Positions 1-64,000 of a stretch of 64,000 nt of DNA are shown here, piece after piece. The first letter of the stretch is position 1. Each line of letters begins with the position of its first letter. Source of the DNA: Polyangium spumosum (GTDB lineage Bacteria > Myxococcota_A > Polyangia > Polyangiales > Polyangiaceae); NCBI RefSeq assembly GCF_009649845.1, contig NZ_WJIE01000003.1, positions 434,001 to 498,000 of the forward strand. Reading direction: 5' to 3'. The notes beneath the pieces are model-generated. The model was not told the DNA's origin. It saw only the letters and a list, made by a program, of their open reading frames with translations, and did not search any database. The position numbers and the translations under genes are program-made.

Positions 1-2150
1 GCGTTCAGCACCGCGCCCGCCTTCGTCGCGCCGATGTCCTGCAGCGCCCGCACCGCGTGCCGCGCGAGCTCCTTCGTCGTCTTGAAGGCGCGCACGACGA
101 GCACCGTGCCGTCGACGAGCGTGGAGAGCACGGCCGCGTCCGTGACCGGCACGATCGGCGGGCTGTCGATGATCACCCGGTCGAAGCGCTTCTTCACGTC
201 GTCGAGGAATTTCTTGAACTTGTCGCTGTGGAGCAGCTCCGCCGGGTTCGGCGGAATGGGGCCCGCCGGGATGACCCACAGGTTCGGCACGTCCGTCTCG
301 AGCACGGCGTCGTCGAGCGAATCTTCGATCATCGCCGTCGTCACGCCGACCTCGGAGGTCTTCCGGAAGACGCGGTGCACGCGCGGCCGGCGCAGATCAC
401 AGTCGATGAGCGCGACCTTCTGCCCCGCCTGCGCCATGACGATGGCGATACACGTGGCCACCGTCGTCTTGCCCTCCGAGGGCCCCGCGCTCGTGACGAG
501 CAGCGTGCGATAAGGTTTGTCGGGGGCCATGAAGAGCAGGTTCGTCCGGATGGTGCGGGCCGCCTCGGCGATGCCGCTCGTCGGCTGCTCGTGCACGATG
601 AGCTCGGAGTTCGTCACGCGCACCGGCTTGCCCCGCTGCCGCCGCGGCGTATACGTGCCGGGTTTGCCCCCGTCGTCGATCTCGGGCAAGAGGCCGAGGA
701 ACGCCAAGCCGAGGTCCTTTTCGACTTCGTCGGGCGTCTTCAAGCTTCGATCGAGCAGGCCGCGGGCGAGCGCCGTCGCGATGCCGAGCAGGACGCCCAG
801 AAACACCCCGATCGCGATGCTGCGCGTGACCTGCGGCCGCACCGGCGCGCGCGGGACGAGCGGCCGATCGAGGACGCGGATGTTGTTCACGCGCAAGACC
901 CGCGCGAGGTCGCTCTCCTTCGTGCGCTCGAGGACGAGCGAATAGAGCTTCTCGTTGTTCTCCTTCGAGCGGCGGAGGCGGTTGTACTCGATCTCGAGCA
1001 AATTCAGATCGAGCGCCTGCTTCTTCGCCCGCTCGAAGAGCCCCGACAAACCAGCCTCCTGGCGCTTCAGGACGGCGAGGTCCTTGTCGAGCGCGCGCTG
1101 GATGTTCTTCACCTCGGCGAGCAAGGCTTTCTTCGCTGCCTCGGCCCGCGCGTCGGCCTCCTTCACGTCGGGGTAATTGCGCCCCTTGCCCTCGCCGAGC
1201 AGGCCGTCCCGCGTGCGGATCGCCTCCTCGTACGAGGTCCGCAGGCCCATCAGGACGTTGCTCTCGAGCAGCTCGCTCGCAGGCAGATCCGTGGGGTTGT
1301 CCCCCTTGATCTTGGCGAGCTCGTCGCGCCGCGCCTGCACCTCTTCCTTGCGCGTGCGGACCGAGGTGAGCGTGTCATTGAGCTGCTTCATCTCCTCGCG
1401 CAGCATGTTCGACTGATCGTCGATCGCGACGGAGAGGATGTTCTTGGTCTCCTTGTACTCGTGCAGCGCCATCTCGCTCGACTCGAGGTCGACCTTGAGT
1501 TTGTCGAGCTGGCTGCGCAGCCAATCCGCGGCCGTCGCCGTGGAGGTCACCGCGTCGTCGAGGTTTTGCTGGACGTACGTATCGACGAGGACGTTCAAAA
1601 TGCGCTGCGCGCGCTGCGGGTCGGCGTCCTCGAGCTTCACCACCGCGAGCCGGCTCTCCTTGATCGGCTCGACCTTGAGCCGACCGCGGAGCACCTCGGC
1701 CGCGATTTCCTCGGACACCTGGGCCTCGGGCGCGGGTGCGCCCGGCGGCAGATTGCCGAGGAACGCGCCGTCGTGCTGGAGCCCGAGCTCGCTCACGACG
1801 GCCGTCGTGACCTTCATCGATTGGATGATCTTGTATTGCGTCTCGTAATACTCGCGGTTGTCCCAGAAGCTGCCCGAGCCGAGATCCACGATGTTCTCGA
1901 CCTTCTGGCCGAGCGGGCGCGGTGGGTTCGGGTCGAAGAGGATCGTCGCCTGCGCCTGGTAAATTTTGACCTGGCCGAGCGTGTTGAACGTGGCCGCGAG
2001 CGAGACCACGAGCGCCGCCGCGAGCGCCGTCGACCAGTACTTGCGCACCATCTGCCAGACGACGGCCGGGCTCAGGGCCCCCTCGGGCGCGCGCTCGACG
2101 GCCGAGATCGGCTTGGGCGTCAGGGGCGAGCTTCCAGAGGCGTCGTTCAC
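1..2150 (-). CDS. Polysaccharide co-polymerase / BY-type tyrosine kinase (Wzc-like), 3' end missing
   Basis: This inner-membrane protein should control exopolysaccharide chain length and carry a cytoplasmic tyrosine autokinase. The product reads out of the window, so its C-terminus is missing. A Wzz-type N-terminus has a first membrane segment near residues 39-58. A long periplasmic coiled-coil region follows, with a second membrane segment near 441-457. The kinase part shows the Walker A motif GPSEGKTT near 556-563, the Walker A' motif LIDCDLRRP near 580-589 and the Walker B motif VIIDSPP near 658-664. These three motifs together define bacterial BY-kinases. The tyrosine-rich tail, if present, lies outside the window. 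I chose the GTG at 2150 because it gives a short cytoplasmic lead before the first membrane segment. No other polysaccharide genes are visible here; they may lie beyond the left edge. Confidence 0.9.
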   Translation of the reverse strand, partial: MNDASGSSPLTPKPISAVERAPEGALSPAVVWQMVRKYWSTALAAALVVSLAATFNTLGQVKIYQAQATILFDPNPPRPLGQKVENIVDLGSGSFWDNREYYETQYKIIQSMKVTTAVVSELGLQHDGAFLGNLPPGAPAPEAQVSEEIAAEVLRGRLKVEPIKESRLAVVKLEDADPQRAQRILNVLVDTYVQQNLDDAVTSTATAADWLRSQLDKLKVDLESSEMALHEYKETKNILSVAIDDQSNMLREEMKQLNDTLTSVRTRKEEVQARRDELAKIKGDNPTDLPASELLESNVLMGLRTSYEEAIRTRDGLLGEGKGRNYPDVKEADARAEAAKKALLAEVKNIQRALDKDLAVLKRQEAGLSGLFERAKKQALDLNLLEIEYNRLRRSKENNEKLYSLVLERTKESDLARVLRVNNIRVLDRPLVPRAPVRPQVTRSIAIGVFLGVLLGIATALARGLLDRSLKTPDEVEKDLGLAFLGLLPEIDDGGKPGTYTPRRQRGKPVRVTNSELIVHEQPTSGIAEAARTIRTNLLFMAPDKPYRTLLVTSAGPSEGKTTVATCIAIVMAQAGQKVALIDCDLRRPRVHRVFRKTSEVGVTTAMIEDSLDDAVLETDVPNLWVIPAGPIPPNPAELLHSDKFKKFLDDVKKRFDRVIIDSPPIVPVTDAAVLSTLVDGTVLVVRAFKTTKELARHAVRALQDIGATKAGAVLN

Positions 2151-2316
2151 GGCAGGGCAGGTCGAGGGGCGGCCGAGCTTTTCGGCCCCGCGTAAGGTGC
2201 GCCCGCGCCCCGGGATGTTCAAGCGGGCCGCGATCGCAGCAAGAGCTTACTCCGTCGCAAGGATCGCGGCCGAAAATTGGGGGAAAGGGAGGTGGGCGGG
2301 CTACGGTCGGCCCTAC

Positions 2317-2586
2317 GTGCTCGGTGATCTCGTCAAGCGCCTGGTGAACGGCGTGGTGTTCCTGCTCGGGAGCCTCGCGTTTTTCCTCGTCCCCGTCGGA
2401 GGCAAGACGTCGGCGCAACACGTCGTGGCGATCTTCTCCACGAAGCCAGCGCGCGAGGCGGCCCAGGCCTTCGCCCACGCCGCGCAGGACCTCGCGCGGG
2501 AGGTCGCGAAGAACGTGGAGCGAGCCAAGCGCGCCCCGGCCCTGCCCGACGCGAAGCCGAAGCCCGCGAGCGGAGCCTTGCGTTAG
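2317..2586 (+). CDS. Small membrane protein of unknown function
   Basis: I do not recognise this 89-residue protein. It has one hydrophobic segment near residues 9-28 (LVNGVVFLLGSLAFFLVPVG), then an amphipathic Ala/Glu/Arg-rich helix and a Pro/Lys/Ala tail. The GTG start at 2317 follows a purine-rich GGGAAAGGGAGG stretch at a suitable distance. Longer in-frame extensions would run back into the kinase gene on the other strand, so I rejected them. Its stop TAG overlaps the TAA of the convergent ferredoxin gene within the shared bases CGTTAG. A small anchored protein is the most that can be said. Confidence 0.6.
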   Translation: MLGDLVKRLVNGVVFLLGSLAFFLVPVGGKTSAQHVVAIFSTKPAREAAQAFAHAAQDLAREVAKNVERAKRAPALPDAKPKPASGALR

Positions 2587-2948
2587 CCCTTCTTCACCTT
2601 GCGCGGGTCCGTGTGCTGCGGGTGCTCGTTGTAGAAGGCATCGAGGCTCTCGCGCGAGATCTCGGCCTCGATGTCGCCCTCGCGCTCGATCTTCGCCTGG
2701 CAGCCGAGGCGCGAGTTCAACCGCACGTCGAAGGCCTTGTCGAGGATGTCGTCCTCGTCCTCCTCGGACTCGGAGAGCAGCTCCTTGCCACGCAAGACGT
2801 ACACGTGGCACGTCGAGCACGCGCACACGCCGCCACACGCCGAGCCCTCGGGCGCATCGACCTTGCGCGCCGCTTCGAGGAGCGATGTCCCGACCGGTAC
2901 CTCGACGTCGTACGTCGACCCGTGCGCCAGAAACCGTACCTTTGCCAT
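2583..2948 (-). CDS. fdx: ISC-type [2Fe-2S] ferredoxin
   Basis: This adrenodoxin-like ferredoxin supplies electrons during iron-sulfur cluster assembly on IscU. It has 121 residues. Cluster ligands are visible as C38, C44 and C47 (C-x5-C-x2-C) with the fourth at C83 in RLGCQ. An extra cysteine, C42, sits inside the loop; ISC-type ferredoxins of the E. coli kind also carry one at this place. An acidic stretch at about 60-69 (SESEEDEDD) matches the partner-binding helix of this family. It is the last gene of the isc operon, and its ATG shares one base with the hscA stop codon, so the two are probably translationally coupled. Confidence 0.93.
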   Translation of the reverse strand: MAKVRFLAHGSTYDVEVPVGTSLLEAARKVDAPEGSACGGVCACSTCHVYVLRGKELLSESEEDEDDILDKAFDVRLNSRLGCQAKIEREGDIEAEISRESLDAFYNEHPQHTDPRKVKKG

Positions 2949-4894
2949 CAGCTTCCCGTCTCGGAGGCGTCCGCAGCCTCTGCGCTCTGCCCCGCGTGTT
3001 CAGCCAGGTGCGCCTCGACGCCCCGAGCCTTCGCCACGGTCGTCTCGATCGCCCCCACGTCCTTGCCCGCGATCGCCCTGGCGATCGCACGATCCATGCG
3101 CCGACCCGCCCAGTCGTGCGTGACGTCGTCGAGGACCTCGGTGCGGCCGCGGATGATCGCCGCGCGCGTGCCCCGAATGGCCTCCTCGAGCCCGGCGAGC
3201 GCCTCTTCGATCCGCGCGCGCTCCTCGTCACCTTCGAGCAGATCCGCGTCGGCCACGAGCGCCTTGCGCGTCGCGAGCACGACCCGCTCGGCCTCGACGC
3301 GCGCCTCGATGAGCTGACGCTTCTCGAGGTCCTCCTCGCCGTGATCGAGCGCGGCCATGAGCATCGCCTCGACCTCCTCGTCGCTGAGGCCGTAGCTCGG
3401 CTTGACCTCGACCTTCTGCTCGACGCCGGTCGTGAGCTCCTTCGCGGTCACGCTGAGCAGGCCGTCCGCGTCGACGCGGAAGGTGACCTCGAGCCGCGCG
3501 AGGCCCGCGGGCATGGGCGGGATTCCTTTGAGCACAAACCGAGCGAGGGAGCGGCAGTCGGTCGCGAGCTCACGCTCGCCCTGCACGATGTGCAGATCGA
3601 AGCCGGTCTGGTTGTCCGCGTAGGTGGTGAAGGTCTGCCGCGCGCCGGCGGGGATCGTGGTGTTGCGCGGCAGGATCTTCTCGACGACGCCGCCCATGGT
3701 CTCGAGGCCGAGCGAGAGCGGCAGGACGTCGAGGAGGAGGACCTCGCCCTCACGCTCCGTCGATCCTGCGAGGATGTCGGCCTGGATCGCGGCCCCGAGC
3801 GCGACGACCTCCTCGGGATCGAGGTCGCTGAGCGGGCGCTTGCCGAAGAGTTTTTCCACGTACGTGCGCACGAACGGCACGCGCGTCGAGCCGCCGACGA
3901 GGATGACGCCGTCGAGCTCGTCGGCCGAGACGCCCGCGTCACGGAGCGCGCGCCGACAAGCGACGCCCGTGCGCTCGACGATCGGCTTGATGAGCGCGTC
4001 GAACTCGTCACGCGTCACGAGGACCTTGCGCCCCTCGATGTCGGCCTCGACGCGATCACTCTCGGTGAGCCCGTGCTTGATTTTGCGCGCCGTATCGAGC
4101 GCGAGGCGCACGAGCTCGCGAGGTCGGCTCTCCGGAGAGACACCGAGGTCCTGGAGGATCCGCTCGGCGAGCGCGCGATCCATGTCGTCGCCACCGAGCG
4201 CGCTGTCGCCGCCCGTCGAGCGCACCTGGAAGACGCCGTCGTCGAGCAGGAGGATCGTGATGTCGAAGGTGCCGCCGCCGAGGTCGTACACGGCGAAGAG
4301 GCCGTTCTTCTGCTTCTCGAGGCCGTACGCGAGCGCCGCGGCGGTCGGCTCGTTGAGGAGCCGGAGGACGTCGAGGCCCGCGAGCTTGCCCGCGTCCTTC
4401 GTCGCTTGCCTCTGCGCGTCGTCGAAGTAGGCGGGCACGGTGATCACCACGCCGCCGACGGAGCGGAGCTCGTCCTCGGCGAGCGAACGCAGGGCCTTCA
4501 GGATCTCGGACGAGACCTCGACGGGCGTGACGGCGCGGCCACGCACGAGGAACCGCACGCTCTTCGCCTCCTCGGGCGTCTTCGGCTCGGCGAACTCGTA
4601 AGGGCCGAGCCTTCGCGTCTCGGGATCGTCGGCCCCGCGCCCCATGAACCGCTTCACGCTGACGATGGTCTCGCGCGGGAAGTCGACCGCGATGCGCTGC
4701 GCGTCCCTGCCGACGATCACGCGGCCGCGAGGGTCGTAGTGCACGACCGAGGGGACGAGCTTCTCCGCGTTGCAGTCGGCGATGACCACGGGCTTGCCGT
4801 CCCGCACGCGCGCGACGAGCGAGTTCGTGGTGCCGAGGTCGATGCCGATCGGCCTCGGGGCCGCCTTGGGGTCGAAGATTTCGAGCAGAGCCAT
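2948..4894 (-). CDS. hscA: Hsp70-type chaperone HscA of iron-sulfur assembly
   Basis: HscA is the specialised Hsp70 that, with HscB, releases the nascent cluster from IscU using ATP. The 648-residue product has the Hsp70 phosphate-loop signature IGIDLGTTNS at about residues 16-25 and the second signature DLGGGTFD near 209-216. The third, VILVGGSTRVP, is present too, followed by a substrate-binding domain. The N-terminal MALLEIFDP lead before the first motif is typical of HscA and not of DnaK. It lies between hscB and fdx, and IscU in the same operon keeps the LPPVK tag that HscA binds. Length is close to the usual 610-650. Confidence 0.94.
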   Translation of the reverse strand: MALLEIFDPKAAPRPIGIDLGTTNSLVARVRDGKPVVIADCNAEKLVPSVVHYDPRGRVIVGRDAQRIAVDFPRETIVSVKRFMGRGADDPETRRLGPYEFAEPKTPEEAKSVRFLVRGRAVTPVEVSSEILKALRSLAEDELRSVGGVVITVPAYFDDAQRQATKDAGKLAGLDVLRLLNEPTAAALAYGLEKQKNGLFAVYDLGGGTFDITILLLDDGVFQVRSTGGDSALGGDDMDRALAERILQDLGVSPESRPRELVRLALDTARKIKHGLTESDRVEADIEGRKVLVTRDEFDALIKPIVERTGVACRRALRDAGVSADELDGVILVGGSTRVPFVRTYVEKLFGKRPLSDLDPEEVVALGAAIQADILAGSTEREGEVLLLDVLPLSLGLETMGGVVEKILPRNTTIPAGARQTFTTYADNQTGFDLHIVQGERELATDCRSLARFVLKGIPPMPAGLARLEVTFRVDADGLLSVTAKELTTGVEQKVEVKPSYGLSDEEVEAMLMAALDHGEEDLEKRQLIEARVEAERVVLATRKALVADADLLEGDEERARIEEALAGLEEAIRGTRAAIIRGRTEVLDDVTHDWAGRRMDRAIARAIAGKDVGAIETTVAKARGVEAHLAEHAGQSAEAADASETGS

Positions 4895-4913
4895 GGAGGA
4901 TCTCTTTCAGGGA

Positions 4914-5444
4914 TCAGGGAGAGAGCTCTTCTTCGATGGCCGCCGCCTCGTCGAGGAACCGCCGAAGATAACGGAGCTCGCCGAGCTCGGGCAGGACGAC
5001 CGCGAGCTTCTTCGGATCCGGATCGGACGCCGCGAACTGACGCGCCATCGAGGCGAGCACCTCGCGCTCGCGCCCGCGCACCACATCCGCGAGCGCATGT
5101 ACGGCCGCGAGATCCTTGCGCCGCCGCGCGTCGCCGAGCTCCTCGCGCCGCTCCATCATCTCCATCAGGAGATCGGGCGACGGCTTGGGCTCGGCAGTCT
5201 CGCCGACGGGCACGCCCGCGCGCCGGAGGAGCGCCTCGGCGCGGCGGATCGGATCCTTGAGCACGCGGAAGGCGTCGTTCACCTCGATCGCGCGCGACAG
5301 GGACAACCGCCGCTCGGCCGCGGGCGCGCCGGCGTAACGGTCGGGGTGGAGCGCGCGCGAGAGGTCGCGATGCCGGCGCGCGAGCTCGTCCGGTTCGAGG
5401 TCGAAGCGGGCCTCGACGCCCAGCGTCTTGAAGGGATCGATCAT
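4914..5444 (-). CDS. hscB: J-domain co-chaperone HscB
   Basis: HscB brings IscU to HscA and stimulates its ATPase. The 176-residue product starts MIDPFKTLGV and carries a J-domain with the diagnostic HPD at residues 33-35. A helical C-terminal domain rich in Glu and Arg follows, where HscB family members bind the scaffold. I took the ATG at 5444: upstream in-frame codons read through the iscA 3' end and give a sequence unlike any J-protein. It lies 41 bases after iscA and 19 bases before hscA. Confidence 0.92.
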   Translation of the reverse strand: MIDPFKTLGVEARFDLEPDELARRHRDLSRALHPDRYAGAPAAERRLSLSRAIEVNDAFRVLKDPIRRAEALLRRAGVPVGETAEPKPSPDLLMEMMERREELGDARRRKDLAAVHALADVVRGREREVLASMARQFAASDPDPKKLAVVLPELGELRYLRRFLDEAAAIEEELSP

Positions 5445-5485
5445 CGTGGAAGGAGCGGTGGGAAAGCACCCGCCGCGCCGCGGCG

Positions 5486-5905
5486 TCAACCGACGGTGAA
5501 CGAGTGGCCGCAGCCGCAGCGGCTGGCTTCCTTGGGGTTCTTGAACTTGAAGCCCTGAAACATCAGGGTCTTCTCCCAGTCGAGCACCGAGCCGCCGAGG
5601 TAGAGGATGCTCTTCTTGTCGCAATAGACGCGCACCGTGCTCTTGCCCTCCTCGGGGAACTCGAGCACGAGGTCGCCCTTGCGCGGAGCGTCGTCGTCGA
5701 ACTCGATGACGTACGAGAACCCCGAGCAGCCGCCGCCGCGGATCCCGATGCGGATCGCAGCGTCGGGCGTGCCCCGCTTCGCGAGGTTCGTCCGCATCGC
5801 CTCCACTGCCGCGGTCGTCACGCCGATCGTCTTCTTCGCGTCCGTCGGCGCAGGCGCTCGCTGCTCTGCCTGGTTGCCCTGCGAAATCTCGCTGCTCGCG
5901 TTCAT
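5486..5905 (-). CDS. iscA: A-type iron-sulfur carrier protein IscA
   Basis: A-type carriers hold and pass on Fe-S clusters to target proteins. The 139-residue product has the three conserved cysteines of the family: C60 in GGGCSGFSY, and C130 and C132 in the C-terminal CGCGHSF. The first 25 residues are a polar extension (Asn/Gln/Ala/Pro-rich) not seen in short IscA proteins. It lies between iscU and hscB, as in gamma-proteobacterial isc operons. ErpA or SufA would share the same cysteines; context decides for IscA. Confidence 0.92.
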   Translation of the reverse strand: MNASSEISQGNQAEQRAPAPTDAKKTIGVTTAAVEAMRTNLAKRGTPDAAIRIGIRGGGCSGFSYVIEFDDDAPRKGDLVLEFPEEGKSTVRVYCDKKSILYLGGSVLDWEKTLMFQGFKFKNPKEASRCGCGHSFTVG

Positions 5906-5939
5906 CGTACGTTCTCCGTCCGCCTACGGCCGCGCGCCG

Positions 5940-6344
5940 TCACTGCCCCGAGAGGGCCTTCTTCGCCGTCTGCTTCGACCGGAAATCGGCGATGGCGCTC
6001 TTGATCGCGTCCTCGGCGAGCACCGAGCAGTGGATCTTCACCGGCGGCAGGTGGAGCTCCTCCGCGATCATGCTGTTCTTGATCTGCTCGGCCTCGTCGA
6101 TCGTCTTGCCCTTGAGCCACTCCGTGGCGAGGGACGAAGAGGCGATCGCCGAGCCGCAGCCGAACGTCTTGAACTTCGCGTCCTCGATGACGCCCGCGTC
6201 GCTCACCTTGATCTGCAGGCGCATCACGTCGCCGCAAGCGGGCGCGCCGACGAGGCCCGTGCCGACGTGCTCGTCGTTCTTGTCGAGCGTGCCCACGTTG
6301 CGCGGGTTCTCGTAGTGCTCGATGACCTTCTCGCTGTATGCCAT
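5940..6344 (-). CDS. iscU: Iron-sulfur cluster scaffold IscU
   Basis: IscU is the scaffold on which clusters are built from sulfur delivered by IscS. The 134-residue protein has the three ligand cysteines C37, C63 and C106 and the aspartate D39. The HscA recognition tag LPPVK stands at residues 99-103 directly before IHC106. All are canonical, so the protein should be fully active. It starts 31 bases after the iscS stop in the same operon. Confidence 0.96.
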   Translation of the reverse strand: MAYSEKVIEHYENPRNVGTLDKNDEHVGTGLVGAPACGDVMRLQIKVSDAGVIEDAKFKTFGCGSAIASSSLATEWLKGKTIDEAEQIKNSMIAEELHLPPVKIHCSVLAEDAIKSAIADFRSKQTAKKALSGQ

Positions 6345-6375
6345 GGCTCCGAACTCTCCTACCTCGAATCGAAAA

Positions 6376-7599
6376 TCAGTGCGCTGCCCACTGCACGGAG
6401 GCGAGATCGATGCCTTCCTTGTGCATTTCGTAGAGCGGGGACATCTCGCGAAGCTTGTTCACCTTGCGGATCACGAGGTCGGCCACGTAGTCGACCTCCT
6501 CCTCGGTGGTGAAGCGGCCGAGGCCGAAGCGGATCGAGGAGTGCGCGAGGTCGTCGCCGATGCCCATCGCGTGAAGCACGTACGAGGGCTCGAGGCTCGC
6601 GCTCGTGCAGGCCGAGCCGCTCGACACCGCCACGTCCTTGATCGCCATGATGAGGGCCTCACCCTCGACGAACGCGAACGAGACGTTGAGGTTGCCCGGG
6701 AGCCGGTGCTCGAGCGAGCCGTTCACGAAGACCTCCTCGAGCTCACCCGTGATGCGCCGCCGCAGCTTCTCCCGGAGCGCGAGGATGCGCTCGCTCTCGG
6801 CGCGGCCCTCCTCCAGCATGATCTGCGCGGCCTTCGCGAAGCCCACGATGCCCGGCACGTTCAGCGTGCCCGAGCGCATGCCGAACTCGTGCCCGCCGCC
6901 GTCCATCGTCGCGACGAGGCGCACGCGCGGCTTCGACCGGCGCACGTAGAGCGCGCCGACGCCCTTCGGCCCGTACATCTTGTGCGCGGTGATCGAGGCG
7001 AGATCGACGTGCATCGCCTCGACGTCGAACGGCACCTTGCCCACGCCCTGCACCGCGTCCGAGTGCAGGAGCACGCCGCGTGACCGCGTGATCTTCCCGA
7101 TCTCGGCGATCGGCTGCACCGTGCCGACCTCGTTGTTCGCGAGCATCACGGAGACGAGGATCGTCTTGTCCGTGATCGCCTTGGCGACGTCGTCCGGATC
7201 GACGAGCCCGTCCTTGCCCACCGGCACGTACGTCACCTCGAAGCCCTGCTTCTCCAGGCGCTTGCACGTGTCGAGCACGGCCTTGTGCTCGATCACCGTG
7301 GTGACGATGTGGTTGCCCTTCTCCTTGTAGAGCTCGGCGACGCCCTTGATCGCGAGGTTGTCGCTCTCGGTCGCGCCCGACGTGAAGACGATCTCCTTCG
7401 GGTTCGACGCGCCCACGAGCTTCGCCAGGATCTCCCGCGAACGCGAGACCGCCTCCTCCGCCGTCCACCCGAAGGCGTGGCTGCGGCTGGCTGCGTTGCC
7501 GAACTTCGCGTTGAAATACGGCAACATCGCCTCCACGACGCGCGGATCGACCGGCGTCGTGGCGTGGTAGTCCATGTAAATCGGGATCTGGATCGACAT
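6376..7599 (-). CDS. iscS: Cysteine desulfurase IscS
   Basis: IscS is a PLP enzyme that converts cysteine to alanine and carries the sulfur as a persulfide to IscU and to thiolation enzymes such as MnmA, whose gene is also in this window. In the 407-residue product the N-terminal [14 protein letters not shown] is diagnostic. H105, the PLP lysine K207 ([10 protein letters not shown]) and the catalytic cysteine C331 ([10 protein letters not shown]) are all visible. I chose the ATG at 7599, preceded by AGAGAG at good spacing, over a start eight codons upstream. It follows the regulator gene by 27 bases. Confidence 0.95.
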
Positions 7600-7626
7600 C
7601 ACTTTCGTCTCTCTTCGAGCCACCCT

Positions 7627-8190
7627 CTAGCGATCCGCGCCGCCTCGGGAATGCCCGTTTCCACCATGAATTCCGGCCACCAGCTCGGGCTCGGCCTGCG
7701 TCCGGTCGTGCACGCTGCAGTCCGTGCAAGCAGCCACGAGCTCTTCGGGATCACACGTGTCGCACGTGTCGAGGTAATCGATGCTCGCCACGAGCTCACG
7801 CTCGAGCGACGAGAGCCGCGTGATCTGCGCGCGCGTCTCTTCGAGCTGCTGCAGGTAGATCGACCGGATCCGCGCCATCGCCTCCGGCGCCGACGGCGCG
7901 CTCTCCCAGAGCGCGACGATCTCCTGGATCTGCGCGAGGCTGAGGCCGAGATCGTGCAGCTTGCCGATCCACCGCACGCGCGTGACCGCAGCCCGATCGT
8001 AGAGCCGATACCGGCCCTTCGAACGCGCATGCGGCCGGAGCAAGCCCACCTCCTCGTAGTGGTGGATCGCCCGCACCGTCTTGCCGACGGCACGCGCGAT
8101 GTCCCCGACCTGGAGGAGACGCTCGCCCCCCTGCCCGTCCCGATCCTCGTCCAGATCCGGCGGAACGAGCCCCGCATCGGCCCGCTGCAC
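7627..8190 (-). CDS. MerR-family regulator with a four-cysteine C-terminal motif, heading the isc operon
   Basis: The protein has a MerR-type winged helix near residues 25-95 (LLQVGDIARAVGK, YYEEVGLL-like HHYEEVGLLRPH, GRYRLYD). A dimerisation helix follows near 108-140. After it come cysteines C143, C146, C155 and C158, spaced C-x2-C-x8-C-x2-C. In SoxR a cysteine cluster at the equivalent place binds a [2Fe-2S] cluster, but the spacing differs here. Its place as first gene before iscS, where IscR sits in other bacteria, suggests it senses Fe-S status or a metal and controls the operon; that is inference. The start is uncertain. GTG at 8190 is preferred because the stretch up to an ATG at 8274 has low GC3 and two rare TTA codons. 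The ATG does have a GGAG site. Confidence 0.8.
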   Translation of the reverse strand: MQRADAGLVPPDLDEDRDGQGGERLLQVGDIARAVGKTVRAIHHYEEVGLLRPHARSKGRYRLYDRAAVTRVRWIGKLHDLGLSLAQIQEIVALWESAPSAPEAMARIRSIYLQQLEETRAQITRLSSLERELVASIDYLDTCDTCDPEELVAACTDCSVHDRTQAEPELVAGIHGGNGHSRGGADR

Positions 8191-8298
8191 ACCCCGAGCA
8201 CGAACGCCATCCGGGAGAGGAAGGACACCCCTCTCGTAGCCCCGCGCTAAAGGTAAATGCCGAACCGACCGCATCCCGAACTCCAACCCTCACGTATG

Positions 8299-8316
8299 CG
8301 TTAGGGTGACCTAACG
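8299..8316. promoter_or_regulatory. 18-bp perfect dyad, candidate operator of the MerR-type isc regulator
   Basis: The arms CGTTAGG and CCTAACG are perfect reverse complements separated by GTGA. The site lies in the divergent gap between the MerR-type regulator gene and the lipoate-ligase-like gene. MerR proteins bind such dyads between widely spaced -35 and -10 elements. A further TTTAGG follows at 8322-8327, echoing the arm. I could not fix convincing -35/-10 boxes, so promoter direction is not settled. Confidence 0.55.
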
Positions 8317-8364
8317 GAAGGTTTAGGCGGCCCACGGGAGGCTGTCAACCGGAGCAGGACGAAA

Positions 8365-9321
8365 ATGCACGCGATCGAGCCCAAGAAGCGCCCGATCCCC
8401 GAGGCCCTCGCGCTCGGCCCCGCGCTGCTCGGGCGGGCCGAGCAGGCCCAAGCCGTCCACGTGGCGCTGAGCCTGGTCGACGGGCCCGCCGTGGTGCTCG
8501 GCGCAGCACAACGAGCAGGACGCGTCGTGGAGCTCGCGGCGTGCACGACACGAGGCGTGGTGGTGCTGCGCCGCGCGACGACAGGGACGGCAGCGTGGCT
8601 CGGCGGCCGCGGGCTCGTCGTCACGCTCGCGCTCCCGCACGTCGCCGCGCTCGTGGCCGACGCGACGCCGCGCACGCTGCTCAACCGGAACGTGCGGCCG
8701 CTGCTGCGAGGGTTCTCTCACGCGGGCGCGCTCGCCCACTACTTCGGCCGCGAGTGGATCTCGCTGCGAAAGCGGCCCGCCGCGCTGCTCGGCTTCGACG
8801 TGACACCCTCGGGCGCAGTCCTGATCGAGGTGTTCGTCGGTCACGACGAGCCGATCGCGCTGCCCACGAGCCTGACGAGCGTCCATGAACGCGCGCTCGA
8901 TCGCTTCGGCGGCAAGCAACCAACCTCGCTCTCGGAGATCATGCCGAGCGCGGCGCCCGAGGCGTTCGCCCACGCGCTGCTCGAGGGGTTTTTGGCGCGC
9001 GTGGAAGAGCCGGCGACCGCGCTCGCGCAAGACACGGGCGAGCTCGACACGAGCCCCTTCGCTCCGATCACGAGCGCGCTCGATCCGGTGCCCGAGGCGT
9101 TCGTCCTGCATCCGGCCGCGCGTGTCCCGATCGGGTGGCTCGAGTCGGCCAGCACGTCGCCCGAGGGAGGCGAGCGCCACGTGTGGCTCGGCGGCGACGT
9201 GCTCGCGCCGCGCTTCGCGCTCGATCGCATCGCCCACGGCGACGCCCCGCCGCCCGACATACCGCTCGAAGGCGCGACGCTCGCGGACCTCGTGGCCCGC
9301 CGGGACCTCGGTTTGGTTTGA
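8365..9321 (+). CDS. Lipoate-protein ligase-like (BPL/LplA-fold) protein, tentative
   Basis: The 318-residue protein resembles the LplA/LipB/BirA catalytic fold but is divergent. The stretch TTRGVVVLRRATTGTAAWL followed by a G-G-R-G-L turn is like the RRxSGGGAVxHD loop of lipoate ligases. A later FGREWISLRKRPAALLGFDV stretch is like the lysine-containing strand that binds lipoyl-AMP. The invariant lysine cannot be assigned with certainty. It diverges from the isc operon; lipoyl synthesis needs Fe-S clusters, so the neighbourhood makes sense but proves nothing. The C-terminal third is unrecognised. It could instead be an unrelated protein of unknown function. Confidence 0.5.
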   Translation: MHAIEPKKRPIPEALALGPALLGRAEQAQAVHVALSLVDGPAVVLGAAQRAGRVVELAACTTRGVVVLRRATTGTAAWLGGRGLVVTLALPHVAALVADATPRTLLNRNVRPLLRGFSHAGALAHYFGREWISLRKRPAALLGFDVTPSGAVLIEVFVGHDEPIALPTSLTSVHERALDRFGGKQPTSLSEIMPSAAPEAFAHALLEGFLARVEEPATALAQDTGELDTSPFAPITSALDPVPEAFVLHPAARVPIGWLESASTSPEGGERHVWLGGDVLAPRFALDRIAHGDAPPPDIPLEGATLADLVARRDLGLV

Positions 9322-9342
9322 CGAACCTTTGGAGCACAAAAG

Positions 9343-9368
9343 AAAAACGCCCCGCGCATGCAGGGCGT
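9343..9368 (-). terminator. Intrinsic terminator after the choice-of-anchor-L gene
   Basis: On the minus strand a stem ACGCCC/GGGCGT closes a 10-base loop and is followed directly by TTTTTCTTTT. It lies about 20 bases beyond the stop codon at 9388 and fits a Rho-independent terminator for that gene. Confidence 0.75.
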
Positions 9369-9387
9369 CCTCCTCAGCGCGAGCGGC

Positions 9388-10674
9388 TCACTTGGGATCT
9401 TCGATCGGATCGGTGCCGACGACGACCGTGCCGCCGTTCGCGACCCACTCGAAGCCGTCGACGAGGACCGTCGAGTCCCACGAGGTGTCACCCGTGTCCC
9501 AGATGGCCCAGCGGATCGTCACCTCGTCGCCGCCCTTGATCGGGGCCTGCGTCTGCAGCCACGACGTGGCGCCCGCCTCGTCCCAGGTGCCGAAGCCCGT
9601 CTCCGCCAGCTCGGCCGGGCCGGAGGGGCAGAGGAACTGCGGGTAGAACGAGTCGTACTGGCAGACGTCGAAGAACGCGATGTTGACGCTCACCGGGTTC
9701 GTGTTCTGGTCGAAGGAGATGTTGCCGTTGATCGAGCCCATCGGCGCCGGCTGCACGAGCGCGATGAACTGATCGTTGTACGACGTGCAGACCCACTCGG
9801 GGAACTCCATCGAGTAGAACTTGAACTTGAACCTGTAGCCCGTCGCGTTCTTCGGCGACCGGACCTTCACCTCGAGCCCGACGTCGTCGTTGATGTCCGG
9901 ATCACCCGAGCAGCCCGGGACGTCCTGCGGGAAGCCGGGAGGCGGGGTGCCGGCGCCGATCTCGCTGCAGCTCAGGCCGCCGCAAGAGCCGGCCTGGCTC
10001 GGCAAGCGCGCGTAACCCGAGGAGAGCGTGAGCATGCGCGTGCCCTTCTGCACGTTCACGTTCGGCCCGAAGCCGCTCTGGATGCCGATGTGCCGCGAGT
10101 AGTTCGCCGGCGCGCCGTTCGCGCGGACGTACTGCGCGCTGAGCACGCCCCACTTCTTCTCGTCCGGCGTGATGAACTGGCAGAGGTCGAGCGCGCGCGC
10201 GCCGTTCTGCGGATCCGCGTCCTGGAGCGCGATGTTGTCGTCGCACGACGCAGGCGCGACGTTGTCGACGACCGTGTCGCAGTCCTCATCCGCAGGCTTC
10301 GCCATCGGATCGTTCGGATCCGTGGCGACCTCGATCGAGCCGGGAGAGACGTTGGCGTCGCAGTCGTTGCAGTCGCCCTGCGCCTCGGAGAACCCGTCTC
10401 CGTCGTCGTCGACGTTCGGGTCGTTGCTGCACTGCGCGTCGCCTGCGCCAGAGCCGCCCGCGCCCGGCCCGACGAACGAGCCGCCGACGCCGTCCGAGCT
10501 CGAGGTCGGCTGCCCCGCGCCACTGCCGCCCTTGCCCGACGAGTCTTCCCCGCCGGCCCCGCCGTCGCCTGGGAACTCGCTGCGTTCACCCGTCGCCGTG
10601 CAACCGCCGGAGCCCGCCGCGGCGACGCCCAGGACCGCGGCGAGACCGAACAGAACCAGATGGCTACGCTTCAT
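9388..10674 (-). CDS. Secreted lipoprotein with MopE-like metal-binding motif and choice-of-anchor-L domain (copy 1)
   Basis: The 428-residue protein begins with a signal sequence ending near C25 (SGGC, a loose lipobox) and a Gly/Ser-rich linker to about residue 80. Next is an Asp/Cys calcium-type motif (DDDGDGFSEAQGDCNDCD) of the MopE kind, then a second acidic DEDCDTVVD. The body resembles the choice-of-anchor-L fold (FKFKFYSMEFPEWVCTSYND and a C-terminal VDGFEWV strand) found in bacterial surface proteins. I chose ATG 10674, which has a GGAGAAGGA site; an in-frame start 44 codons upstream lacks a signal peptide. A paralogue follows immediately upstream. Function is unknown; a surface-attached, calcium-binding role is likely. 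Confidence 0.85.
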   Translation of the reverse strand: MKRSHLVLFGLAAVLGVAAAGSGGCTATGERSEFPGDGGAGGEDSSGKGGSGAGQPTSSSDGVGGSFVGPGAGGSGAGDAQCSNDPNVDDDGDGFSEAQGDCNDCDANVSPGSIEVATDPNDPMAKPADEDCDTVVDNVAPASCDDNIALQDADPQNGARALDLCQFITPDEKKWGVLSAQYVRANGAPANYSRHIGIQSGFGPNVNVQKGTRMLTLSSGYARLPSQAGSCGGLSCSEIGAGTPPPGFPQDVPGCSGDPDINDDVGLEVKVRSPKNATGYRFKFKFYSMEFPEWVCTSYNDQFIALVQPAPMGSINGNISFDQNTNPVSVNIAFFDVCQYDSFYPQFLCPSGPAELAETGFGTWDEAGATSWLQTQAPIKGGDEVTIRWAIWDTGDTSWDSTVLVDGFEWVANGGTVVVGTDPIEDPK

Positions 10675-10806
10675 GATCCTTCTCCACCCCCGCTCGCGCG
10701 GAGGACAAGCCAAGCCAGACGCAAACGCGCGCAGAGCCGCACACCCGGCGCGCGCGGTCGGTTCGAAAGTGTACCAACGTGATGGATTTCGGAAACCAGA
10801 GATCAC

Positions 10807-10841
10807 GCCCGGAGCGACACGAAGATCATGACGCTCCGGGC
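10807..10841 (-). terminator. Hairpin after the second choice-of-anchor-L gene
   Basis: A perfect 10-bp stem GCCCGGAGCG/CGCTCCGGGC encloses a 15-base loop just past the stop at 10853. No T-run follows on the minus strand, so it is a terminator-like hairpin and not a proven intrinsic terminator. Confidence 0.45.
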
Positions 10842-10852
10842 ACGCGCGAGCG

Positions 10853-12181
10853 TCACTTCGGGATGATGACCTCGGTGACCGTCGTGCCGGGCTTTCCAGA
10901 CCAGCGCCAGTTGTCGACCAACACGGACGAGTCGAGCTTGCCGTCGGTGGAGTCGTAGATCACGAGGCGAAGCCGGATCGGCGCGCCGCCCGGCGTCACG
11001 GCCGTCGTCGTGCGCAGCCACCCCGTCGAGCCGTGCGTCCACCCGAGGTTGGCGTCGTCCTTCTCGAACATGGTGCCGAGGAGCGGCGACTTGCCGAGCG
11101 CGCACTTGAAGGGGAACGTGCTCGCGATGCACTCGTTCGGGGGGTTGTTCGGGCAGCCGCACGCCTCGAAGAACTTGTTGTTCACGCTGATCGGCGCGCC
11201 GAACATGTCGAACGCGATGTTGCCGTCGCCCTGCCCCATCGGGAACGGGATCATGTACGCGATGAAGAAGTCGTTGTACTCCGTGCACAACCAGTCGGGC
11301 CACTCGTAGCTGAAGAACTGGAAGTCGAACGAGACGCTGAGCGCGTTCGTCGGGACGGTCAGCTCGAGCTCGACGCCCGTCGCGTCGTTCGGCAAACCCG
11401 CGAGTTTGTCCGGGCACGAAGGGCTCGTCTTCGGGAAGCCGAAGGGCGGATTGCTCGTGTAACCCTTCTCGAAGTTGCGGTACGTGGCGTCCGGGTCGCC
11501 CTTGTCGCGCGCCTTGCCCGACGACAAGAGCAGCATCGAGCTGCCCTCCTGCGGGTTGTTGTTCGTCCCGAGCTTCGGGACGATGCCATGCCCGAGGTGG
11601 AAGCTCGCGGCCTTCACCTCGTCGACCGGCGGCGGGCTCCCGTCCGAGAGCACCCACTTCGCGCTCTTCAAGAACTTGCAGACGCCGATCGCCTTGGCCG
11701 CGTCGACCGGATCCATGCTCGCGAGCGCGAGGCCGCTGTCGCAGGCCGGCGGCAGGACGTCGACCGTGCCGTCGCAGTCCTCGTCCGCAGGCTCGGGGAG
11801 GTTGCCCATCTCGTCCGGCTCGGCGATGACCTCGACCGCGCTCGGGTTGACGAACTTGTCGCAGTCGTTGCAGTCGCCCTCGAGCTCCGTGAAGCCGTCG
11901 CCGTCGTTGTCCGCGTCGGGCAAGCCCTCGTCGCAGAGCGAGCCGCCGCCGGCGCCGCCCGAGCCGCTCGACGAGTTGCTCGTCGTGATGAGGATGTTGC
12001 CGTCGCCGCCCTGGCCGTTGTTGCCAGAGCCGCCCATGCCGCCGGCAGCGCCCGCGCCGCCGGCCCCATCCCCGCCGTTACCGCCGCCGCCGCCGCCCGC
12101 CGCGCAAGCGCCCGCCGCCGCCGCGACGACCACGCACAACCCGACGACCCCGAACCAAGACGATGTTCTCAGCCGCTTCAT
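10853..12181 (-). CDS. Secreted lipoprotein with MopE-like motif and choice-of-anchor-L domain (copy 2)
   Basis: This 442-residue protein is a paralogue of the downstream gene at 9388-10674. It has a signal sequence with a likely lipidation site at C26 (AGAC), then a long Gly/Ser/Asn linker to about residue 80. The motif DADNDGDGFTELEGDCNDCD aligns with the calcium-type motif of copy 1. The body keeps the SFDFQFFSYEWPDWLCTEYND signature region and ends in a VLVDNWRW strand. It also carries a cysteine cluster (ACGCPNNPPNEC) absent from copy 1. A 178-base gap containing a hairpin separates the copies, so they may be transcribed separately. Confidence 0.85.
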   Translation of the reverse strand: MKRLRTSSWFGVVGLCVVVAAAAGACAAGGGGGGNGGDGAGGAGAAGGMGGSGNNGQGGDGNILITTSNSSSGSGGAGGGSLCDEGLPDADNDGDGFTELEGDCNDCDKFVNPSAVEVIAEPDEMGNLPEPADEDCDGTVDVLPPACDSGLALASMDPVDAAKAIGVCKFLKSAKWVLSDGSPPPVDEVKAASFHLGHGIVPKLGTNNNPQEGSSMLLLSSGKARDKGDPDATYRNFEKGYTSNPPFGFPKTSPSCPDKLAGLPNDATGVELELTVPTNALSVSFDFQFFSYEWPDWLCTEYNDFFIAYMIPFPMGQGDGNIAFDMFGAPISVNNKFFEACGCPNNPPNECIASTFPFKCALGKSPLLGTMFEKDDANLGWTHGSTGWLRTTTAVTPGGAPIRLRLVIYDSTDGKLDSSVLVDNWRWSGKPGTTVTEVIIPK

Positions 12182-12357
12182 GACGACGCCCTCGTGATGA
12201 AAAAGAAGATCCCGGGCTCACGGTCGCCAGAGGCCCAGGGCCCGCCTGGATCGCCATGACGAACGGGACCTTGGGGGAAAGGAAGTCGCGCGTATCGCTG
12301 GACACGGCGAGCGCAAGCATGCCCAGGTTAGCCGAACGGCGGGCAGGCTGTCACGCG

Positions 12358-12381
12358 CTCGGGCCCCGCGAAGGGCCCGAG
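12358..12381 (-). terminator. GC-rich hairpin downstream of metK
   Basis: A perfect 9-bp stem CTCGGGCCC/GGGCCCGAG with a CGCGAA loop stands about 65 bases past the metK stop. There is no T-run on either strand, so termination is only inferred. The rest of 12182-12447 holds no gene that I can support. Confidence 0.4.
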
Positions 12382-12447
12382 GAACGCTCGGTGAGGCTGA
12401 GGGGAGAACGGAGGGAAGGTGAGAGAGAACGCGGTGGGCGCGCGATG

Positions 12448-13713
12448 TCAGGCTTCGGGCGAGGCCGCAGAAGCCTTCTTGCGCTTCTTCTGGTCCTTCT
12501 TGCCGGTGCCGTTCGTGTGCGAGGAGCCGTTCGTTCCGGCCGCGGCCGAGACCGTCGGGCGGAGCAGGTCGTCGGCCATCTTGGCGGCGCGGTCCGTCTT
12601 CTCCCACGAGAAGTCGTCCCGGCCGAAATGACCGTACGCCGCCGTCTTGCGGTAGATCGGCTTGAGCAGGTCGAGCTGCTCGATGATCGCCTTCGGCCGC
12701 ATGTCGAAGCTCTCGAGGATGTACTTCTCGAGCACCTCGTCGGCGACACGACCCGTGCCGAAGGTGTTCACGTTGACGCCCACCGGCTGCGCGACGCCGA
12801 TCGCGTAGGCGATCTGCACCTCGCAGCGCGCCGCGAGCTTGGCCGCGACCACGTTCTTCGCGACGTAACGCGCGTAGTAACAGGCCGAGCGGTCGACCTT
12901 CGACGGGTCCTTGCCGCTGAAGGCGCCGCCGCCGTGCCGGCCCATGCCGCCGTACGTGTCGACGATGATCTTGCGGCCCGTGAGGCCCGCGTCGCCGTAA
13001 GGGCCGCCGATGACGAACCGGCCCGTCGGGTTGATGTAGAACTTCGTGTTCTTGTCGACGAGCTTCTGCGGCACGACCTTGTCGATGACGAGCGAGCGCA
13101 TCGCCTCGACGATCTCCTTGTGCTTGACGTCGGGCCCGTGCTGCGTCGAGAGCACGACCGCCGCGATACGCACGGGGACGTCGTTCTCGTACTCGATCGT
13201 CACCTGCGTCTTGCCGTCGGGCCGGAGCCAGCCGACCTTCTTCGACTTGCGGACCTCGGCGAGCTTGCGGGCCATGCGGTGCGCGAAGGAGATCGGCGCC
13301 GGCATGAGCTCGGGCGTCTCGTCCGTGGCGTACCCGAACATCAGGCCCTGGTCCCCCGCTCCCTGCTCCTTGAACAGGCCCTCGCCCTCCGTCACGCCGC
13401 GCGAGATGTCCGGGCTCTGCTTCTCGATCGCCGTGAGCACCGCGCACGTCTCGAAGTCGAAGCCCATCGACGAGTCCGTGTAGCCGATGTCCTTGATCGT
13501 GTTGCGAACGACCACGGGCATGTCGACCCAGGCCGTCGTCGTGATCTCGCCGGCCACGATCGCCATGCCGGTCTTGACCATCGTCTCGCACGCGACGCGC
13601 GCTCCCGGATCCTGCGCGAGGATGCCGTCGAGGATGGCGTCGGAGATCTGGTCGCAAATCTTGTCGGGATGGCCTTCCGTGACGGACTCGGACGTGAACT
13701 GGTAACGGCGCAT
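12448..13713 (-). CDS. metK: S-adenosylmethionine synthase with Lys-rich C-terminal tail
   Basis: MetK makes S-adenosylmethionine from methionine and ATP in the cytoplasm. The 421-residue product has the N-terminal substrate motif [10 protein letters not shown] at residues 13-22, [12 protein letters not shown] near 115-126 and [16 protein letters not shown] in the central domain. All are canonical. The usual family length is 380-400; here about 35 extra residues follow the normal end, rich in Ala, Ser, Thr and Gly and then lysine (KKDQKKRKK). The ATG at 13713 has a clear AAGGAG site; in-frame codons upstream read into non-coding sequence. I saw no SAM riboswitch in the short leader. Confidence 0.96.
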
Positions 13714-13784
13714 GGATGCTCCTTGGGACGGACGGGGCGTACGCATACGCCGTGGACGATGCACCGTCAACGCGCCGAACACGA

Positions 13785-13824
13785 CAAAAGCGAAGCGCCG
13801 GGCCTCTCGATGGCGGCCCGGCGC
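13785..13824 (-). terminator. Intrinsic terminator after the TRAP solute-binding gene
   Basis: A perfect 10-bp stem GCGCCGGGCC/GGCCCGGCGC with a 10-base loop lies at 13795-13824. On the minus strand it is followed by TTCGCTTTTG. It sits 26 bases past the stop at 13850 and before metK. Confidence 0.65.
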
Positions 13825-13849
13825 GCGCGACACTCTCGCTGGAAAACTG

Positions 13850-14851
13850 TCAGCCGCCCAGCCCCTCGAGCTTGGCGACGAGGCCAGGAGCGAAGGTGCC
13901 CTGCGTGAGGCGACCACGCACCTGCTTGAAGAGCCCTTGCCACTTGGCCTTCTCGTCGGCCGTGAGCTCGACGACCGTCATCTTGCCCTTCAGGCGGCCG
14001 AACGCGGCGTCGTCCTCCTTGCGGATGCGTTGCGTGAGCGCATTGGCGGCGACCTTGCCGGTGTCCTGGAGGATGGCCTTGAGGTCGCCCGGCAGCGCGT
14101 CGATCTTCTTGCTGTTCACGACGAGCGCGCCGATCGCGAAGCCGGAGGTGTCTGCGACGATGTGATCGAGCTTCGACGCCCACTGGAGCTGCTCGGCCGC
14201 GAGCGCCGGCGCGACGAGGACGTTGATCGCGCCCGTGTTGAGGTTGGGGAGGACCTCGGGGATGTTGAGCGGGACGGGCGTGACGCCGCCGACGACCTGG
14301 AAAAACACCGGCATCGCCGCGTCGTCGCGCCACACGTACGGCTTCTTGCCCGCGAAATCGCCCGGCGAGCGGATGGCGAAGCCCTTCGACATGAGGTGCG
14401 CACGGCCGACGTCGCCCCAGCCGAGGATGCGGAAACCAGCGTCCGCCGCGCCCTTCTCGAACTCGGGCCGCATGGCCTCGCGCGCGGCGTCGAGCTTCGC
14501 CCACGAGGAGAAGAGGCCCGGCATCTGCAACGCGAGGATCGGCTTGTACACCTTGCCGAGACCAACCGCCGTGACCGCGGCGCCGTCGAGCTGGCCGGCC
14601 TTCATCTTGCCGACCATCGCGCCTTCGTCGCCCTGCTGGCCGTTGTAGAAGAACTGCAGCTCGAGCCGGCCGCCGCTCTTCTCCTTGACGGCCTTCTCCC
14701 AGACACTGAACACCTGCCCCCAGGGGCTCGACTTCGGCGCGAGCGTGCCGATCTTGATCACGTCCGCCGCACTCGCATCCTGCGACGCGCCGATCCCCGC
14801 GAGGACCGTCAGGGCGCCGAGCAGTTTCACCATCGCTCTTCGCAGCATCAT
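13850..14851 (-). CDS. TRAP transporter solute-binding protein, DctP family
   Basis: DctP-type proteins bind carboxylates or related acids in the periplasm. The 333-residue product has a signal peptide ([18 protein letters not shown]) and the DctP start of the mature chain ([14 protein letters not shown]), followed by [11 protein letters not shown]. The [21 protein letters not shown] stretch and the later [17 protein letters not shown] region also fit the family. I chose the ATG at 14851, which stands six bases after GGAGG. No DctQ/DctM membrane genes lie nearby, so it is an orphan binding protein in this window; the partners may be elsewhere or the protein may work with another system. Confidence 0.85.
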
Positions 14852-15100
14852 GAGAAGCCTCCGTCTCGGTTCTTCCGACCCTCGTACGCGACGTGTCTCG
14901 AGGGTTTCTCCTGGCCTGCGCATGTTCGTATACCGGAGCTCGTCGCTCTCGAACAGACAGGCTCGCCCCGCACGCACACACGATGCACCGCAGCATCGAG
15001 CCTCGCGTTCCAGGAAGAGGGCAGCACGGGACGGTGGACGATGGGCCGTCGACGTTATTCACGTTGCCGCATCGCGAAAAACCCTGATGATAACGACCCG

Positions 15101-15496
15101 ATGACCCTGGACGAGATCCGCGCCGTCCTCGAGGCGCAAGGATGGCCGGTCGAGCGGCTCTCCGAGGCCACGATCCGCAGCCGCTTCCGCAGCAAGGACC
15201 GTATTTTTCCGCTGTTCGTACACCTCGAACCGCTCTTCGTGACGTTCGCCGTGATCCCCTTCGCGCGTTTGCCCGAGGACCCGGACTCCGCCGAGGCGCT
15301 CATGTCGCGCCTGCTCAAGCTGAACCGGGAGATCAACCTCGCGAAGTACTCGGTCGACGACGACGGCGACATCATCCTGAGCGTCGAGTACAGGATCGAG
15401 CACCTCGACCCGAGCGAGATCCGGGACGCCGTGGACGTGCTCTCGTTCTACGCCGACAAACACCACGAGGACGTGAACAAACTCGCCGGCGCGTGA
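15101..15496 (+). CDS. YbjN-like (CesT-fold) cytoplasmic protein
   Basis: The 131-residue acidic protein resembles YbjN/secretion-chaperone-like proteins. It has an N-terminal helix (TLDEIRAVLEAQGW), antiparallel strands around FPLFVHLEPLFVTFAVIPF, and a helical end (LMSRLLKLNREINLAKYSVDD) with a DIILSVEYRIE strand. Such proteins are small folds of uncertain role, in some cases chaperones or regulators of surface functions. There is no signal peptide. I chose the ATG at 15101; the open frame upstream overlaps the divergent TRAP gene and is not protein-like. It faces the PDZ gene convergently. Confidence 0.65.
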   Translation: MTLDEIRAVLEAQGWPVERLSEATIRSRFRSKDRIFPLFVHLEPLFVTFAVIPFARLPEDPDSAEALMSRLLKLNREINLAKYSVDDDGDIILSVEYRIEHLDPSEIRDAVDVLSFYADKHHEDVNKLAGA

Positions 15497-15526
15497 CGCG
15501 TCAGGCTGCGTCCGGGCCGAACGCCG

Positions 15527-15916
15527 TCACTCGGCGATCGTCTCGGTGCGCGGGCGCTCTTCCTTCTTCGCGTCGAGCAGGGCGCGACGCTCGACGCGCA
15601 CCCTTCGCACCTCTTCCCCACGCACGATCGTGAGGCGCACGGACGAACCGACGTCGCCGCGCAGGAGCGCGCGGATCTCCTTCGCGTCGAGGTCACGCAC
15701 GTAGCGGCCCTCGATCATGACGAGCTCGTCGCCCGGCAAGAGCCCCGCGCGCTCGGCGGCGAGGCCCGGGGACAGGTCACGCACGTAGAGCGCGCCCGTG
15801 TCGTTGTGCCGCGAGAGCACGGCGCCGATGGAGCCCTTCTTCGGGTCGGCCGCGCACGCGAGCCCGAGACCCAGGAAAAACACGAGCAGCAGCGCTCGAG
15901 CGGCGCGCACGGACAT
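15527..15916 (-). CDS. Small PDZ-domain lipoprotein
   Basis: The 129-residue product starts with a signal sequence and a probable lipobox (GLGLAC, C21). A single PDZ domain follows (YVRDLSPGLAAERAGLLPGD, then VRLTIVRG) and a charged tail. PDZ domains bind C-terminal peptides or unfolded segments. No protease domain is present, so it is likely an accessory periplasmic factor. It could modulate an envelope protease or the neighbouring membrane proteins, but nothing here shows a partner. Confidence 0.75.
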   Translation of the reverse strand: MSVRAARALLLVFFLGLGLACAADPKKGSIGAVLSRHNDTGALYVRDLSPGLAAERAGLLPGDELVMIEGRYVRDLDAKEIRALLRGDVGSSVRLTIVRGEEVRRVRVERRALLDAKKEERPRTETIAE

Positions 15917-16230
15917 GCCGGCATCCTATGCTGCGCCGATGCGCGCGAGCGACGCCGACGACGCGGGTGCGTAGAGGATTTCCGAGATCGAGACGACAGC
16001 GCATGCCGCTACGCGCCGCTCTCCAAGACGCCCCACGTCGTTCCCGCGAATTCGACAAAACCTCGACGTTTTGCGCACGTTCCGCGGGCGCCGATCTTGC
16101 TTGAGCTCGCCGCACCCACCATGGCGATGAAGCCTCGACCCGAGTGGTCTTCCCTCCTAGACTCCGCCGCGTCATCTCCCGCGGCAACGTCGCGGTGCGT
16201 CGCTGGATGCGGGCTACGCGGAGAGGACAA
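15917..16230. other. Intergenic region between divergent PDZ lipoprotein and PAP2 genes
   Basis: These 314 bases hold no gene I can support. The only structure I see is a short dyad CAAAAC-CTCGAC-GTTTTG at 16056-16073, which could be an operator. Promoters for both flanking genes should lie here, but I cannot point to clear boxes. Confidence 0.5.
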
Positions 16231-17274
16231 GTGAGCACTTCCACGCACCACAACGGACTCTGGAGCCCGTCGGACATGCGTGCCTCTGAGCAGCACATCG
16301 AGGGAGCCCCCGCGCAAGTCAGCGCCACGCAGAGCGGGTGGCTCAAGGTCTTGTTCGGTACCTTCACCGCGCAAGACACCATCCTGCTCGTGTACCTCAC
16401 GGTCGTGCGGCTCTTGCTCGCGCAGCGAGAGGCGACGGCCGATCAGGTCTCGTGCGCCCGGACGACGGAGCTCTGCATCGGGGTGATCCTGTTCGCCGCG
16501 CTGATCGGGCGCGTGATCCCGGGCATCCCGCCCATCGTCCGGAAGATCGTCTACCGCGTGAGCCTCGTCGGCGTGCTGCTGCAGAACTACCTCGTGCTGC
16601 GCTGGCTCTTGCCCGTCGTGCGGCCGGACTCGGTGGATGGGACGCTGCTGCGCATCGACGAGCTCATCTTCGGACGAGAGCCTGCGCTCGTGCTCGAGGC
16701 GCTCAACGTGCGCCCCGTGGTCGAGTGGTTCTCGTTCTTCTACTTCAGCTACTTCTTCATCTGCCTCGGCTACATGGTCGTGAGCGTGTGGCTGGCGAAG
16801 CCGAGCCGGAAGACGACCGCGTTCGCGATCGGGACGTTGTTCGTCTACTGCGTGGGGCAGATCGGCTACATGGCCGTGCCCGGCTACGGCCCGCACCAGT
16901 ACCTCGCCGCGCAGTTCAAGGGCCCGATCGACGGCGGGTTCTTCTGGGGCTGCGTCTGGGACACGGTGCAGGCCGGCAGCGCGATGAAGGACATCTTCCC
17001 CTCGCTGCACACAGCCGCGCCGACGTGGTTCACGCTGCACGCGCTGCACAACGCGAAGACGGACCGCCGCTGGCTCTGGCCCGGGATCGTGACGGGCTTC
17101 TTCGCGGCGAACATCATCTTCTCGACGGTGTTCTTGCGCTGGCACTACGCGGTCGACGTCTTCGCGGGCCTCGCGCTGGCCTTCACGGCAGGCATCGTCG
17201 CGCCCTGGATCGCCAAGTGGGAAGAGGAGCGGCGCCTGTCACGAGGCCTGCGCGGCGCCTGGGTCTTCGACTGA
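16231..17274 (+). CDS. PAP2-superfamily integral membrane protein
   Basis: The 347-residue protein has about six membrane segments. It also has a C-terminal PAP2-like active site: FPSLHT near residues 254-259 and WHYAVDVFAG near 303-312. The two histidines are those used by phosphatidic-acid phosphatases and by inositol-phosphoryl transferases of the Aur1/Ipt1 kind, which it resembles in topology. The substrate is probably a lipid phosphate or phospholipid headgroup, which is inference. GTG 16231 is chosen because GGAGAGG stands just before it; ATG 16276 is an alternative. It is followed after 32 bases by the convergent ferredoxin gene. Confidence 0.8.
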   Translation: MSTSTHHNGLWSPSDMRASEQHIEGAPAQVSATQSGWLKVLFGTFTAQDTILLVYLTVVRLLLAQREATADQVSCARTTELCIGVILFAALIGRVIPGIPPIVRKIVYRVSLVGVLLQNYLVLRWLLPVVRPDSVDGTLLRIDELIFGREPALVLEALNVRPVVEWFSFFYFSYFFICLGYMVVSVWLAKPSRKTTAFAIGTLFVYCVGQIGYMAVPGYGPHQYLAAQFKGPIDGGFFWGCVWDTVQAGSAMKDIFPSLHTAAPTWFTLHALHNAKTDRRWLWPGIVTGFFAANIIFSTVFLRWHYAVDVFAGLALAFTAGIVAPWIAKWEEERRLSRGLRGAWVFD

Positions 17275-17306
17275 CGCGTGGCGCGAACCGAGCGCCGCAG
17301 CGTCGA

Positions 17307-17621
17307 TCATTCGTCAGACCCCGCCCACCGAAGCCGCACGAGACCTTCCCCACGAGCCACGAGGCGCGCCGAGCAAGCGAGCCGCTGCGCAGCCGGCGCG
17401 CCGAAGATGTCGAGCACCTCGGCCTCGTCCGGCGAAGGCGGCGCGAGCAACGAGGCGCCTTCGAGGACCTCGACGAGGCACGTGCCGCAGCTCGCGGAGC
17501 GGCAGGAAAAGGAGACGGGCGCGCGGCACGCATCGGAGACGTCGACGAGCGCGTCGCCAGGCTCGGCGCTCGCGCCCGCTGCAGGGCCGAGCTCGTTCGC
17601 GAGGAACTCGACGCGGATCAC
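17307..17621 (-). CDS. Plant-type [2Fe-2S] ferredoxin
   Basis: The 104-residue protein has ligands C40, C45 and C48 (C-x4-C-x2-C in SCRSASCGTC) and a fourth at C83 (LACSARL), the plant-type pattern. An acidic, proline-bearing stretch (PPSPDEAEVLD) separates them, as in soluble ferredoxins. The start is taken at GTG 17621; the long open frame upstream overlaps the flavoenzyme gene and is not protein-like. It is divergent from the flavin-dependent oxygenase 86 bases away and could donate electrons to it, though halogenases normally use reduced FAD from a reductase. Confidence 0.8.
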   Translation of the reverse strand: MIRVEFLANELGPAAGASAEPGDALVDVSDACRAPVSFSCRSASCGTCLVEVLEGASLLAPPSPDEAEVLDIFGAPAAQRLACSARLVARGEGLVRLRWAGSDE

Positions 17622-17707
17622 GACGCACCTGTAACGGATGCGGCGCGCGCCGTCGACCAGGCGACGGGAGCATTGGCGACGTGGAGCGAGCGCGATATCC
17701 AGGGGCG

Positions 17708-18955
17708 ATGGAGAAGCGTGGCTGGGATGTGTTGATCCTGGGGGGCGGGCCCGGTGGGTCCACGCTCGCCGCGAGCCTCGCGCGACGTGGGCGGCGGGCG
17801 CTCGTGCTCGAACGAGAGAGGTTCCCGCGGTTTCACATCGGCGAGTCGCTCTTGCCTCGTTCGCGTGAGGTCTTCGAGGAGCTCGGCGTGGACGAGGAGC
17901 TCGATCGGAGGTTCTTGCGCAAGTACGGCGCGCGTTTCCTCTGCGGGGCGACGGGGCGCGAGAGCACGTACCGCTTCGCGGAGAGCTTCGAGCCGAGGTT
18001 CCATCACGCCTATCAGGTCGAGCGGGCCGAGTTCGATCAGGTGCTGCTCGAGCACGCGCGCAAGCTCGGCGCCGAGGTGCGGGAAGAGTGGGAGGCGAAG
18101 GACGTGCTCTTCGATGGGAGCCGCGCCGTCGGGGTGCGCGCGAAGAACCTCCGCGAGCCCTCCGAGGTGGTGGAGCTCTTCGCGCCGATCGTCGTCGACG
18201 CGACGGGGCGCGACACGCTCCTGGCGTCACGGACGCGGCGCAAGGCGAGCATCACGCGGCTCGACAAGACCGCGCTGTTCTCGCACTACCGAGGCGCGTT
18301 CCGGCAGAGCGGGCAGGACGAGGGGAACATCCAGATCGTGATCTTCGAGCACGGTTGGTTCTGGTTCATCCCCTTCCGCGGAGACGTGACGAGCGTGGGC
18401 GTGGTCGTCTCGTCTTCGTGGATGCAGCAGAAGCAGAAGGGCGAGCCGCTCGAAGCCTTTTACGATCGTACGTTCGCTCGATCGCCGCTCGCGGCCGAGC
18501 TCATCGCGGGCGCGGAGCGGCTCCGGCCCGTGAGCGCGCTGGCGGATTTCTCGTATCGCGTCGACCAGCTCGCGGGGGATGGCTGGCTCTTCGTCGGCGA
18601 CGCCGGCGGCTTCCTCGATCCGCTGTTCTCGACGGGCGCGCACCTCGCGATCAAGGGCGGCGCGCTCGCGGCCGAGGCGATCGATCAGGCGCTCCGCGCG
18701 GGCGACGTGTCGCGCGCGTCGTTCGTCGCGTACGAGGCGAACGTGCGGTACGCCGTCGATCTCTTCCTCGGCGTCGTGCAGAGCTTCTACGCGGGGCAGT
18801 TCCGCGAGACGTTGTTCGAGCCGAACCAGCGCCCGACGATCCGGAAGATCATCACGTCGATGCTCTCGGGCGACGTCTTCCACGTCGATCGCCGCCCGCC
18901 GTGGGCCTCGTTCCTCCGCGATCACTACCCCGCCGAGCTGCCCACGTTCGCCTGA
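17708..18955 (+). CDS. FAD-dependent halogenase-like monooxygenase
   Basis: The 415-residue protein has the FAD-binding fingerprint LILGGGPGGST at residues 9-19. The FHIGESLLP motif follows, shared by flavin-dependent halogenases and related oxidoreductases. WFWFIP near 217-222 fits the WxWxIP motif used to tell halogenases from hydroxylases. A second FAD contact, GDAGGFLDPLFSTG, stands near 297-310. I cannot assign the catalytic lysine, so it may be a halogenase, a hydroxylase or a geranylgeranyl-reductase-like enzyme. ATG 17708 gives a conventional N-terminus just before the Rossmann strand. No biosynthetic cluster surrounds it, so the substrate is unknown. Confidence 0.8.
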   Translation: MEKRGWDVLILGGGPGGSTLAASLARRGRRALVLERERFPRFHIGESLLPRSREVFEELGVDEELDRRFLRKYGARFLCGATGRESTYRFAESFEPRFHHAYQVERAEFDQVLLEHARKLGAEVREEWEAKDVLFDGSRAVGVRAKNLREPSEVVELFAPIVVDATGRDTLLASRTRRKASITRLDKTALFSHYRGAFRQSGQDEGNIQIVIFEHGWFWFIPFRGDVTSVGVVVSSSWMQQKQKGEPLEAFYDRTFARSPLAAELIAGAERLRPVSALADFSYRVDQLAGDGWLFVGDAGGFLDPLFSTGAHLAIKGGALAAEAIDQALRAGDVSRASFVAYEANVRYAVDLFLGVVQSFYAGQFRETLFEPNQRPTIRKIITSMLSGDVFHVDRRPPWASFLRDHYPAELPTFA

Positions 18956-18962
18956 AGGAGCG

Positions 18963-19271
18963 CTACTTCGAGGGCAACGTGTCGAGGTTCTGCTTGCACG
19001 TCGCCGCGAGCCCTTCCTTGCCGCCGGGCGTCTGCGCGGCTTCACGCCACGCCTTCTGCATCGCCTTGAATCCAGGTTCACGCGCGGCGCGCGCCTCCTC
19101 GGGCAAACCCTCGAGGAAGGCCTCCATCTTCTTCACGTACGCGTCGCACTCCGCGACGCCGATCGCGCCCTCGGACTCCGCAGCGGTCCCCTCCGCGTCG
19201 TCGCTGCTCTTGCCGCAGCCGAACATCAGCAGGGAAGCCGCGCAGACCCACACGATCGACTCTCTTCGCAT
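18963..19271 (-). CDS. Small secreted lipoprotein
   Basis: The 102-residue product has a signal sequence with a probable lipidation cysteine C19 (LLMFGC), an acidic Ser/Asp/Glu linker and a short helical domain. That domain has two cysteines, C42 and C92, likely to form a disulfide. The ATG at 19271 is preceded by GGAGACGGA. I do not recognise the domain. It sits between the flavoenzyme (convergent, 7 bases) and the methyltransferase. Confidence 0.75.
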   Translation of the reverse strand: MRRESIVWVCAASLLMFGCGKSSDDAEGTAAESEGAIGVAECDAYVKKMEAFLEGLPEEARAAREPGFKAMQKAWREAAQTPGGKEGLAATCKQNLDTLPSK

Positions 19272-19357
19272 CTCGGTCCGTCTCCGTGAGAAGCCGGCGC
19301 GCATCCTGCCACACGCGGCCCCGGTGGGGACAGTTCGTGACGGGGCGGCGCACGGCG

Positions 19358-20608
19358 CTAGTCGCGGATGAGCAGGATCGCGTGCTCCCGGCGCGGGCGC
19401 GAGGCGAAGGCGCGGGCGGTGGGCGCGTGGAAGTGCGGGCGCGGCTGCGAAGCGACGGCGTCGAGGCGGAGAAACGCGCGCGGCGCCACGCGGCGGATGA
19501 CGTCGACGGAGTAGACGGGGCGACCCGCGACGACGCTGTCGGCGAGCAGGAGGATCGCGCACGCCCTGGGGCGCATGACGCGGCCGAGCGCGGCGAGGAC
19601 GTCGCCGATCTCGCGCTCCCAGCGCGTCACGCCCTCCGAGGGGCCCATGGGATCGAGCCTGCGACGAGCGCCGATCTCGGCGCGCTCGAAGCGCTCGGGG
19701 CGAAGGCGGAGCCAGCGCAGGCGCGCCTCGTGATGCGCGAGGTAGTCGTAGACGCCCGGATACGGCGGTGACGTGACGACGAGGTCGATCGAGCGATCGT
19801 CGATGCCCTCGAGGCGGCGCGCGTCGCCTTCGAGCACACGCGCGGGCGGCGCGGACGCGAGCCTCGTCTCGACCTCGGCGCGGCGCTGCGCGAGCTCCTC
19901 GGCCTTGCGCACGAAGAGGCGCGCGGCGTAACCCGAGGCGATGCGGCGCTCGAGCTCGCGCTCGGAGGTGTCGGAGGTGCGGCGGCTCAATTTGGTGAGG
20001 ATCGACGAGAGCACGAGCTCGAGCTCGGCGCGCGTGGTGAGGCCATCGACGCGATCGATCCCGGCGCGCACGCCGTCGAGCTCGAGGAGGACGTGACGAT
20101 CGAAGAGGGCGAGGTCTTCCGGGCCGTAACGCCGCGTGGGTCCACTCTTGGCCTTGCGGCGCTCGTCGGCGAAGGCCGCGACCGCGCGCGCGGCCTCGAG
20201 GAGCGCGGCGCGATCGGCCTCCGTGGTGTCGCGAAGCTTGAGCGCGGCGAGGCGCACGGCGAGCGGGTTCGCGTCGACGCCGACGGCCTTTCGGCCAAGG
20301 AGACGCGCCTCGACGAGCACCGTGCCGCTGCCGCAGAACGGATCGAGCACGGCGTCGCCGGGGCGCGAGAAGGACTCGACGAGCCGCTGCGCGGTGACCG
20401 GGTGCATACGCGCCGGGTAGCTGTGGAAGCCGTGCACGTGCGCGCGCGCGGCCTCCTCGGCGACCTCGGACGGGGGCACGTCGAGCGCCGCGACGAGCAA
20501 CGCGCCGCGGCTGGGATCCCCCTCGATGGTCGTCTCGCCACCGACGTGGGAGAGCGCGCGGCGCACGTTGGGCTTCGTCCGCTCGCTTGGCTTGGTTCGT
20601 TCGCGCAT
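19358..20608 (-). CDS. DNA methyltransferase (N4-cytosine/N6-adenine type)
   Basis: The 416-residue protein carries FHSYPARMHP at residues 61-70 and the SAM-binding motif DPFCGSGT at 89-96, followed by VGVDANP. The amino-methyltransferase catalytic motif TSPPY stands near 279-283. The order, SAM motif before SPPY with a preceding Y-P-A-R/K box, fits a known group of bacterial DNA methylases. No restriction endonuclease is next to it, so it is probably an orphan or regulatory methyltransferase; the target sequence is unknown. Its ATG overlaps the stop of the zinc-ribbon gene by one base, so the two are probably co-translated. Confidence 0.82.
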   Translation of the reverse strand: MRERTKPSERTKPNVRRALSHVGGETTIEGDPSRGALLVAALDVPPSEVAEEAARAHVHGFHSYPARMHPVTAQRLVESFSRPGDAVLDPFCGSGTVLVEARLLGRKAVGVDANPLAVRLAALKLRDTTEADRAALLEAARAVAAFADERRKAKSGPTRRYGPEDLALFDRHVLLELDGVRAGIDRVDGLTTRAELELVLSSILTKLSRRTSDTSERELERRIASGYAARLFVRKAEELAQRRAEVETRLASAPPARVLEGDARRLEGIDDRSIDLVVTSPPYPGVYDYLAHHEARLRWLRLRPERFERAEIGARRRLDPMGPSEGVTRWEREIGDVLAALGRVMRPRACAILLLADSVVAGRPVYSVDVIRRVAPRAFLRLDAVASQPRPHFHAPTARAFASRPRREHAILLIRD

Positions 20609-21375
20609 CAGAGCTTCTCGCGCGTGACGCCGGGCGCGCGCGCCTCGGCCTCGGCTTCGGCTTCGGCTTCGGCCTCCATCGCCGCGAGGTCGGGTTTGTC
20701 CGGGGAGGCGCCGATCCGCAGGCGGGAGAGGCTCCCGTCGTTGCGGACGATCTCGTGCGCCTCGAGCAGCGCGAGCAGCTCCTCGGCCTGCGGCTCCGCG
20801 ATCGGCATCGCCTCGGCGAGCTTGCGCGCCGTGACCGGCCCCTCGATCTGCGAAGCCACGTCCGCCGCGACCGAGATCCACGCCTCGTCGAGCGCAGGCT
20901 CGATCTCCTTGCCCCGCGCCCGCGAGCGCGCGACGAACCACGCGCCCAGCGCGGCGAGCGGGCCGGCCGTGAACAAACTGACGAGGACAAACCCGAGGCC
21001 CGGGTTCACCACGCCGATGACGCCGAGCAGCCCGTACAGCGCGAGCAGGCCGATCGTGCCGGCGAGCGCGACACCCGTGAACACCGCGGCCGCGCGGTTC
21101 TTCGCGCGGCCCTTGCGCGCGAGCTCGGCCCGCTTCAGCGCCGAGACCTCCTTGCCGCTCCGCCGCAGCTTCTTCCTGTCGAGCGGCACGCGCGGGCCGC
21201 CGCACACGTCGCAGCGGAACCGGAGCTCCGCGTCCCGCGTGGCCCCCGCCGTGGCGCCGCAGTGGGGACAAACCTCCATGCGTTGCGAGGTCCCGCAGCG
21301 AGGACAAACGGGCGCCCCGGCAGGGACGTCGACGCCGCAAGCGACGCAGCGGCCGTCTTCCGGTTTGGACGTCAC
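20608..21375 (-). CDS. Zinc-ribbon membrane protein
   Basis: The 255-residue protein starts with two zinc-ribbon modules: C10-x2-C13/C24-x2-C27 and C36-x2-C39/C55-x2-C58. A basic segment and two hydrophobic segments near 90-135 follow. A cytoplasmic helical region ends in an alternating Glu/Ala tail (EAEAEAEAEA). The part near 170-225 (EAWISVAADVASQIEGPVTARKLAEAM) could be a small winged-helix-like domain. The GTG at 21375 has a GAGGG site. It is translationally coupled to the DNA methyltransferase downstream. No function is recognised. Confidence 0.75.
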   Translation of the reverse strand: MTSKPEDGRCVACGVDVPAGAPVCPRCGTSQRMEVCPHCGATAGATRDAELRFRCDVCGGPRVPLDRKKLRRSGKEVSALKRAELARKGRAKNRAAAVFTGVALAGTIGLLALYGLLGVIGVVNPGLGFVLVSLFTAGPLAALGAWFVARSRARGKEIEPALDEAWISVAADVASQIEGPVTARKLAEAMPIAEPQAEELLALLEAHEIVRNDGSLSRLRIGASPDKPDLAAMEAEAEAEAEAEARAPGVTREKL

Positions 21376-21563
21376 GACGCCCTCGCGCCTTTCAGAGCGG
21401 GCATGATGAACACGGTCGCGTGCATCATGGGCGCATCTAATCCGACGCGAGCCCCACGGCCAGAGGAGAGCGCACCGATCCTCGCTCCGGGCCCGGCGCA
21501 CGTGGACGGGCGCCCGACCGGGACGGCGCGGTTCGCTTCCCGAGGGCGCGCGGACGTGCCAAC

Positions 21564-22181
21564 ATGACGGGCATGCGGGGACGGTGGACCCGGACGGGCC
21601 GGAGCGCTGCAGCGTGGAGCGTGGCCGCCGGTTATGCGCTCCTCGCGGTGCTCGCGACCGCGCTCGCCCTGGCGCTCCGGGACGGCACGCCGTGGGTCCA
21701 CCCGGATCCGTGGCTCGCCCTGACGCCCACGGTCGGAACGCTCACGAGCGCTCTCTTCGGCATCGCGCTCGCCATGATCCTCGTGGTCACGACGCGCTTC
21801 GCGGTGGGACGGTTCGCCTGGGCGCGTCGCCTGCACGGCGAGCTTCGTCCGGTCGCGAAGGATCTTTCCGTCGGGCAGATCTTCATCCTCGCGGGCCTGT
21901 CGAGCCTCGGCGAGGAGATCCTCTTTCGTGGGCTGCTCACGCCGGTGATCGGCGTCATCGGGTCGGGCGTGCTCTTCGGTCTGCTGCATCAGATCCGCGG
22001 GCCGAGCCGCTGGGTCTGGACGGCGTGGGCGACGGCGGTGGGCCTGCTTCTCGGCGCGATCTTCGCGGCCACGGGCTCGCTCGTCGGCCCGCTGCTCGCG
22101 CATGCGATCGTGAACGCGGTGAACCTCGGTTACTTGCGCGATCACGACCCGGGCAACGATCCCGAGCAGAACCTCGCCTGA
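21564..22181 (+). CDS. CPBP-family intramembrane glutamic protease
   Basis: The 205-residue membrane protein has all motifs of the CPBP (Abi/Rce1-like) family: E117-E118 with R122 in EEILFR, F138 and H142 in FGLLH, and H180 with N184 in HAIVN. Members cleave CAAX-like or peptide substrates within the membrane, and some are linked to bacteriocin self-immunity. The substrate here is unknown. The gene diverges from the zinc-ribbon gene and ends four bases before the convergent response-regulator gene. Confidence 0.85.
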   Translation: MTGMRGRWTRTGRSAAAWSVAAGYALLAVLATALALALRDGTPWVHPDPWLALTPTVGTLTSALFGIALAMILVVTTRFAVGRFAWARRLHGELRPVAKDLSVGQIFILAGLSSLGEEILFRGLLTPVIGVIGSGVLFGLLHQIRGPSRWVWTAWATAVGLLLGAIFAATGSLVGPLLAHAIVNAVNLGYLRDHDPGNDPEQNLA

Positions 22182-22185
22182 AGGT

Positions 22186-23997
22186 TCAGCGCTTCTTGTC
22201 GTTGCTCGGCCCCGTCTGCGGGTGACGCGGCGGGAGCGGCGGAGGCGCGGGACGCACGCCGCTGTCGCTGAGATCGGGACGCGTCTGCGTGGGGAGACGC
22301 GGCGGCGGCGTGGGCGAACGCGGCACCGGGCCCGTGCCCGTGCCCGGATGCGGCAGCGGCGGAGGCGTGCTCTTCGAATGGGCGCCCGGAGCCTGCCCCG
22401 GGGCGCGCGGCGCGGGACCAGGGGCGGACGGACGCGTGTACGCCGGATACTCGCCGCTCGTGCGGGAAGGCGTGATCTGCTGTCGCGGCGGCGGCCCCGG
22501 CAGGCGCGTCGCGCCTCCGGGCGCGCGGGGGGGTGGTCCGGGCAAACCCCCCGCGGTCCGCGTGGGCGCGGGCCGGCCCGGCGGCGGACCTGGCAGACCT
22601 GCAGAGACCGCGGGCCTCGCGGGCGGCGTGAGGCGCGGCGGAGGGCCACCCGGCAAGCGCGGCGCCATCGCGCCCGGACGAACCGGCCCCGCGCCGTACC
22701 CCGCGCCGGGTCGTACTGCGCCCGCGTTCGTCGTGGTCAACCCCATGCCGGGGCGCCGCGGCGCTCCGCCCGAGTTCGGGCGATAGGCCGGCGCGCCTTC
22801 GAGATCCTCCTCGTCGAGCTGGTATTCGGACGCGGGGGTCTCGTCGACCTCGTCGAGCGATTCGGCGGAGAGCTCGGTGAGCTCTCCCGGCTCCTCGACG
22901 AGCTGCGCTTCGTCGCCGTACAGCGACTCGGGGACGAGCTCCTGCGAGCCCGGCACGGCTTCCGCGCGGCCGCCGCTCGGCGGCGCGGCGACCGGCTCGT
23001 CCATGCCGAAGTCGGCCCAGTCGTAGTAGGCCTTCCGATCCGCGGCTTCTTGATCGTCGTGCGCGTGCGCCTGCGCTTGCGCGGCGGCGGCGGCGCGGGG
23101 CGCGTGGGGCTTCGGCGCTTCGGCGAACGCCTTCGACGAAGGAGGACCGAGGTCGGTGTGCCGCGACGGAGGCCCGCCCATCGAGGGCGCGGAGAGGCGC
23201 GTGGAGGGCGCGGCCTTGCTCGAACGCGGCTGCTCGCCGTTGTGCACGCTCTCGTCTTCGAGGCGCACGGCCTCGAGCAAGAGGTGACCGATCGGCTGCG
23301 CATTTCCGGACGGCGGGCGATCGGGCTGCGGGACGAACGAGAACCGACCGACCTTCCAGCCGAGGATCGAGCGCAGGATCGTGATCGCGTCGGTGCTCGT
23401 GCCGCCGATGGTCCCGGACACGATGAACCCGGAGGCGACGTCGAGCTGCACCTTGCGTTTTTTGCTGACGACCTCGACCACGCCCGTGCGTCGCTCGAGC
23501 TCGAGCACCGTGAGCACGGTGGCGATCGACATCTGACTGAGGTCGCCCTGGATCGCCGTCGTCTCGGTCGTGGACGAGGGCGGGACGGAGACGAGCGAGT
23601 CGCGCCGCTTGCGCAAGCGCCACGCCATCTGCACGAGCGCGCCGACCTGCGCGACGACCTCGTCGACGCGGAAGGGCTTCGTCATGTACGCATCGGCGCC
23701 GACGTGAAACCCTTCGAGCCGCGCCTCTTGATCGTCGAGGGCGGAGAGGAAGAGGAAGGGCGTCACCGACACGCGCGAGGGCTGCGTGCGGACGTTCCGC
23801 GCGACCCAGTAGCCGTCGTTGTCCGGCAGATCGATGTCGCAGATGATGCAGTCCGGCTCGCGATCGCAGGCCGTATCGAGGCCTGCTTGCGCGGTGCTGC
23901 AGACGATGACGTCGTAGCCTGCGTCACGGATCGCGCCCGAGAGCAGGCTGCTGACCCACTCGTCGTCTTCGATCACGAGCACGAGCCCTCGGGGCAT
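22186..23997 (-). CDS. Response regulator with PATAN domain and long proline-rich tail
   Basis: The 603-residue protein starts with a receiver domain at about 5-125: acidic pair D11-D12, phosphoacceptor D54 in CDIDLPDNDG and conserved K106 in TKPF. A PATAN/DUF4388 domain follows near 149-235 (QGDLSQMSIATVLTVLELE, then GTSTDAITILRSILGW). Such domains occur in delta-proteobacterial two-component proteins with roles in motility and signalling. The remaining 350 residues are an acidic linker (residues about 330-440) and a Pro/Gly/Arg-rich disordered tail. No DNA-binding domain is seen, so output is probably by protein contact. The ATG at 23997 has a weak ribosome site. Confidence 0.85.
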   Translation of the reverse strand: MPRGLVLVIEDDEWVSSLLSGAIRDAGYDVIVCSTAQAGLDTACDREPDCIICDIDLPDNDGYWVARNVRTQPSRVSVTPFLFLSALDDQEARLEGFHVGADAYMTKPFRVDEVVAQVGALVQMAWRLRKRRDSLVSVPPSSTTETTAIQGDLSQMSIATVLTVLELERRTGVVEVVSKKRKVQLDVASGFIVSGTIGGTSTDAITILRSILGWKVGRFSFVPQPDRPPSGNAQPIGHLLLEAVRLEDESVHNGEQPRSSKAAPSTRLSAPSMGGPPSRHTDLGPPSSKAFAEAPKPHAPRAAAAAQAQAHAHDDQEAADRKAYYDWADFGMDEPVAAPPSGGRAEAVPGSQELVPESLYGDEAQLVEEPGELTELSAESLDEVDETPASEYQLDEEDLEGAPAYRPNSGGAPRRPGMGLTTTNAGAVRPGAGYGAGPVRPGAMAPRLPGGPPPRLTPPARPAVSAGLPGPPPGRPAPTRTAGGLPGPPPRAPGGATRLPGPPPRQQITPSRTSGEYPAYTRPSAPGPAPRAPGQAPGAHSKSTPPPLPHPGTGTGPVPRSPTPPPRLPTQTRPDLSDSGVRPAPPPLPPRHPQTGPSNDKKR

Positions 23998-24133
23998 TGG
24001 CGGAACCGTATCACGTGCGCCCTTCGGGGGGCCAAGTGGCAAGGGGGCCGCCCGGTCGGTTTCGTCCGGGCAGCGGCCGGCCCGGGCTGGAATCGGCCCG
24101 CCGTCGGGACCTTTCGGCGCTAAGCTGGGCCCC

Positions 24134-25249
24134 GTGACGAAAGGAACCCGGATCGTGGTCGCCATGAGCGGCGGCGTCGACTCCTCCGTCGCGGCGGCGC
24201 GCCTCTGCGACGCCGGCTACGACGTCATCGGGGTGACACTGCACCTCTGGGACTACCCCGACGACCGGAGCGAGCGTGGTCGTTGCTGCGCGCCCGAGGA
24301 TCAACACGACGCCCGGCGCGCGGCCGATCACCTGGGCATCCCGCATTACACCTTCGATCGTCGCGAGCTCTTCCGCGCGCACGTGGTTGATCCGTTCGTC
24401 GACGCGTACCTCGAAGGCGAGACCCCGAGCCCGTGCGTCGCCTGCAACCGCTCGGTGAAGATGCGCGAGCTCTTCCCGCTGGCCGAGCGGCTCGGCGCGT
24501 CGTTCGTCGCGACGGGGCACTACGCGCGCACGGAGATCGGCGAGGACGGGCGGGGGCGGCTCTATCGGGGGAAGGATCGCGTCAAGGATCAGAGCTACTT
24601 CCTGCACATGCTGCGCGAGGACGAGCTACGAAGGCTGGTCCTGCCGCTCGGCGACGCGACGAAGGAAGAGGTGCGCGCCGAGGCGCACGCGCGGCGGATC
24701 CCACGCGCGGACAAGGGCGAGAGCCAGGAGCTTTGTTTCGTCCCGAGCGGCGGATACGGCGCGTTCGTCGAGAACCGCGCGGGGCGGGAGCGCGTTCGTC
24801 CGGGCCCGATCGTCGACGAGCGAGGGCGCACGGTGGGGCAACACGAGGGCGTGCATCGGTTCACGATCGGCCAGCGAAAAGGCATCGGCGTGGCGCTCGG
24901 GCGGCCGGCGTTCGTGGTGGGGATCGACGCGGAGTCGGGCGCGGTGCGGCTCGGCGGCGAGGACGCGCTGCTCGCGACGGGCGCGCTGCTCGAGGCGGGC
25001 GCGTGGAGCTTCGACGTGACGTTCCCGCTCGAGGCCGACGTGCGGGTGCGCGCGCGTCACGAGGGAGAACGCGCGACGATCGAGCGCGTGGTCGATCCGG
25101 ACGAAGGCGAGGTGCTCGTCGCGCGCTTCCGCACGCCGGTGAAGGCCGTATCTCCCGGTCAGGTGGCGGTGGCCTACGACGGCGACCGTGTCTACGGCGG
25201 CGCCTTGATCAAGGCTGCGATCCACGGGAGCGCCGGAGGCGCCGCATGA
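24134..25249 (+). CDS. mnmA: tRNA-specific 2-thiouridylase MnmA
   Basis: MnmA puts sulfur on U34 of Lys, Glu and Gln tRNAs, using ATP and sulfur relayed from IscS. The 371-residue product has the PP-loop SGGVDSS at residues 12-18. The two catalytic cysteines are C101 (SPCVACN) and C201 (ELCFV). GHYAR and KDQSYFLH are family motifs. It starts at a GTG. The IscS needed upstream in the relay is encoded in this window about 17 kb away. The downstream lipoprotein gene begins within its stop codon (ATGA). Confidence 0.96.
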   Translation: MTKGTRIVVAMSGGVDSSVAAARLCDAGYDVIGVTLHLWDYPDDRSERGRCCAPEDQHDARRAADHLGIPHYTFDRRELFRAHVVDPFVDAYLEGETPSPCVACNRSVKMRELFPLAERLGASFVATGHYARTEIGEDGRGRLYRGKDRVKDQSYFLHMLREDELRRLVLPLGDATKEEVRAEAHARRIPRADKGESQELCFVPSGGYGAFVENRAGRERVRPGPIVDERGRTVGQHEGVHRFTIGQRKGIGVALGRPAFVVGIDAESGAVRLGGEDALLATGALLEAGAWSFDVTFPLEADVRVRARHEGERATIERVVDPDEGEVLVARFRTPVKAVSPGQVAVAYDGDRVYGGALIKAAIHGSAGGAA

Positions 25250-25893
25250 GGGCGCGCGCCTCCCTCGTGGCCTCGACGCTCTTTGCGCTCGGCGTGATGG
25301 GCTGCTCGCTCGGCCAGGGTGAAGGCGAGGTCAAGAGCGACGCGCTCGTCGCCAAGGAGTGCTGGTTCGACGCCTACGATCTGAAGCCCGACTTCTTCGC
25401 GGCCGTGCCGTACCGCGAGACGCTCCAGATGCGGGTGCAGCGCGGGACGGATTTGCAGGAGGTCTCGGACGGGCTCGCGGTGCTCGTGGAGGACGTGGGC
25501 CAGATCCGCGAGGAGCTGCTCGGCAAGCCGCTCGACGTGACGCTCTCGCCGGGCGTCTTGCCCCCTGGCTCGGATTTCCCCGACCCGCCGCCCGAGGGTC
25601 AGCCGGCGATTCACATCGCGCTCTACCTCCAGCGCTCCTGCCACAACCAGAACGTGATCCTCTACGCCGTGGATGGCTCGGTCACGTTTCATTCGCTCTT
25701 CAGCGGTGATCCGAACGAGGCGGACGCGACGGAGAAGTACACGGACGCGGAGTTCGACGTGTGGATGGGTGATCCCCGCGACGCCCCCGTCGACGCGCCC
25801 GCCAACGAGATCCCGAAGGATCTGCAATCACGTGTGACGGGCTTCTTCCGCTTCTACTTCGAGCGCGGCCAGCCCGGTCAGCCCTTCCCCTGA
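25246..25893 (+). CDS. Secreted lipoprotein of unknown function
   Basis: The 215-residue product has a signal sequence with a probable lipobox (GVMGC, C20). The mature part starts acidic and has a conserved-looking ECWFDAYDLKPDFFAAVPYRETLQMRVQRG segment; shown in parts it is C39-W-F-D and P-Y-R-E-T-L. A single further cysteine stands in QRSCHNQN, possibly paired with C39. I recognise no family. The ATG overlaps the mnmA stop by four bases, so translation is coupled even though the functions look unrelated. Confidence 0.75.
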   Translation: MRARASLVASTLFALGVMGCSLGQGEGEVKSDALVAKECWFDAYDLKPDFFAAVPYRETLQMRVQRGTDLQEVSDGLAVLVEDVGQIREELLGKPLDVTLSPGVLPPGSDFPDPPPEGQPAIHIALYLQRSCHNQNVILYAVDGSVTFHSLFSGDPNEADATEKYTDAEFDVWMGDPRDAPVDAPANEIPKDLQSRVTGFFRFYFERGQPGQPFP

Positions 25894-26051
25894 GTTTTCG
25901 ACGCTCGGGGGGCTCACGGGCGAGCCGGGTGATGCCCCCGAAACCCCGCTTCCTTTGCGTGCGAGCCCGCTGAACATCCGGAAGCGACCATGCCCTCGCT
26001 GGCGTGCATGGAAAGTGGAAGCGTTTTCGCGGTAGGATTCATCAACGCGTC

Positions 26052-28490
<2,439 letters not shown>

Positions 28491-28501
28491 CCTTCGGCCC
28501 G

Positions 28502-29863
28502 ATGCCGCAAGGACCACGCGCCGCTCGCAGGCCTCGAGCGCAAGACCAGCACCCACGCCCGAAGCGTCGGCCCTCGACCGAGGTCCTCCGCATCGAGAGC
28601 CTCGCCGCGGGCGGCGCGGGGGTCGCTCACCTCGCCGATCACGCGGCCGTGTTCGTGCCGGGCACCGCGCCAGGTGAAGAGATCGAAGCCGAGGTCGACC
28701 GCAACACGAGGCCCGCGCGCGGAAAACTCCTGCGCGTGATCGCGCCGAGCCCCGAGCGCGTCGAGGCCACCTGCTGCGGAGGCGGCTGCGACTGGATGCA
28801 CTTGTCGGTGCGCGCGCAAGAGGCGGCGCACGCCGAGATCGTCCGCTCCGCGGTGGCCCACGCGATCGGCGCCGAGCCTCCGCCCGTGCGCGTGCACGCC
28901 GCGCCCGAGCCGCTCGCGTACCGCACACGTGCGCGCCTCTACGCGCGGGGCGAGCGCGGCCGCGTGCGCGTCGGATATCGCGCGGTCGGATCGCATGCGC
29001 TCGCTCCCGTCTCCTCGTGCGCGGTCCTCGCGCCCTCGCTCGCCGCCGCGCTCGGCGAGCTGCCGGAGGTGCTCGCGGGATCGTCGGGCGAAGGGGACGT
29101 GCAGGTCGCGCTCGGCGCGGGCGGGCGGCTCGTCGTGGACGTGACCTGGCGCGGCGAGCTCGCGCCTTCGGCGTGGGCGGCGATCGATCGGCGCATCACC
29201 GAGGGCGCGTGGGCCGGGGCGCGCGTGCGGATGGAAGGCGCGAAGACGCCGGCCGTGTTTGGTGATCCGCGGCCGGTGCTCGAAGGCGCGGATGGGGCGC
29301 CGCTCGTCGTCGCCGCGGGATCGTTCGCGCAGAGCTCGGATCGTGGCGCGGCGCTGCTCGCGCGGCGCGTGGCGGAGCTCGCCCGCGTGGAGGTGGATGC
29401 ACCTCGCGAAGGCGCGGACGTACCGGCGAACGGGCACGTGCTCGAGCTCTTCGCCGGCAGCGGCACGCTCTCGATCCTGCTCGCGCGCGGGGCGGCCTCG
29501 CTCGTGGCGGTCGAGTCGGACGAGGCGGCCGCACGTTCGGCGCGGGAGAACTTGTCGGCGCGGGATCTTGCCGGGAAGGTCGTCGTCGCGGACGCGGACG
29601 CTCACCCGATCCCGCCACGCGCCGAGGTCGTCGTCCTCGATCCGCCTCGCGCCGGCGCCGAGGGCGCGACGGCGGCGATCGCGGCCTCGCGGGTTCATCG
29701 GATCGTGTACGTCGCCTGCGACCCGGCCACGCTCGCGCGGGACCTCGGCGTGCTCGTGCGGGCGAACTACGCGCTCACGCACCTCGAGACGGTCGAGCTC
29801 TTCCCGCAGACGAGCCACGTCGAGACGGTGGCGCGCCTCGTGCGTCGCCGCGGCGCGCGCTAG
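28502..29863 (+). CDS. TrmA/RlmD-family RNA (uracil-5-) methyltransferase
   Basis: The 453-residue enzyme should methylate a uridine in rRNA or tRNA at C5 using SAM. An N-terminal TRAM-like domain (IESLAAGGAGVAHLADHAAVFVPG) is followed by a cysteine group. The SAM motif is LELFAGSGTLSILLA, and DPPRAGA and the catalytic region YVACDPATLARD contain the nucleophilic cysteine. The end, ELFPQTSHVETVARL, is diagnostic. The cysteine group reads CCGGGCDWMH instead of the usual C-x5-C-x2-C, so cluster binding may be altered. It starts 12 bases after the kinase gene. Confidence 0.88.
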   Translation: MPQGPRAARRPRAQDQHPRPKRRPSTEVLRIESLAAGGAGVAHLADHAAVFVPGTAPGEEIEAEVDRNTRPARGKLLRVIAPSPERVEATCCGGGCDWMHLSVRAQEAAHAEIVRSAVAHAIGAEPPPVRVHAAPEPLAYRTRARLYARGERGRVRVGYRAVGSHALAPVSSCAVLAPSLAAALGELPEVLAGSSGEGDVQVALGAGGRLVVDVTWRGELAPSAWAAIDRRITEGAWAGARVRMEGAKTPAVFGDPRPVLEGADGAPLVVAAGSFAQSSDRGAALLARRVAELARVEVDAPREGADVPANGHVLELFAGSGTLSILLARGAASLVAVESDEAAARSARENLSARDLAGKVVVADADAHPIPPRAEVVVLDPPRAGAEGATAAIAASRVHRIVYVACDPATLARDLGVLVRANYALTHLETVELFPQTSHVETVARLVRRRGAR

Positions 29864-29874
29864 GCTCTCGGCGG

Positions 29875-30069
29875 ATGATCCATCCCGTCGACGAACGACT
29901 GCGCGACGAGGCGCGCCGCTTCCGCCTCGTGTTCACGTGTGGCGCGTGCGCGCAGTACGATCCGGAGGGGGATCGTTGCTCGCTTGGTTATCCGCACGTG
30001 ATGCACAAGGAGCCCGACCTCGACGCGCGTGACGAGGTCGTCTTCTGCAAGGCCTTCGAGCTCTGTTGA
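29875..30069 (+). CDS. Small cysteine-rich protein
   Basis: The 64-residue protein has five cysteines (C22, C25, C35, C58, C64) arranged as CGAC, RC, FC and a C-terminal C. It also has two histidines near 41 and 44, which together would suit a zinc or Fe-S site. There is no signal peptide, so it is likely cytoplasmic. The start ATG lies 12 bases after the methyltransferase stop, and its TGA overlaps the TTG start of tilS. This linkage to two RNA-modification genes hints at a related role, which is inference. No family is recognised. Confidence 0.7.
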   Translation: MIHPVDERLRDEARRFRLVFTCGACAQYDPEGDRCSLGYPHVMHKEPDLDARDEVVFCKAFELC

Positions 30070-30950
30070 GATCCCACCCGCCTTCTCTGCGGCGCCTCGC
30101 TCTGCGCACCCTCCGCGACGAAAGTCTCTTCGGCCGCGGTGATCGTGTGCTCGTCGCCTGCTCGGGTGGCCCCGACTCGACGGCGCTCCTCCACGTGCTC
30201 GTGATGCTCCGCCGCGAGATCGGCCACGAGGTGATCGGGCACGGCGTCGATCATGGACTGCGCCCCGAGGCGCGGGGTGAGCTCGCGCTCGTGGCCGAGC
30301 TCGCCGAGAAGCTCGGGGTGCCCTTCGAGGTGACGCGGGTCGACGTCGAGCCGGGCGGTAACCTCCAGGCGCGGGCGCGCGAGGCGCGGCATAGGGCGCT
30401 GCAGGACGCCGCGGTGCGGCGAGGCGCGACCGTCATCGCCACGGGCCACACGGCGGACGACAAGGCCGAGACCGTGCTCCTGCGCCTCTTGCGGGGCGCG
30501 GGACCGCGTGGGCTCGCGGTGCTCGAGCCTCGCGCGCCCTCGCCTGTTTCTCCGAGCGGGGCCGATTCGCCGCGGGACCTCGTGCGTCCGCTCATCCGCG
30601 CGCGCCGGGCCGACGTCCTTTCCCACCTCGAACGGCATGCGCTCGTGTTTGCCCGCGATCCTTCCAACCTCGACCCTCGATTCACCCGTGTCCGGGTGCG
30701 CCGCGAGCTGATTCCGCTGCTCACGGAGCTCTCACCGCGGATCATCGAGCATCTGTGTGCCCTCGCGGACATGCTCGGCGACGTCTGTCCGTCGGAGGAC
30801 CCGATGGGCGGGCTCGGCCGTGCGCAACGCGGGGCGATCGAGCGAGCGCAGAAGAAGGGGATGCGGACTGTGAAGATTCGTATGAAGGGGGGGCGGGAGC
30901 TCGACGTGACCTTCCCAGCGGGGAAGATCGTCCTTAACGAAAAGAAATGA
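30066..30950 (+). CDS. tilS: tRNA(Ile)-lysidine synthase TilS, short form
   Basis: TilS attaches lysine to C34 of tRNA-Ile(CAU) so that it reads AUA. The 294-residue product has the PP-loop SGGPDST near 35-41, [27 protein letters not shown] and a [14 protein letters not shown] stretch, all family features. It ends in a short basic, beta-like segment and lacks the second C-terminal domain of the approximately 430-residue E. coli enzyme. Aquifex-like short TilS proteins are similar. Translation likely starts at TTG 30066, overlapping the stop of the preceding gene; I see no better start before the PP-loop. ftsH follows, a common tilS neighbour. Confidence 0.88.
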
Positions 30951-31098
30951 GCCTGGCCGCGTCCGTACCGAATGGACGGCGCGGCTGGCTTCCATCGACG
31001 GGCATGCCACCGCGTGGCATGCTGGTGCAGAGAAGCGTTACATTTGGACGCAGTCTGCTCGTCCCGAGGAGATCGGGGCGGGCAACCCGAGGATCCTC

Positions 31099-33042
31099 GT
31101 GAAGCAATCGCACAAGACGCTCCTTCTCTGGGTCCTGCTGATCATGATGTTCCTCGTGATCTGGCAGTTCTTGAGCCCGGATCGCCCGCCCGCGACGCAG
31201 GTCTCGTTCAGCGAGTTCATGACCCAGGTCCGGGCCGATCGAGAGAAGGATCCGCATGTCGACTCCGTCTCGATCAAGGATCGTGAATACACGTTCTGGG
31301 TGAAGGACCCGAAGAGCAACTCGAAGGTCAAGAAAATCACGATCGGCCCGGACAACGCCGACGAGATCACGAAGACGCTCGTCGACAACAAGGTCGCCGT
31401 CACCTTCGAGAAAGAGGACGCTTCTCCGTTCTGGTCGGGCGCGCTCGTGACCATCCTGCCGATGGTCTTCCTGCTCGTCATGTTTTACCTGTTCATGCGG
31501 CAGCTCCAGGCGGGCGGCGGCAAGGCGATGAGCTTCGGCAAATCGCGCGCGCGGCTGCTCTCGGAGTCGCAGAACAAGGTGACGTTCGCGGACGTCGCGG
31601 GCATCGACGAGGCGAAGGACGAGCTCGAAGAGATCATCGCCTTCCTGAAGGATCCGAAGAAGTTCCAGAAGCTCGGCGGCCGCATCCCGAAGGGCGTGCT
31701 CATGATGGGCCCGCCGGGCACGGGCAAGACGCTGCTCGCGAAGGCGATCGCGGGCGAAGCGGGCGTGCCGTTTTTCTCGATCTCGGGCTCGGACTTCGTC
31801 GAGATGTTCGTGGGCGTCGGCGCGAGCCGCGTGCGCGACCTCTTCGAGCAGGGCAAGAAGCACGCGCCCTGCATCATCTTCATCGACGAGATCGACGCGG
31901 TCGGCCGGCATCGCGGCGCGGGCCTCGGCGGCGGGCACGACGAGCGCGAGCAGACGTTGAACCAGCTCCTCGTCGAGATGGACGGCTTCGAGTCGAACGA
32001 GGGCGTGATCATCATCGCCGCGACGAACCGGCCGGACGTCCTCGATCCCGCGATCCTGCGGCCCGGCCGCTTCGATCGGCGCATCGTGGTCAACCGCCCC
32101 GACGTGCGCGGCCGCGAGGGCATCCTCCGCGTGCACACGAAGAAGGTGCCGCTCGGCCCGGACGTCGACCTCGACATCATCGCTCGCGGCACGCCCGGGT
32201 TCGTCGGGGCCGACCTCGAGAACCTCGTCAACGAGGCCGCGCTGCTCGCCGCCCGCCAGGACAAGGACCTCGTCTCGATGGTCGACTTCGAGATGGCCAA
32301 GGACAAGGTCCTCATGGGCACCGAGCGCCGCAGCATGGTGATCAGCGAGGAGGAGAAGAAGACGACGGCGTGGCACGAGGCCGGCCACGCGCTCGTGGCG
32401 AAGCTGCTCGAGAAGAACGCCGACCCCGTGCACAAGGTGACCATCATCCCGCGCGGCCCGGCGCTCGGCATCACGCAGCAGCTCCCGAAGGAGGACCGCC
32501 TGAGCATGTCGCGCGACTTCGCGAAGGCGCGCCTCGCCGTGCTGATGGGCGGCCGCGTCGCCGAGGAGCTCGTCTTTGGTCAGTTCACGACGGGCGCGGG
32601 CAACGACATCAAGCAAGCGTCGAACCTCGCGCGCCGCATGGTGACCGAGTTCGGCATGAGCGACGTCATCGGCCCGATCTCGTACGCCGCGAACGAGGAG
32701 AGCGTCTTCCTCGGCCGCGACTTCACGAGCCAATCGCGCAACTACTCGGAGTCCGTCGCCAACCAGATCGACGACGAGGTCCGCAAGTTCGTGTTCGACG
32801 GCCACGCCGAGGCGCGCCGCCTGCTCGAGGAGCACCGCGAGGCGCTCGACAAGCTGGCGAACGCGCTGCTCGAGCGCGAGACGCTCGACGCCGAGGAGGT
32901 CGACGCGATCGTGGCCGGTCGCGAGCTGCCCGAGCGGCAGAAGGTCGTCATCCCGACCTACGCCGATCGCGAGCGAGCCGCGAAGGAGAAGCGCCGCGCC
33001 GCCAGCATCTTCGGCGCGCCGAAGCCCGCTCCGAGCACCTGA
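31099..33042 (+). CDS. ftsH: ATP-dependent zinc metalloprotease FtsH
   Basis: FtsH is a membrane hexamer that unfolds and degrades membrane and regulatory proteins. In the 647-residue product, two membrane segments (about 8-26 and 114-133) flank a periplasmic domain. The AAA module has Walker A GPPGTGKT near 204-211, Walker B IIFIDEID, the pore motif FVEMFVG and the second region of homology. The zinc site is HEAGH near 426-430. It starts at GTG 31099 with GAGGA five bases before. The 148-base gap after tilS probably holds its own promoter. The C-terminus is rich in Lys, Arg and Pro. Confidence 0.96.
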
Positions 33043-33062
33043 GCGCCCCTCCAGGCAAGGAC

Positions 33063-33102
33063 ACGCCGCCGCTCGTCATCCGGGCGGCGGCGTTCGTCTT
33101 TC
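33063..33102 (+). terminator. Intrinsic terminator after ftsH
   Basis: A perfect 10-bp stem ACGCCGCCGC/GCGGCGGCGT with an 11-base loop lies at 33063-33093 and is followed by TCGTCTTTC. It is 20 bases past the ftsH stop. The convergent porin gene ends at 33123. Confidence 0.65.
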
Positions 33103-33122
33103 GAAGCTTCGAGGTCGAACGA

Positions 33123-34628
33123 TCAGGGCGCGCGCAGCACGGCCTGCAGATAAGCGAAGTGCTGCATGTCGGGGCTGCCGCGGCCCGAGGCCTCGAGGAT
33201 GTTCCGCGCGCCCTCGCCGGTCAGGAAGAGGCCGTACGAGGCCTCGATCGCGAGCGGATCCCAGACACGAAGGCCCAGCGTCGCGTCGATCTGATGGCCG
33301 AGGACGCGCGACTCGTTCGTGGCGGAGGCGCCGATCGGGATCAGCGACGCGCTGGTCCAGCGGCCCTTCGGCTCGGCGAGGCCAACGAAGCGGTAGCCGA
33401 GGTTCATCGAGAACGTGTCGGTGGGGCGCATCGAGACGTCGGCGCCGGCCTCGACCAGGTTCGACCACGCGTAGAGGCCCATGCGGCCGTGCATGGGGCG
33501 CTCCTCGGGCAGGATCGGATCGAAGCGCGTCTGCACGGCGAGCGGGTCGGTGCTGCCGCTGTCCCCCGAGGCGTACGCGCCCGACGCGCCGAACGTGAGG
33601 TGCCACGGCAGCGCCGTCTCCCACTGGGCACGCGCGGCGGCGGCGAAGGCGCGCAGATCGCGGTTCGCGCCGAAGCTCGCGACGCGGCCGAGCTCGTAGG
33701 CGCCCTCGACGGCGTAGCGGAAGCCGCGGTAGTCGCCCGAGAGGCGCGCGTCGATCACGTACGTGTCGCTCGGCGTGAGATCGATCGCGGCCGGCGGGCG
33801 AACGATCCGCGCGAGCGCCGTGAGATCGACGTTGAGGAGCGGGTAGACGCGGAAGACCGCATGCGCGCCGTAGAGCTGGCTGCCCGTTTGAGGTCGAACG
33901 GTCTCGGGGACCGTGGTGTCCGTGTCCCCCGCCGATCCCGAGCCCGAGCCCGGCATGCCGCCGAGCCCGCCGAGGCCCCCGAGCGGCGTGACGCCGATGA
34001 GCGCGGCGAGCAGCTCGACGTCGACATGCTTCCAGGACAAACCCAGCCGCGCCGCGTCGAGGGCGCGCGGCCGCTGCGTCCAGTCGCTCTCGCCGAGCAG
34101 GCGCCCGTCGCCCCACATGACGCGCTGACGGCCGAGCCGGAACCACAGGCGGCGGTTCTTTTTGTGCACGTCGAGGTACGCCTCGAACAGGCCGAGGCCC
34201 GCGCCGAGCTGGCTGCCTTGCAGCACGCCGTAGCCCATCGATCCCGCCACGGGGCGCGCGTCCTGCAGCACGATCGCCGCCGTCACCGGCCCGCGATCCA
34301 CGGCGAGCCCGAGCCGCGCGCGGCTCGTCGCGGCCCACTGCGCGTCGTAACGCAGCATGGCGTAGGTCGGCGCGTCGAAGCGCGGCGGCAGGTTCGTGCC
34401 GTACGCGTCCTCGAGCACCGCGCCGCGTGTCCACATCACGCCGCCGATGTCGAACGGGTTCGTGCGGAGCTCGCCGCGCACGCGCAGTTCGAACGAGGGG
34501 CGGAAGGTGAAGGACCCGACGGGGATCGACGCGGGCAGCGGCGTCGCCTGGGCCTCTGCGTCGGGGCTCGCGAGCGTGAACACGAGCGCGGCGGCCGCGG
34601 CGATGGCGGTGGCTTGGGATCTGGTCAT
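33123..34628 (-). CDS. Outer-membrane beta-barrel, alginate-export (AlgE)-like
   Basis: The 501-residue protein has a signal peptide ending in SPDAEAQA and then alternating amphipathic strands throughout. Typical strands are FRPSFELRVRGELRTNPFD, RLWFRLGRQRVMWGDGR and WHLTFGASGAYASGD. The GRQ-R/V-x-W-G-D-G motif is common to alginate-export and related porin-like barrels. A Gly-rich insertion (GGLGGLGGMPG, about 220-240) is likely a loop. It is the last gene of a tight three-gene set with a coiled-coil lipoprotein and a GYF-domain membrane protein; the ATG at 34628 stands one base after the previous stop. The exported substrate is unknown. Confidence 0.8.
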   Translation of the reverse strand: MTRSQATAIAAAAALVFTLASPDAEAQATPLPASIPVGSFTFRPSFELRVRGELRTNPFDIGGVMWTRGAVLEDAYGTNLPPRFDAPTYAMLRYDAQWAATSRARLGLAVDRGPVTAAIVLQDARPVAGSMGYGVLQGSQLGAGLGLFEAYLDVHKKNRRLWFRLGRQRVMWGDGRLLGESDWTQRPRALDAARLGLSWKHVDVELLAALIGVTPLGGLGGLGGMPGSGSGSAGDTDTTVPETVRPQTGSQLYGAHAVFRVYPLLNVDLTALARIVRPPAAIDLTPSDTYVIDARLSGDYRGFRYAVEGAYELGRVASFGANRDLRAFAAAARAQWETALPWHLTFGASGAYASGDSGSTDPLAVQTRFDPILPEERPMHGRMGLYAWSNLVEAGADVSMRPTDTFSMNLGYRFVGLAEPKGRWTSASLIPIGASATNESRVLGHQIDATLGLRVWDPLAIEASYGLFLTGEGARNILEASGRGSPDMQHFAYLQAVLRAP

Positions 34629-34629
34629 G

Positions 34630-35418
34630 TCAGGGCTCGAAATCGTCGCTCGGCTTGGGCTTCGGCGCCGGGGAGCCTCCCGCGGGCGCGGCGCCTCCGC
34701 CACCCCCGCCGTACCTCGGCCGCGTGGACTTGCCGGTGAACTTCGCGAGCGCCGTCTCGGCCGCGCCCGTCTCGAGCGCCATCGCCAGGCCCACGACGAA
34801 CGACGACGCGAGCCCCGCCTCGCTCGTCGCGCGCGCCCTGAGATCCGCGAGCACGATCCGCGCGCCTTCAAGCTCGCGCGCGGCATCGCCCGATTTCGCC
34901 GCGGGCGTCGTCGAGAGCTCCGTCCGCTTCGTGTCGAGGAAACGCGCGCGTTGCTCGAGCTCGCCCATGCGCCGCGCCACGTCGAGCGACGCCTTCACCG
35001 ACGCCTCCACGGCCTTCGCGAGCGCCTCGGGATCTTCGGTCTTCTTGCCGCGCTTCTGCACGAGCACGAGCAGCTTCGCGTCGGGCGTGAGCTCGAGGTG
35101 CAGCGCCGTGCCCGCCTCGTCGAGCGCCTTCGCCTTCTTCGTCGCCGCCTCGAGCGCCTCCGACGCGTCCGCCGTCTCCGCGAGGCCGAGCGCCTTCACG
35201 AGCTCGGCGCGCGCGGCCTTGCGATCCCCCTCGGCACGATCGACCTCGCCGCGCAGCGCGACGACGGACTTGAGGAACTCGTCGAGCGTGGGCTCCTTCG
35301 TCGTGATCGCCTTGCCCTGCTCGATCTGCGACAGCGACGGCCCGCAACCCGCGAGCGTGGACAGGCTCGCCGCCACGACGACGGAAGCCGCGATCCCTCG
35401 CCACGACGAAACTCTCAT
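34630..35418 (-). CDS. Coiled-coil lipoprotein
   Basis: The 262-residue protein has a perfect lipobox (LAGC, C25). Long Ala/Glu/Lys/Leu-rich helices at about 35-215 probably form a coiled coil, and the tail is Gly- and Pro-rich. No enzymatic motif is visible. Its ATG overlaps the stop of the GYF-domain gene by four bases (ATGA), and it ends one base before the barrel gene start. An envelope-spanning connector between the membrane protein and the outer-membrane barrel would fit the order, as inference. Confidence 0.8.
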   Translation of the reverse strand: MRVSSWRGIAASVVVAASLSTLAGCGPSLSQIEQGKAITTKEPTLDEFLKSVVALRGEVDRAEGDRKAARAELVKALGLAETADASEALEAATKKAKALDEAGTALHLELTPDAKLLVLVQKRGKKTEDPEALAKAVEASVKASLDVARRMGELEQRARFLDTKRTELSTTPAAKSGDAARELEGARIVLADLRARATSEAGLASSFVVGLAMALETGAAETALAKFTGKSTRPRYGGGGGGAAPAGGSPAPKPKPSDDFEP

Positions 35419-38159
35419 CCGCACTGGAGCACGCCTCCCCAAAGCTCGTAGCTCGACTTGCCCTTCTGGAGGAACACCGCGGTCACGTACGCGCCGGCCA
35501 CCACGGCCACGCCCTGGCCGAAGTTGCCCGCGGGCGGCGAGAGCGCGATCGGATCCCCCACGGGCGCGAAATCCGGGCCGAGCGTCTGCACCCGAACCGC
35601 GCGCGCGCCCGCCGATCCCTCGGTCCAGATGAGCACCCATCGCCCGTCCGGCAGGCCCGCGATCCCCGGCGCGAACGCGTCGCCGCCTGGGCCCCCCGCC
35701 GGCAGCTCGATCACCTCGGTCGAGGCCGGGATCGTGGGCGCGGGCGCGTGACCGAGCCGGATCTTCCACGGGCCCTCGTCGCTCTCGCGATCGGCGAAGA
35801 GGATCGCGACCTCGCGGCCGTTCCATCCGCTCATCGGCTTGCCCACCTGCCCGCCCGATCCGACGACCTTCACGAGCTCGCCGCTGGGCTTGCGATCCGG
35901 GCCGACGAAGCCGCCCATCACCACGCCGTCGCGGCGAAACGAGACCGCGTAGCCCTTGTCGCCCGCGACGATCACGCGCGCAGAATCGAGCGGATCCGCG
36001 CCGCTCACCGGCCAGAGCGGCTGCGGCGCGGCGTCGACACGATCGGCCGTCGCCAGGTTGCCCTCGGCGAGCCCCACGAAAAATGGCGAGGCCGCAGGCA
36101 CCTGCACGACCGACGCGAGCGTGCCCGACGACTCCTTCGCCGCGACGAAATACCCCTTGTCGGTCCCCGTCGGCGCGACGCGATCGATCTCGCCGCTGAC
36201 CCTGTCGACGAAGCCCTCGTTGACCTGGCCGCTCGACGGCGTGACCTCGATGCCCACGGCCTCGTCCGAGCTCTTCGCGTAGCCGATCGAGACGTTGCCC
36301 GAGGCGAGCGGCAGGAGCTCGAAGGGGACCTTGTGCGAGACGACGGGCGCCCATCGCACGGGCTGCTTCGCCACCCAGCAAGGCTTGGGCGGCTGCGGGA
36401 GCGCGTCGCGGATCTCGCGGACCGTGTTCGCCAGGACCGCGCGCGCGCCGCCGCCGGCCACCGTCGGCTTGACCGAACAACGCCCCACGAAGAACGCCGA
36501 GATCACCATCGCCACGAGCAAGCCGCTGCTCGTCGCGATCATCTTCACGGGCAACGTGCTAGGCGCGGGCGCGGGCGCGGCCGCGGCCGCGCGGAGCCCT
36601 TGCGTCGTCGCGGCGAGCGCGGATCGCGCGCCCGGCAGCTCCTTGTACGTGTACGGCTCGCCCGAGCTCGCCGCGCCGAAAGGGGCCTCCAGCGCGTGTT
36701 TCTCGGAGGGCAACGTGGGCGAGGCGTCCATGGGCGGCGGCGGCGTGGTCTTCGGCTCGGACGCGCCGTTCGCGGGCGCTGCCGCGTCCTTGTCGGGCAG
36801 CGGCGACGTCGTGGGATCCGCGAGCAGCCCTTCGATGCGGATCGTCCTCGAGACCTCGTGCGACAGCTTCACCGCGCCGGCCATCGAGGGGCCCGTGTAG
36901 CCACCCGCCGTGAGGTCGGGCGGCAGGATCGCCGTCGTGCTCGGCTCGCGTGGAGGCGGGGCCGGCGGCAGCTCGTCGACGCGGGAAGGCGCCGTGATGG
37001 GCGCGGCCTCGGCCGCGGGCGGCGCGGCGGCGAGAGGCTCGAGCGGCGTGGGCACCGTCGGCGCGAGGGCCGCGGCGGGCGCGGGCGGCTCGGCCGGAGG
37101 TGCTGCGGTGGCAGGCTCGACCGGCGCGGCTGGAGGCGTGCTCGGCGTGGCCTTCGCGGGCCCGCCTGCGCGCGGCGCGACGGCGGGCGTGGGCCTGAGG
37201 AGCGCCGACGGCCGCAGGATCGCCGAGGGCTTGTCCGCGGCCTTGTCCGTGACCGGCCGCGGGATCGCCGGGCCGACCGCGGGGCGCGTGGCCTCGCCCG
37301 TCGTTGGCTTCGTGAGCACCTTCGACGGGGCGCGCACCGGGCTCGGCCCTACCGTCGAGAGCTCGGAGCCCTTCGCCTTCGGCAGGGGGCCGATCGACGT
37401 GTTCTCCGCGCCGACGCTGGCCTTGGGGCGCGTGACCTCGGCGGGCTTGACGGGCGCGGCGACGGGCGGCGGCAGCGGCTGCTTCGCGGGTCCTTCCGCG
37501 GCGCGCGGCGCGACCATCGCGGGCTTCGGCGTCTGGGTGGTCGTCTCTTTCGCGGGCTTCGCGGCCGGCGGCGCCAGCTCACCGACGTTCGTGGTCTCGT
37601 CGTCGCTGACGTCGTTCCAGAGCGCGTCGATCGCGCTCGGCGTCGTGCGCTTCGGGCCTGGCGCGCCCGTCCCCACGGGCGGCGGCGGGCGGACGGGGGC
37701 CGGGGGCTCTGCGCTCGGGCCACGCGGCAGCGCGTTCTCGAAAGCCGCGCCGCCGTACTCCGGGCGCAACGTGATCGGCGCGCCGCCTGGGGGTGCGGCG
37801 TCCATGCCTGCGCCCGAGGGCACCACGATCGGCGCGCCTTGCGCGGTCCTGGGCGGCGCGGCGGGCCCCGTGATCCCGAGGAGCGTGCTCAGTTGCCCGC
37901 GCTTCTCGGGCATCGGGCCGCCGCCGATGCGCGGGGCCGAGACCTGGTGCTGCGGCGCGCCGGGCTCCTCGGTCGTCGGCGTCGCGTCGGCGAACGCGGG
38001 CACCGTGAAGGCGGGGACCCACTCGTCCATGCCCTCGCGCCAGACGAGGACCGACGGCGGGAGCACGCGTGACGCGATCGCCTCCCGCAGCTCCTCGGTC
38101 CGCACGAGCCGCTGCACGCCTTGCTCGTCGGTCCAGCGCCACTCGTCGCGGCCGGTCAC
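35415..38159 (-). CDS. GYF_2-domain membrane protein with proline-rich linker and extracytoplasmic domain
   Basis: The 914-residue protein starts with a GYF_2-type domain at about 5-55 (EWRWTDEQGVQRLVRTEEL, then VLVWREGMDEWVPA). This is a peptide-binding fold common in myxobacterial regulators. A disordered Pro/Ala-rich linker of nearly 480 residues follows. One membrane segment stands near 536-558 (SGLLVAMVISAFFVGRC). The outer part, about 350 residues, has repeated beta-like blocks (GYAVSFRRDGVVMGGF, GREVAILFADRE, GRWVLIWTEG) like a beta-propeller. I chose GTG 38159 because GGAGG stands just before it; about 200 further open codons upstream are not protein-like. It heads the set with the lipoprotein and barrel genes. 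Confidence 0.85.
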   Translation of the reverse strand: MTGRDEWRWTDEQGVQRLVRTEELREAIASRVLPPSVLVWREGMDEWVPAFTVPAFADATPTTEEPGAPQHQVSAPRIGGGPMPEKRGQLSTLLGITGPAAPPRTAQGAPIVVPSGAGMDAAPPGGAPITLRPEYGGAAFENALPRGPSAEPPAPVRPPPPVGTGAPGPKRTTPSAIDALWNDVSDDETTNVGELAPPAAKPAKETTTQTPKPAMVAPRAAEGPAKQPLPPPVAAPVKPAEVTRPKASVGAENTSIGPLPKAKGSELSTVGPSPVRAPSKVLTKPTTGEATRPAVGPAIPRPVTDKAADKPSAILRPSALLRPTPAVAPRAGGPAKATPSTPPAAPVEPATAAPPAEPPAPAAALAPTVPTPLEPLAAAPPAAEAAPITAPSRVDELPPAPPPREPSTTAILPPDLTAGGYTGPSMAGAVKLSHEVSRTIRIEGLLADPTTSPLPDKDAAAPANGASEPKTTPPPPMDASPTLPSEKHALEAPFGAASSGEPYTYKELPGARSALAATTQGLRAAAAAPAPAPSTLPVKMIATSSGLLVAMVISAFFVGRCSVKPTVAGGGARAVLANTVREIRDALPQPPKPCWVAKQPVRWAPVVSHKVPFELLPLASGNVSIGYAKSSDEAVGIEVTPSSGQVNEGFVDRVSGEIDRVAPTGTDKGYFVAAKESSGTLASVVQVPAASPFFVGLAEGNLATADRVDAAPQPLWPVSGADPLDSARVIVAGDKGYAVSFRRDGVVMGGFVGPDRKPSGELVKVVGSGGQVGKPMSGWNGREVAILFADRESDEGPWKIRLGHAPAPTIPASTEVIELPAGGPGGDAFAPGIAGLPDGRWVLIWTEGSAGARAVRVQTLGPDFAPVGDPIALSPPAGNFGQGVAVVAGAYVTAVFLQKGKSSYELWGGVLQCG

Positions 38160-38297
38160 GCGGGCCTCCGGGGGGACCCCGATTCGTGTTGGTTTCGGGC
38201 GAGCACCTCGCGCGAATCGTACAGCGACCCCCGCGACGATGCGCGGAATTTCGTTCGCCCCCGCGCAACTGCGGGCCTTCGCCGTCGATGTTCGTGC

Positions 38298-38960
38298 ATG
38301 TCGCTGCGGCTCCCCTTTTTCCTCGCGTCTCTCCTGTCGCTGGCCGCGCGTGCCCTCCTCGACACGCTGAGCCCTCCGGCCTGCGCGGCTTGTGACGCAC
38401 CGGTCCTTCGCGCCCGCGTCTTTTGCCCGAGCTGCGCCGCGACCGTGCTCCGCGCGGAGAACCTCCCCGGCGAGCCGCTCGCCTTCGCAGCCTTCGGCGG
38501 CGCCCTCGCCGTCGCGCTCCGGCGGTTCAAGTACGAGGAGCGTCCCGATCTCGGGCGCCCGCTCGGCCATCTCCTGCGCCGGCTCGTGCGCGAGCAGGCG
38601 CCGGCGGTGGACGTCGTGGTCCCCGTCCCGCTGCATCCGCGGCGCCTCGTGGAGCGCGGCTACAACCAGGCGGCGTTGCTCGCGCGCGCGGCCGCGGGCG
38701 AGCTCGGCGTCCCCCTCGCGGCGCGCGCGCTCGTGCGGCATCGTGACACCCCGAAGCAGGCGCACCTCGGCCGCGCCGAGCGCCTCGTGAACGTCGAGCA
38801 GGCCTTTTTCGTGCGCGCGCCGCGGGCCGTGCGGGGCCTCCGGGTGCTGCTCGTCGACGACGTGGCCACGACGGGCGCGACCTTCGAGGCCTGCCGCGGT
38901 GCGCTCCTCCGGGCGGGCGCGCGCGAGGTCGTTGCGTTTTGCCTGGCGCGGGCGGGTTGA
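38298..38960 (+). CDS. ComF-family phosphoribosyltransferase-like protein
   Basis: ComF proteins link DNA uptake or recombination to a phosphoribosyltransferase fold; their exact reaction is not settled. The 220-residue product has an N-terminal zinc finger of four cysteines (CAACDAP and CPSCAA). The conserved FKYEERPDLG and VPVPLHPRRLVERGYNQA stretches are present, as is the PRPP-binding motif VLLVDDVATTGAT. I chose ATG 38298; the frame continues upstream but loses similarity. The gene diverges from the GYF-domain gene and meets the pseudokinase gene tail to tail, seven bases apart. Confidence 0.9.
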   Translation: MSLRLPFFLASLLSLAARALLDTLSPPACAACDAPVLRARVFCPSCAATVLRAENLPGEPLAFAAFGGALAVALRRFKYEERPDLGRPLGHLLRRLVREQAPAVDVVVPVPLHPRRLVERGYNQAALLARAAAGELGVPLAARALVRHRDTPKQAHLGRAERLVNVEQAFFVRAPRAVRGLRVLLVDDVATTGATFEACRGALLRAGAREVVAFCLARAG

Positions 38961-38967
38961 AGCGCGC

Positions 38968-41295
38968 TCACCGCTTCTTCTTCCGCGGAACCTGCGGCGG
39001 CGGGCGACCCGGGACCACGTCGATCTTCAGCGACTCCTGGCAAGGCACGCGGACCGTCACCCCTGCCGAGAGCCACTCCGGGTAGCGCCCTTCGGCCGTG
39101 CTCGACACGCGCACGAACTTGTTGCCGCAGGGCACCTGGAACGGCTCGTTCGTGCGGCCGAGCTTCTTTCCGCTGAGGTACACGTGCCCCTCGGCGGGGA
39201 AGTTCACCGTGAGCACGCCGTACCCTGCGGGAGGCGGCGGCGGAGCGGGCGGCGGGGCGACGGACGGCTCGGGCGGGCGGGTCTCGGGGATCGCGAGAGA
39301 GAGACCGGCTGAGGCGGCGGCCGCGGAGGCCGCGACGTCCGGCGCCGCCTCGTCCGAGCCGCTCAAGAGGACCGCGCCCGCGGCGATCAGCGCGACCGCG
39401 CCGCCCGCGGCCACGAGCGCGATGGGCGGCGGCCGCTTCTTCCGGAGGGCCGGAACGGGAGCGGGGGCCGTGATGGCATCAGCAGCGGGCGCCGCAGCGG
39501 CAACGGGCGCAGGCGCTCCGAACCGAGGTGGCACCGGGGGCGGCGCCATCGGCGGCGGCGTCAGGGCAGGTTTTGCGCCTGCGGCCGGCGGCAGGGGCGG
39601 CGGCGCGAAGGCGGGCAGGGGCGCGGGCGTCGGCTCGGGCAGCGTCGGCAACGCCATGAGCGTGTCCGCGAGCTCCAGCCGCTTGTTGCCGATTTTCCCG
39701 GCCGCGGCCGGGTCGAGCACCTCGGGCAGCGTTGGTGGCAGCTTCGGCGGACCGGGCTCGACCTTCCCCGCGCCGGGCGTGAGCTTGCCCGGCAACGGCA
39801 CGACCTTCTCCGGCCCGGTCATGACCTTCGCCGGCCCGGGCAGCACCTTGCCCGCGCCGGTCGTGACCTTCGCGTGTTTGGCCGCGACCTGATCGGGTTC
39901 GGTGATCGCGAGCGCTGCCTTCTCTCGTTCTTCGGCCCCGATGCCCAGCGCCGCCAGGCTGATGTCCGAGCGTGACGTCGCGTCGTCGAAGAGCTGGTCG
40001 AAGAGCGCCTCGTCCGGCACCGACTCCTTCCACTCGCTCTCCGGCACCACGGACCCGATCGGCGCGGCGATCGTCGGCTTCGAGGGACCTCGCTCCGGGC
40101 GCGCCGGGGCGACGGGCGCCGAGCGCACCGTCGGCGCCTCCGGGTGGACCTCCTCCTCCGTCACCGCGATCGGCAACCTCGGCGGACCTGGCACCCGCTC
40201 GGCCAGCGCGCGCAAGAGCGGGTACACCGACGCCGGCGGCGCGTCCCCCGGGTCGCCCGGCCGCTCCGACAAACGCCCCGGCGGCCTCGACGGCGGCGGC
40301 ACCGACAGGCGCTGCTTGCTCGACCCCGACGGTTTGGCTGGACGCACCGACTCCAGCGGCACCCGCCGCCGCGGCCCGCCGTCTCCCTCCGGCGGCTTCG
40401 TCCGCGGCGCCTTGAGCGGCGCGACCTTCGCTTCGAGGTCCTTCTGCCCCTCCTCGATCCCCGGCGCTTTGTTCAGGATCCGCTCGAGCTCCTGGCACGA
40501 CACCTGGCGTTTGTCCGGGGAGGGCTCGAGCGCCGCGTCGATCGCGCGTGTCAGCTCCTTCGGCAGATCGGGCCTGTGCGTCGCGAGTGGCTTCGGCCTC
40601 GTGCCGACCTCGGGCGGCTTCGTCCCGGCGTAGAGCGACCAGAGCAGGATCCCGAGCCCGTACACGTCGGCCTTGGGCGTCACCCGCTCGCCGCGCGCCT
40701 GCTCCGGCGCCATGAACCCTGGCGCGCCCTTGATCACGAACGCCACCGTGTCCGGGCTCCGCCCGAGGATCTTCCCGAGGCCGAAGCCCGTCAGCCGCAC
40801 CTGCCCGTCCCAGCCGATGAGCACGTTCTCCGGGTGCATCGTCCGGTGGATCACGGGCGTCGGCGTGCCCTCCTCGTCCTTCGCCGCGTGGGCGTGCGCG
40901 AGCGCGCCCGAGAGCGCGCGGCCGAGGAACGCGATCGTCTTGTCGTCGAGCTTCGCCTGCTGCCGCCCGAGCAGCTCCTGCAGCCGATCGAGCGTCACGC
41001 CCTCCACGTGCTCGAGCACCAGCACGAGGTGCCTGTCGTGCTCGAAGAAGTCGAACATCCGCTGGATCGACGGGTGGTTCAGGACCGCGCAGATCGCCGC
41101 CTCGCGCACGAGCTCCTCGGCGAAGATCGCGTCCCCCTCGATGGTGTTCCGGACGAGCTTCAGCGTGCAGAGCCGCGAGAAGCCCATCGGACCTTCCATG
41201 CGTCCGACGTACACCTCCGCCGAGCCCGCTCCGGACAACCTGCGGAGCACTTTGTACGCCCCGATACGCTCGGGAACGGGCTCACTCGGGAACAT
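38968..41295 (-). CDS. Transmembrane pseudokinase with PEGA-like C-terminal domain
   Basis: The 775-residue protein has a Hanks-kinase fold at about 12-290. The glycine loop GAGSAE stands at 22-27, the ATP lysine K46 in TLKLV and the APE-like APEQARG near 197-203. The catalytic loop reads HRTMHPEN (T152 in place of the catalytic Asp) and the DFG motif reads GFG (G170 in place of the Mg-binding Asp). Both catalytic aspartates are therefore missing, and a pseudokinase is predicted. A long Pro-rich linker includes a run of short repeats near 465-520. One membrane segment stands near 622-642, and a PEGA-like domain from about 690. ATG 41295 gives a normal kinase N-terminus. Confidence 0.9.
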   Translation of the reverse strand: MFPSEPVPERIGAYKVLRRLSGAGSAEVYVGRMEGPMGFSRLCTLKLVRNTIEGDAIFAEELVREAAICAVLNHPSIQRMFDFFEHDRHLVLVLEHVEGVTLDRLQELLGRQQAKLDDKTIAFLGRALSGALAHAHAAKDEEGTPTPVIHRTMHPENVLIGWDGQVRLTGFGLGKILGRSPDTVAFVIKGAPGFMAPEQARGERVTPKADVYGLGILLWSLYAGTKPPEVGTRPKPLATHRPDLPKELTRAIDAALEPSPDKRQVSCQELERILNKAPGIEEGQKDLEAKVAPLKAPRTKPPEGDGGPRRRVPLESVRPAKPSGSSKQRLSVPPPSRPPGRLSERPGDPGDAPPASVYPLLRALAERVPGPPRLPIAVTEEEVHPEAPTVRSAPVAPARPERGPSKPTIAAPIGSVVPESEWKESVPDEALFDQLFDDATSRSDISLAALGIGAEEREKAALAITEPDQVAAKHAKVTTGAGKVLPGPAKVMTGPEKVVPLPGKLTPGAGKVEPGPPKLPPTLPEVLDPAAAGKIGNKRLELADTLMALPTLPEPTPAPLPAFAPPPLPPAAGAKPALTPPPMAPPPVPPRFGAPAPVAAAAPAADAITAPAPVPALRKKRPPPIALVAAGGAVALIAAGAVLLSGSDEAAPDVAASAAAASAGLSLAIPETRPPEPSVAPPPAPPPPPAGYGVLTVNFPAEGHVYLSGKKLGRTNEPFQVPCGNKFVRVSSTAEGRYPEWLSAGVTVRVPCQESLKIDVVPGRPPPQVPRKKKR
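39758..39890 (-). repeat. Degenerate short repeats (K-V/L-x-P/T-G-P) inside the pseudokinase linker
   Basis: The translated stretch contains about seven copies of a 6-7 residue unit: AGKVLPGP, AKVMTGP, EKVVPLP, GKLTPGA, GKVEPGP and relatives. It lies in the disordered linker between the kinase-like and membrane parts. It probably arose by local duplication and serves as a flexible spacer. Confidence 0.6.
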
Positions 41296-41467
41296 GGGGG
41301 CGATGATACCGGAGCCAGGTCGTCTTCCCCAAATCGCAGGCACGCTGTCGGCGGATCCTGTCCCCTGACGCGTTTTGTGGACACCCGAGACGGAATATTC
41401 GGCCAGCGCGAGGAGGACGAGGGGGGACGAGCACTTCTCCGAAAGTGTGCTGAACTACACCACCTGC

Positions 41468-42508
41468 ATGCGCCTCGATCCCGTGCGCTCCACGTCACCG
41501 TCCTCCAAGCGTGCGCGGTTCGCGCGTGCGCTCGACACCCTGGGAATCCTGGATCGGCTGCTCTCGCTACGCGCGAGGCTCGCCGCGCGCGCTCTCATGG
41601 TGCTCACGTACCATCGGATCGCCGATGCCGCGTCGGTCGGGGAGCTCGACGGCGACGTGCGCGAGACCGACGCGCGTGGGCTCGCCGAGCAGGTCACGCT
41701 GGTGAAGGCGCACGGCGCGTTCGTGTCGCTCTCCGACGTGCGGCGCTTCCTCCGGGGCGGGCCCCTGCCGCCGAACCCCGTGATGCTGGCCTTCGACGAC
41801 GGCTATCGTGATTGCCACGACGTCGCCCTGCCCATTCTGAAGAGAGCCGGCGCGACCGCGACCTTCTTCGTGCCCACGGCCTACCCCGACGCGGGCCGCA
41901 TGTTCTGGTGGGATCGAATCGCGCTCCTGCTCCGGCGATGTCGGAGAGCGGCGCTCGTCATTCACTACCCGCGCCCGATCGTGCTCGACCTCCGGCGCGA
42001 CCCGGGCGGCGTCAAGCGCCACCTGCTCAGCCTGGTGAAACGCACGCCGGGGCTCGACCTCGTGCGCTTCTTCGACGAGCTCGCGCGCGCCTCGGGCGTC
42101 ACGCTCGACCCGGCGGAGGAGCGGTCGATCGCGGCGCGCACCATCATGGGCTTCCGCGAGGTCCGGGCGCTCGCGGACGCCGGGATGAGCGTCGCCTCGC
42201 ATTCGCACGAGCACCGCGTGATCGCCACGATGACGCCGGAGGAGGCGCTCTCCGACCTCGGCCGATCGCGCCGCGTGCTCTCCGACGTGCTCGACGAGGA
42301 CGTGCGCTCCGTGGCTTATCCCGTGGGGCACCAGATCGACGGGCCGTTCTTGCGCGTGGCGAAAGACGCGGGCTTCGACCTCGGGTTCACGAATGCGACG
42401 GGCTTCTGCGTGAAGGGCCATGTCGACGCGCTGAACGTCCCTCGTATTGCGATGGGACAGGAGCTCGAAGGGGCGATGTTCAAATTGATGCTGGTGGCCA
42501 GGCCGTGA
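41468..42508 (+). CDS. Polysaccharide deacetylase (NodB-type) domain protein
   Basis: The 346-residue protein has the NodB fold. VLTYHRIAD is strand 1, FDDGYRD at residues 109-115 contains the metal and catalytic aspartates, and SHSHEH near 244-249 contains the metal histidines. VRSVAYPVGHQ is a later strand motif. It should remove acetyl groups from a surface polysaccharide or peptidoglycan-like substrate. There is no clear signal peptide, so it may act in the cytoplasm on a lipid-linked precursor. ATG 41468 is the most likely start, but no strong ribosome site is seen; a GTG seven codons upstream is possible. It diverges from the pseudokinase. Confidence 0.85.
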   Translation: MRLDPVRSTSPSSKRARFARALDTLGILDRLLSLRARLAARALMVLTYHRIADAASVGELDGDVRETDARGLAEQVTLVKAHGAFVSLSDVRRFLRGGPLPPNPVMLAFDDGYRDCHDVALPILKRAGATATFFVPTAYPDAGRMFWWDRIALLLRRCRRAALVIHYPRPIVLDLRRDPGGVKRHLLSLVKRTPGLDLVRFFDELARASGVTLDPAEERSIAARTIMGFREVRALADAGMSVASHSHEHRVIATMTPEEALSDLGRSRRVLSDVLDEDVRSVAYPVGHQIDGPFLRVAKDAGFDLGFTNATGFCVKGHVDALNVPRIAMGQELEGAMFKLMLVARP

Positions 42509-42626
42509 ACGGCGAGGCCTTTCACCCCGGACGTCTCCGGCCATGCGGCTCCGATCTGCCCATCGCCGAGGCCCGGTGTTTGCCCCTCTCGCTCGCGGGC
42601 TTCCGCCCGGGAAGGTCAGGTGGCTC

Positions 42627-43328
42627 GTGTCTCGCAATCAACGTCGTCGCTCCCTCGGGGCTCTTCTGCTGACCATCACGACGGCCGGGGCCGCCTTCAC
42701 GGCCGCCGGTTGTGGCGGGGCGCCGAAGGGGAACCAGGCCGCCCGCTCGGCCGATCCGAGCATCGTGCGGGTCGCGGGAACGAACGAAGATCCGGCGATC
42801 CGGGAGGCGGCCGACGAGCGCGCCGCGCAGCAGGCCTGGTGTGAATACCTCGAGGCGCTCTACCACCGCGCGACGGGCGAAAACGAGGCCTGGCCGAGCC
42901 GCGCCGAGTGCGTCGAGGCGAGGACGATGGCGTCGCCCGAGATGCTCCGCCGCACGGCGAGCTGCTCGCGCGCGGCGCTCGACAGGTTCGACGGAGATCC
43001 GTTCACGAGCGCTTATGCGGCCGAGGTGAGCCGCTGCGGTTCGTCCGCGCTCGACGCGGTCGAGGCGAAGATCGAGGAGATCACGCCGTACGTCGCGGCG
43101 ATCTGCGGGCGCATGTCCCGGTGCGGCGAGGCCACGTACGACGAGTGCCGCGGCGAGCTCGGCAACGGCCTGCGGCCGCACCTCGAGCGCGCCGTCGGCG
43201 CGATGAACCGGCGGGGCCGCGCGGCGTTCGAGGTTTGCCTGCAAAACATCTCGTGCGGCGACGTCGGCTCGCAGGTCGTGAGTTGCCTCGAGCCCATCAT
43301 GGACGGGCTGCTCTGGCTGCCTGGCTGA
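42627..43328 (+). CDS. Cysteine-rich lipoprotein of unknown function
   Basis: The 233-residue product has a signal sequence with lipobox TAAGC (C29). The mature part is helical with about ten cysteines in pairs (WCEYLEAL, ECVEAR, SCSRAAL, RCGSS, ICGRMSRCGEATYDEC, VCLQNISCGD), so several disulfides are likely. I do not recognise the family, though similar short Cys-paired lipoproteins are frequent in myxobacteria. GTG 42627 is preferred over an ATG 28 codons upstream because it places the signal peptide at the N-terminus. Confidence 0.72.
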   Translation: MSRNQRRRSLGALLLTITTAGAAFTAAGCGGAPKGNQAARSADPSIVRVAGTNEDPAIREAADERAAQQAWCEYLEALYHRATGENEAWPSRAECVEARTMASPEMLRRTASCSRAALDRFDGDPFTSAYAAEVSRCGSSALDAVEAKIEEITPYVAAICGRMSRCGEATYDECRGELGNGLRPHLERAVGAMNRRGRAAFEVCLQNISCGDVGSQVVSCLEPIMDGLLWLPG

Positions 43329-43355
43329 GTGCGCTTTCGGTTATGCTGCGCGGGT

Positions 43356-43640
43356 ATGGGTAAAAACGTCATCGTGTCGGAGGAGACGCTCCGGGATCTC
43401 CTGGAGGCGCACGCATCTCTTTCGGCCTGGTATTACGAGCTCTCGGCCGCGCTCGCCTCGGCCGGGGCCTCGGCGCGGTCGCCCGACGACGCAACCCGCG
43501 CGGCGTTCGTCGAGGGGCTCGGCAAGATGTTCCCCGAGGTCGCGCAGGTCGCGTCCACGATCCGCGTGCCCCGCCCCTTCGTCCCGCACCCGCCCCGCAT
43601 CTCGATCCCCGCGCCGGTCACGGACGAGGGGAAACGTTAA
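43356..43640 (+). CDS. Small helical protein of unknown function
   Basis: The 94-residue protein has an N-terminal helix (SEETLRDLLEAHASLSAWYYELSAAL) and a proline-rich C-terminal half. No signal peptide or motif is recognised. Codon usage with GC-rich third positions supports coding. It follows the Cys-rich lipoprotein by 27 bases, and its TAA overlaps the stop of the convergent HupE-like gene. Confidence 0.65.
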   Translation: MGKNVIVSEETLRDLLEAHASLSAWYYELSAALASAGASARSPDDATRAAFVEGLGKMFPEVAQVASTIRVPRPFVPHPPRISIPAPVTDEGKR

Positions 43641-44749
43641 CCTCCCGAATCGAAGACACGCAGGACGAACCAGACGAGGCCGAGCGCGGCAATGCCGAGG
43701 CTCAGGACCTTCACGCCTCGTTTGTCGAGCCACTTGCGCTTCTGGGCCGCGACGAGCGCCGGGAGCACGACGGCGAGCACGGCGAGCTGCCCGGCCTCGA
43801 CGCCCAGGTTGAAGGCGAAAAGCGCGCCCGGGATCTCGGGGCGCGGGAGCGAGATTTCGCCGAGGGCGCCCGCGAAGCCGAAGCCATGCACGAGGCCAAA
43901 CGGGAAGGTGATGCGCCAGCGCTTCTCGGCGTCCTTCACGAGCTGGTTCTCGACGCCCACGTACGCGACGGAGAGCGCGATGATCGGCTCGACGATCCGC
44001 CCGCTCGGCGCCCATACCCCGAGCACCGCGAGGCCGAGCGTGATCGAATGCGCCACCGTGAACGCGGTGACGACGAGCAGGAGCGCGCGCAGGCGCCCGC
44101 CCACGAGCACGAGGCCGAACAGGAAGACGAGGTGGTCGTAGCCGAAGAGGATGTGCTCGATGCCCATCCGAAAAAAGCCGAAGAAGCCCGCTCCCTCGTG
44201 CTCGGACTTCTTCGCGGCGGGGGCCTCTTTCCCCGGGATCCCGACGAGGCCGAACTCGCGGCTCGCGCCGAAGAGCACGTGCTCGGTGGGGCCGGCGCCC
44301 GCGTCGGCGCGCGCGACGTGGCGGTGGCCGTAGGGCAGGTCGTCGAGCAGATCGAGCCGCACGCGCACGGCGCGGGGGGCCGCCGGGCAGCGGTAGACGA
44401 CGCGCAGGGAAAAACCGTCCTCCTCGACGAGGAAAGCGTCGTCGAGCGTCCCCGGACAGACCCCCTCGCCCGCGCGCACCGAGACGCGATCGACCACCGC
44501 GCGGCCGAGCGCCTCGCGGGCGTGCTGGATCTCCGTCGGTGAGACCGCGCCGTCGCCGTCCTCGTCCATCACGCGGACGAGCGAGAGCACCTCGCGCCGC
44601 GCGAAGACGAGCTCGGCGGCGATCGTCGCGCCGTCGATGCGGTATTCGCCCCGCGACAAACCCACCTGGTGGGCCGAGGCGGCCCTCGGCAGGAGCACGA
44701 GGAGGAGCGCGGCGAGCGTGATCAGCGCGGCGAACGAAGCGCGAGGCAT
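43637..44749 (-). CDS. HupE/UreJ-family membrane protein
   Basis: The 370-residue protein has a cleaved signal (LLPRAASAHQ) and a soluble domain with an EF-hand-like loop (DEDGDGAVSPTE, about 63-74). A HupE/UreJ-type membrane domain follows from about 190: FFRMGIEHILFGYDHLVFLFGL, AHSITLGLAVLG, FGLVHGFGFAGAL. The His residues in GIEHILFGYDH and GLVHGFGFA are characteristic. HupE/UreJ proteins are linked to nickel, cobalt or other metal uptake, but this long form has no proven substrate. It follows the TPR lipoprotein gene by seven bases. Confidence 0.88.
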   Translation of the reverse strand: MPRASFAALITLAALLLVLLPRAASAHQVGLSRGEYRIDGATIAAELVFARREVLSLVRVMDEDGDGAVSPTEIQHAREALGRAVVDRVSVRAGEGVCPGTLDDAFLVEEDGFSLRVVYRCPAAPRAVRVRLDLLDDLPYGHRHVARADAGAGPTEHVLFGASREFGLVGIPGKEAPAAKKSEHEGAGFFGFFRMGIEHILFGYDHLVFLFGLVLVGGRLRALLLVVTAFTVAHSITLGLAVLGVWAPSGRIVEPIIALSVAYVGVENQLVKDAEKRWRITFPFGLVHGFGFAGALGEISLPRPEIPGALFAFNLGVEAGQLAVLAVVLPALVAAQKRKWLDKRGVKVLSLGIAALGLVWFVLRVFDSGG

Positions 44750-44756
44750 CGGCGCG

Positions 44757-46109
44757 TCAATCTCCCTGGCCGAGGAGCTTTTTGGCCTCGGCCGCGGCGG
44801 TGGGGTCGAAGTGCGGGTTCATGGCGAGCGCCTCGCGGACGAGCTCCTCGCCCTCGTTTTTTTCGCCCTGCGCGATGCGGATGGCGCCCGCGTGGAAGAG
44901 CAGCGTGGGCTCGCGCGTGCCGTGCGCGCGGGCCGCGTCGCTCTCCTTGCGCGCGGCGGCGAGATCACCCTTTCGGTAGAGGGCCCAGGCGAGGACGTCG
45001 GTCGTGTGGATGCCCTTGCGGACGGCCATCTCCTCCCGGATGAGCGCGAGGGCCTCGTCGTGTTTCTCGTCCCTCGTCGCGTGAAACGCCGCGAGCGCGC
45101 GCCGCTCACTCGCGCGGCCGATCTGCGCGACGCGCTCGTACGCCTCCGCCGCGCCCTTCTCGTCGCCCGCGGCCTTCCGCGCGTCGCCGAGCAGCCACGC
45201 CGTCTCGCAGAGCGGGCTCCTCGCGAACGCGCGCGCGGCGAGCTCCACGGCGCGCTTCGTCTCGCCCTTCGCGAGCGCCACGCGCGCCTTGCCGACGAGC
45301 GCCGGCGGGTAGTCCGAGACGGCGCTGAGCGCGCGATCGAAGCCCTTGTCCGCGCCGTCGACGTCGCCCTCGTGCCAGAACACCTTCGCCGCCTCCACGA
45401 GCACCCACGCGAACGGCTCGGGATCCCGCGGATCACTCGCGTCCATCGCGGCGCGGTAGTTCTTCTTCGCGCCCGTCGCGTCGCCCTGGAGCCAGCGCAG
45501 GTGAGCGGCGCGCGCGTACGAAGGCAGGCTCGGCTTCAGATCCATGAAACGTTGCGCGCTCGCGAGCGCCTCGTCGAAGTGGCCGAGCTCGAGCGCCGCG
45601 TCGCTCTTCGTGCCGAGCGCGAGCAGATCGTCCGGATCCTCGGCGAGGATCTGCGCGGCGAGGTCCTTCGCCTCCACGAACGCGTGGCTCTCGAGCAGCA
45701 CCGCCGCGCGCAGGTTCCGCGCCGGCCGGTTCTTCGGCGCGCGGCCGAGCACGAGGTCCGCGGCCGCCCCCGCGTTCAGGTAGTAGCCCGGATCCGCCTC
45801 GAAGCGCGCCTTCCGGATCCACGCGCGCCCGAGCAGGATCCACGGATCGATCGGCTCGGGCGTCTTCTCGATGCGACGCTCGAGCAGCTCGATCTCCTTG
45901 TCGATCACGCTCGAACCGTTCGGCTTTTGCAGGGCGAGCGCGCGCGTCGTCCTCGCGCCTTCGTCCTCGGCGGGAGGCGCCGCGGCGGCGGATGACGTGG
46001 GCGCGGGTCGTGCTTCGCTCTCGGCCTTCTTGCAGGCCGGGATCACGAGGACGAGCAGGGCGGCGAGCAGGAGCCGGCGCGGGGTTCGGGAGGTCTCGCT
46101 CGGGGGCAC
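44757..46109 (-). CDS. TPR-repeat lipoprotein
   Basis: The 450-residue product has a lipobox (VIPAC, C26), an Ala/Pro linker and then tetratricopeptide repeats over most of its length. Clear repeat pieces are DPWILLGRAWIRKARF, DDLLALGTKSDAALELG, PALVGKARVALAKGET and TDVLAWALYRKGDLAAA. TPR proteins are scaffolds. It lies directly upstream of the HupE-like gene, so both are likely one operon. GTG 46109 is chosen to start the signal peptide; the ribosome site is weak and an earlier GTG is possible. Confidence 0.82.
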   Translation of the reverse strand: MPPSETSRTPRRLLLAALLVLVIPACKKAESEARPAPTSSAAAAPPAEDEGARTTRALALQKPNGSSVIDKEIELLERRIEKTPEPIDPWILLGRAWIRKARFEADPGYYLNAGAAADLVLGRAPKNRPARNLRAAVLLESHAFVEAKDLAAQILAEDPDDLLALGTKSDAALELGHFDEALASAQRFMDLKPSLPSYARAAHLRWLQGDATGAKKNYRAAMDASDPRDPEPFAWVLVEAAKVFWHEGDVDGADKGFDRALSAVSDYPPALVGKARVALAKGETKRAVELAARAFARSPLCETAWLLGDARKAAGDEKGAAEAYERVAQIGRASERRALAAFHATRDEKHDEALALIREEMAVRKGIHTTDVLAWALYRKGDLAAARKESDAARAHGTREPTLLFHAGAIRIAQGEKNEGEELVREALAMNPHFDPTAAAEAKKLLGQGD

Positions 46110-46214
46110 GGTGGCTTCACGCGCTACGCGCGACGGGCCGCTCCGGCCCCGCGAAAACGTATCAAAAAAAAGCCTTGCTGGGCGGGGACCGTCTCTGCGA
46201 TTCGATGACGACGC

Positions 46215-47177
46215 ATGAGGCCCGCTTACCTTCTGCTCCTCGTTTTCGGCGTGTTCGGAGGCTGCACGTGCGGGCGAGACGCGGGCGAGGGCGCCGCGCC
46301 CTCGGCGAGCGCGCCCGCCTCCGCAGCGCCGAGCGTGAAGGCCCCCGCCGCGAACACGCCGGCGCCCGACGACGAGGTGAAGCCGGTTTATCCGAAGACG
46401 AACGATCCGCCGGACCCGCTCGCGGAGAGACTCTGCGAGGCGCTGCACGGTCTGCCCACGAAGCGCAGGGCGAGCTGCTGCGGACACGCGCCCGGCTTCT
46501 CGCTCGCCGCCGAGTGCACGCGCACGTTGAGCTACGCGCTGCGGGAGAAGGCCGTCACCGTGGACCCGGCCGGCGCCGACGCGTGCGTCGCGGCGATGGA
46601 AAAAGCACACGACGGGTGCGGCTGGGTCGGGCCGGCGGGCGCGGCGCTGCCTGCGGCGTGTGACGGCCTCGTGCGGGGCACGGTCGACGAGGGCAAACCT
46701 TGTCGATCCTCGCTCGAGTGTGACGACGGGCTCCGGTGCCTCGGCGCGGGGCCGACGGACATGGGCGTCTGTCGCAAGCCGCTGCCGAAGGGTTTTCCGT
46801 GCGGCGTCTCGGTCGACACGCTCGCGGCGCTCACGCGGCAGGACACGTTCGAGGCGCGCCACCCAGAGTGCAGCGGCTACTGCGCGCAGCGCAGGTGCCG
46901 CGACCTCGTGGCCGAGGGCGGCGCTTGCAAGGCCGACGTCGCGTGTGGCGCGGGCAAGCTCTGCGACGAGGGCACGTGCCGCGCGGGCGTGTTGCCCGGC
47001 GAGGGACGAGCCTGCAAGCGCGCCTGCGCCGCGGGGCTGCGCTGCGAAGACGGCACGTGCGTGGGGCCGAAGGAGGAGGGCGCGCCTTGCGAGGGCGACG
47101 TCGAGTGCCGCGGCGGCTGCCTGCGCGGCGACGCGGGCAAGGGCGGCACCTGCGGGATGAAGTGCCGCATGTTGTGA
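46215..47177 (+). CDS. Cysteine-rich (Dickkopf-like repeat) lipoprotein
   Basis: The 320-residue product has a signal sequence with a probable lipobox (FGGC, C17) and an Ala/Pro-rich linker. The C-terminal half has at least four repeats of the form C-x4-C-x-x-G-L/K-x-C-x-x-G-x-C, such as CRSSLECDDGLRC, CKADVACGAGKLC and CEGDVECRGGC. Repeats of this kind are disulfide-linked and common in secreted myxobacterial proteins. Function is unknown. A MITE-like element begins 22 bases past its stop. Confidence 0.82.
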   Translation: MRPAYLLLLVFGVFGGCTCGRDAGEGAAPSASAPASAAPSVKAPAANTPAPDDEVKPVYPKTNDPPDPLAERLCEALHGLPTKRRASCCGHAPGFSLAAECTRTLSYALREKAVTVDPAGADACVAAMEKAHDGCGWVGPAGAALPAACDGLVRGTVDEGKPCRSSLECDDGLRCLGAGPTDMGVCRKPLPKGFPCGVSVDTLAALTRQDTFEARHPECSGYCAQRRCRDLVAEGGACKADVACGAGKLCDEGTCRAGVLPGEGRACKRACAAGLRCEDGTCVGPKEEGAPCEGDVECRGGCLRGDAGKGGTCGMKCRML

Positions 47178-47199
47178 AGGCGCGGCGGGGCGGGCTCAG

Positions 47200-47318
47200 A
47201 GGGTGTTCTACAGGCGTCGCGAGCGGCGCGAGGTTAGGGAGGGCGAGCGAGGCGTACTTTGTACGCTGAGCGAGTCCGACCGACGCATCGCGCCGCGCAG
47301 CAGCCTGTGGAACACCCT
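47200..47318. mobile_element. 119-bp MITE-like inverted-repeat element with 6-bp target duplication
   Basis: The element starts AGGGTGTTCTACAGGC and ends with the near-perfect complement GCCTGTGGAACACCCT (15 of 16 pairs). Its two 57-59 base arms are imperfect reverse complements centred on GCGTAC-TTT-GTACGC at 47252-47266, so the whole forms one long hairpin. It is flanked directly by GCTCAG at 47194-47199 and at 47319-47324, as expected of a 6-bp target-site duplication. It has no coding capacity. I cannot name the parent insertion-sequence family. Confidence 0.7.
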
Positions 47319-47320
47319 GC

Positions 47321-47908
47321 TCAGCGCCACTGCAACATGTCGTCATCCATCCGCGGCGGCGGCGTCGCGGGCTTCGGCCGCGGCGTCGGCCGTCCCGTGT
47401 ACGGGTCTTTGCCGTCGAGCGGTCGCAGCAGCGTGATCTGCACCTTCCCCCCGCGCACGGTCACCTTCGCTTGCCCCGCGTCGAGCAGCGCCTGCACCTT
47501 GCGCACGGCCGCCGCGCGCTCCTCGGCCGGGCCGAGCTCCGACGCGCGCCGCGCCGCTGCGATGTCGAGCTCGGCCGGCGCCTCGGGCGCGCGCGTCCGC
47601 GACACCTTCTCCTCGACGCGGGCGAGCCGGGCGTCCATCTCGCCGATCCGCTTGTCGCCCTCGTCGTCGCGGCGGGCGTCACGATGGAAGCTCGCTTGCG
47701 CCATGGTCATCACCATGGCCATTTGCTGCATGAACGCGGCTTGCCGCTCCTCGATCATGCGCATCTGCCCTTCACGCGCCGCGGCCTCCCGGCGCACGGC
47801 CTCGATCTCGGCGAGCGCCCGGTCCTCTCGACCCGGATCCACGCATCCCGACCCGAAGGCACAAAGAGCCGTGATCACGAAACCCCTCGTCACCCAGCGC
47901 CGCAGCAT
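47321..47908 (-). CDS. Coiled-coil lipoprotein
   Basis: The 195-residue product has a lipobox-like SGC (C22), then a long Glu/Arg/Ala/Met-rich coiled coil at about 30-100. After it comes a small beta-type segment (AKVTVRGGKVQITLLRPLDG) and a Pro-rich tail. ATG 47908 follows GGAGGTGGG at good spacing. Its stop codon lies within the right-hand GCTCAG duplication of the adjacent MITE-like element, so the C-terminus borders the insertion. No family is recognised. Confidence 0.75.
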   Translation of the reverse strand: MLRRWVTRGFVITALCAFGSGCVDPGREDRALAEIEAVRREAAAREGQMRMIEERQAAFMQQMAMVMTMAQASFHRDARRDDEGDKRIGEMDARLARVEEKVSRTRAPEAPAELDIAAARRASELGPAEERAAAVRKVQALLDAGQAKVTVRGGKVQITLLRPLDGKDPYTGRPTPRPKPATPPPRMDDDMLQWR

Positions 47909-47989
47909 GCCCACCTCCACGAAAGCTCATCGTATCCCGACCCTCCTCCGGGCGAAACGCCCTTGCCCGTGCGCGGCCGAGGTCGCCCG

Positions 47990-48796
47990 ATGAGCGGGAG
48001 CATGTCGGGCGGGCATTTCCTGGGGTTTTATGCCGCCGTGCTCGGGCTCGTGGCGCTCGTCGTCGCCCTCTCCCGCCCCGAGATCGCCGCGCGGCTCGGC
48101 AAGCGCGGGCTCCCCGTCGGCATCGGCGCGGCTTTGCTCCTCGTCGCGCTCGCCTTGTTCGGCAGCGGCAGCCGCCGGATCACGTTTCGAACGGCCCTCG
48201 GCCCGACGTACGGTTTGCCCGCGCGGATGACGCAGGCGCACATCGACGCGGCGCTCGCGAAGGCCGCCTCGCCCTCGTTCGTCGCATACATCGCGGCGCT
48301 CGCGGGCCTCTCGCCGCTCGAGCGACCCGAGCGGCTCGCCGCGGGTTTGTCGGTGCGGCACATCTCGGGGTTCGAGCTCCCGGACGAGGGGTTTCGTGTC
48401 ACGCCTCCGCCCAGGGTCGGCGAGCCCTGGATCCTGGTCTCCTACGACGACGCCGAGAATGCCGTGCTCGCGGCCTTCGACGGCGGCGAGGGGATGCGTC
48501 GCTTGCAGATCGCCGAGCGCCTCGCGACGGACGTCCTCCCGGACCTCATCGTGATCGAGGCCCTGCGCGCGGCGCCCACGGACGAGGAGAAGATCACGCT
48601 CCTCCGCGGAACCACGCTCACGGTGCCCCGCGCCGCCGAGCACCTGGCGCGCGCGCTCGAGGAGATCGCGGCCGGCGCCTCGCCCGCGGTGCAGGACGTC
48701 CTCGCGTCGAAGCGCGCCTACGTGCAGAAATACGTCGACGACCCGACATTGCGGGGTTTGCCCGCGAGCACACGCCTCGCGCCGCCCGAGCCCTGA
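47990..48796 (+). CDS. Membrane protein of unknown function
   Basis: The 268-residue protein has two hydrophobic segments near residues 9-28 and 42-60. A soluble domain of about 200 residues follows with no motif I recognise (GPTYGLPARMTQAHIDAALA, VSYDDAENAVLAAF). The positive-inside rule would put the domain in the cytoplasm if both segments cross. ATG 47990 is chosen; the frame upstream overlaps the coiled-coil lipoprotein on the other strand. It has no evident operon partners. Confidence 0.65.
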   Translation: MSGSMSGGHFLGFYAAVLGLVALVVALSRPEIAARLGKRGLPVGIGAALLLVALALFGSGSRRITFRTALGPTYGLPARMTQAHIDAALAKAASPSFVAYIAALAGLSPLERPERLAAGLSVRHISGFELPDEGFRVTPPPRVGEPWILVSYDDAENAVLAAFDGGEGMRRLQIAERLATDVLPDLIVIEALRAAPTDEEKITLLRGTTLTVPRAAEHLARALEEIAAGASPAVQDVLASKRAYVQKYVDDPTLRGLPASTRLAPPEP

Positions 48797-48807
48797 ACGA
48801 GACGCCG

Positions 48808-48836
48808 AAAAGGAAAAGCCCCGCATGCGCGAGGCT
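48808..48836 (-). terminator. Intrinsic terminator after the DUF4331 gene
   Basis: On the minus strand AGCCTCGC and GCGGGGCT pair over 8 bp (one U-G pair) around a GCAT loop. TTTTCCTTTT follows. The hairpin lies 35 bases past the stop at 48872, between convergent genes. Confidence 0.72.
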
Positions 48837-48871
48837 ATCCATTGCAATCGATGTCGATCGGAGCGCCGCGC

Positions 48872-50287
48872 TCAGGGCGCCTCGCCCTTGCCCCGCGTCG
48901 ACCCCTCCCAGGGCGGCGCGAGGTACGGGAACGTGCTCTTGAACGTCGCGTCGTTCGTGTCCACGCCGTCGGGGACGTTCGCCGCGAGCTTGCAGAGCAG
49001 GAGGCTCAGCTCGATATCGGTCACGTCCTCCTCCTTGTTCGTCCCCTTCTCGACCTTGCGGCCGTTCGGGAACTGCGAAGCGAGGCCGAGGTCGACGCGC
49101 AAGACGTCGCCGATCGCCGTGATGTTGTGCCCGAGCCCGCCGTTCAGGCTGATCACGTCGATGATATCGGTGCGGTTCGTCTTGTGCCCCGCCGCGCCGC
49201 CCGGGCAAGCCGCGAGCGGGCCGCCGGCCGCGTAGAAGCCGGCGAACTCGGCGTCACGCACGATCACCGGGTTCAGGATGTACGCGCCGAAATTCGCCAC
49301 GTCGTCCTTCGGGTGCGTCCGGTTGTACTTGTCCTTGTCCTGCAGGCCGATGACCGCCTCGTTGATGAGCGGCAGACCGAGGCGCGAGACCTGCACCCAC
49401 GGACCGAAATTGTCGGCGGCCTCGTTCCTGCGCAGGATGCGCGTCTTGCGGCGGCTCGCCGAGGCCCAGACGCCGATCGTCTGGTTGTCGTTCGCCGTGC
49501 CCGGCACGACGGCCGCGCCGCCGTTCGCCACCGCGAGCGGGATCTCCAGGGCGATCGTGTGCACGTTGTAGCCCGACACGTTGTCGTAGGGCTGGCCGCC
49601 GAGCACGGTCTCGAGGCCGGCGAGGTCGAAGATCGCGCCGAGATCCACGGAGAAACCGTCGTCGCGCGGGCCGGCGAAGGCCCGCCCCTCGGCGCCGCCG
49701 CCGAGCGGACGGACGACGCTCGTCGGGCCGTCGTCCACGAAGAACTGCTCGTACGTCTTGCCCATCGGGATCTGATAGGCGAGCGCGTTCGTCCGCGGGC
49801 CGACGTTCGGCGGCGCGACGGGCGCGTTTTGCACGAGGACCACGGGGTTCTGCCCATTGACGAGCTTCGTCACCGAATACGACTGCGTCGAGCCCGCGAG
49901 CTGCGAGAAGAACTCCTTGCCATTACCGACGGGCGCGTTCATGTCCGCCGGGTCGACGTAGGGGTACGGGGTCGACGAGAAGCGGACCTGGTAGGTCAGC
50001 GCGTCCTCGAGGCTCGAAGGGCCACGCGCGATGTGGATCTCGTAGAGCACGTCGTCGGAGAACTTGTGCCAGTTCGGGCCGGCCGCGGGCTCCTCGAGGG
50101 GGATGTAGTTCGCCAGGATCACGAGGTTTCCGCCCTCGACCCAGGCATACAGATCGGTGTTGTCGGCGCGCGGGTCCTCGCCGATCCCCGGCGCCTCGGC
50201 GTGGCTCGAGGCCATCGCCGTACCCGCCGTGCCGAGCGTCGTGAGCGCCGCGAGGGCCGCGCTCGTCCACGTCATTCGCTTCATCAT
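48872..50287 (-). CDS. Secreted DUF4331 protein
   Basis: The 471-residue product has a signal peptide (GTAGTAMASSHAEAPG). The DUF4331 hallmarks follow: SHREAP-like SHAEAP, DNTDLYAWV, ILANYIPLEEPAAGPNWHKF and a C-terminal Asp/Leu-rich region. The family is secreted and widespread, with no known activity. It follows the beta-propeller lipoprotein gene by 34 bases, so they probably form an operon. The start MMKR has two methionines; either could be used. Confidence 0.88.
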   Translation of the reverse strand: MMKRMTWTSAALAALTTLGTAGTAMASSHAEAPGIGEDPRADNTDLYAWVEGGNLVILANYIPLEEPAAGPNWHKFSDDVLYEIHIARGPSSLEDALTYQVRFSSTPYPYVDPADMNAPVGNGKEFFSQLAGSTQSYSVTKLVNGQNPVVLVQNAPVAPPNVGPRTNALAYQIPMGKTYEQFFVDDGPTSVVRPLGGGAEGRAFAGPRDDGFSVDLGAIFDLAGLETVLGGQPYDNVSGYNVHTIALEIPLAVANGGAAVVPGTANDNQTIGVWASASRRKTRILRRNEAADNFGPWVQVSRLGLPLINEAVIGLQDKDKYNRTHPKDDVANFGAYILNPVIVRDAEFAGFYAAGGPLAACPGGAAGHKTNRTDIIDVISLNGGLGHNITAIGDVLRVDLGLASQFPNGRKVEKGTNKEEDVTDIELSLLLCKLAANVPDGVDTNDATFKSTFPYLAPPWEGSTRGKGEAP

Positions 50288-50321
50288 GATGAGACAAACT
50301 CCTTTCTTCGCCCTCTGGCGC

Positions 50322-51413
50322 TCACTCGAACGTCACACGGAACACGGTCCCGCCATTGGCCGTGCCATCGACGAAGGCGAACGTATTGCCGCCCTTCTTC
50401 GCGCGATGCATCCCGCCGGCCTCGGTGAACGTGTCGATGCCCTTCGACAGGTACGTCGGCGCGTTCGTCGCGAGATCCACGGAGATCACCGCGTCGGTTC
50501 GTTTGTCGGGGCTGAACGCCGAGACGAGGAGCGTCTGGTCGCCATCCATGAGGGCGACGCCGCAGGGGTACCCCACGCGAATGCCCGAGAGGAGCGTCGT
50601 CGCCGTGCCGTTCGGCGCGACGCTGATGATGCTGCCGAGGCCGTCGCCCTGCGTGGTGTCGCAGGCGTAGACCGTGCCCTCGACGGAGATCGCCACGCCG
50701 CTGGGATCCTGGAAGGGAGCGCCCTTCACGACCGTGGCCACGCTGCCGCTGCCATTGGCGGCGAGCTTGAAGATGCCGGGCTGGCCTTGCGGATCGGTGC
50801 CGGCGAAATAGATGACGTCGTTGCCGCCCTCGTCGCGGATCTCGATGCCGCGCGGCCGGTAGCCGTCCGCCGCCGTGATCGGGGTGAGCGCGCCGCCGTC
50901 GTTGGCGATCGTGAAGATGCGCCCGCGATCCCCGGTCGGATCCTCGGCGCCGACGTCGGCGATGAAGAGCACGGCGCCGTCGGTGCGCGTCGCGAGGTTG
51001 AGCGGCGCGACCAGCGGCGCGCCCGTATGGAGCGCCGTCGGAGGCGCGGAGTTATCGCCCTTCGCCTTGAAAAGGGCCGGCGCGCCGCTCGCGTCGAGCG
51101 CCGTGAAATACACGTCGGCGCCCGCGACATCCGGGGTCGCGTCGAACGGACGGCGGAACTGCATGCCATTCGCGGCCGGCGCGGCGTTGAATTCGGCCGA
51201 GCCGCCGGCGCCGCCCATGCCGCCGGCGCCCCCCATGCCACCCGTGCCCCCCGTGCCCCCGCCCGCCCCGCCCATGCCGGACGAGCTCGAGCTCGACGTC
51301 GTCGTGTTCGGAGGCGGCGGATCGTCACCACAACCCTGAGCGGCGATGGCGGCGATAAGCAAGCTCGTCACGGCGATGGGGCGCAAGAGGCGGTGATGCC
51401 TCGTTTCCCTCAT
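50322..51413 (-). CDS. Beta-propeller (NHL-like) lipoprotein with Gly-rich linker
   Basis: The 363-residue product has a lipobox-like QGC (C28), a Ser/Gly/Met-rich linker with GGMGGAGG-type repeats to about residue 72, then six or so beta-propeller blades. Blade motifs are DVYFTALDASGAPALFKA, AVLFIADVGAEDPTG, DVIYFAGTDPQGQPGIFKL and VYACDTTQGDGLGSII. Such propellers usually bind ligands or proteins. ATG 51413 is well supported by AAGGAGGA just upstream. It is the first gene of a pair with the DUF4331 protein. Confidence 0.85.
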   Translation of the reverse strand: MRETRHHRLLRPIAVTSLLIAAIAAQGCGDDPPPPNTTTSSSSSSGMGGAGGGTGGTGGMGGAGGMGGAGGSAEFNAAPAANGMQFRRPFDATPDVAGADVYFTALDASGAPALFKAKGDNSAPPTALHTGAPLVAPLNLATRTDGAVLFIADVGAEDPTGDRGRIFTIANDGGALTPITAADGYRPRGIEIRDEGGNDVIYFAGTDPQGQPGIFKLAANGSGSVATVVKGAPFQDPSGVAISVEGTVYACDTTQGDGLGSIISVAPNGTATTLLSGIRVGYPCGVALMDGDQTLLVSAFSPDKRTDAVISVDLATNAPTYLSKGIDTFTEAGGMHRAKKGGNTFAFVDGTANGGTVFRVTFE

Positions 51414-51659
51414 GCTTCCTCCTTCAATGGGCCTGCCCACCCAGCCGCCGCGCTCGGCACGTGTCACGACAATGCGAGGAAGTGACACGCGCTGCAGCGA
51501 GGGAGGATACGTGGATCGACCCGCGATACCCCTTTATCGGGGTGCGTCGGCTACGCCCCAGCGGAGGCGACGGTTGCGCGATCGAGCCCGTTATTCGGGA
51601 AATGGCTCGATCCGGTGGCCATCGACCACGAACGCGGCTCGATCTAGACTGCCCGCGTC

Positions 51660-52868
51660 ATGTTCGACGTCGCGAAGCCCATCTACGCCCAGACGCTCAG
51701 CGAGATTCGTGGTGCCGGCCTCTACAAGGACGAGCGCGTCATCACCACGCCGCAAGGCGCGAACATCCGCACGAGCGGCGACCCCGCGAGCGGCGCGCCG
51801 CGCGAGGTCCTGAACTTCTGCGCCAACAACTACCTCGGCCTCTCCTCGCACCCCACGGTGATCGAGGCGGCCAAGCAAGCGATCGACTCCCACGGCTTCG
51901 GCCTCTCCAGCGTGCGCTTCATCTGCGGCACGCAGGACCTGCACAAGCAGCTCGAGGGCACGATCAGCCGCTTCTTCGGCACCGACGACACGATCCTCTA
52001 CTCGTCGTGCTTCGACGCGAACGGCGGCCTCTTCGAGACGCTGCTCGGCGAGGAGGACGCGATCATCTCGGACGCGCTGAACCACGCCTCGATCATCGAC
52101 GGCGTCCGCCTCTGCAAGGCCGAGCGCCACCGCTACCCGAACGGCGACATGGCCGCGCTCGAGGAGGCGCTGCGCAAGACGCAGGACAAGCGCATCCGCA
52201 TGATCGCCACCGACGGCGTCTTCTCGATGGATGGTTACCTCGCGAAGCTCGACGTGGTCTGCGACCTCGCGGACAAGTACCGCGCGATGGTGATGGTCGA
52301 CGACTCGCACGCGACGGGCTTCATCGGCGCGACGGGCCGCGGCACGCCCGAGGAGTGTGGCGTCCTGCACCGCATCGACGTCATGACCTCCACGCTCGGC
52401 AAGGCGCTCGGCGGCGCGAGCGGCGGCTTCACCACGGGCCGGCGCGAGATCATCGAGCTCCTGCGCCAGCGCTCGCGCCCGTACCTGTTCTCGAACACGG
52501 TGGCGCCGCCGATCGTGGGCGCCTCGCTCGCGGTCTTCGCCTTGCTCGAGCGAGAGCCCGCGCTGCGCGAGCGGCTGATGTCGAACGCGCGCCGCTTCCG
52601 CGAGGGCATGACGGCCGCGGGCTTCACCATCAAGAACGGCATCCACCCGATCGTGCCGATCATGCTCGGCGACGCGCGCCTCGCCGCCGACATGGCCGCG
52701 GCGATGCTGGAGGAAGGGATCTACGTGATCGGCTTCTCGTACCCCGTCGTGCCGAAGGGCGAGGCCCGCATCCGCGTGCAGCTCAGCGCGGCGCACACGC
52801 CGGAGCACGTGGAGCGAGCGATCGACGCGTTCACCCGCGTCGGGAAGAAGCTCGGCGTCCTCGGCTGA
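51660..52868 (+). CDS. kbl: Glycine C-acetyltransferase (2-amino-3-ketobutyrate CoA ligase)
   Basis: Kbl is a PLP enzyme that cleaves 2-amino-3-ketobutyrate with CoA into glycine and acetyl-CoA, the second step of threonine breakdown. The 402-residue product has the alpha-oxoamine synthase features [23 protein letters not shown]-like [12 protein letters not shown] and [10 protein letters not shown]. The PLP lysine K248 stands in [10 protein letters not shown]. Length fits the approximately 398 of E. coli. The gene for the first step, tdh, is convergent across a tandem-repeat region, an arrangement unlike the usual kbl-tdh operon. Confidence 0.95.
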
Positions 52869-52881
52869 CAGCTCCGCGCTC

Positions 52882-53217
52882 GCGGAACGTCACTCGGTCC
52901 AAGCGGAACGTCACTCGGTCCAAGCGGAACGACACTCGGTCCAAGCGGAACGGCACTCGGCCCTTGCCGAACGACACCCGGCCCTCGCGGAACGACACCC
53001 GGTCCAAGCGGAACGACACCCGGCCCTCGCGGAACGACACCCGGCCCTCGCGGAACGACACTCGGCCCTCGCGGAACGGCACCCGGCCCTCGCGGAACGG
53101 CACCCGGCCCTCGCGGAACGACACCCGGCCCTCGCGGAACGGCACCCGGCCCTCGCGGAACGGCACCCGGCCCTCGCGGAACGGCACCCGGCCCTCGCGG
53201 AACGACACCCGGCCCTC
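52882..53217. repeat. 21-bp minisatellite, 16 tandem copies between kbl and tdh
   Basis: Sixteen head-to-tail 21-bp units follow without interruption, with consensus GCGGAACGRCAYYCGGCCCT + C. Copies 1-3 and 6 end in TCCAA, copy 4 in CCCTT, and the others in CCCTC. A broken seventeenth copy follows at 53218. The array fills the convergent gap from the kbl stop (52868) to the tdh stop (53251). The unit length is a multiple of three without stops, so all frames stay open through it, but I see no gene. Confidence 0.95.
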
Positions 53218-53250
53218 GCGGGACGCGAGGGCTCGGAAGAGGAAGGACGT

Positions 53251-54420
53251 TCAGTAGCGGATGACGACCTTCGGGAAGGTCGTGATCGCCTTCTCGAACG
53301 TCGTCGGGTCGTAGTCGCGGAAGTCGAACATCGTCCCCTCGCCGCGCTTCAGGATGACCTCCCAGATGAGGTCGTGGATGTTCGGGTCGCGCGACTCCAG
53401 GAGGTGCCGCGTGATGTGCCACGTCTCGAAGATCCGACGGCCGATCACGCTGTGCAGGCTGATCCCGTCGACGATCAGCCGATCGAAGTTCTCGATCACC
53501 GCGTCGCCGCTCTTCAGCCCGAACAGGATCACGTCGCCGCCGCGACGAACCGCGTGGATGGCGTTGTTCACGCTCGAGTTCACGCCGCTCATCTCCAGCG
53601 CCACGTCCACGCCGACGCCGTCCGTCAGCTTCCGGATCCGCTCCGTCAGCTCCGGATCACTCGCGTGGGGCCGGTCCGGCGCGCCCTTCTGCGGCCTTAG
53701 CACCACGTCCGCGCCGAGCCGCCGCGCCATCTCCGCGTGGTTCTCCAGCGGCTCGACGCCGATGATGTAGTTCGCGCCCATCGCCCGCGCGATCGCCACC
53801 GCGAACAGGCCGATCGTCCCGCACCCGACGATCGCAACGCGCTTGCCGCGCAGGTTCACCTTCGTGCACGCGTGCACCGCGTTGCCGAACGGCTCCTGGA
53901 TCGCCGCCACCTCCGGCCGGATCTTCGTGATGTCCGTGCGCCAGAGGTTCTTCGCCGGCAGCTTCACGAGCTCGGCGAAGCAGCCGTCCTCGCTGATGCC
54001 GATGATCTTGTCGTCGGCGCAGACGTGCGTGTCGCCGATCCGGCACTGGTAACAGACGCCGCAGGGGATGTGGCTCTCCGTCGTCACCACGTCGCCGACC
54101 TCGAGCCCGTGGTGCCGCTTCGCGTCCGTGCCGAGCTCCACCACGCGGCCGAGCAGCTCGTGGCCGATCACGCGGGTCGCCTTCTTGTCGCGCTCGAGCG
54201 ACTTGAAGATCATGTCCTTGAAGGCCGTGCGGAACCAGATGCCGCGGTCCGAGCCGCAGAAGCCGGTCATGATGGGCTTGATGAGCACCATCGACCGGTC
54301 GTGGTAGTCGCTGGCCTCGTCGATGCGGGGCCGCTCCACCTCGGTCTTTCGCAGGCCCGTGGAGCTCTCCCACGGATCGGTCTCGCGGTCGTACGTCAGA
54401 GCCTGCATCGCGTCGCTCAC
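53251..54420 (-). CDS. tdh: L-threonine 3-dehydrogenase, zinc type
   Basis: Tdh oxidises threonine to 2-amino-3-ketobutyrate with NAD. In the 389-residue product the catalytic zinc region GFCGSD, the GHELLG motif, the structural zinc cysteines (CGVCYQCRIGDTHVC) and the nucleotide-binding GCGTIG are visible. An N-terminal extension of about 25 residues and a longer central region make it larger than the 341-residue E. coli enzyme. GTG 54420 is preferred, with GGAGG eight bases before; ATG 54408 is an alternative. Kbl, the next enzyme, is encoded convergently. A related zinc-dependent polyol dehydrogenase is the main other possibility. Confidence 0.85.
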   Translation of the reverse strand: MSDAMQALTYDRETDPWESSTGLRKTEVERPRIDEASDYHDRSMVLIKPIMTGFCGSDRGIWFRTAFKDMIFKSLERDKKATRVIGHELLGRVVELGTDAKRHHGLEVGDVVTTESHIPCGVCYQCRIGDTHVCADDKIIGISEDGCFAELVKLPAKNLWRTDITKIRPEVAAIQEPFGNAVHACTKVNLRGKRVAIVGCGTIGLFAVAIARAMGANYIIGVEPLENHAEMARRLGADVVLRPQKGAPDRPHASDPELTERIRKLTDGVGVDVALEMSGVNSSVNNAIHAVRRGGDVILFGLKSGDAVIENFDRLIVDGISLHSVIGRRIFETWHITRHLLESRDPNIHDLIWEVILKRGEGTMFDFRDYDPTTFEKAITTFPKVVIRY

Positions 54421-54515
54421 GTTGGGCGCCTCCTCGAAAGACACGTCGGCCAGTGTCGTCGTGGCGCAGGACTGCGCAAGTCCCAAGGCGAACGAACGCT
54501 GCTTGACGCAGCGGG

Positions 54516-55994
54516 TTAACGCGGCTTGCGGGGCTGGGGTGGCGGGGCGGAAGGCGGCGTGGTTTGCGAGACGGGAGGACGCTCGCGCATGCACTTGTCG
54601 AGGCCGGCTTGCAGCGTCGCGTCGAGCCCGCCGGGGAGCTTCGGACGGCCCATCACGTTCACGAAGAGCCTGTCCTGCGCGATACCGCCGCCCGGCGCGA
54701 AGCTCATCCACACGAACATCGCGCGGCCCTTGATGTTCTCGAAGGGCACGCCCGCGCCCATGCCGCCGCGCCAGCTCCGCGAGTCGTGGCTGTTGTAGCG
54801 GTTGTCGCCCATCACCCACGCCTCGTCCGCGCTCACCTTGAACGGGCCCTGGTGATGGCCGCAGAGCCCCGCCTTGCACGACTGGCCGAGCCCGCAGTCC
54901 TCTTGCCCCTTGCACGTGGGCTCGTCCGGGCCGTTCGGGTGCATGTCGTCGTGCGCGAAGAGCGTGAAGTACGACTTGTCCTCCAGGAACTCCACGTAGA
55001 GCCAGCCGTCGTTGCCGTAACGCCCGACGTAGCAGTGCGGGACGAGCCAGCCGTTGATGATCGGCCGGCCGTTGATCGCCTCCAGCGTGTCGCCGGGGCC
55101 CGCGATCACCCGCTTGATGAAGTCCTGCTCCTTGTTCTCCGGGAACTTGAAGACCATCACGTCCCCGCGCGTGGGCGGCAGGCTCGAGAAGAGCCGCTTC
55201 TCCGTCCACGGGATCAAGGGGCCGTAGGTCAGTTTGTTCACGAAGATGTGATCACCGATCATCAGGCTCGGGATCATCGAGCCGCTCGGGATCTTGAAGG
55301 CCTCGATCACGAACGCGCGCAGGATGAGCGCCACCGCGACCGCCACGCCGATCGACTCGGCGTACTCGCGCATCTCGCCCTTGCGCCAGCGCGACAGGTG
55401 CTCGCCCACCGCGCGGTCGGCCCGCGCGTGCGCCGTGTCGAACTCCGCGAGCTCGAACGTCTCGGCGCGCATCACCTTCTCGAGGCCGCTGATGGCCTCC
55501 TCGAGCCGCTCGCGCTCGGCGCTCCGGAGGCCCTTCTGCACCTCGCGCGCGTTCTGCTTGAGGATACGCCGCGCCTCGTCGACGAGCGCCTGCGCCTCCT
55601 CGAAGCGCGCGCGCGCCTGCGGCGGGATGTCCTTGCGGCCCACGCCGATCGCGCTCGAGAGCGGGAGCTCGTAGCGGTAGTGCCACGCGAGCATCGCGAA
55701 GATCGTGAACAGCACGATGCCCGCGGGGATCTGCTGCTCCGCGACGAATACACGCAGGCCTCCGGCCGAGACGTCGCCGGGCGCCGGCGTCAAGAGCCAG
55801 ACGGCGAGGATGGCGAGGACAAACGGCAGCGTGACGATCCAGATCGCGTAAAAGAGCCCGCGGAGCCAGGACGGTCCTGGGTTGTTCGAGTTCGGCCGCT
55901 GCGTGGGAGACGGATCGGACCCCTCCGCCGCGCCGCCTTCTTTGGCGAGGGCGGGCGAGCTCTCGGGGGACCGTTCATCCGGCGTGGTTGCCAA
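54516..55994 (-). CDS. lepB: Signal peptidase I with N-terminal extension and Cys-rich insertion
   Basis: Signal peptidase I cleaves signal peptides at the outer face of the inner membrane. In this 492-residue product the catalytic serine S239 stands in IPSGSMIPSL and the catalytic lysine K294 in DFIKRVIAGPGD. The GDNRYNSHDSR box follows later; all are canonical. The enzyme has about 210 extra N-terminal residues holding two membrane segments (near 45-70 and 90-108) and a coiled coil. It also has an insertion near 356-386 with four cysteines (CKGQEDCGLGQSCKAGLC). The start is uncertain: TTG 55994 with AAAGG upstream, or TTG 56033. Confidence 0.88.
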   Translation of the reverse strand: MATTPDERSPESSPALAKEGGAAEGSDPSPTQRPNSNNPGPSWLRGLFYAIWIVTLPFVLAILAVWLLTPAPGDVSAGGLRVFVAEQQIPAGIVLFTIFAMLAWHYRYELPLSSAIGVGRKDIPPQARARFEEAQALVDEARRILKQNAREVQKGLRSAERERLEEAISGLEKVMRAETFELAEFDTAHARADRAVGEHLSRWRKGEMREYAESIGVAVAVALILRAFVIEAFKIPSGSMIPSLMIGDHIFVNKLTYGPLIPWTEKRLFSSLPPTRGDVMVFKFPENKEQDFIKRVIAGPGDTLEAINGRPIINGWLVPHCYVGRYGNDGWLYVEFLEDKSYFTLFAHDDMHPNGPDEPTCKGQEDCGLGQSCKAGLCGHHQGPFKVSADEAWVMGDNRYNSHDSRSWRGGMGAGVPFENIKGRAMFVWMSFAPGGGIAQDRLFVNVMGRPKLPGGLDATLQAGLDKCMRERPPVSQTTPPSAPPPQPRKPR

Positions 55995-56054
55995 GGGGTT
56001 AGCCTTTCTATACGCCGCCCCGGGGCAGGGCAAGGGCGGGAGGCGTCGCGGGGC

Positions 56055-57119
56055 TCAAGGCGCGGCCCCGACTTCGACCGCGTAACTCACGAGTGCGGCC
56101 CGGTCATCACCGGCCGTGGTGGGCGGAGCCGTCCTGCCGGCCGCCGCCGTGTTGTCGAAGACCACGTAGTACTGGCCGGCCGGCAGCGGCAGCGGCCTGC
56201 GCCAGACCATGCCGGAGGACACGGGCTCGTCCAGGACGGGGGCCGCGGGCGGAGGCCCGAGGCCCACCGCCGTCGTGTAGTGCTGGAGCCACGCGTCACC
56301 CACGCCGCGATGCACGACGATCACGTCGACCGCGGGCGCGCCGTCGACGGCGACGCTCAGGTAAAGGGCCTGCCCCTTCCCCTTCACCTCGAAGGGCCCG
56401 ACGTGATCACGCTGGCCCTGGTGCACCTCGACGCGCTCGTTCGCGAGCACGAGCCTGCCGTTGTCGGCGCTCTCGTACGGCGATCCTGGCCGCTTGCCCT
56501 TCTCCACGATGCCGAGGCCGAAGTCGACGCTGCCGTCGGCGTCGCGGATGACGGTGAATCCGCGGCTGATCTCCTTCTTCAGGATGGCGCCGCCCACGGT
56601 GTCGAGGAAGCCCTGCGGCGATCCGCCGGGCAGGCCGAAGGTCCCGGGCTGCGGCGGCTGCTCGACGAGGCGCGACGTGAACGTCGTCGCGCTCGTCGAT
56701 CGCTCGCGGAAGTAGATGTACATCGTGCTGCCATCCATCAGGAAGTCGTGGTCGTACTCGACCGCCGCGCTCGCATCGAAGCCGATGCGCTTCGTGAGGT
56801 TGGTCCAGGCGTAGCCGTAGCCGCCGAACTGCAGGAAGAGGTTGCCCGAGGCGAGCTCCTGCGCGGCGCAGGAGAGCGGGAAGAAGCGGCCCGTCGCGGG
56901 GTCCTCCTCGCGCAGCATGAGCGGGATGCTCCGCTTCTGCACCTCGCGGCAGATCTGCCCGCGCGCGAAGGAGAAGATGCCGCGGCGGAGCGTGAGGTTG
57001 CCCGGATCGTTGACGACCCCGGGCATCACCGCGAGCGACGTCTGGCCGCAGCTCGCGCCCACGAAGGAGAGCGCGAAAGCGACGGAGAGCAGGCGCGTCG
57101 TGACGGCACGGAAGGACAT
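56055..57119 (-). CDS. Secreted lipoprotein of unknown function
   Basis: The 354-residue product has a lipobox (VGASC, C24). The mature chain is rich in beta-strand pattern; its C-terminal part (QALYLSVAVDGAPAVDVIVVHRG, then GQYYVVFDNTAA) looks like a jelly-roll or pre-peptidase C-terminal-like domain. That fold call is tentative. Two cysteines (ICREV, SCAAQ) may form a disulfide. ATG 57119 gives the signal peptide; the open frame upstream runs into the gpsA start on the other strand. It lies 60 bases upstream of lepB on the same strand. Confidence 0.75.
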   Translation of the reverse strand: MSFRAVTTRLLSVAFALSFVGASCGQTSLAVMPGVVNDPGNLTLRRGIFSFARGQICREVQKRSIPLMLREEDPATGRFFPLSCAAQELASGNLFLQFGGYGYAWTNLTKRIGFDASAAVEYDHDFLMDGSTMYIYFRERSTSATTFTSRLVEQPPQPGTFGLPGGSPQGFLDTVGGAILKKEISRGFTVIRDADGSVDFGLGIVEKGKRPGSPYESADNGRLVLANERVEVHQGQRDHVGPFEVKGKGQALYLSVAVDGAPAVDVIVVHRGVGDAWLQHYTTAVGLGPPPAAPVLDEPVSSGMVWRRPLPLPAGQYYVVFDNTAAAGRTAPPTTAGDDRAALVSYAVEVGAAP

Positions 57120-57176
57120 GGCGGGGGAGAATAGTGCATACACCGGGCCTCTGGCGGATGTTAGCGTTTCGGCCGC

Positions 57177-58175
57177 ATGTCGAAGGTGGCAGTCCTCGGC
57201 GCGGGCGCGTGGGGAACGGCGCTCGCGAAGGTCCTCGCAGACAAACAGAACCCCACGTTCCTCTGGTCGCACCGCGAAGAGCTCGCGCTCTTGATCAACG
57301 AGCGGCGCGTGAACGAGCGCTACCTGCCCTCGGCCCCGCTGCCGCCGACGCTACGCGCGACCGGTGATCTCGAGGAGGCCCTCTCCGGCGCCGAGCTCGT
57401 CGTGCTCGTCGTGCCCTCGCACGCGATGCGCGAGGTCGTGGCGAAGGCGCGGCCGTACATCCCGGAGCGCGCGCTCCTCTGCAGCGCGACGAAGGGCATC
57501 GAGAACGACTCGCTCATGCTGATGAGCGAGGTCGTCGTCGACGAGCTCGGGCGCGCCGTCGAGCCGCGGCTCACGTACCTGTCGGGGCCGAGCTTCGCGA
57601 AGGAGGTCGCCGCGGGACAACCGACGGCCGTCGTCGTCGCGGGCAAGAGCAACGAGGAGACCCTGGCCGTGCAGCACGCGTTCGCCTCGGAGCGGCTGCG
57701 TGTCTACTCGTCGGACGACGTCGTCGGCGTGGAGGTCGGCGGCGCGCTGAAGAACGTCGTCGCCATCGCGGCGGGCGCCGTGGACGGGCTCGGCTTCGGG
57801 CACAACGCGCGGGCCGGGGTGATCACGCGGGGCCTCGCGGAGATCGCGCGCATCGCCATGGTCAAGGGCGGCAGCCCGCTCACGCTCGCGGGCCTCAGCG
57901 GGCTCGGCGACCTCGTGCTCACCTGCACCGGCGAGCTCTCGCGCAACCGCACCGTCGGCTACGAAATGGGGCGCGGGCGGACGCTCGAGGACGTCCTCAC
58001 CCACCTCGGCCACGTGGCCGAGGGCGTCAAGACCGCGAAAAGCGCCTACGATCTCGGCGTGAAGCTCGACGTGGACCTGCCCATCACGGCCGAGGTCTAC
58101 CGCGTGCTCTACGAGCAAAAGACCCCGCTCCAGGCCGTCGTCGACCTCATGAACCGGGCGCTGCGCAAGGAGTGA
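57177..58175 (+). CDS. gpsA: NAD(P)-dependent glycerol-3-phosphate dehydrogenase
   Basis: GpsA makes sn-glycerol 3-phosphate from dihydroxyacetone phosphate for phospholipid synthesis. In the 332-residue product the nucleotide-binding VLGAGAWGTALA is at residues 6-17. SATKGIE and LSGPSFAKEVA follow, as does the catalytic region with the lysine in GGALKNVVAIAAG. The substrate motif GLSGLGDLVLTCTG and the SRN motif come later. Length and motifs are typical throughout. Confidence 0.96.
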   Translation: MSKVAVLGAGAWGTALAKVLADKQNPTFLWSHREELALLINERRVNERYLPSAPLPPTLRATGDLEEALSGAELVVLVVPSHAMREVVAKARPYIPERALLCSATKGIENDSLMLMSEVVVDELGRAVEPRLTYLSGPSFAKEVAAGQPTAVVVAGKSNEETLAVQHAFASERLRVYSSDDVVGVEVGGALKNVVAIAAGAVDGLGFGHNARAGVITRGLAEIARIAMVKGGSPLTLAGLSGLGDLVLTCTGELSRNRTVGYEMGRGRTLEDVLTHLGHVAEGVKTAKSAYDLGVKLDVDLPITAEVYRVLYEQKTPLQAVVDLMNRALRKE

Positions 58176-58229
58176 CGCGGCGGATCCCGCCTCGCTGGAG
58201 AGACGGAAAGGTGTAGACTCGGACCCGCG

Positions 58230-59666
58230 ATGCTACGTGCGCGTTGGTTCGCTCTCCTTGCTGCTGCTCTTTCCCTTGGTGTCGCCGCCTCCGCCGCGGC
58301 GCAGAACCCGGTCCCGGATCCTTCGGGTCAGCCGCCGCCTCCGCAGCCCTTCCCGCTGCCGACGACGTTGCCCTCGATCCCGGGTTTGCCCCCGCTCGTC
58401 CCGCAGCAGCCCGCGCCGACCGATCCGAACCAGCCGCCGCCGCAGCAGCCGCAGCAGCCGGATCCGAACCAGCCGCAGCCCATCATCCCCGGCCTGCCGC
58501 CCATCCCGGGTTTGCCCCCGCTCGTCCCGCAGCAGCCGACGCAACCGACGCAGCCGACGCAGCCGGCGCCGAACCCGTATGGACAGCCGCAACAGCCCTA
58601 CGGACAGCAGCCGTACGGACAGCAACCCTACGGACAGCAGCCCTACGGACAGCAGCCTTATGGCCAGCAACCTTATGGGCAGCAACCTTATGGGCAGCAA
58701 CCTTATGGCCAGCAGCCCTGCGTGCAGCAGCCTTACGGCCCGCCTTGCCCGCCGCAGCAGCCGATCATCACGGGGCCGCGTGATCGTTCGAAGCTCGAGA
58801 TCGGCTACCTCTACGGCACCTCGATCGCCTGGGGCCTCTCCACCGGCATCTGGATCGACTTCGAAGCGGAGACGGAGAACCCCGGCCTCGCGCTCATCGC
58901 GCCCGCGCTCTTCGGCGCCGCCGCGCCGACGGCGATCTTCTTCCTCGACCGACCGAAGATGCCCGAGGGCCGCCCCGCCGCGATCGCCACGGGCGTCCTG
59001 CTCGGCTCGGGCGAGGCCGCGCTCATCTGGTCACGCCAGTACACGACGGCCAAGGCGGGCGAGGAGTGGGGCCCGAAGGAGTACTTCCGCGCCCACGTGA
59101 TCAGCTCGACGCTCGGCGGCGTGGGCGGCTTCGTCGCGCATTACGGCCTCAAGTTCCGCCCGCAGACGAGCATGTTCGTCGGCTCGGCGGCGATGTGGGG
59201 CGCGATGGCGGGCGGCGCGTTCGGCGGCGGCGGCAGCAGCGGATCGTGGAGCGCGTGGGCCAACGACGGCGTCTTCCTCGGCAGCCTGCTCGGCTACAAC
59301 CTCAGCATGGCCGCGGCCGCCGGCGTCTCGGTCGTGTGGACACCTTCGTGGAACCAGCTCGGCTGGATGTGGGGCGGCTTCGGCGCCGGCGCGGCCGTCT
59401 CCGCGCTCGTCTACCCGTTTTATGCGCTCTCGGACGACGCCGACCCGCGCAGCGGCCTGATCTTCCAGGGAGTCCTCTCCCTGCTCGGCGCGGCCGGCGG
59501 TGCGCTCATCGGCGCGCCCGAGGGCCGCAGCCAGACGGCGCCGCAGCAGCCGCCGGCGATGATGGGCCTCGGCAACCACCCCAAGTTCGCGCGCATCCTC
59601 GGCCCGACCTTCATGCCGGTCCAGGGTCCTGGCGGCGGCATCTCGCTCGTGGGCGAGCTTTACTGA
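58230..59666 (+). CDS. Envelope protein with proline/glutamine repeat region and hydrophobic C-terminal domain
   Basis: The 478-residue protein has a signal peptide ([13 protein letters not shown]). A low-complexity region to about 175 follows, with Pro-rich pieces ([12 protein letters not shown] twice), QPT triplets and eight perfect YGQQP units. The rest is a Gly/Ala-rich hydrophobic domain with several possible membrane helices or strands ([47 protein letters not shown]). It may sit in a membrane with the repeat region outside or bound to cell wall. No family is recognised. It lies 54 bases after gpsA. Confidence 0.8.
58599..58718 (+). repeat. Eight tandem 15-bp units encoding YGQQP
   Basis: Eight perfect pentapeptide units are encoded. 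They use mixed synonymous codons (TAC GGA CAG in early copies, TAT GGC or TAT GGG in later ones), which suggests selection on the peptide and not only recent slippage. A degenerate YGQPQQP precedes them and CVQQPYGPP follows. Confidence 0.9.
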
Positions 59667-59754
59667 CGCTCCGCGACGTAGCAAAGCGTCCCTTCCTCGA
59701 ACGCTGTCTGCCGGGGCCGACGCCCGCGGCAAAAGCGCTATCCTCCGGGTCCCC

Positions 59755-61668
59755 ATGCCGACACTGAAGTACTTCGCCGCCCGCGGGGCGCCTCGGGTGT
59801 ATGCCGTGCACAAGCCGGTCACGACGATCGGCAAGGCGCTCGGAAACGACGTCGCGCTCGCGGGGGCGGGTCTCGCCGACCACCACGCGCAGATCTCCTT
59901 CGACGGCCGGGACTTCGTCCTCGAGGAGCTCGACCGGGACGGCGACATCCAGATCAACGGCAAGAAGAAGCGTCGCGCCCGCCTCGTGCACGGCGATCGT
60001 ATCGCGCTCGGCGCGGTCGAGCTCGGGTTCTCGATGTTCTCCGAGTCGACGAAGGCCCGCGCAGACGACGATGAGGGCGACAAGCGCGAGGCGCCCGGCG
60101 TCTCGAACGAGCTCGCGGGCGTGCGCAAGCTCTTCGCGTTCAGCGAGAAGCTCATCAACCGGCGCAGCGTCGACGAGCTGCTCGAGGCGATGCTCGACGA
60201 CATCATCGAGCTCACCCACGCAGACAAGGGATTCCTGCTGCTCGTCGAGGGCGCCGAGGCGGCCGCGGATCCCGGCAAGGGCGCGCGCCGCGAGGCCCAG
60301 GGCGAGGAGCGCAAGCTCGTGGTGCGGGCGTCGCGCAACGTGCGACGCGAGGCGATCACCGACGCGCAGGGCTCGATCTCGGACTCGATCGCGCGGCAGG
60401 TCCTCGCCTCGGGTCGGCCGATCATCGTCTCGGACGCGCTCGCCGACACCCAGTTCGGCCGCAGCGAGAGCGTGATCGCGATGAAGCTCTCGAGCGTCAT
60501 GTGCGCGCCTCTTCTCTCGCAAGGTGAGGTGATCGGCGCGCTTTACGTCGGCAACGACAAGGTCAAGCACCTCTTCGATCGCACGCAGCTCGAGCTGCTC
60601 GGCATCTTCGCCTCGCAGGCCTCGCTGATCCTGCAGAACGCGATGCTCCTCTCCGCGCTCCGTGCCGACAAGGCCAAGCTCGAGGCGGAGCTCAAGGACA
60701 AGAAGTTCGGCGAGATCATCGGCGCCTGCGCGAGCATGCTGGAGGTCTTCCGCAAGCTCACGAAGGTGGCCGCGACGGACATCAGCGTGCTCATCACGGG
60801 CGAGACCGGCACGGGCAAGGAGCTCATCGCGCGGGAGGTCCACCGGCGTTCGAACCGCGAGGGCGGGCCGTTCGTCACGATCAACTGCGGCGCGATCCCG
60901 GAGAGCCTCATCGAGAGCGAGCTCTTCGGCCACGTGAAGGGCGCGTTCACCGGCGCCATCGCGAGCCGGCCCGGCAAGTTCCAGGTCGCGGACAAGGGCA
61001 CGCTCTTCCTCGACGAGATCGGCGAGCTGCCGCTGAACTTGCAGGTGAAGCTGCTCCGCGCGCTGCAGGAGCGCGTGGTCTTCCGCGTCGGCGACTCGAA
61101 GCCGGAGAAGGTCGACATCCGCATCGTGGCCGCGACGAACCGGAACCTCGAAGAGGAGATCCGCGCGGGGAATTTCCGCGAGGACCTCTACTACCGGCTC
61201 AACGTGGTCAACCTCTGGCTGCCGCCCTTGCGCGAGCGCGGCGACGACGTACTCATCATCGCGAAGGCGCTGCTCTCGAAGTACGCGGACGAGCTCGGCA
61301 GCGCGGTGCGCGGCTACAGCCCCGCGGCGCTCGCGTCGATCAAGAAATACGGCTGGCCCGGGAACATCCGGCAGCTCGAGAACCGCATCAAGAAGGCGCT
61401 CGTGCTCTGCGACAAGACGCTGCTCGGGCCGGAAGACCTCGATCTCGGTCCCGGCGCGGAGACGGCCATCTTGCCGCTCGAGAAAGCGAAAGAAGAATTC
61501 CAGCGCAGGTACGTGCTCGAGGTGCTGGAACGCAACAACGGGAACCGCACGCAGACCGCCCGCGACCTCGGCGTCGATCCACGCACCATCTTCCGGTACC
61601 TGGAGAAAGAGCAGAACCCGATGCCGAGCGGCGCGGGCGGCACGCCGCGTGATCCCTCCGAAGGCTGA
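59755..61668 (+). CDS. Sigma-54-dependent activator with FHA and GAF sensor domains
   Basis: The 637-residue protein has an FHA domain at about 18-95 (TTIGKALGNDVALAG, then ADHHAQISFDG) that should bind a phosphothreonine protein. A GAF domain follows at about 125-320. The sigma-54 AAA+ domain has Walker A GETGTGKE near 349-356 and the GAFTGA sigma-contact loop near 396-401. The C-terminal Fis-type helix-turn-helix is NGNRTQTARDLGVDPRTIFRYLE. FHA-linked activators in myxobacteria work downstream of Ser/Thr kinases; two kinase-like genes lie in this window, but a link is only inference. mutS2 starts directly after its stop. Confidence 0.93.
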   Translation: MPTLKYFAARGAPRVYAVHKPVTTIGKALGNDVALAGAGLADHHAQISFDGRDFVLEELDRDGDIQINGKKKRRARLVHGDRIALGAVELGFSMFSESTKARADDDEGDKREAPGVSNELAGVRKLFAFSEKLINRRSVDELLEAMLDDIIELTHADKGFLLLVEGAEAAADPGKGARREAQGEERKLVVRASRNVRREAITDAQGSISDSIARQVLASGRPIIVSDALADTQFGRSESVIAMKLSSVMCAPLLSQGEVIGALYVGNDKVKHLFDRTQLELLGIFASQASLILQNAMLLSALRADKAKLEAELKDKKFGEIIGACASMLEVFRKLTKVAATDISVLITGETGTGKELIAREVHRRSNREGGPFVTINCGAIPESLIESELFGHVKGAFTGAIASRPGKFQVADKGTLFLDEIGELPLNLQVKLLRALQERVVFRVGDSKPEKVDIRIVAATNRNLEEEIRAGNFREDLYYRLNVVNLWLPPLRERGDDVLIIAKALLSKYADELGSAVRGYSPAALASIKKYGWPGNIRQLENRIKKALVLCDKTLLGPEDLDLGPGAETAILPLEKAKEEFQRRYVLEVLERNNGNRTQTARDLGVDPRTIFRYLEKEQNPMPSGAGGTPRDPSEG

Positions 61669-64000
61669 ATGGACATCACCGAAGCCCGGACCCTCCCCCA
61701 CCCCTGCCCCGACAAAACGCGCTCCGATCTCGAGTGGGATCGGCTGCTCGCGGCGCTCGCCGATCGCGCGGCGAGCGAAGCAGGCAAGCGCATCGCCCGT
61801 GATCTCCCGTTCGCCTCGACGCACGAGGGCGTACTCGTCGCGCTCGGCGAGGTGAAGGAGGCCGTCGACCTCGATCACACGGCCGAGCCCTTGCCCGCGG
61901 CCGACGTGCCCTTCGTCGAGGCCGCGCTCGATCGCGCGCGCATCGGCGCGACCTTGTCGAACGAAGAGCTACGCGCGGTGGGCCGTTGCCTCGCGGAGGC
62001 CGGCCGGCTGCGTCGGTTCCTGGCCGCGCGCAAGGCGCGCCTGCCGCTGCTCTTCCGCGCCTGCTCGACCGATCCAGGCCTCGACGTGCTCGAGCGCGAG
62101 GTGAGCTCGTCCTTCGACCCCGACGGCACGCTCTCCGATCGCGCCTCGCCGCGCCTCGCCGAGCTGCGCGCCGAGCGGCGGAACCTCCGGGATCGCCTCG
62201 TCCGCAAGCTCGACGAGATCATGCGCAAGCACGCGGACATCCTGCAGGACACGTACTACACGGAGCGCGACGGCCGGTACGTGCTGCCCGTGCGCGCCGA
62301 CGCGCACGAGCGTTTCCCGGGGATCGTGCATGCGACGAGCGGCAGCGGCGCGACGCTCTTCGTCGAGCCGCGTGTCGTCGTCGACATGGGCAACCGCCTG
62401 AAGATGGTCGAGGCCCTCGCGCAACACGAGGAGGAGCTCGTCTACGCGGCGCTCAGCGCGAAGATCGGCGACGAGATCGACTCGGTCGCGGCCGCCGTCA
62501 ATGCCCTCGCGCACGCGGACATCCGCGCCGCGGCCGCGCGCCTCGCGAAGGACCTACGCTTCACGTTCCCGGAGGTGCCGGAGAGCGCGGCCGAAGGCAC
62601 GATCCACCTCGTCGGAGCGCGCCATCCGCTGCTCGCGCTCGACGGCGTCTCCGTCGTGCCGAGCGACCTCGGGATCACGGCGGGCCACGCGATGATCGTC
62701 TCGGGCCCGAACGCGGGCGGCAAGACCGTCGCGCTGAAGACGCTCGGCCTCGCCGCGCTCTGCGTCCGCGCGGGCCTGCCCGTGCCGGCCGACGAGGGCT
62801 CGCGCGTCGACGTCTTCGAGGTCGTGCTCACGGACGTCGGCGACGATCAGAGCCTGCACAAGAACCTCTCCACGTTCAGCGCGCACGTGCAGAACCTCGC
62901 GCACATCCTCGCGGACACACGCTCGGGCGCGCTGGTTTTGCTCGACGAGCTCGCGGGCGGCACCGATCCCCGCGAGGGCGAGGCGCTCGCGTCCGCCGTG
63001 CTCGACTCGCTCTGCGCGCGCGGCGGCACCGTCGCCACGACGACGCACTACGAGGGCCTCAAGGCGCTCGCGCTCGCCGATCCGCGCTTCACGAACGCCT
63101 CCGTGGGCTTCGACATCGCCACGATGAGCCCGACGTTCCGGCTCTCGATGGGCATCCCCGGCGCGTCGAGCGCGCTCGCCGTGGCGCGGCGCTTCGGCAT
63201 CCCCGGCACCGTGCTCGACCGCGCCGAGCGTTTCCTGTCGACCGAGACCGTGCGCTTCGAGGACATGGTCGCGAAGCTCCAGGCCGAGCGAAACGCGCTC
63301 GAGCTCGCGCGCGCGTCGGCCGAGCGCGAGGCCGGGATCGCGCGGGACAAACAGCGCGCGCTCGACGAGGAGCTCGCGCGCCTCAAGGCCGAGGAGCGCC
63401 GCTACATCACGGAGGCGGGCCGCGAGATCGTCGAGTCGATCCGCAAGGCGCGGCAGGACATCCGCGACGCGCAGGCGCGCCTCCGCGCCAAGCCCACGGC
63501 CGAGGACCTTCGCGCCGCCGCCCGCGCGATCGACGCCGTCGCCCAGAAGACCAGCACCTTCGGCGAGCTCGAGCCCCAAGGCCGCGACGAAGGTTTGTCC
63601 CGCGGGACCCTCGCGCCGTCGGAGATCCGCGTCGGCACGCGCGTCTACGTCCCGCGCCTGCGCGCCGAAGCCGACGTGGTCGAGGTCCTCGCGGGCGGAC
63701 AGCTCCGCGTCGCGGCAGGGCCCCTCAAGCTCACGACCTCCGTCGGCGAGGTGCGCGCGGCCGACGGGGGTTCGTCCGAAAAAACCCGCGCCGGCGGCGC
63801 CAAGAAACGCGTCGATTTCGACGCGGCCTCCGATCCCGACGTCCCCATCCAGACGAGCGACAACACCGTCGATCTCCGCGGCCTGCGCGCGCACGAGGCC
63901 GTCGGCATGGCCGAGCAGTTCCTCGATCGCTCCGTCGGCGCCGGCCGACGCGTGGCCTTCCTGATCCACGGCCACGGCAAGGGCGCGCTGCGCGACGCCG
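61669..64000 (+). CDS. mutS2: Endonuclease MutS2, 3' end missing
   Basis: MutS2 proteins act on recombination intermediates and, in some bacteria, collided ribosomes. The 777 codons present include the core helical region and the ATPase with Walker A GPNAGGKT near 346-353. LLDELAGGTDPREGEALA (Walker B and the D-loop) and TTTHYEGLK are also clear. A long coiled-coil segment follows, then the beginning of a Smr nuclease domain (VDLRGLRAHEAV from about 734, HGHGKGALRDA at the edge). Only the last part of Smr lies outside. The ATG directly follows the TGA of the activator gene, so both are probably one transcript. Confidence 0.95.
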   Translation, partial: MDITEARTLPHPCPDKTRSDLEWDRLLAALADRAASEAGKRIARDLPFASTHEGVLVALGEVKEAVDLDHTAEPLPAADVPFVEAALDRARIGATLSNEELRAVGRCLAEAGRLRRFLAARKARLPLLFRACSTDPGLDVLEREVSSSFDPDGTLSDRASPRLAELRAERRNLRDRLVRKLDEIMRKHADILQDTYYTERDGRYVLPVRADAHERFPGIVHATSGSGATLFVEPRVVVDMGNRLKMVEALAQHEEELVYAALSAKIGDEIDSVAAAVNALAHADIRAAAARLAKDLRFTFPEVPESAAEGTIHLVGARHPLLALDGVSVVPSDLGITAGHAMIVSGPNAGGKTVALKTLGLAALCVRAGLPVPADEGSRVDVFEVVLTDVGDDQSLHKNLSTFSAHVQNLAHILADTRSGALVLLDELAGGTDPREGEALASAVLDSLCARGGTVATTTHYEGLKALALADPRFTNASVGFDIATMSPTFRLSMGIPGASSALAVARRFGIPGTVLDRAERFLSTETVRFEDMVAKLQAERNALELARASAEREAGIARDKQRALDEELARLKAEERRYITEAGREIVESIRKARQDIRDAQARLRAKPTAEDLRAAARAIDAVAQKTSTFGELEPQGRDEGLSRGTLAPSEIRVGTRVYVPRLRAEADVVEVLAGGQLRVAAGPLKLTTSVGEVRAADGGSSEKTRAGGAKKRVDFDAASDPDVPIQTSDNTVDLRGLRAHEAVGMAEQFLDRSVGAGRRVAFLIHGHGKGALRDA

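Follow-up and report, generated by a model that had tools for sequence, protein, structure and literature searches.

SoxR is a MerR protein that carries a [2Fe-2S] cluster on cysteines spaced C-x2-C-x-C-x5-C, and SoxR and CueR are both activators. In the case of IscR, cluster presence favours repression. To our knowledge, none of the regulators of Fe-S assembly known so far (IscR and RisR of the Rrf2 family, and SufR) is a MerR protein. In Myxococcus xanthus, RisR (Rrf2, subgroup IS6) is encoded in the suf operon and governs both isc and suf through the palindrome T(t/g)GAC-N7-GTCC(t/a), and holo-RisR represses isc, its site there taking in the start of transcription and most of the -10 box (PMC9973013, from the part of the paper available). 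The word MerR is absent from the main text of that paper, and the literature searched, largely at the level of abstracts, did not yield any account of a MerR regulator linked to isc or suf. The sites of MerR activators lie between -35 and -10, and the CadR site, AACCCTGTAGTTACTACAGGGTT, has the outer arms ACCCT and AGGGT (both from the available part of PMC12301328).

The window, i.e. the whole stretch of 64,000 nucleotides analysed here, belongs to the 10.8-Mb genome of Polyangium spumosum and holds an isc operon on the minus strand in the order merR - iscS - iscU - iscA - hscB - hscA - fdx. The earlier note had placed a MerR-type gene as the first gene before iscS, which is borne out by the profile matches, as is the iscS-iscU-iscA-hscB-hscA-fdx order behind it:

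7627..8274, minus strand: gene for a MerR-family regulator of 215 amino acids (Pfam MerR_1/MerR-DNA-bind), with start ATG at 8274-8272 and a Shine-Dalgarno-like GGAG at 8284-8281
7717..7764, minus strand: segment coding C171-x2-C174-x8-C183-x2-C186, cysteines invariant in alignments A1 and A2
6376..7599, minus strand: iscS, the first gene downstream of the regulator (NCBIfam IscS, 647 bits, over the cut-off)
5940..6344, minus strand: iscU (TIGR01999, over the cut-off)
5486..5905, minus strand: iscA, A-type carrier (TIGR00049 over the cut-off; IscA equivalog under its cut-off)
4914..5444, minus strand: hscB (TIGR00714, over the cut-off)
2948..4894, minus strand: hscA (TIGR01991, over the cut-off)
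2583..2948, minus strand: 2Fe-2S ferredoxin gene, fdx (Fer2, 5.3e-12; TIGR02007, 78 bits, under the cut-off of 132)

Three MerR models (MerR_1, MerR and MerR-DNA-bind) exceeded their cut-offs in the Pfam scan of the 7627-8274 product, with PF13411 at 3.1e-15 and MerR-DNA-bind at 1.1e-10, which identifies a MerR winged helix; the scan of the protein gave MerR models alone, and no Rrf2 domain was found in it. The winged helix-turn-helix and the dimerisation helix that mark the MerR family are both present, according to Pfam and the predicted fold. On the other side, no NCBIfam equivalog cut-off was reached: the SoxR equivalog scored 45.3 bits against a cut-off of 116.9, and the metal-sensor equivalogs scored 60 against 151 bits (CadR-PbrR), 68 against 147 (CueR), 54 (52) against 143 (168) (ZntR) and 49 against 151 (MerR). 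By the tests made, the regulator belongs to the MerR family, yet it is neither SoxR, CadR nor IscR.

Its start is most likely ATG 8274 rather than GTG 8190, because GGAG at 8284-8281 lies upstream of the former and the N-terminal stretch thereby added is conserved, a [RHKQ]LP[ILV] motif occurring in this stretch in 82 of 104 distinct relatives compared with 90 of 5200 shuffles. This motif, found at 8227-8274 of the window and in relatives, precedes a linker of low confidence in the AlphaFold model, and it looks lineage-bound, since most far orthologs have a short stretch or one without the motif. The cysteines had been numbered C143, C146, C155 and C158 before, which implies the GTG start; their spacing stands, and with the ATG start they become C171, C174, C183 and C186. 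Selenocysteine at one of these positions was considered and rejected, as the apparent internal stops in translated rows (L023, L032 and others) are normal gene ends.

The cysteines were compared among 104 distinct proteins, i.e. 127 rows from 59 related genomes and the best 80 of 211 relatives minus 23 rows alike over residues 6-140, where the two sources overlap and some loci are the same record. Both cysteine pairs are kept in all 104, and a histidine at +3 in 93. The spacing C-x2-C-x8 occurs in 72 and C-x3-C-x8 in 25, giving C-x2/3-C-x8-C-x2-C in 97 of the 104, which is not the spacing of SoxR; the remaining seven have x4 in the first pair, or pairs set 9 to 25 residues apart. All four cysteine columns are invariant in alignment A1, which includes 42 of 47 orthologs, and in alignment A2, whose 59 rows are that of the window plus 58 drawn from the best 80 of 211 relatives; A2 leaves out 22 of these 80, among them L066, L069, L071 and L075, the four loci in which the two pairs are far apart. 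Moreover, the search for this spacing beside iscS that had been proposed in the earlier note met no iscS-adjacent homologue without the cysteines, except for the far ortholog L206, which keeps three of the four.

In the AlphaFold model of the regulator (mean pLDDT 80.5) a long helix spans H129-173, with C171 inside it and C174 just past its end, and residues 171 to 190 have a pLDDT of about 70. Together with the Pfam matches, this agrees with the architecture described before, namely a MerR winged helix, a long helix and then C-x2-C-x8-C-x2-C. SoxR and CadR tie as the top structural match in VIA-align (2zhh: Z 12.6, rmsd 5.3, 116 aligned; 6jni: Z 12.3, rmsd 3.6, 123 aligned), while Foldseek ranks CadR first, and CadR is also the closest PDB protein by sequence (1.3e-10). 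The regulator resembles SoxR in its MerR fold and in a C-terminal cysteine cluster past the dimer helix, and differs from it in the spacing C-x2-C-x8-C-x2-C, in an operator past the -10 box and in its predicted target, Fe-S assembly instead of soxS. The SoxR profile match reaches residue 132 of the 169-residue regulator query, and the cysteine tail stands at about what we take to be the position of the SoxR cluster ligands.

The ligand on the four cysteines may be an Fe-S cluster, with zinc as the main rival. In that alternative the two CxxC pairs would hold structural or sensory zinc, and isc would be repressed by zinc or another metal instead of by cluster supply. The variation of the pair spacing among the 104 proteins speaks for zinc, as does the fact that CadR, a Cd/Zn sensor, is the closest solved relative. 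A first pair of the form C-x2-C, C-x3-C or C-x4-C also suits zinc, and a spacing that is neither SoxR's nor IscR's, with a gap between the pairs varying from 8 to 25 residues, has to be counted against the cluster. The place of the cysteine tail, at about that presumed for the SoxR ligands from the reach of the profile match, speaks against zinc, as does the gene neighbourhood treated below; all in all, we regard zinc as unlikely.

An ortholog of the regulator is present in 47 of the 59 related genomes (E at most 3.9e-28), in all 47 directly upstream of iscS with a gap of -4 to 121 nt. When one genome per species was scanned, 211 relatives were obtained, the best 80 of which form the set of named loci; in 78 of these 80 loci the next gene downstream is iscS, at a gap of -4 to 130 nt, and the remaining two are L069, which is cut by a contig end, and L119, which is linked to suf. 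Among 377 Myxococcota genomes, a strong match (best E at most 6.9e-40) is found in 126, and at 112 of the 138 IscU loci over the cut-off the regulator gene is found on the same strand, 1252-1825 bp upstream. The regulator stands before Fe-S assembly genes in most Myxococcota having this machinery. It is the head gene of isc, the position that IscR occupies, and instead of a linkage to metal-efflux genes, as expected for a metal sensor, it heads an isc or suf operon.

Twenty more distant members from 19 genomes were also inspected: 17 precede an iscS that is 54-71% identical to that of the window, two precede an iscS-like gene (38-39% identity), and L204 precedes neither. In a set of ten loci, L214 had no match and L215 ends inside the cysteine tail; in L211 the one downstream ORF checked gave no match. 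In family f49 (L208, L209 and L219), the gene after the regulator is a divergent iscS-like one with 38-40% identity (Aminotran_5 in L208), and neither an iscU match in the stretch inspected nor a recognisable operator was seen there. L204 (3615-4163, plus strand) and L218 (3917-4471, minus strand) are second copies in genomes of family f38, with an operator-like site of 16/22 and no isc gene; in L218 a gene for a sigma-70-type factor (Sigma70_r2, r4) is directly downstream.

Upstream of the regulator gene the following elements are found:

8286..8307, minus strand: conserved operator ACCCTAACGCATACGTGAGGGT, sharing its outer half-sites with the CadR site (PMC12301328, available part)
8299..8316, minus strand: dyad of the earlier note, CGTTAGG-TCAC-CCTAACG, sharing one half-site, the left half of the operator, and kept in part of the genus
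8343..8348, minus strand: -35 box TTGACA, read from the sequence, letters checked
8320..8325, minus strand: -10 box TAAACC, 17 bp past the -35 box, inferred by eye with the letters checked and no tool score

The dyad at 8299-8316 had been put forward as an 18-bp perfect one that would be conserved. It consists of two 7-bp arms around four unmatched bases and is kept in four of six members of the genus (the window genome, L004, L005 and L006). It was rejected as the operator because it is broken within the genus, in L007 and L008, where the overlapping 22-mer at 8286-8307 becomes a better palindrome; the conserved site is this 22-mer, with the consensus ACCCTnACG-CATA-CGTnAGGGT in the window. 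At 16 or more of the 22 positions, the operator ACCCTnACGCATACGTnAGGGT precedes 76 of the 80 regulator genes (best 80 of 211 relatives) and 42 of the 47 orthologs, five of which have no such site. With a leave-one-out matrix, at least 10 bits were reached in 78 of the 80 upstream regions, two being without such a site. The same score was reached in 1 of 1600 shuffles and in none of 78 control stretches of equal length, which begin 200 nt beyond the regulator gene and fall mostly within iscS.

In the window genome the isc site is the sole match of the operator model, and a pattern search with up to three mismatches gave one place, although a backward control pattern gave 3 matches as well. The model rests on 52 of the stronger sites, has rough E-values and would miss weak sites. 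It matched nothing but the isc locus in 34 of the 59 related genomes (E at most 0.05) and had no match in the other 25, 13 of which have the regulator gene. A wider regulon was therefore rejected, there being no second site in the window genome and none outside the isc locus in the 59 genomes at this E-value. A divergent ORF at 8365-9321 (plus strand), with a weak match to a lipoyl-ligase catalytic domain (2e-06), shares the 90-bp promoter region and, if real, could share the regulator's operator.

The operator of IscR differs from this one. The site of CadR/PbrR (Cd/Zn/Pb) has the same outer arms, ACCCT/AGGGT, and CadR is the closest PDB sequence, whereas the inner operator bases, the 4-nt centre, the location past -10, the cysteine tail and the target operon set the regulator apart (PMC12301328, available part). 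It is likely that the regulator binds the predicted 22-bp operator, because the outer arms equal those of CadR and CadR is the closest solved protein.

In the window the order is TTGACA (8348-8343), 17 bp, TAAACC (8325-8320), 12 nt and the operator. A TTGAC is found 20-60 nt before the best site in 62 of 76 loci, at 36-43 nt in 49 and at another distance in 13, and none is found in this range in 14; when all sites of at least 12 bits are counted, among them weak ones that overlap, the distance is 36-43 nt in 57 of 88 site/TTGAC pairs. In the 49 loci a normal 17-bp promoter would therefore end before the site, and the distance is too far for a dyad inside a 19-20 bp spacer, the -10 box being read for the window alone. 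As MerR activators sit between -35 and -10 and the operator here lies past -10, the geometry favours repression, and autorepression by the regulator is likely. A MerR activator of the classical type, underwinding a promoter whose spacer is too long, would agree with the MerR fold and with those loci in which a further operator, or the sole one, lies at another distance from TTGAC; a second operator upstream of the -35 box or promoter is seen in several loci, some 58-79 bp away. Given the 36-43 nt in 49 of 76 loci, which leaves the 17-bp promoter ending before the site, an activator of this kind is hardly to be expected.

The genomes without the regulator were also considered. SUF (SufBD core) is present in 11 of the 59 related genomes, and the regulator occurs in 46 of the 48 SUF-less genomes but in only one of the 11 with SUF (Fisher 1.1e-8). 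IscU exceeds its cut-off in 47 of the 59, and 46 genomes have both IscU and the regulator; the two mismatches are contig-end cases, i.e. G034, with no MerR gene and iscU 165 bp from the contig start, and G039, with the MerR gene and a split iscU. Among the 377 genomes, 26 IscU loci have no linked regulator gene. Contig ends or splits account for four of them or leave them undecidable (G034, G194, G263 and G266), and the other 22 belong to families f25, f26 and f29, of which six upstream regions were inspected. At both f26 loci inspected (L224 and L225), the gene directly before iscS encodes an Rrf2 protein (Pfam 1.1e-28 and 3.3e-29) whose cluster region has three cysteines. At three f25 loci and one f29 locus (L226, L227, L228 and L230), no regulator was seen upstream of isc, and a GACTANNTTRGTC palindrome follows TTGAC; by our own reading this palindrome would fit the M. 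xanthus RisR site with its GAC-N7-GTC core (PMC9973013, available part). There seem to be three kinds of isc control within one phylum, because MerR, Rrf2 (f26) and a RisR-like palindrome (f25, f29) head different isc loci.

IscR itself was over the curated cut-off in 0 of the 377 Myxococcota genomes, with matches under the cut-off in 273. The claim that the regulator takes the place of IscR is upheld by this and by f26, which lacks the regulator and, at both loci inspected, has the three-cysteine Rrf2 gene exactly there. An IscR elsewhere in the window genome was also looked for and rejected: there are two Rrf2 matches, of which the one over the cut-off (L001) is an ORF with a single cysteine. 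The L001 gene adjoins a gene for a PALP-family enzyme, cysteine-synthase-like by our own reading.

The regulator also occurs in a second phylum. In L119 (Candidatus Eisenbacteria), the MerR gene and the operator stand before an A-type carrier gene, sufC and sufB, the last with an intein of the LAGLIDADG type. The regulator gene is present in 27 of 47 genomes of this phylum, that of L119 included, and sufC lies within 0.8 kb downstream in 25 of the 27; in the other two, the stretch ends after the carrier gene (L244) or iscS is downstream (L259). All 27 keep both cysteine pairs, and the operator reaches at least 16/22 in 22 of them. The clade heading the A-carrier/sufC/sufB operon comprises L119, L231 and L234-L258. 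In a quick tree with SH-aLRT support alone, a midpoint root and many forks unsettled, the SUF-linked rows (L119 and 13 sampled) formed one group with an SH-aLRT of 96 among isc-linked rows. Whether isc or suf does the work, this regulator accompanies Fe-S assembly, and no other single argument for its role is as strong. The order of the suf operon also bears on the idea that the cysteines form a metal-free thiol or persulfide switch, sensing oxidants or sulfane sulfur delivered by IscS. Such a switch would suit the cysteine desulfurase gene that adjoins the regulator in nearly all Myxococcota loci inspected, and L208, L209 and L219 with their iscS-like gene and no iscU match in the stretch inspected; however, the operon inspected in the second phylum begins with A-carrier, sufC and sufB and not with a desulfurase, and four conserved cysteines with a histidine at +3 in 93 of 104 proteins resemble a set of ligands, so that we consider a switch of this type very improbable.

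A second MerR family with a CxxC-x8/9-CxxC tail is represented by L210, L213, L216 and L217, L210 being in the window genome itself (G000 C3, at about 844.5 kb). Downstream of the paralog, L210 and L217 have folE (GTP cyclohydrolase I) plus a LON-substrate-binding gene, L216 has folE, and L213 has a LON-type gene. The paralogs share with the regulator the type of tail on a MerR scaffold, but differ in clade, tail sequence and the downstream folE: L210, L216 and L217 form a separate clade (support 100) with an LPRAVRLLW-like tail, the operator match of the folE-linked paralogs was never above 12/22, and no isc gene was seen beside them. The product of folE is a zinc enzyme, and zinc stays a candidate ligand because paralogs with the same cysteine pattern precede folE and/or a LON-substrate-binding gene. 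By contrast, the linkages inspected in the clade of the regulator are isc, suf or iscS-like, apart from the second copies L204 and L218, the latter before a sigma-factor gene, and no zinc-transport linkage was seen among the loci inspected.

At the level of sequence, the regulator, the operator and the Fe-S assembly operon form a conserved unit, and the regulator represents a new MerR subfamily, widespread and associated with Fe-S assembly, which it very likely governs. In the explanation we prefer, with a probability of roughly 0.62, the regulator would be an autorepressor built on a MerR scaffold, dedicated to Fe-S cluster biogenesis and sensing Fe-S status via its cysteines. What follows on the ligand, on binding to the 22-mer and on repression as the direction of control is inferred. 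A dimer of the regulator would bind ACCCTnACG-N4-CGTnAGGGT from about the transcription start onward, just past the -10 box, and block transcription of its own gene and of the downstream isc (or suf) operon. The CxxC...CxxC(xxH) tail would hold an Fe-S cluster, made by the controlled operon, when clusters are plentiful, and demand or oxidative stress would empty the cluster site and lift the repression. In this mechanism the regulator probably works like IscR of E. coli, with which it shares the first place in the isc operon and the proposed feedback by cluster supply, while the two proteins belong to unrelated families, IscR being an Rrf2 protein. The autorepressor is read as acting in its holo form since cluster presence is known to favour repression in IscR and does so in RisR (PMC9973013, available part). 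RisR is further alike in repressing isc in the same phylum from a site at the -10/start region, and unlike in being an Rrf2 protein with another palindrome (same source). Slightly less firmly, but still as the better supported view, we hold that a MerR subfamily whose cluster site is CxxC-x8-CxxC(xxH), a fold for which this role would be new, serves as Fe-S feedback sensor across two phyla, keeps one operator through the ISC/SUF switch, occupies the place that Rrf2 regulators have in sister lineages and acts as a holo-repressor beyond -10, unlike SoxR and CueR.

Fe-S assembly must match demand. With its operator, four cysteines and single target, the regulator is directly testable in cultured Sorangium or Polyangium. 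If the autorepressor reading is true, it would explain the control of isc in many Polyangia that have ISC and are without SUF and a recognisable IscR, and SoxR, an activator, would gain a repressor cousin. A MerR regulator with its own operator, governing isc in one phylum and suf in another, would then be an independent evolutionary answer to this demand.
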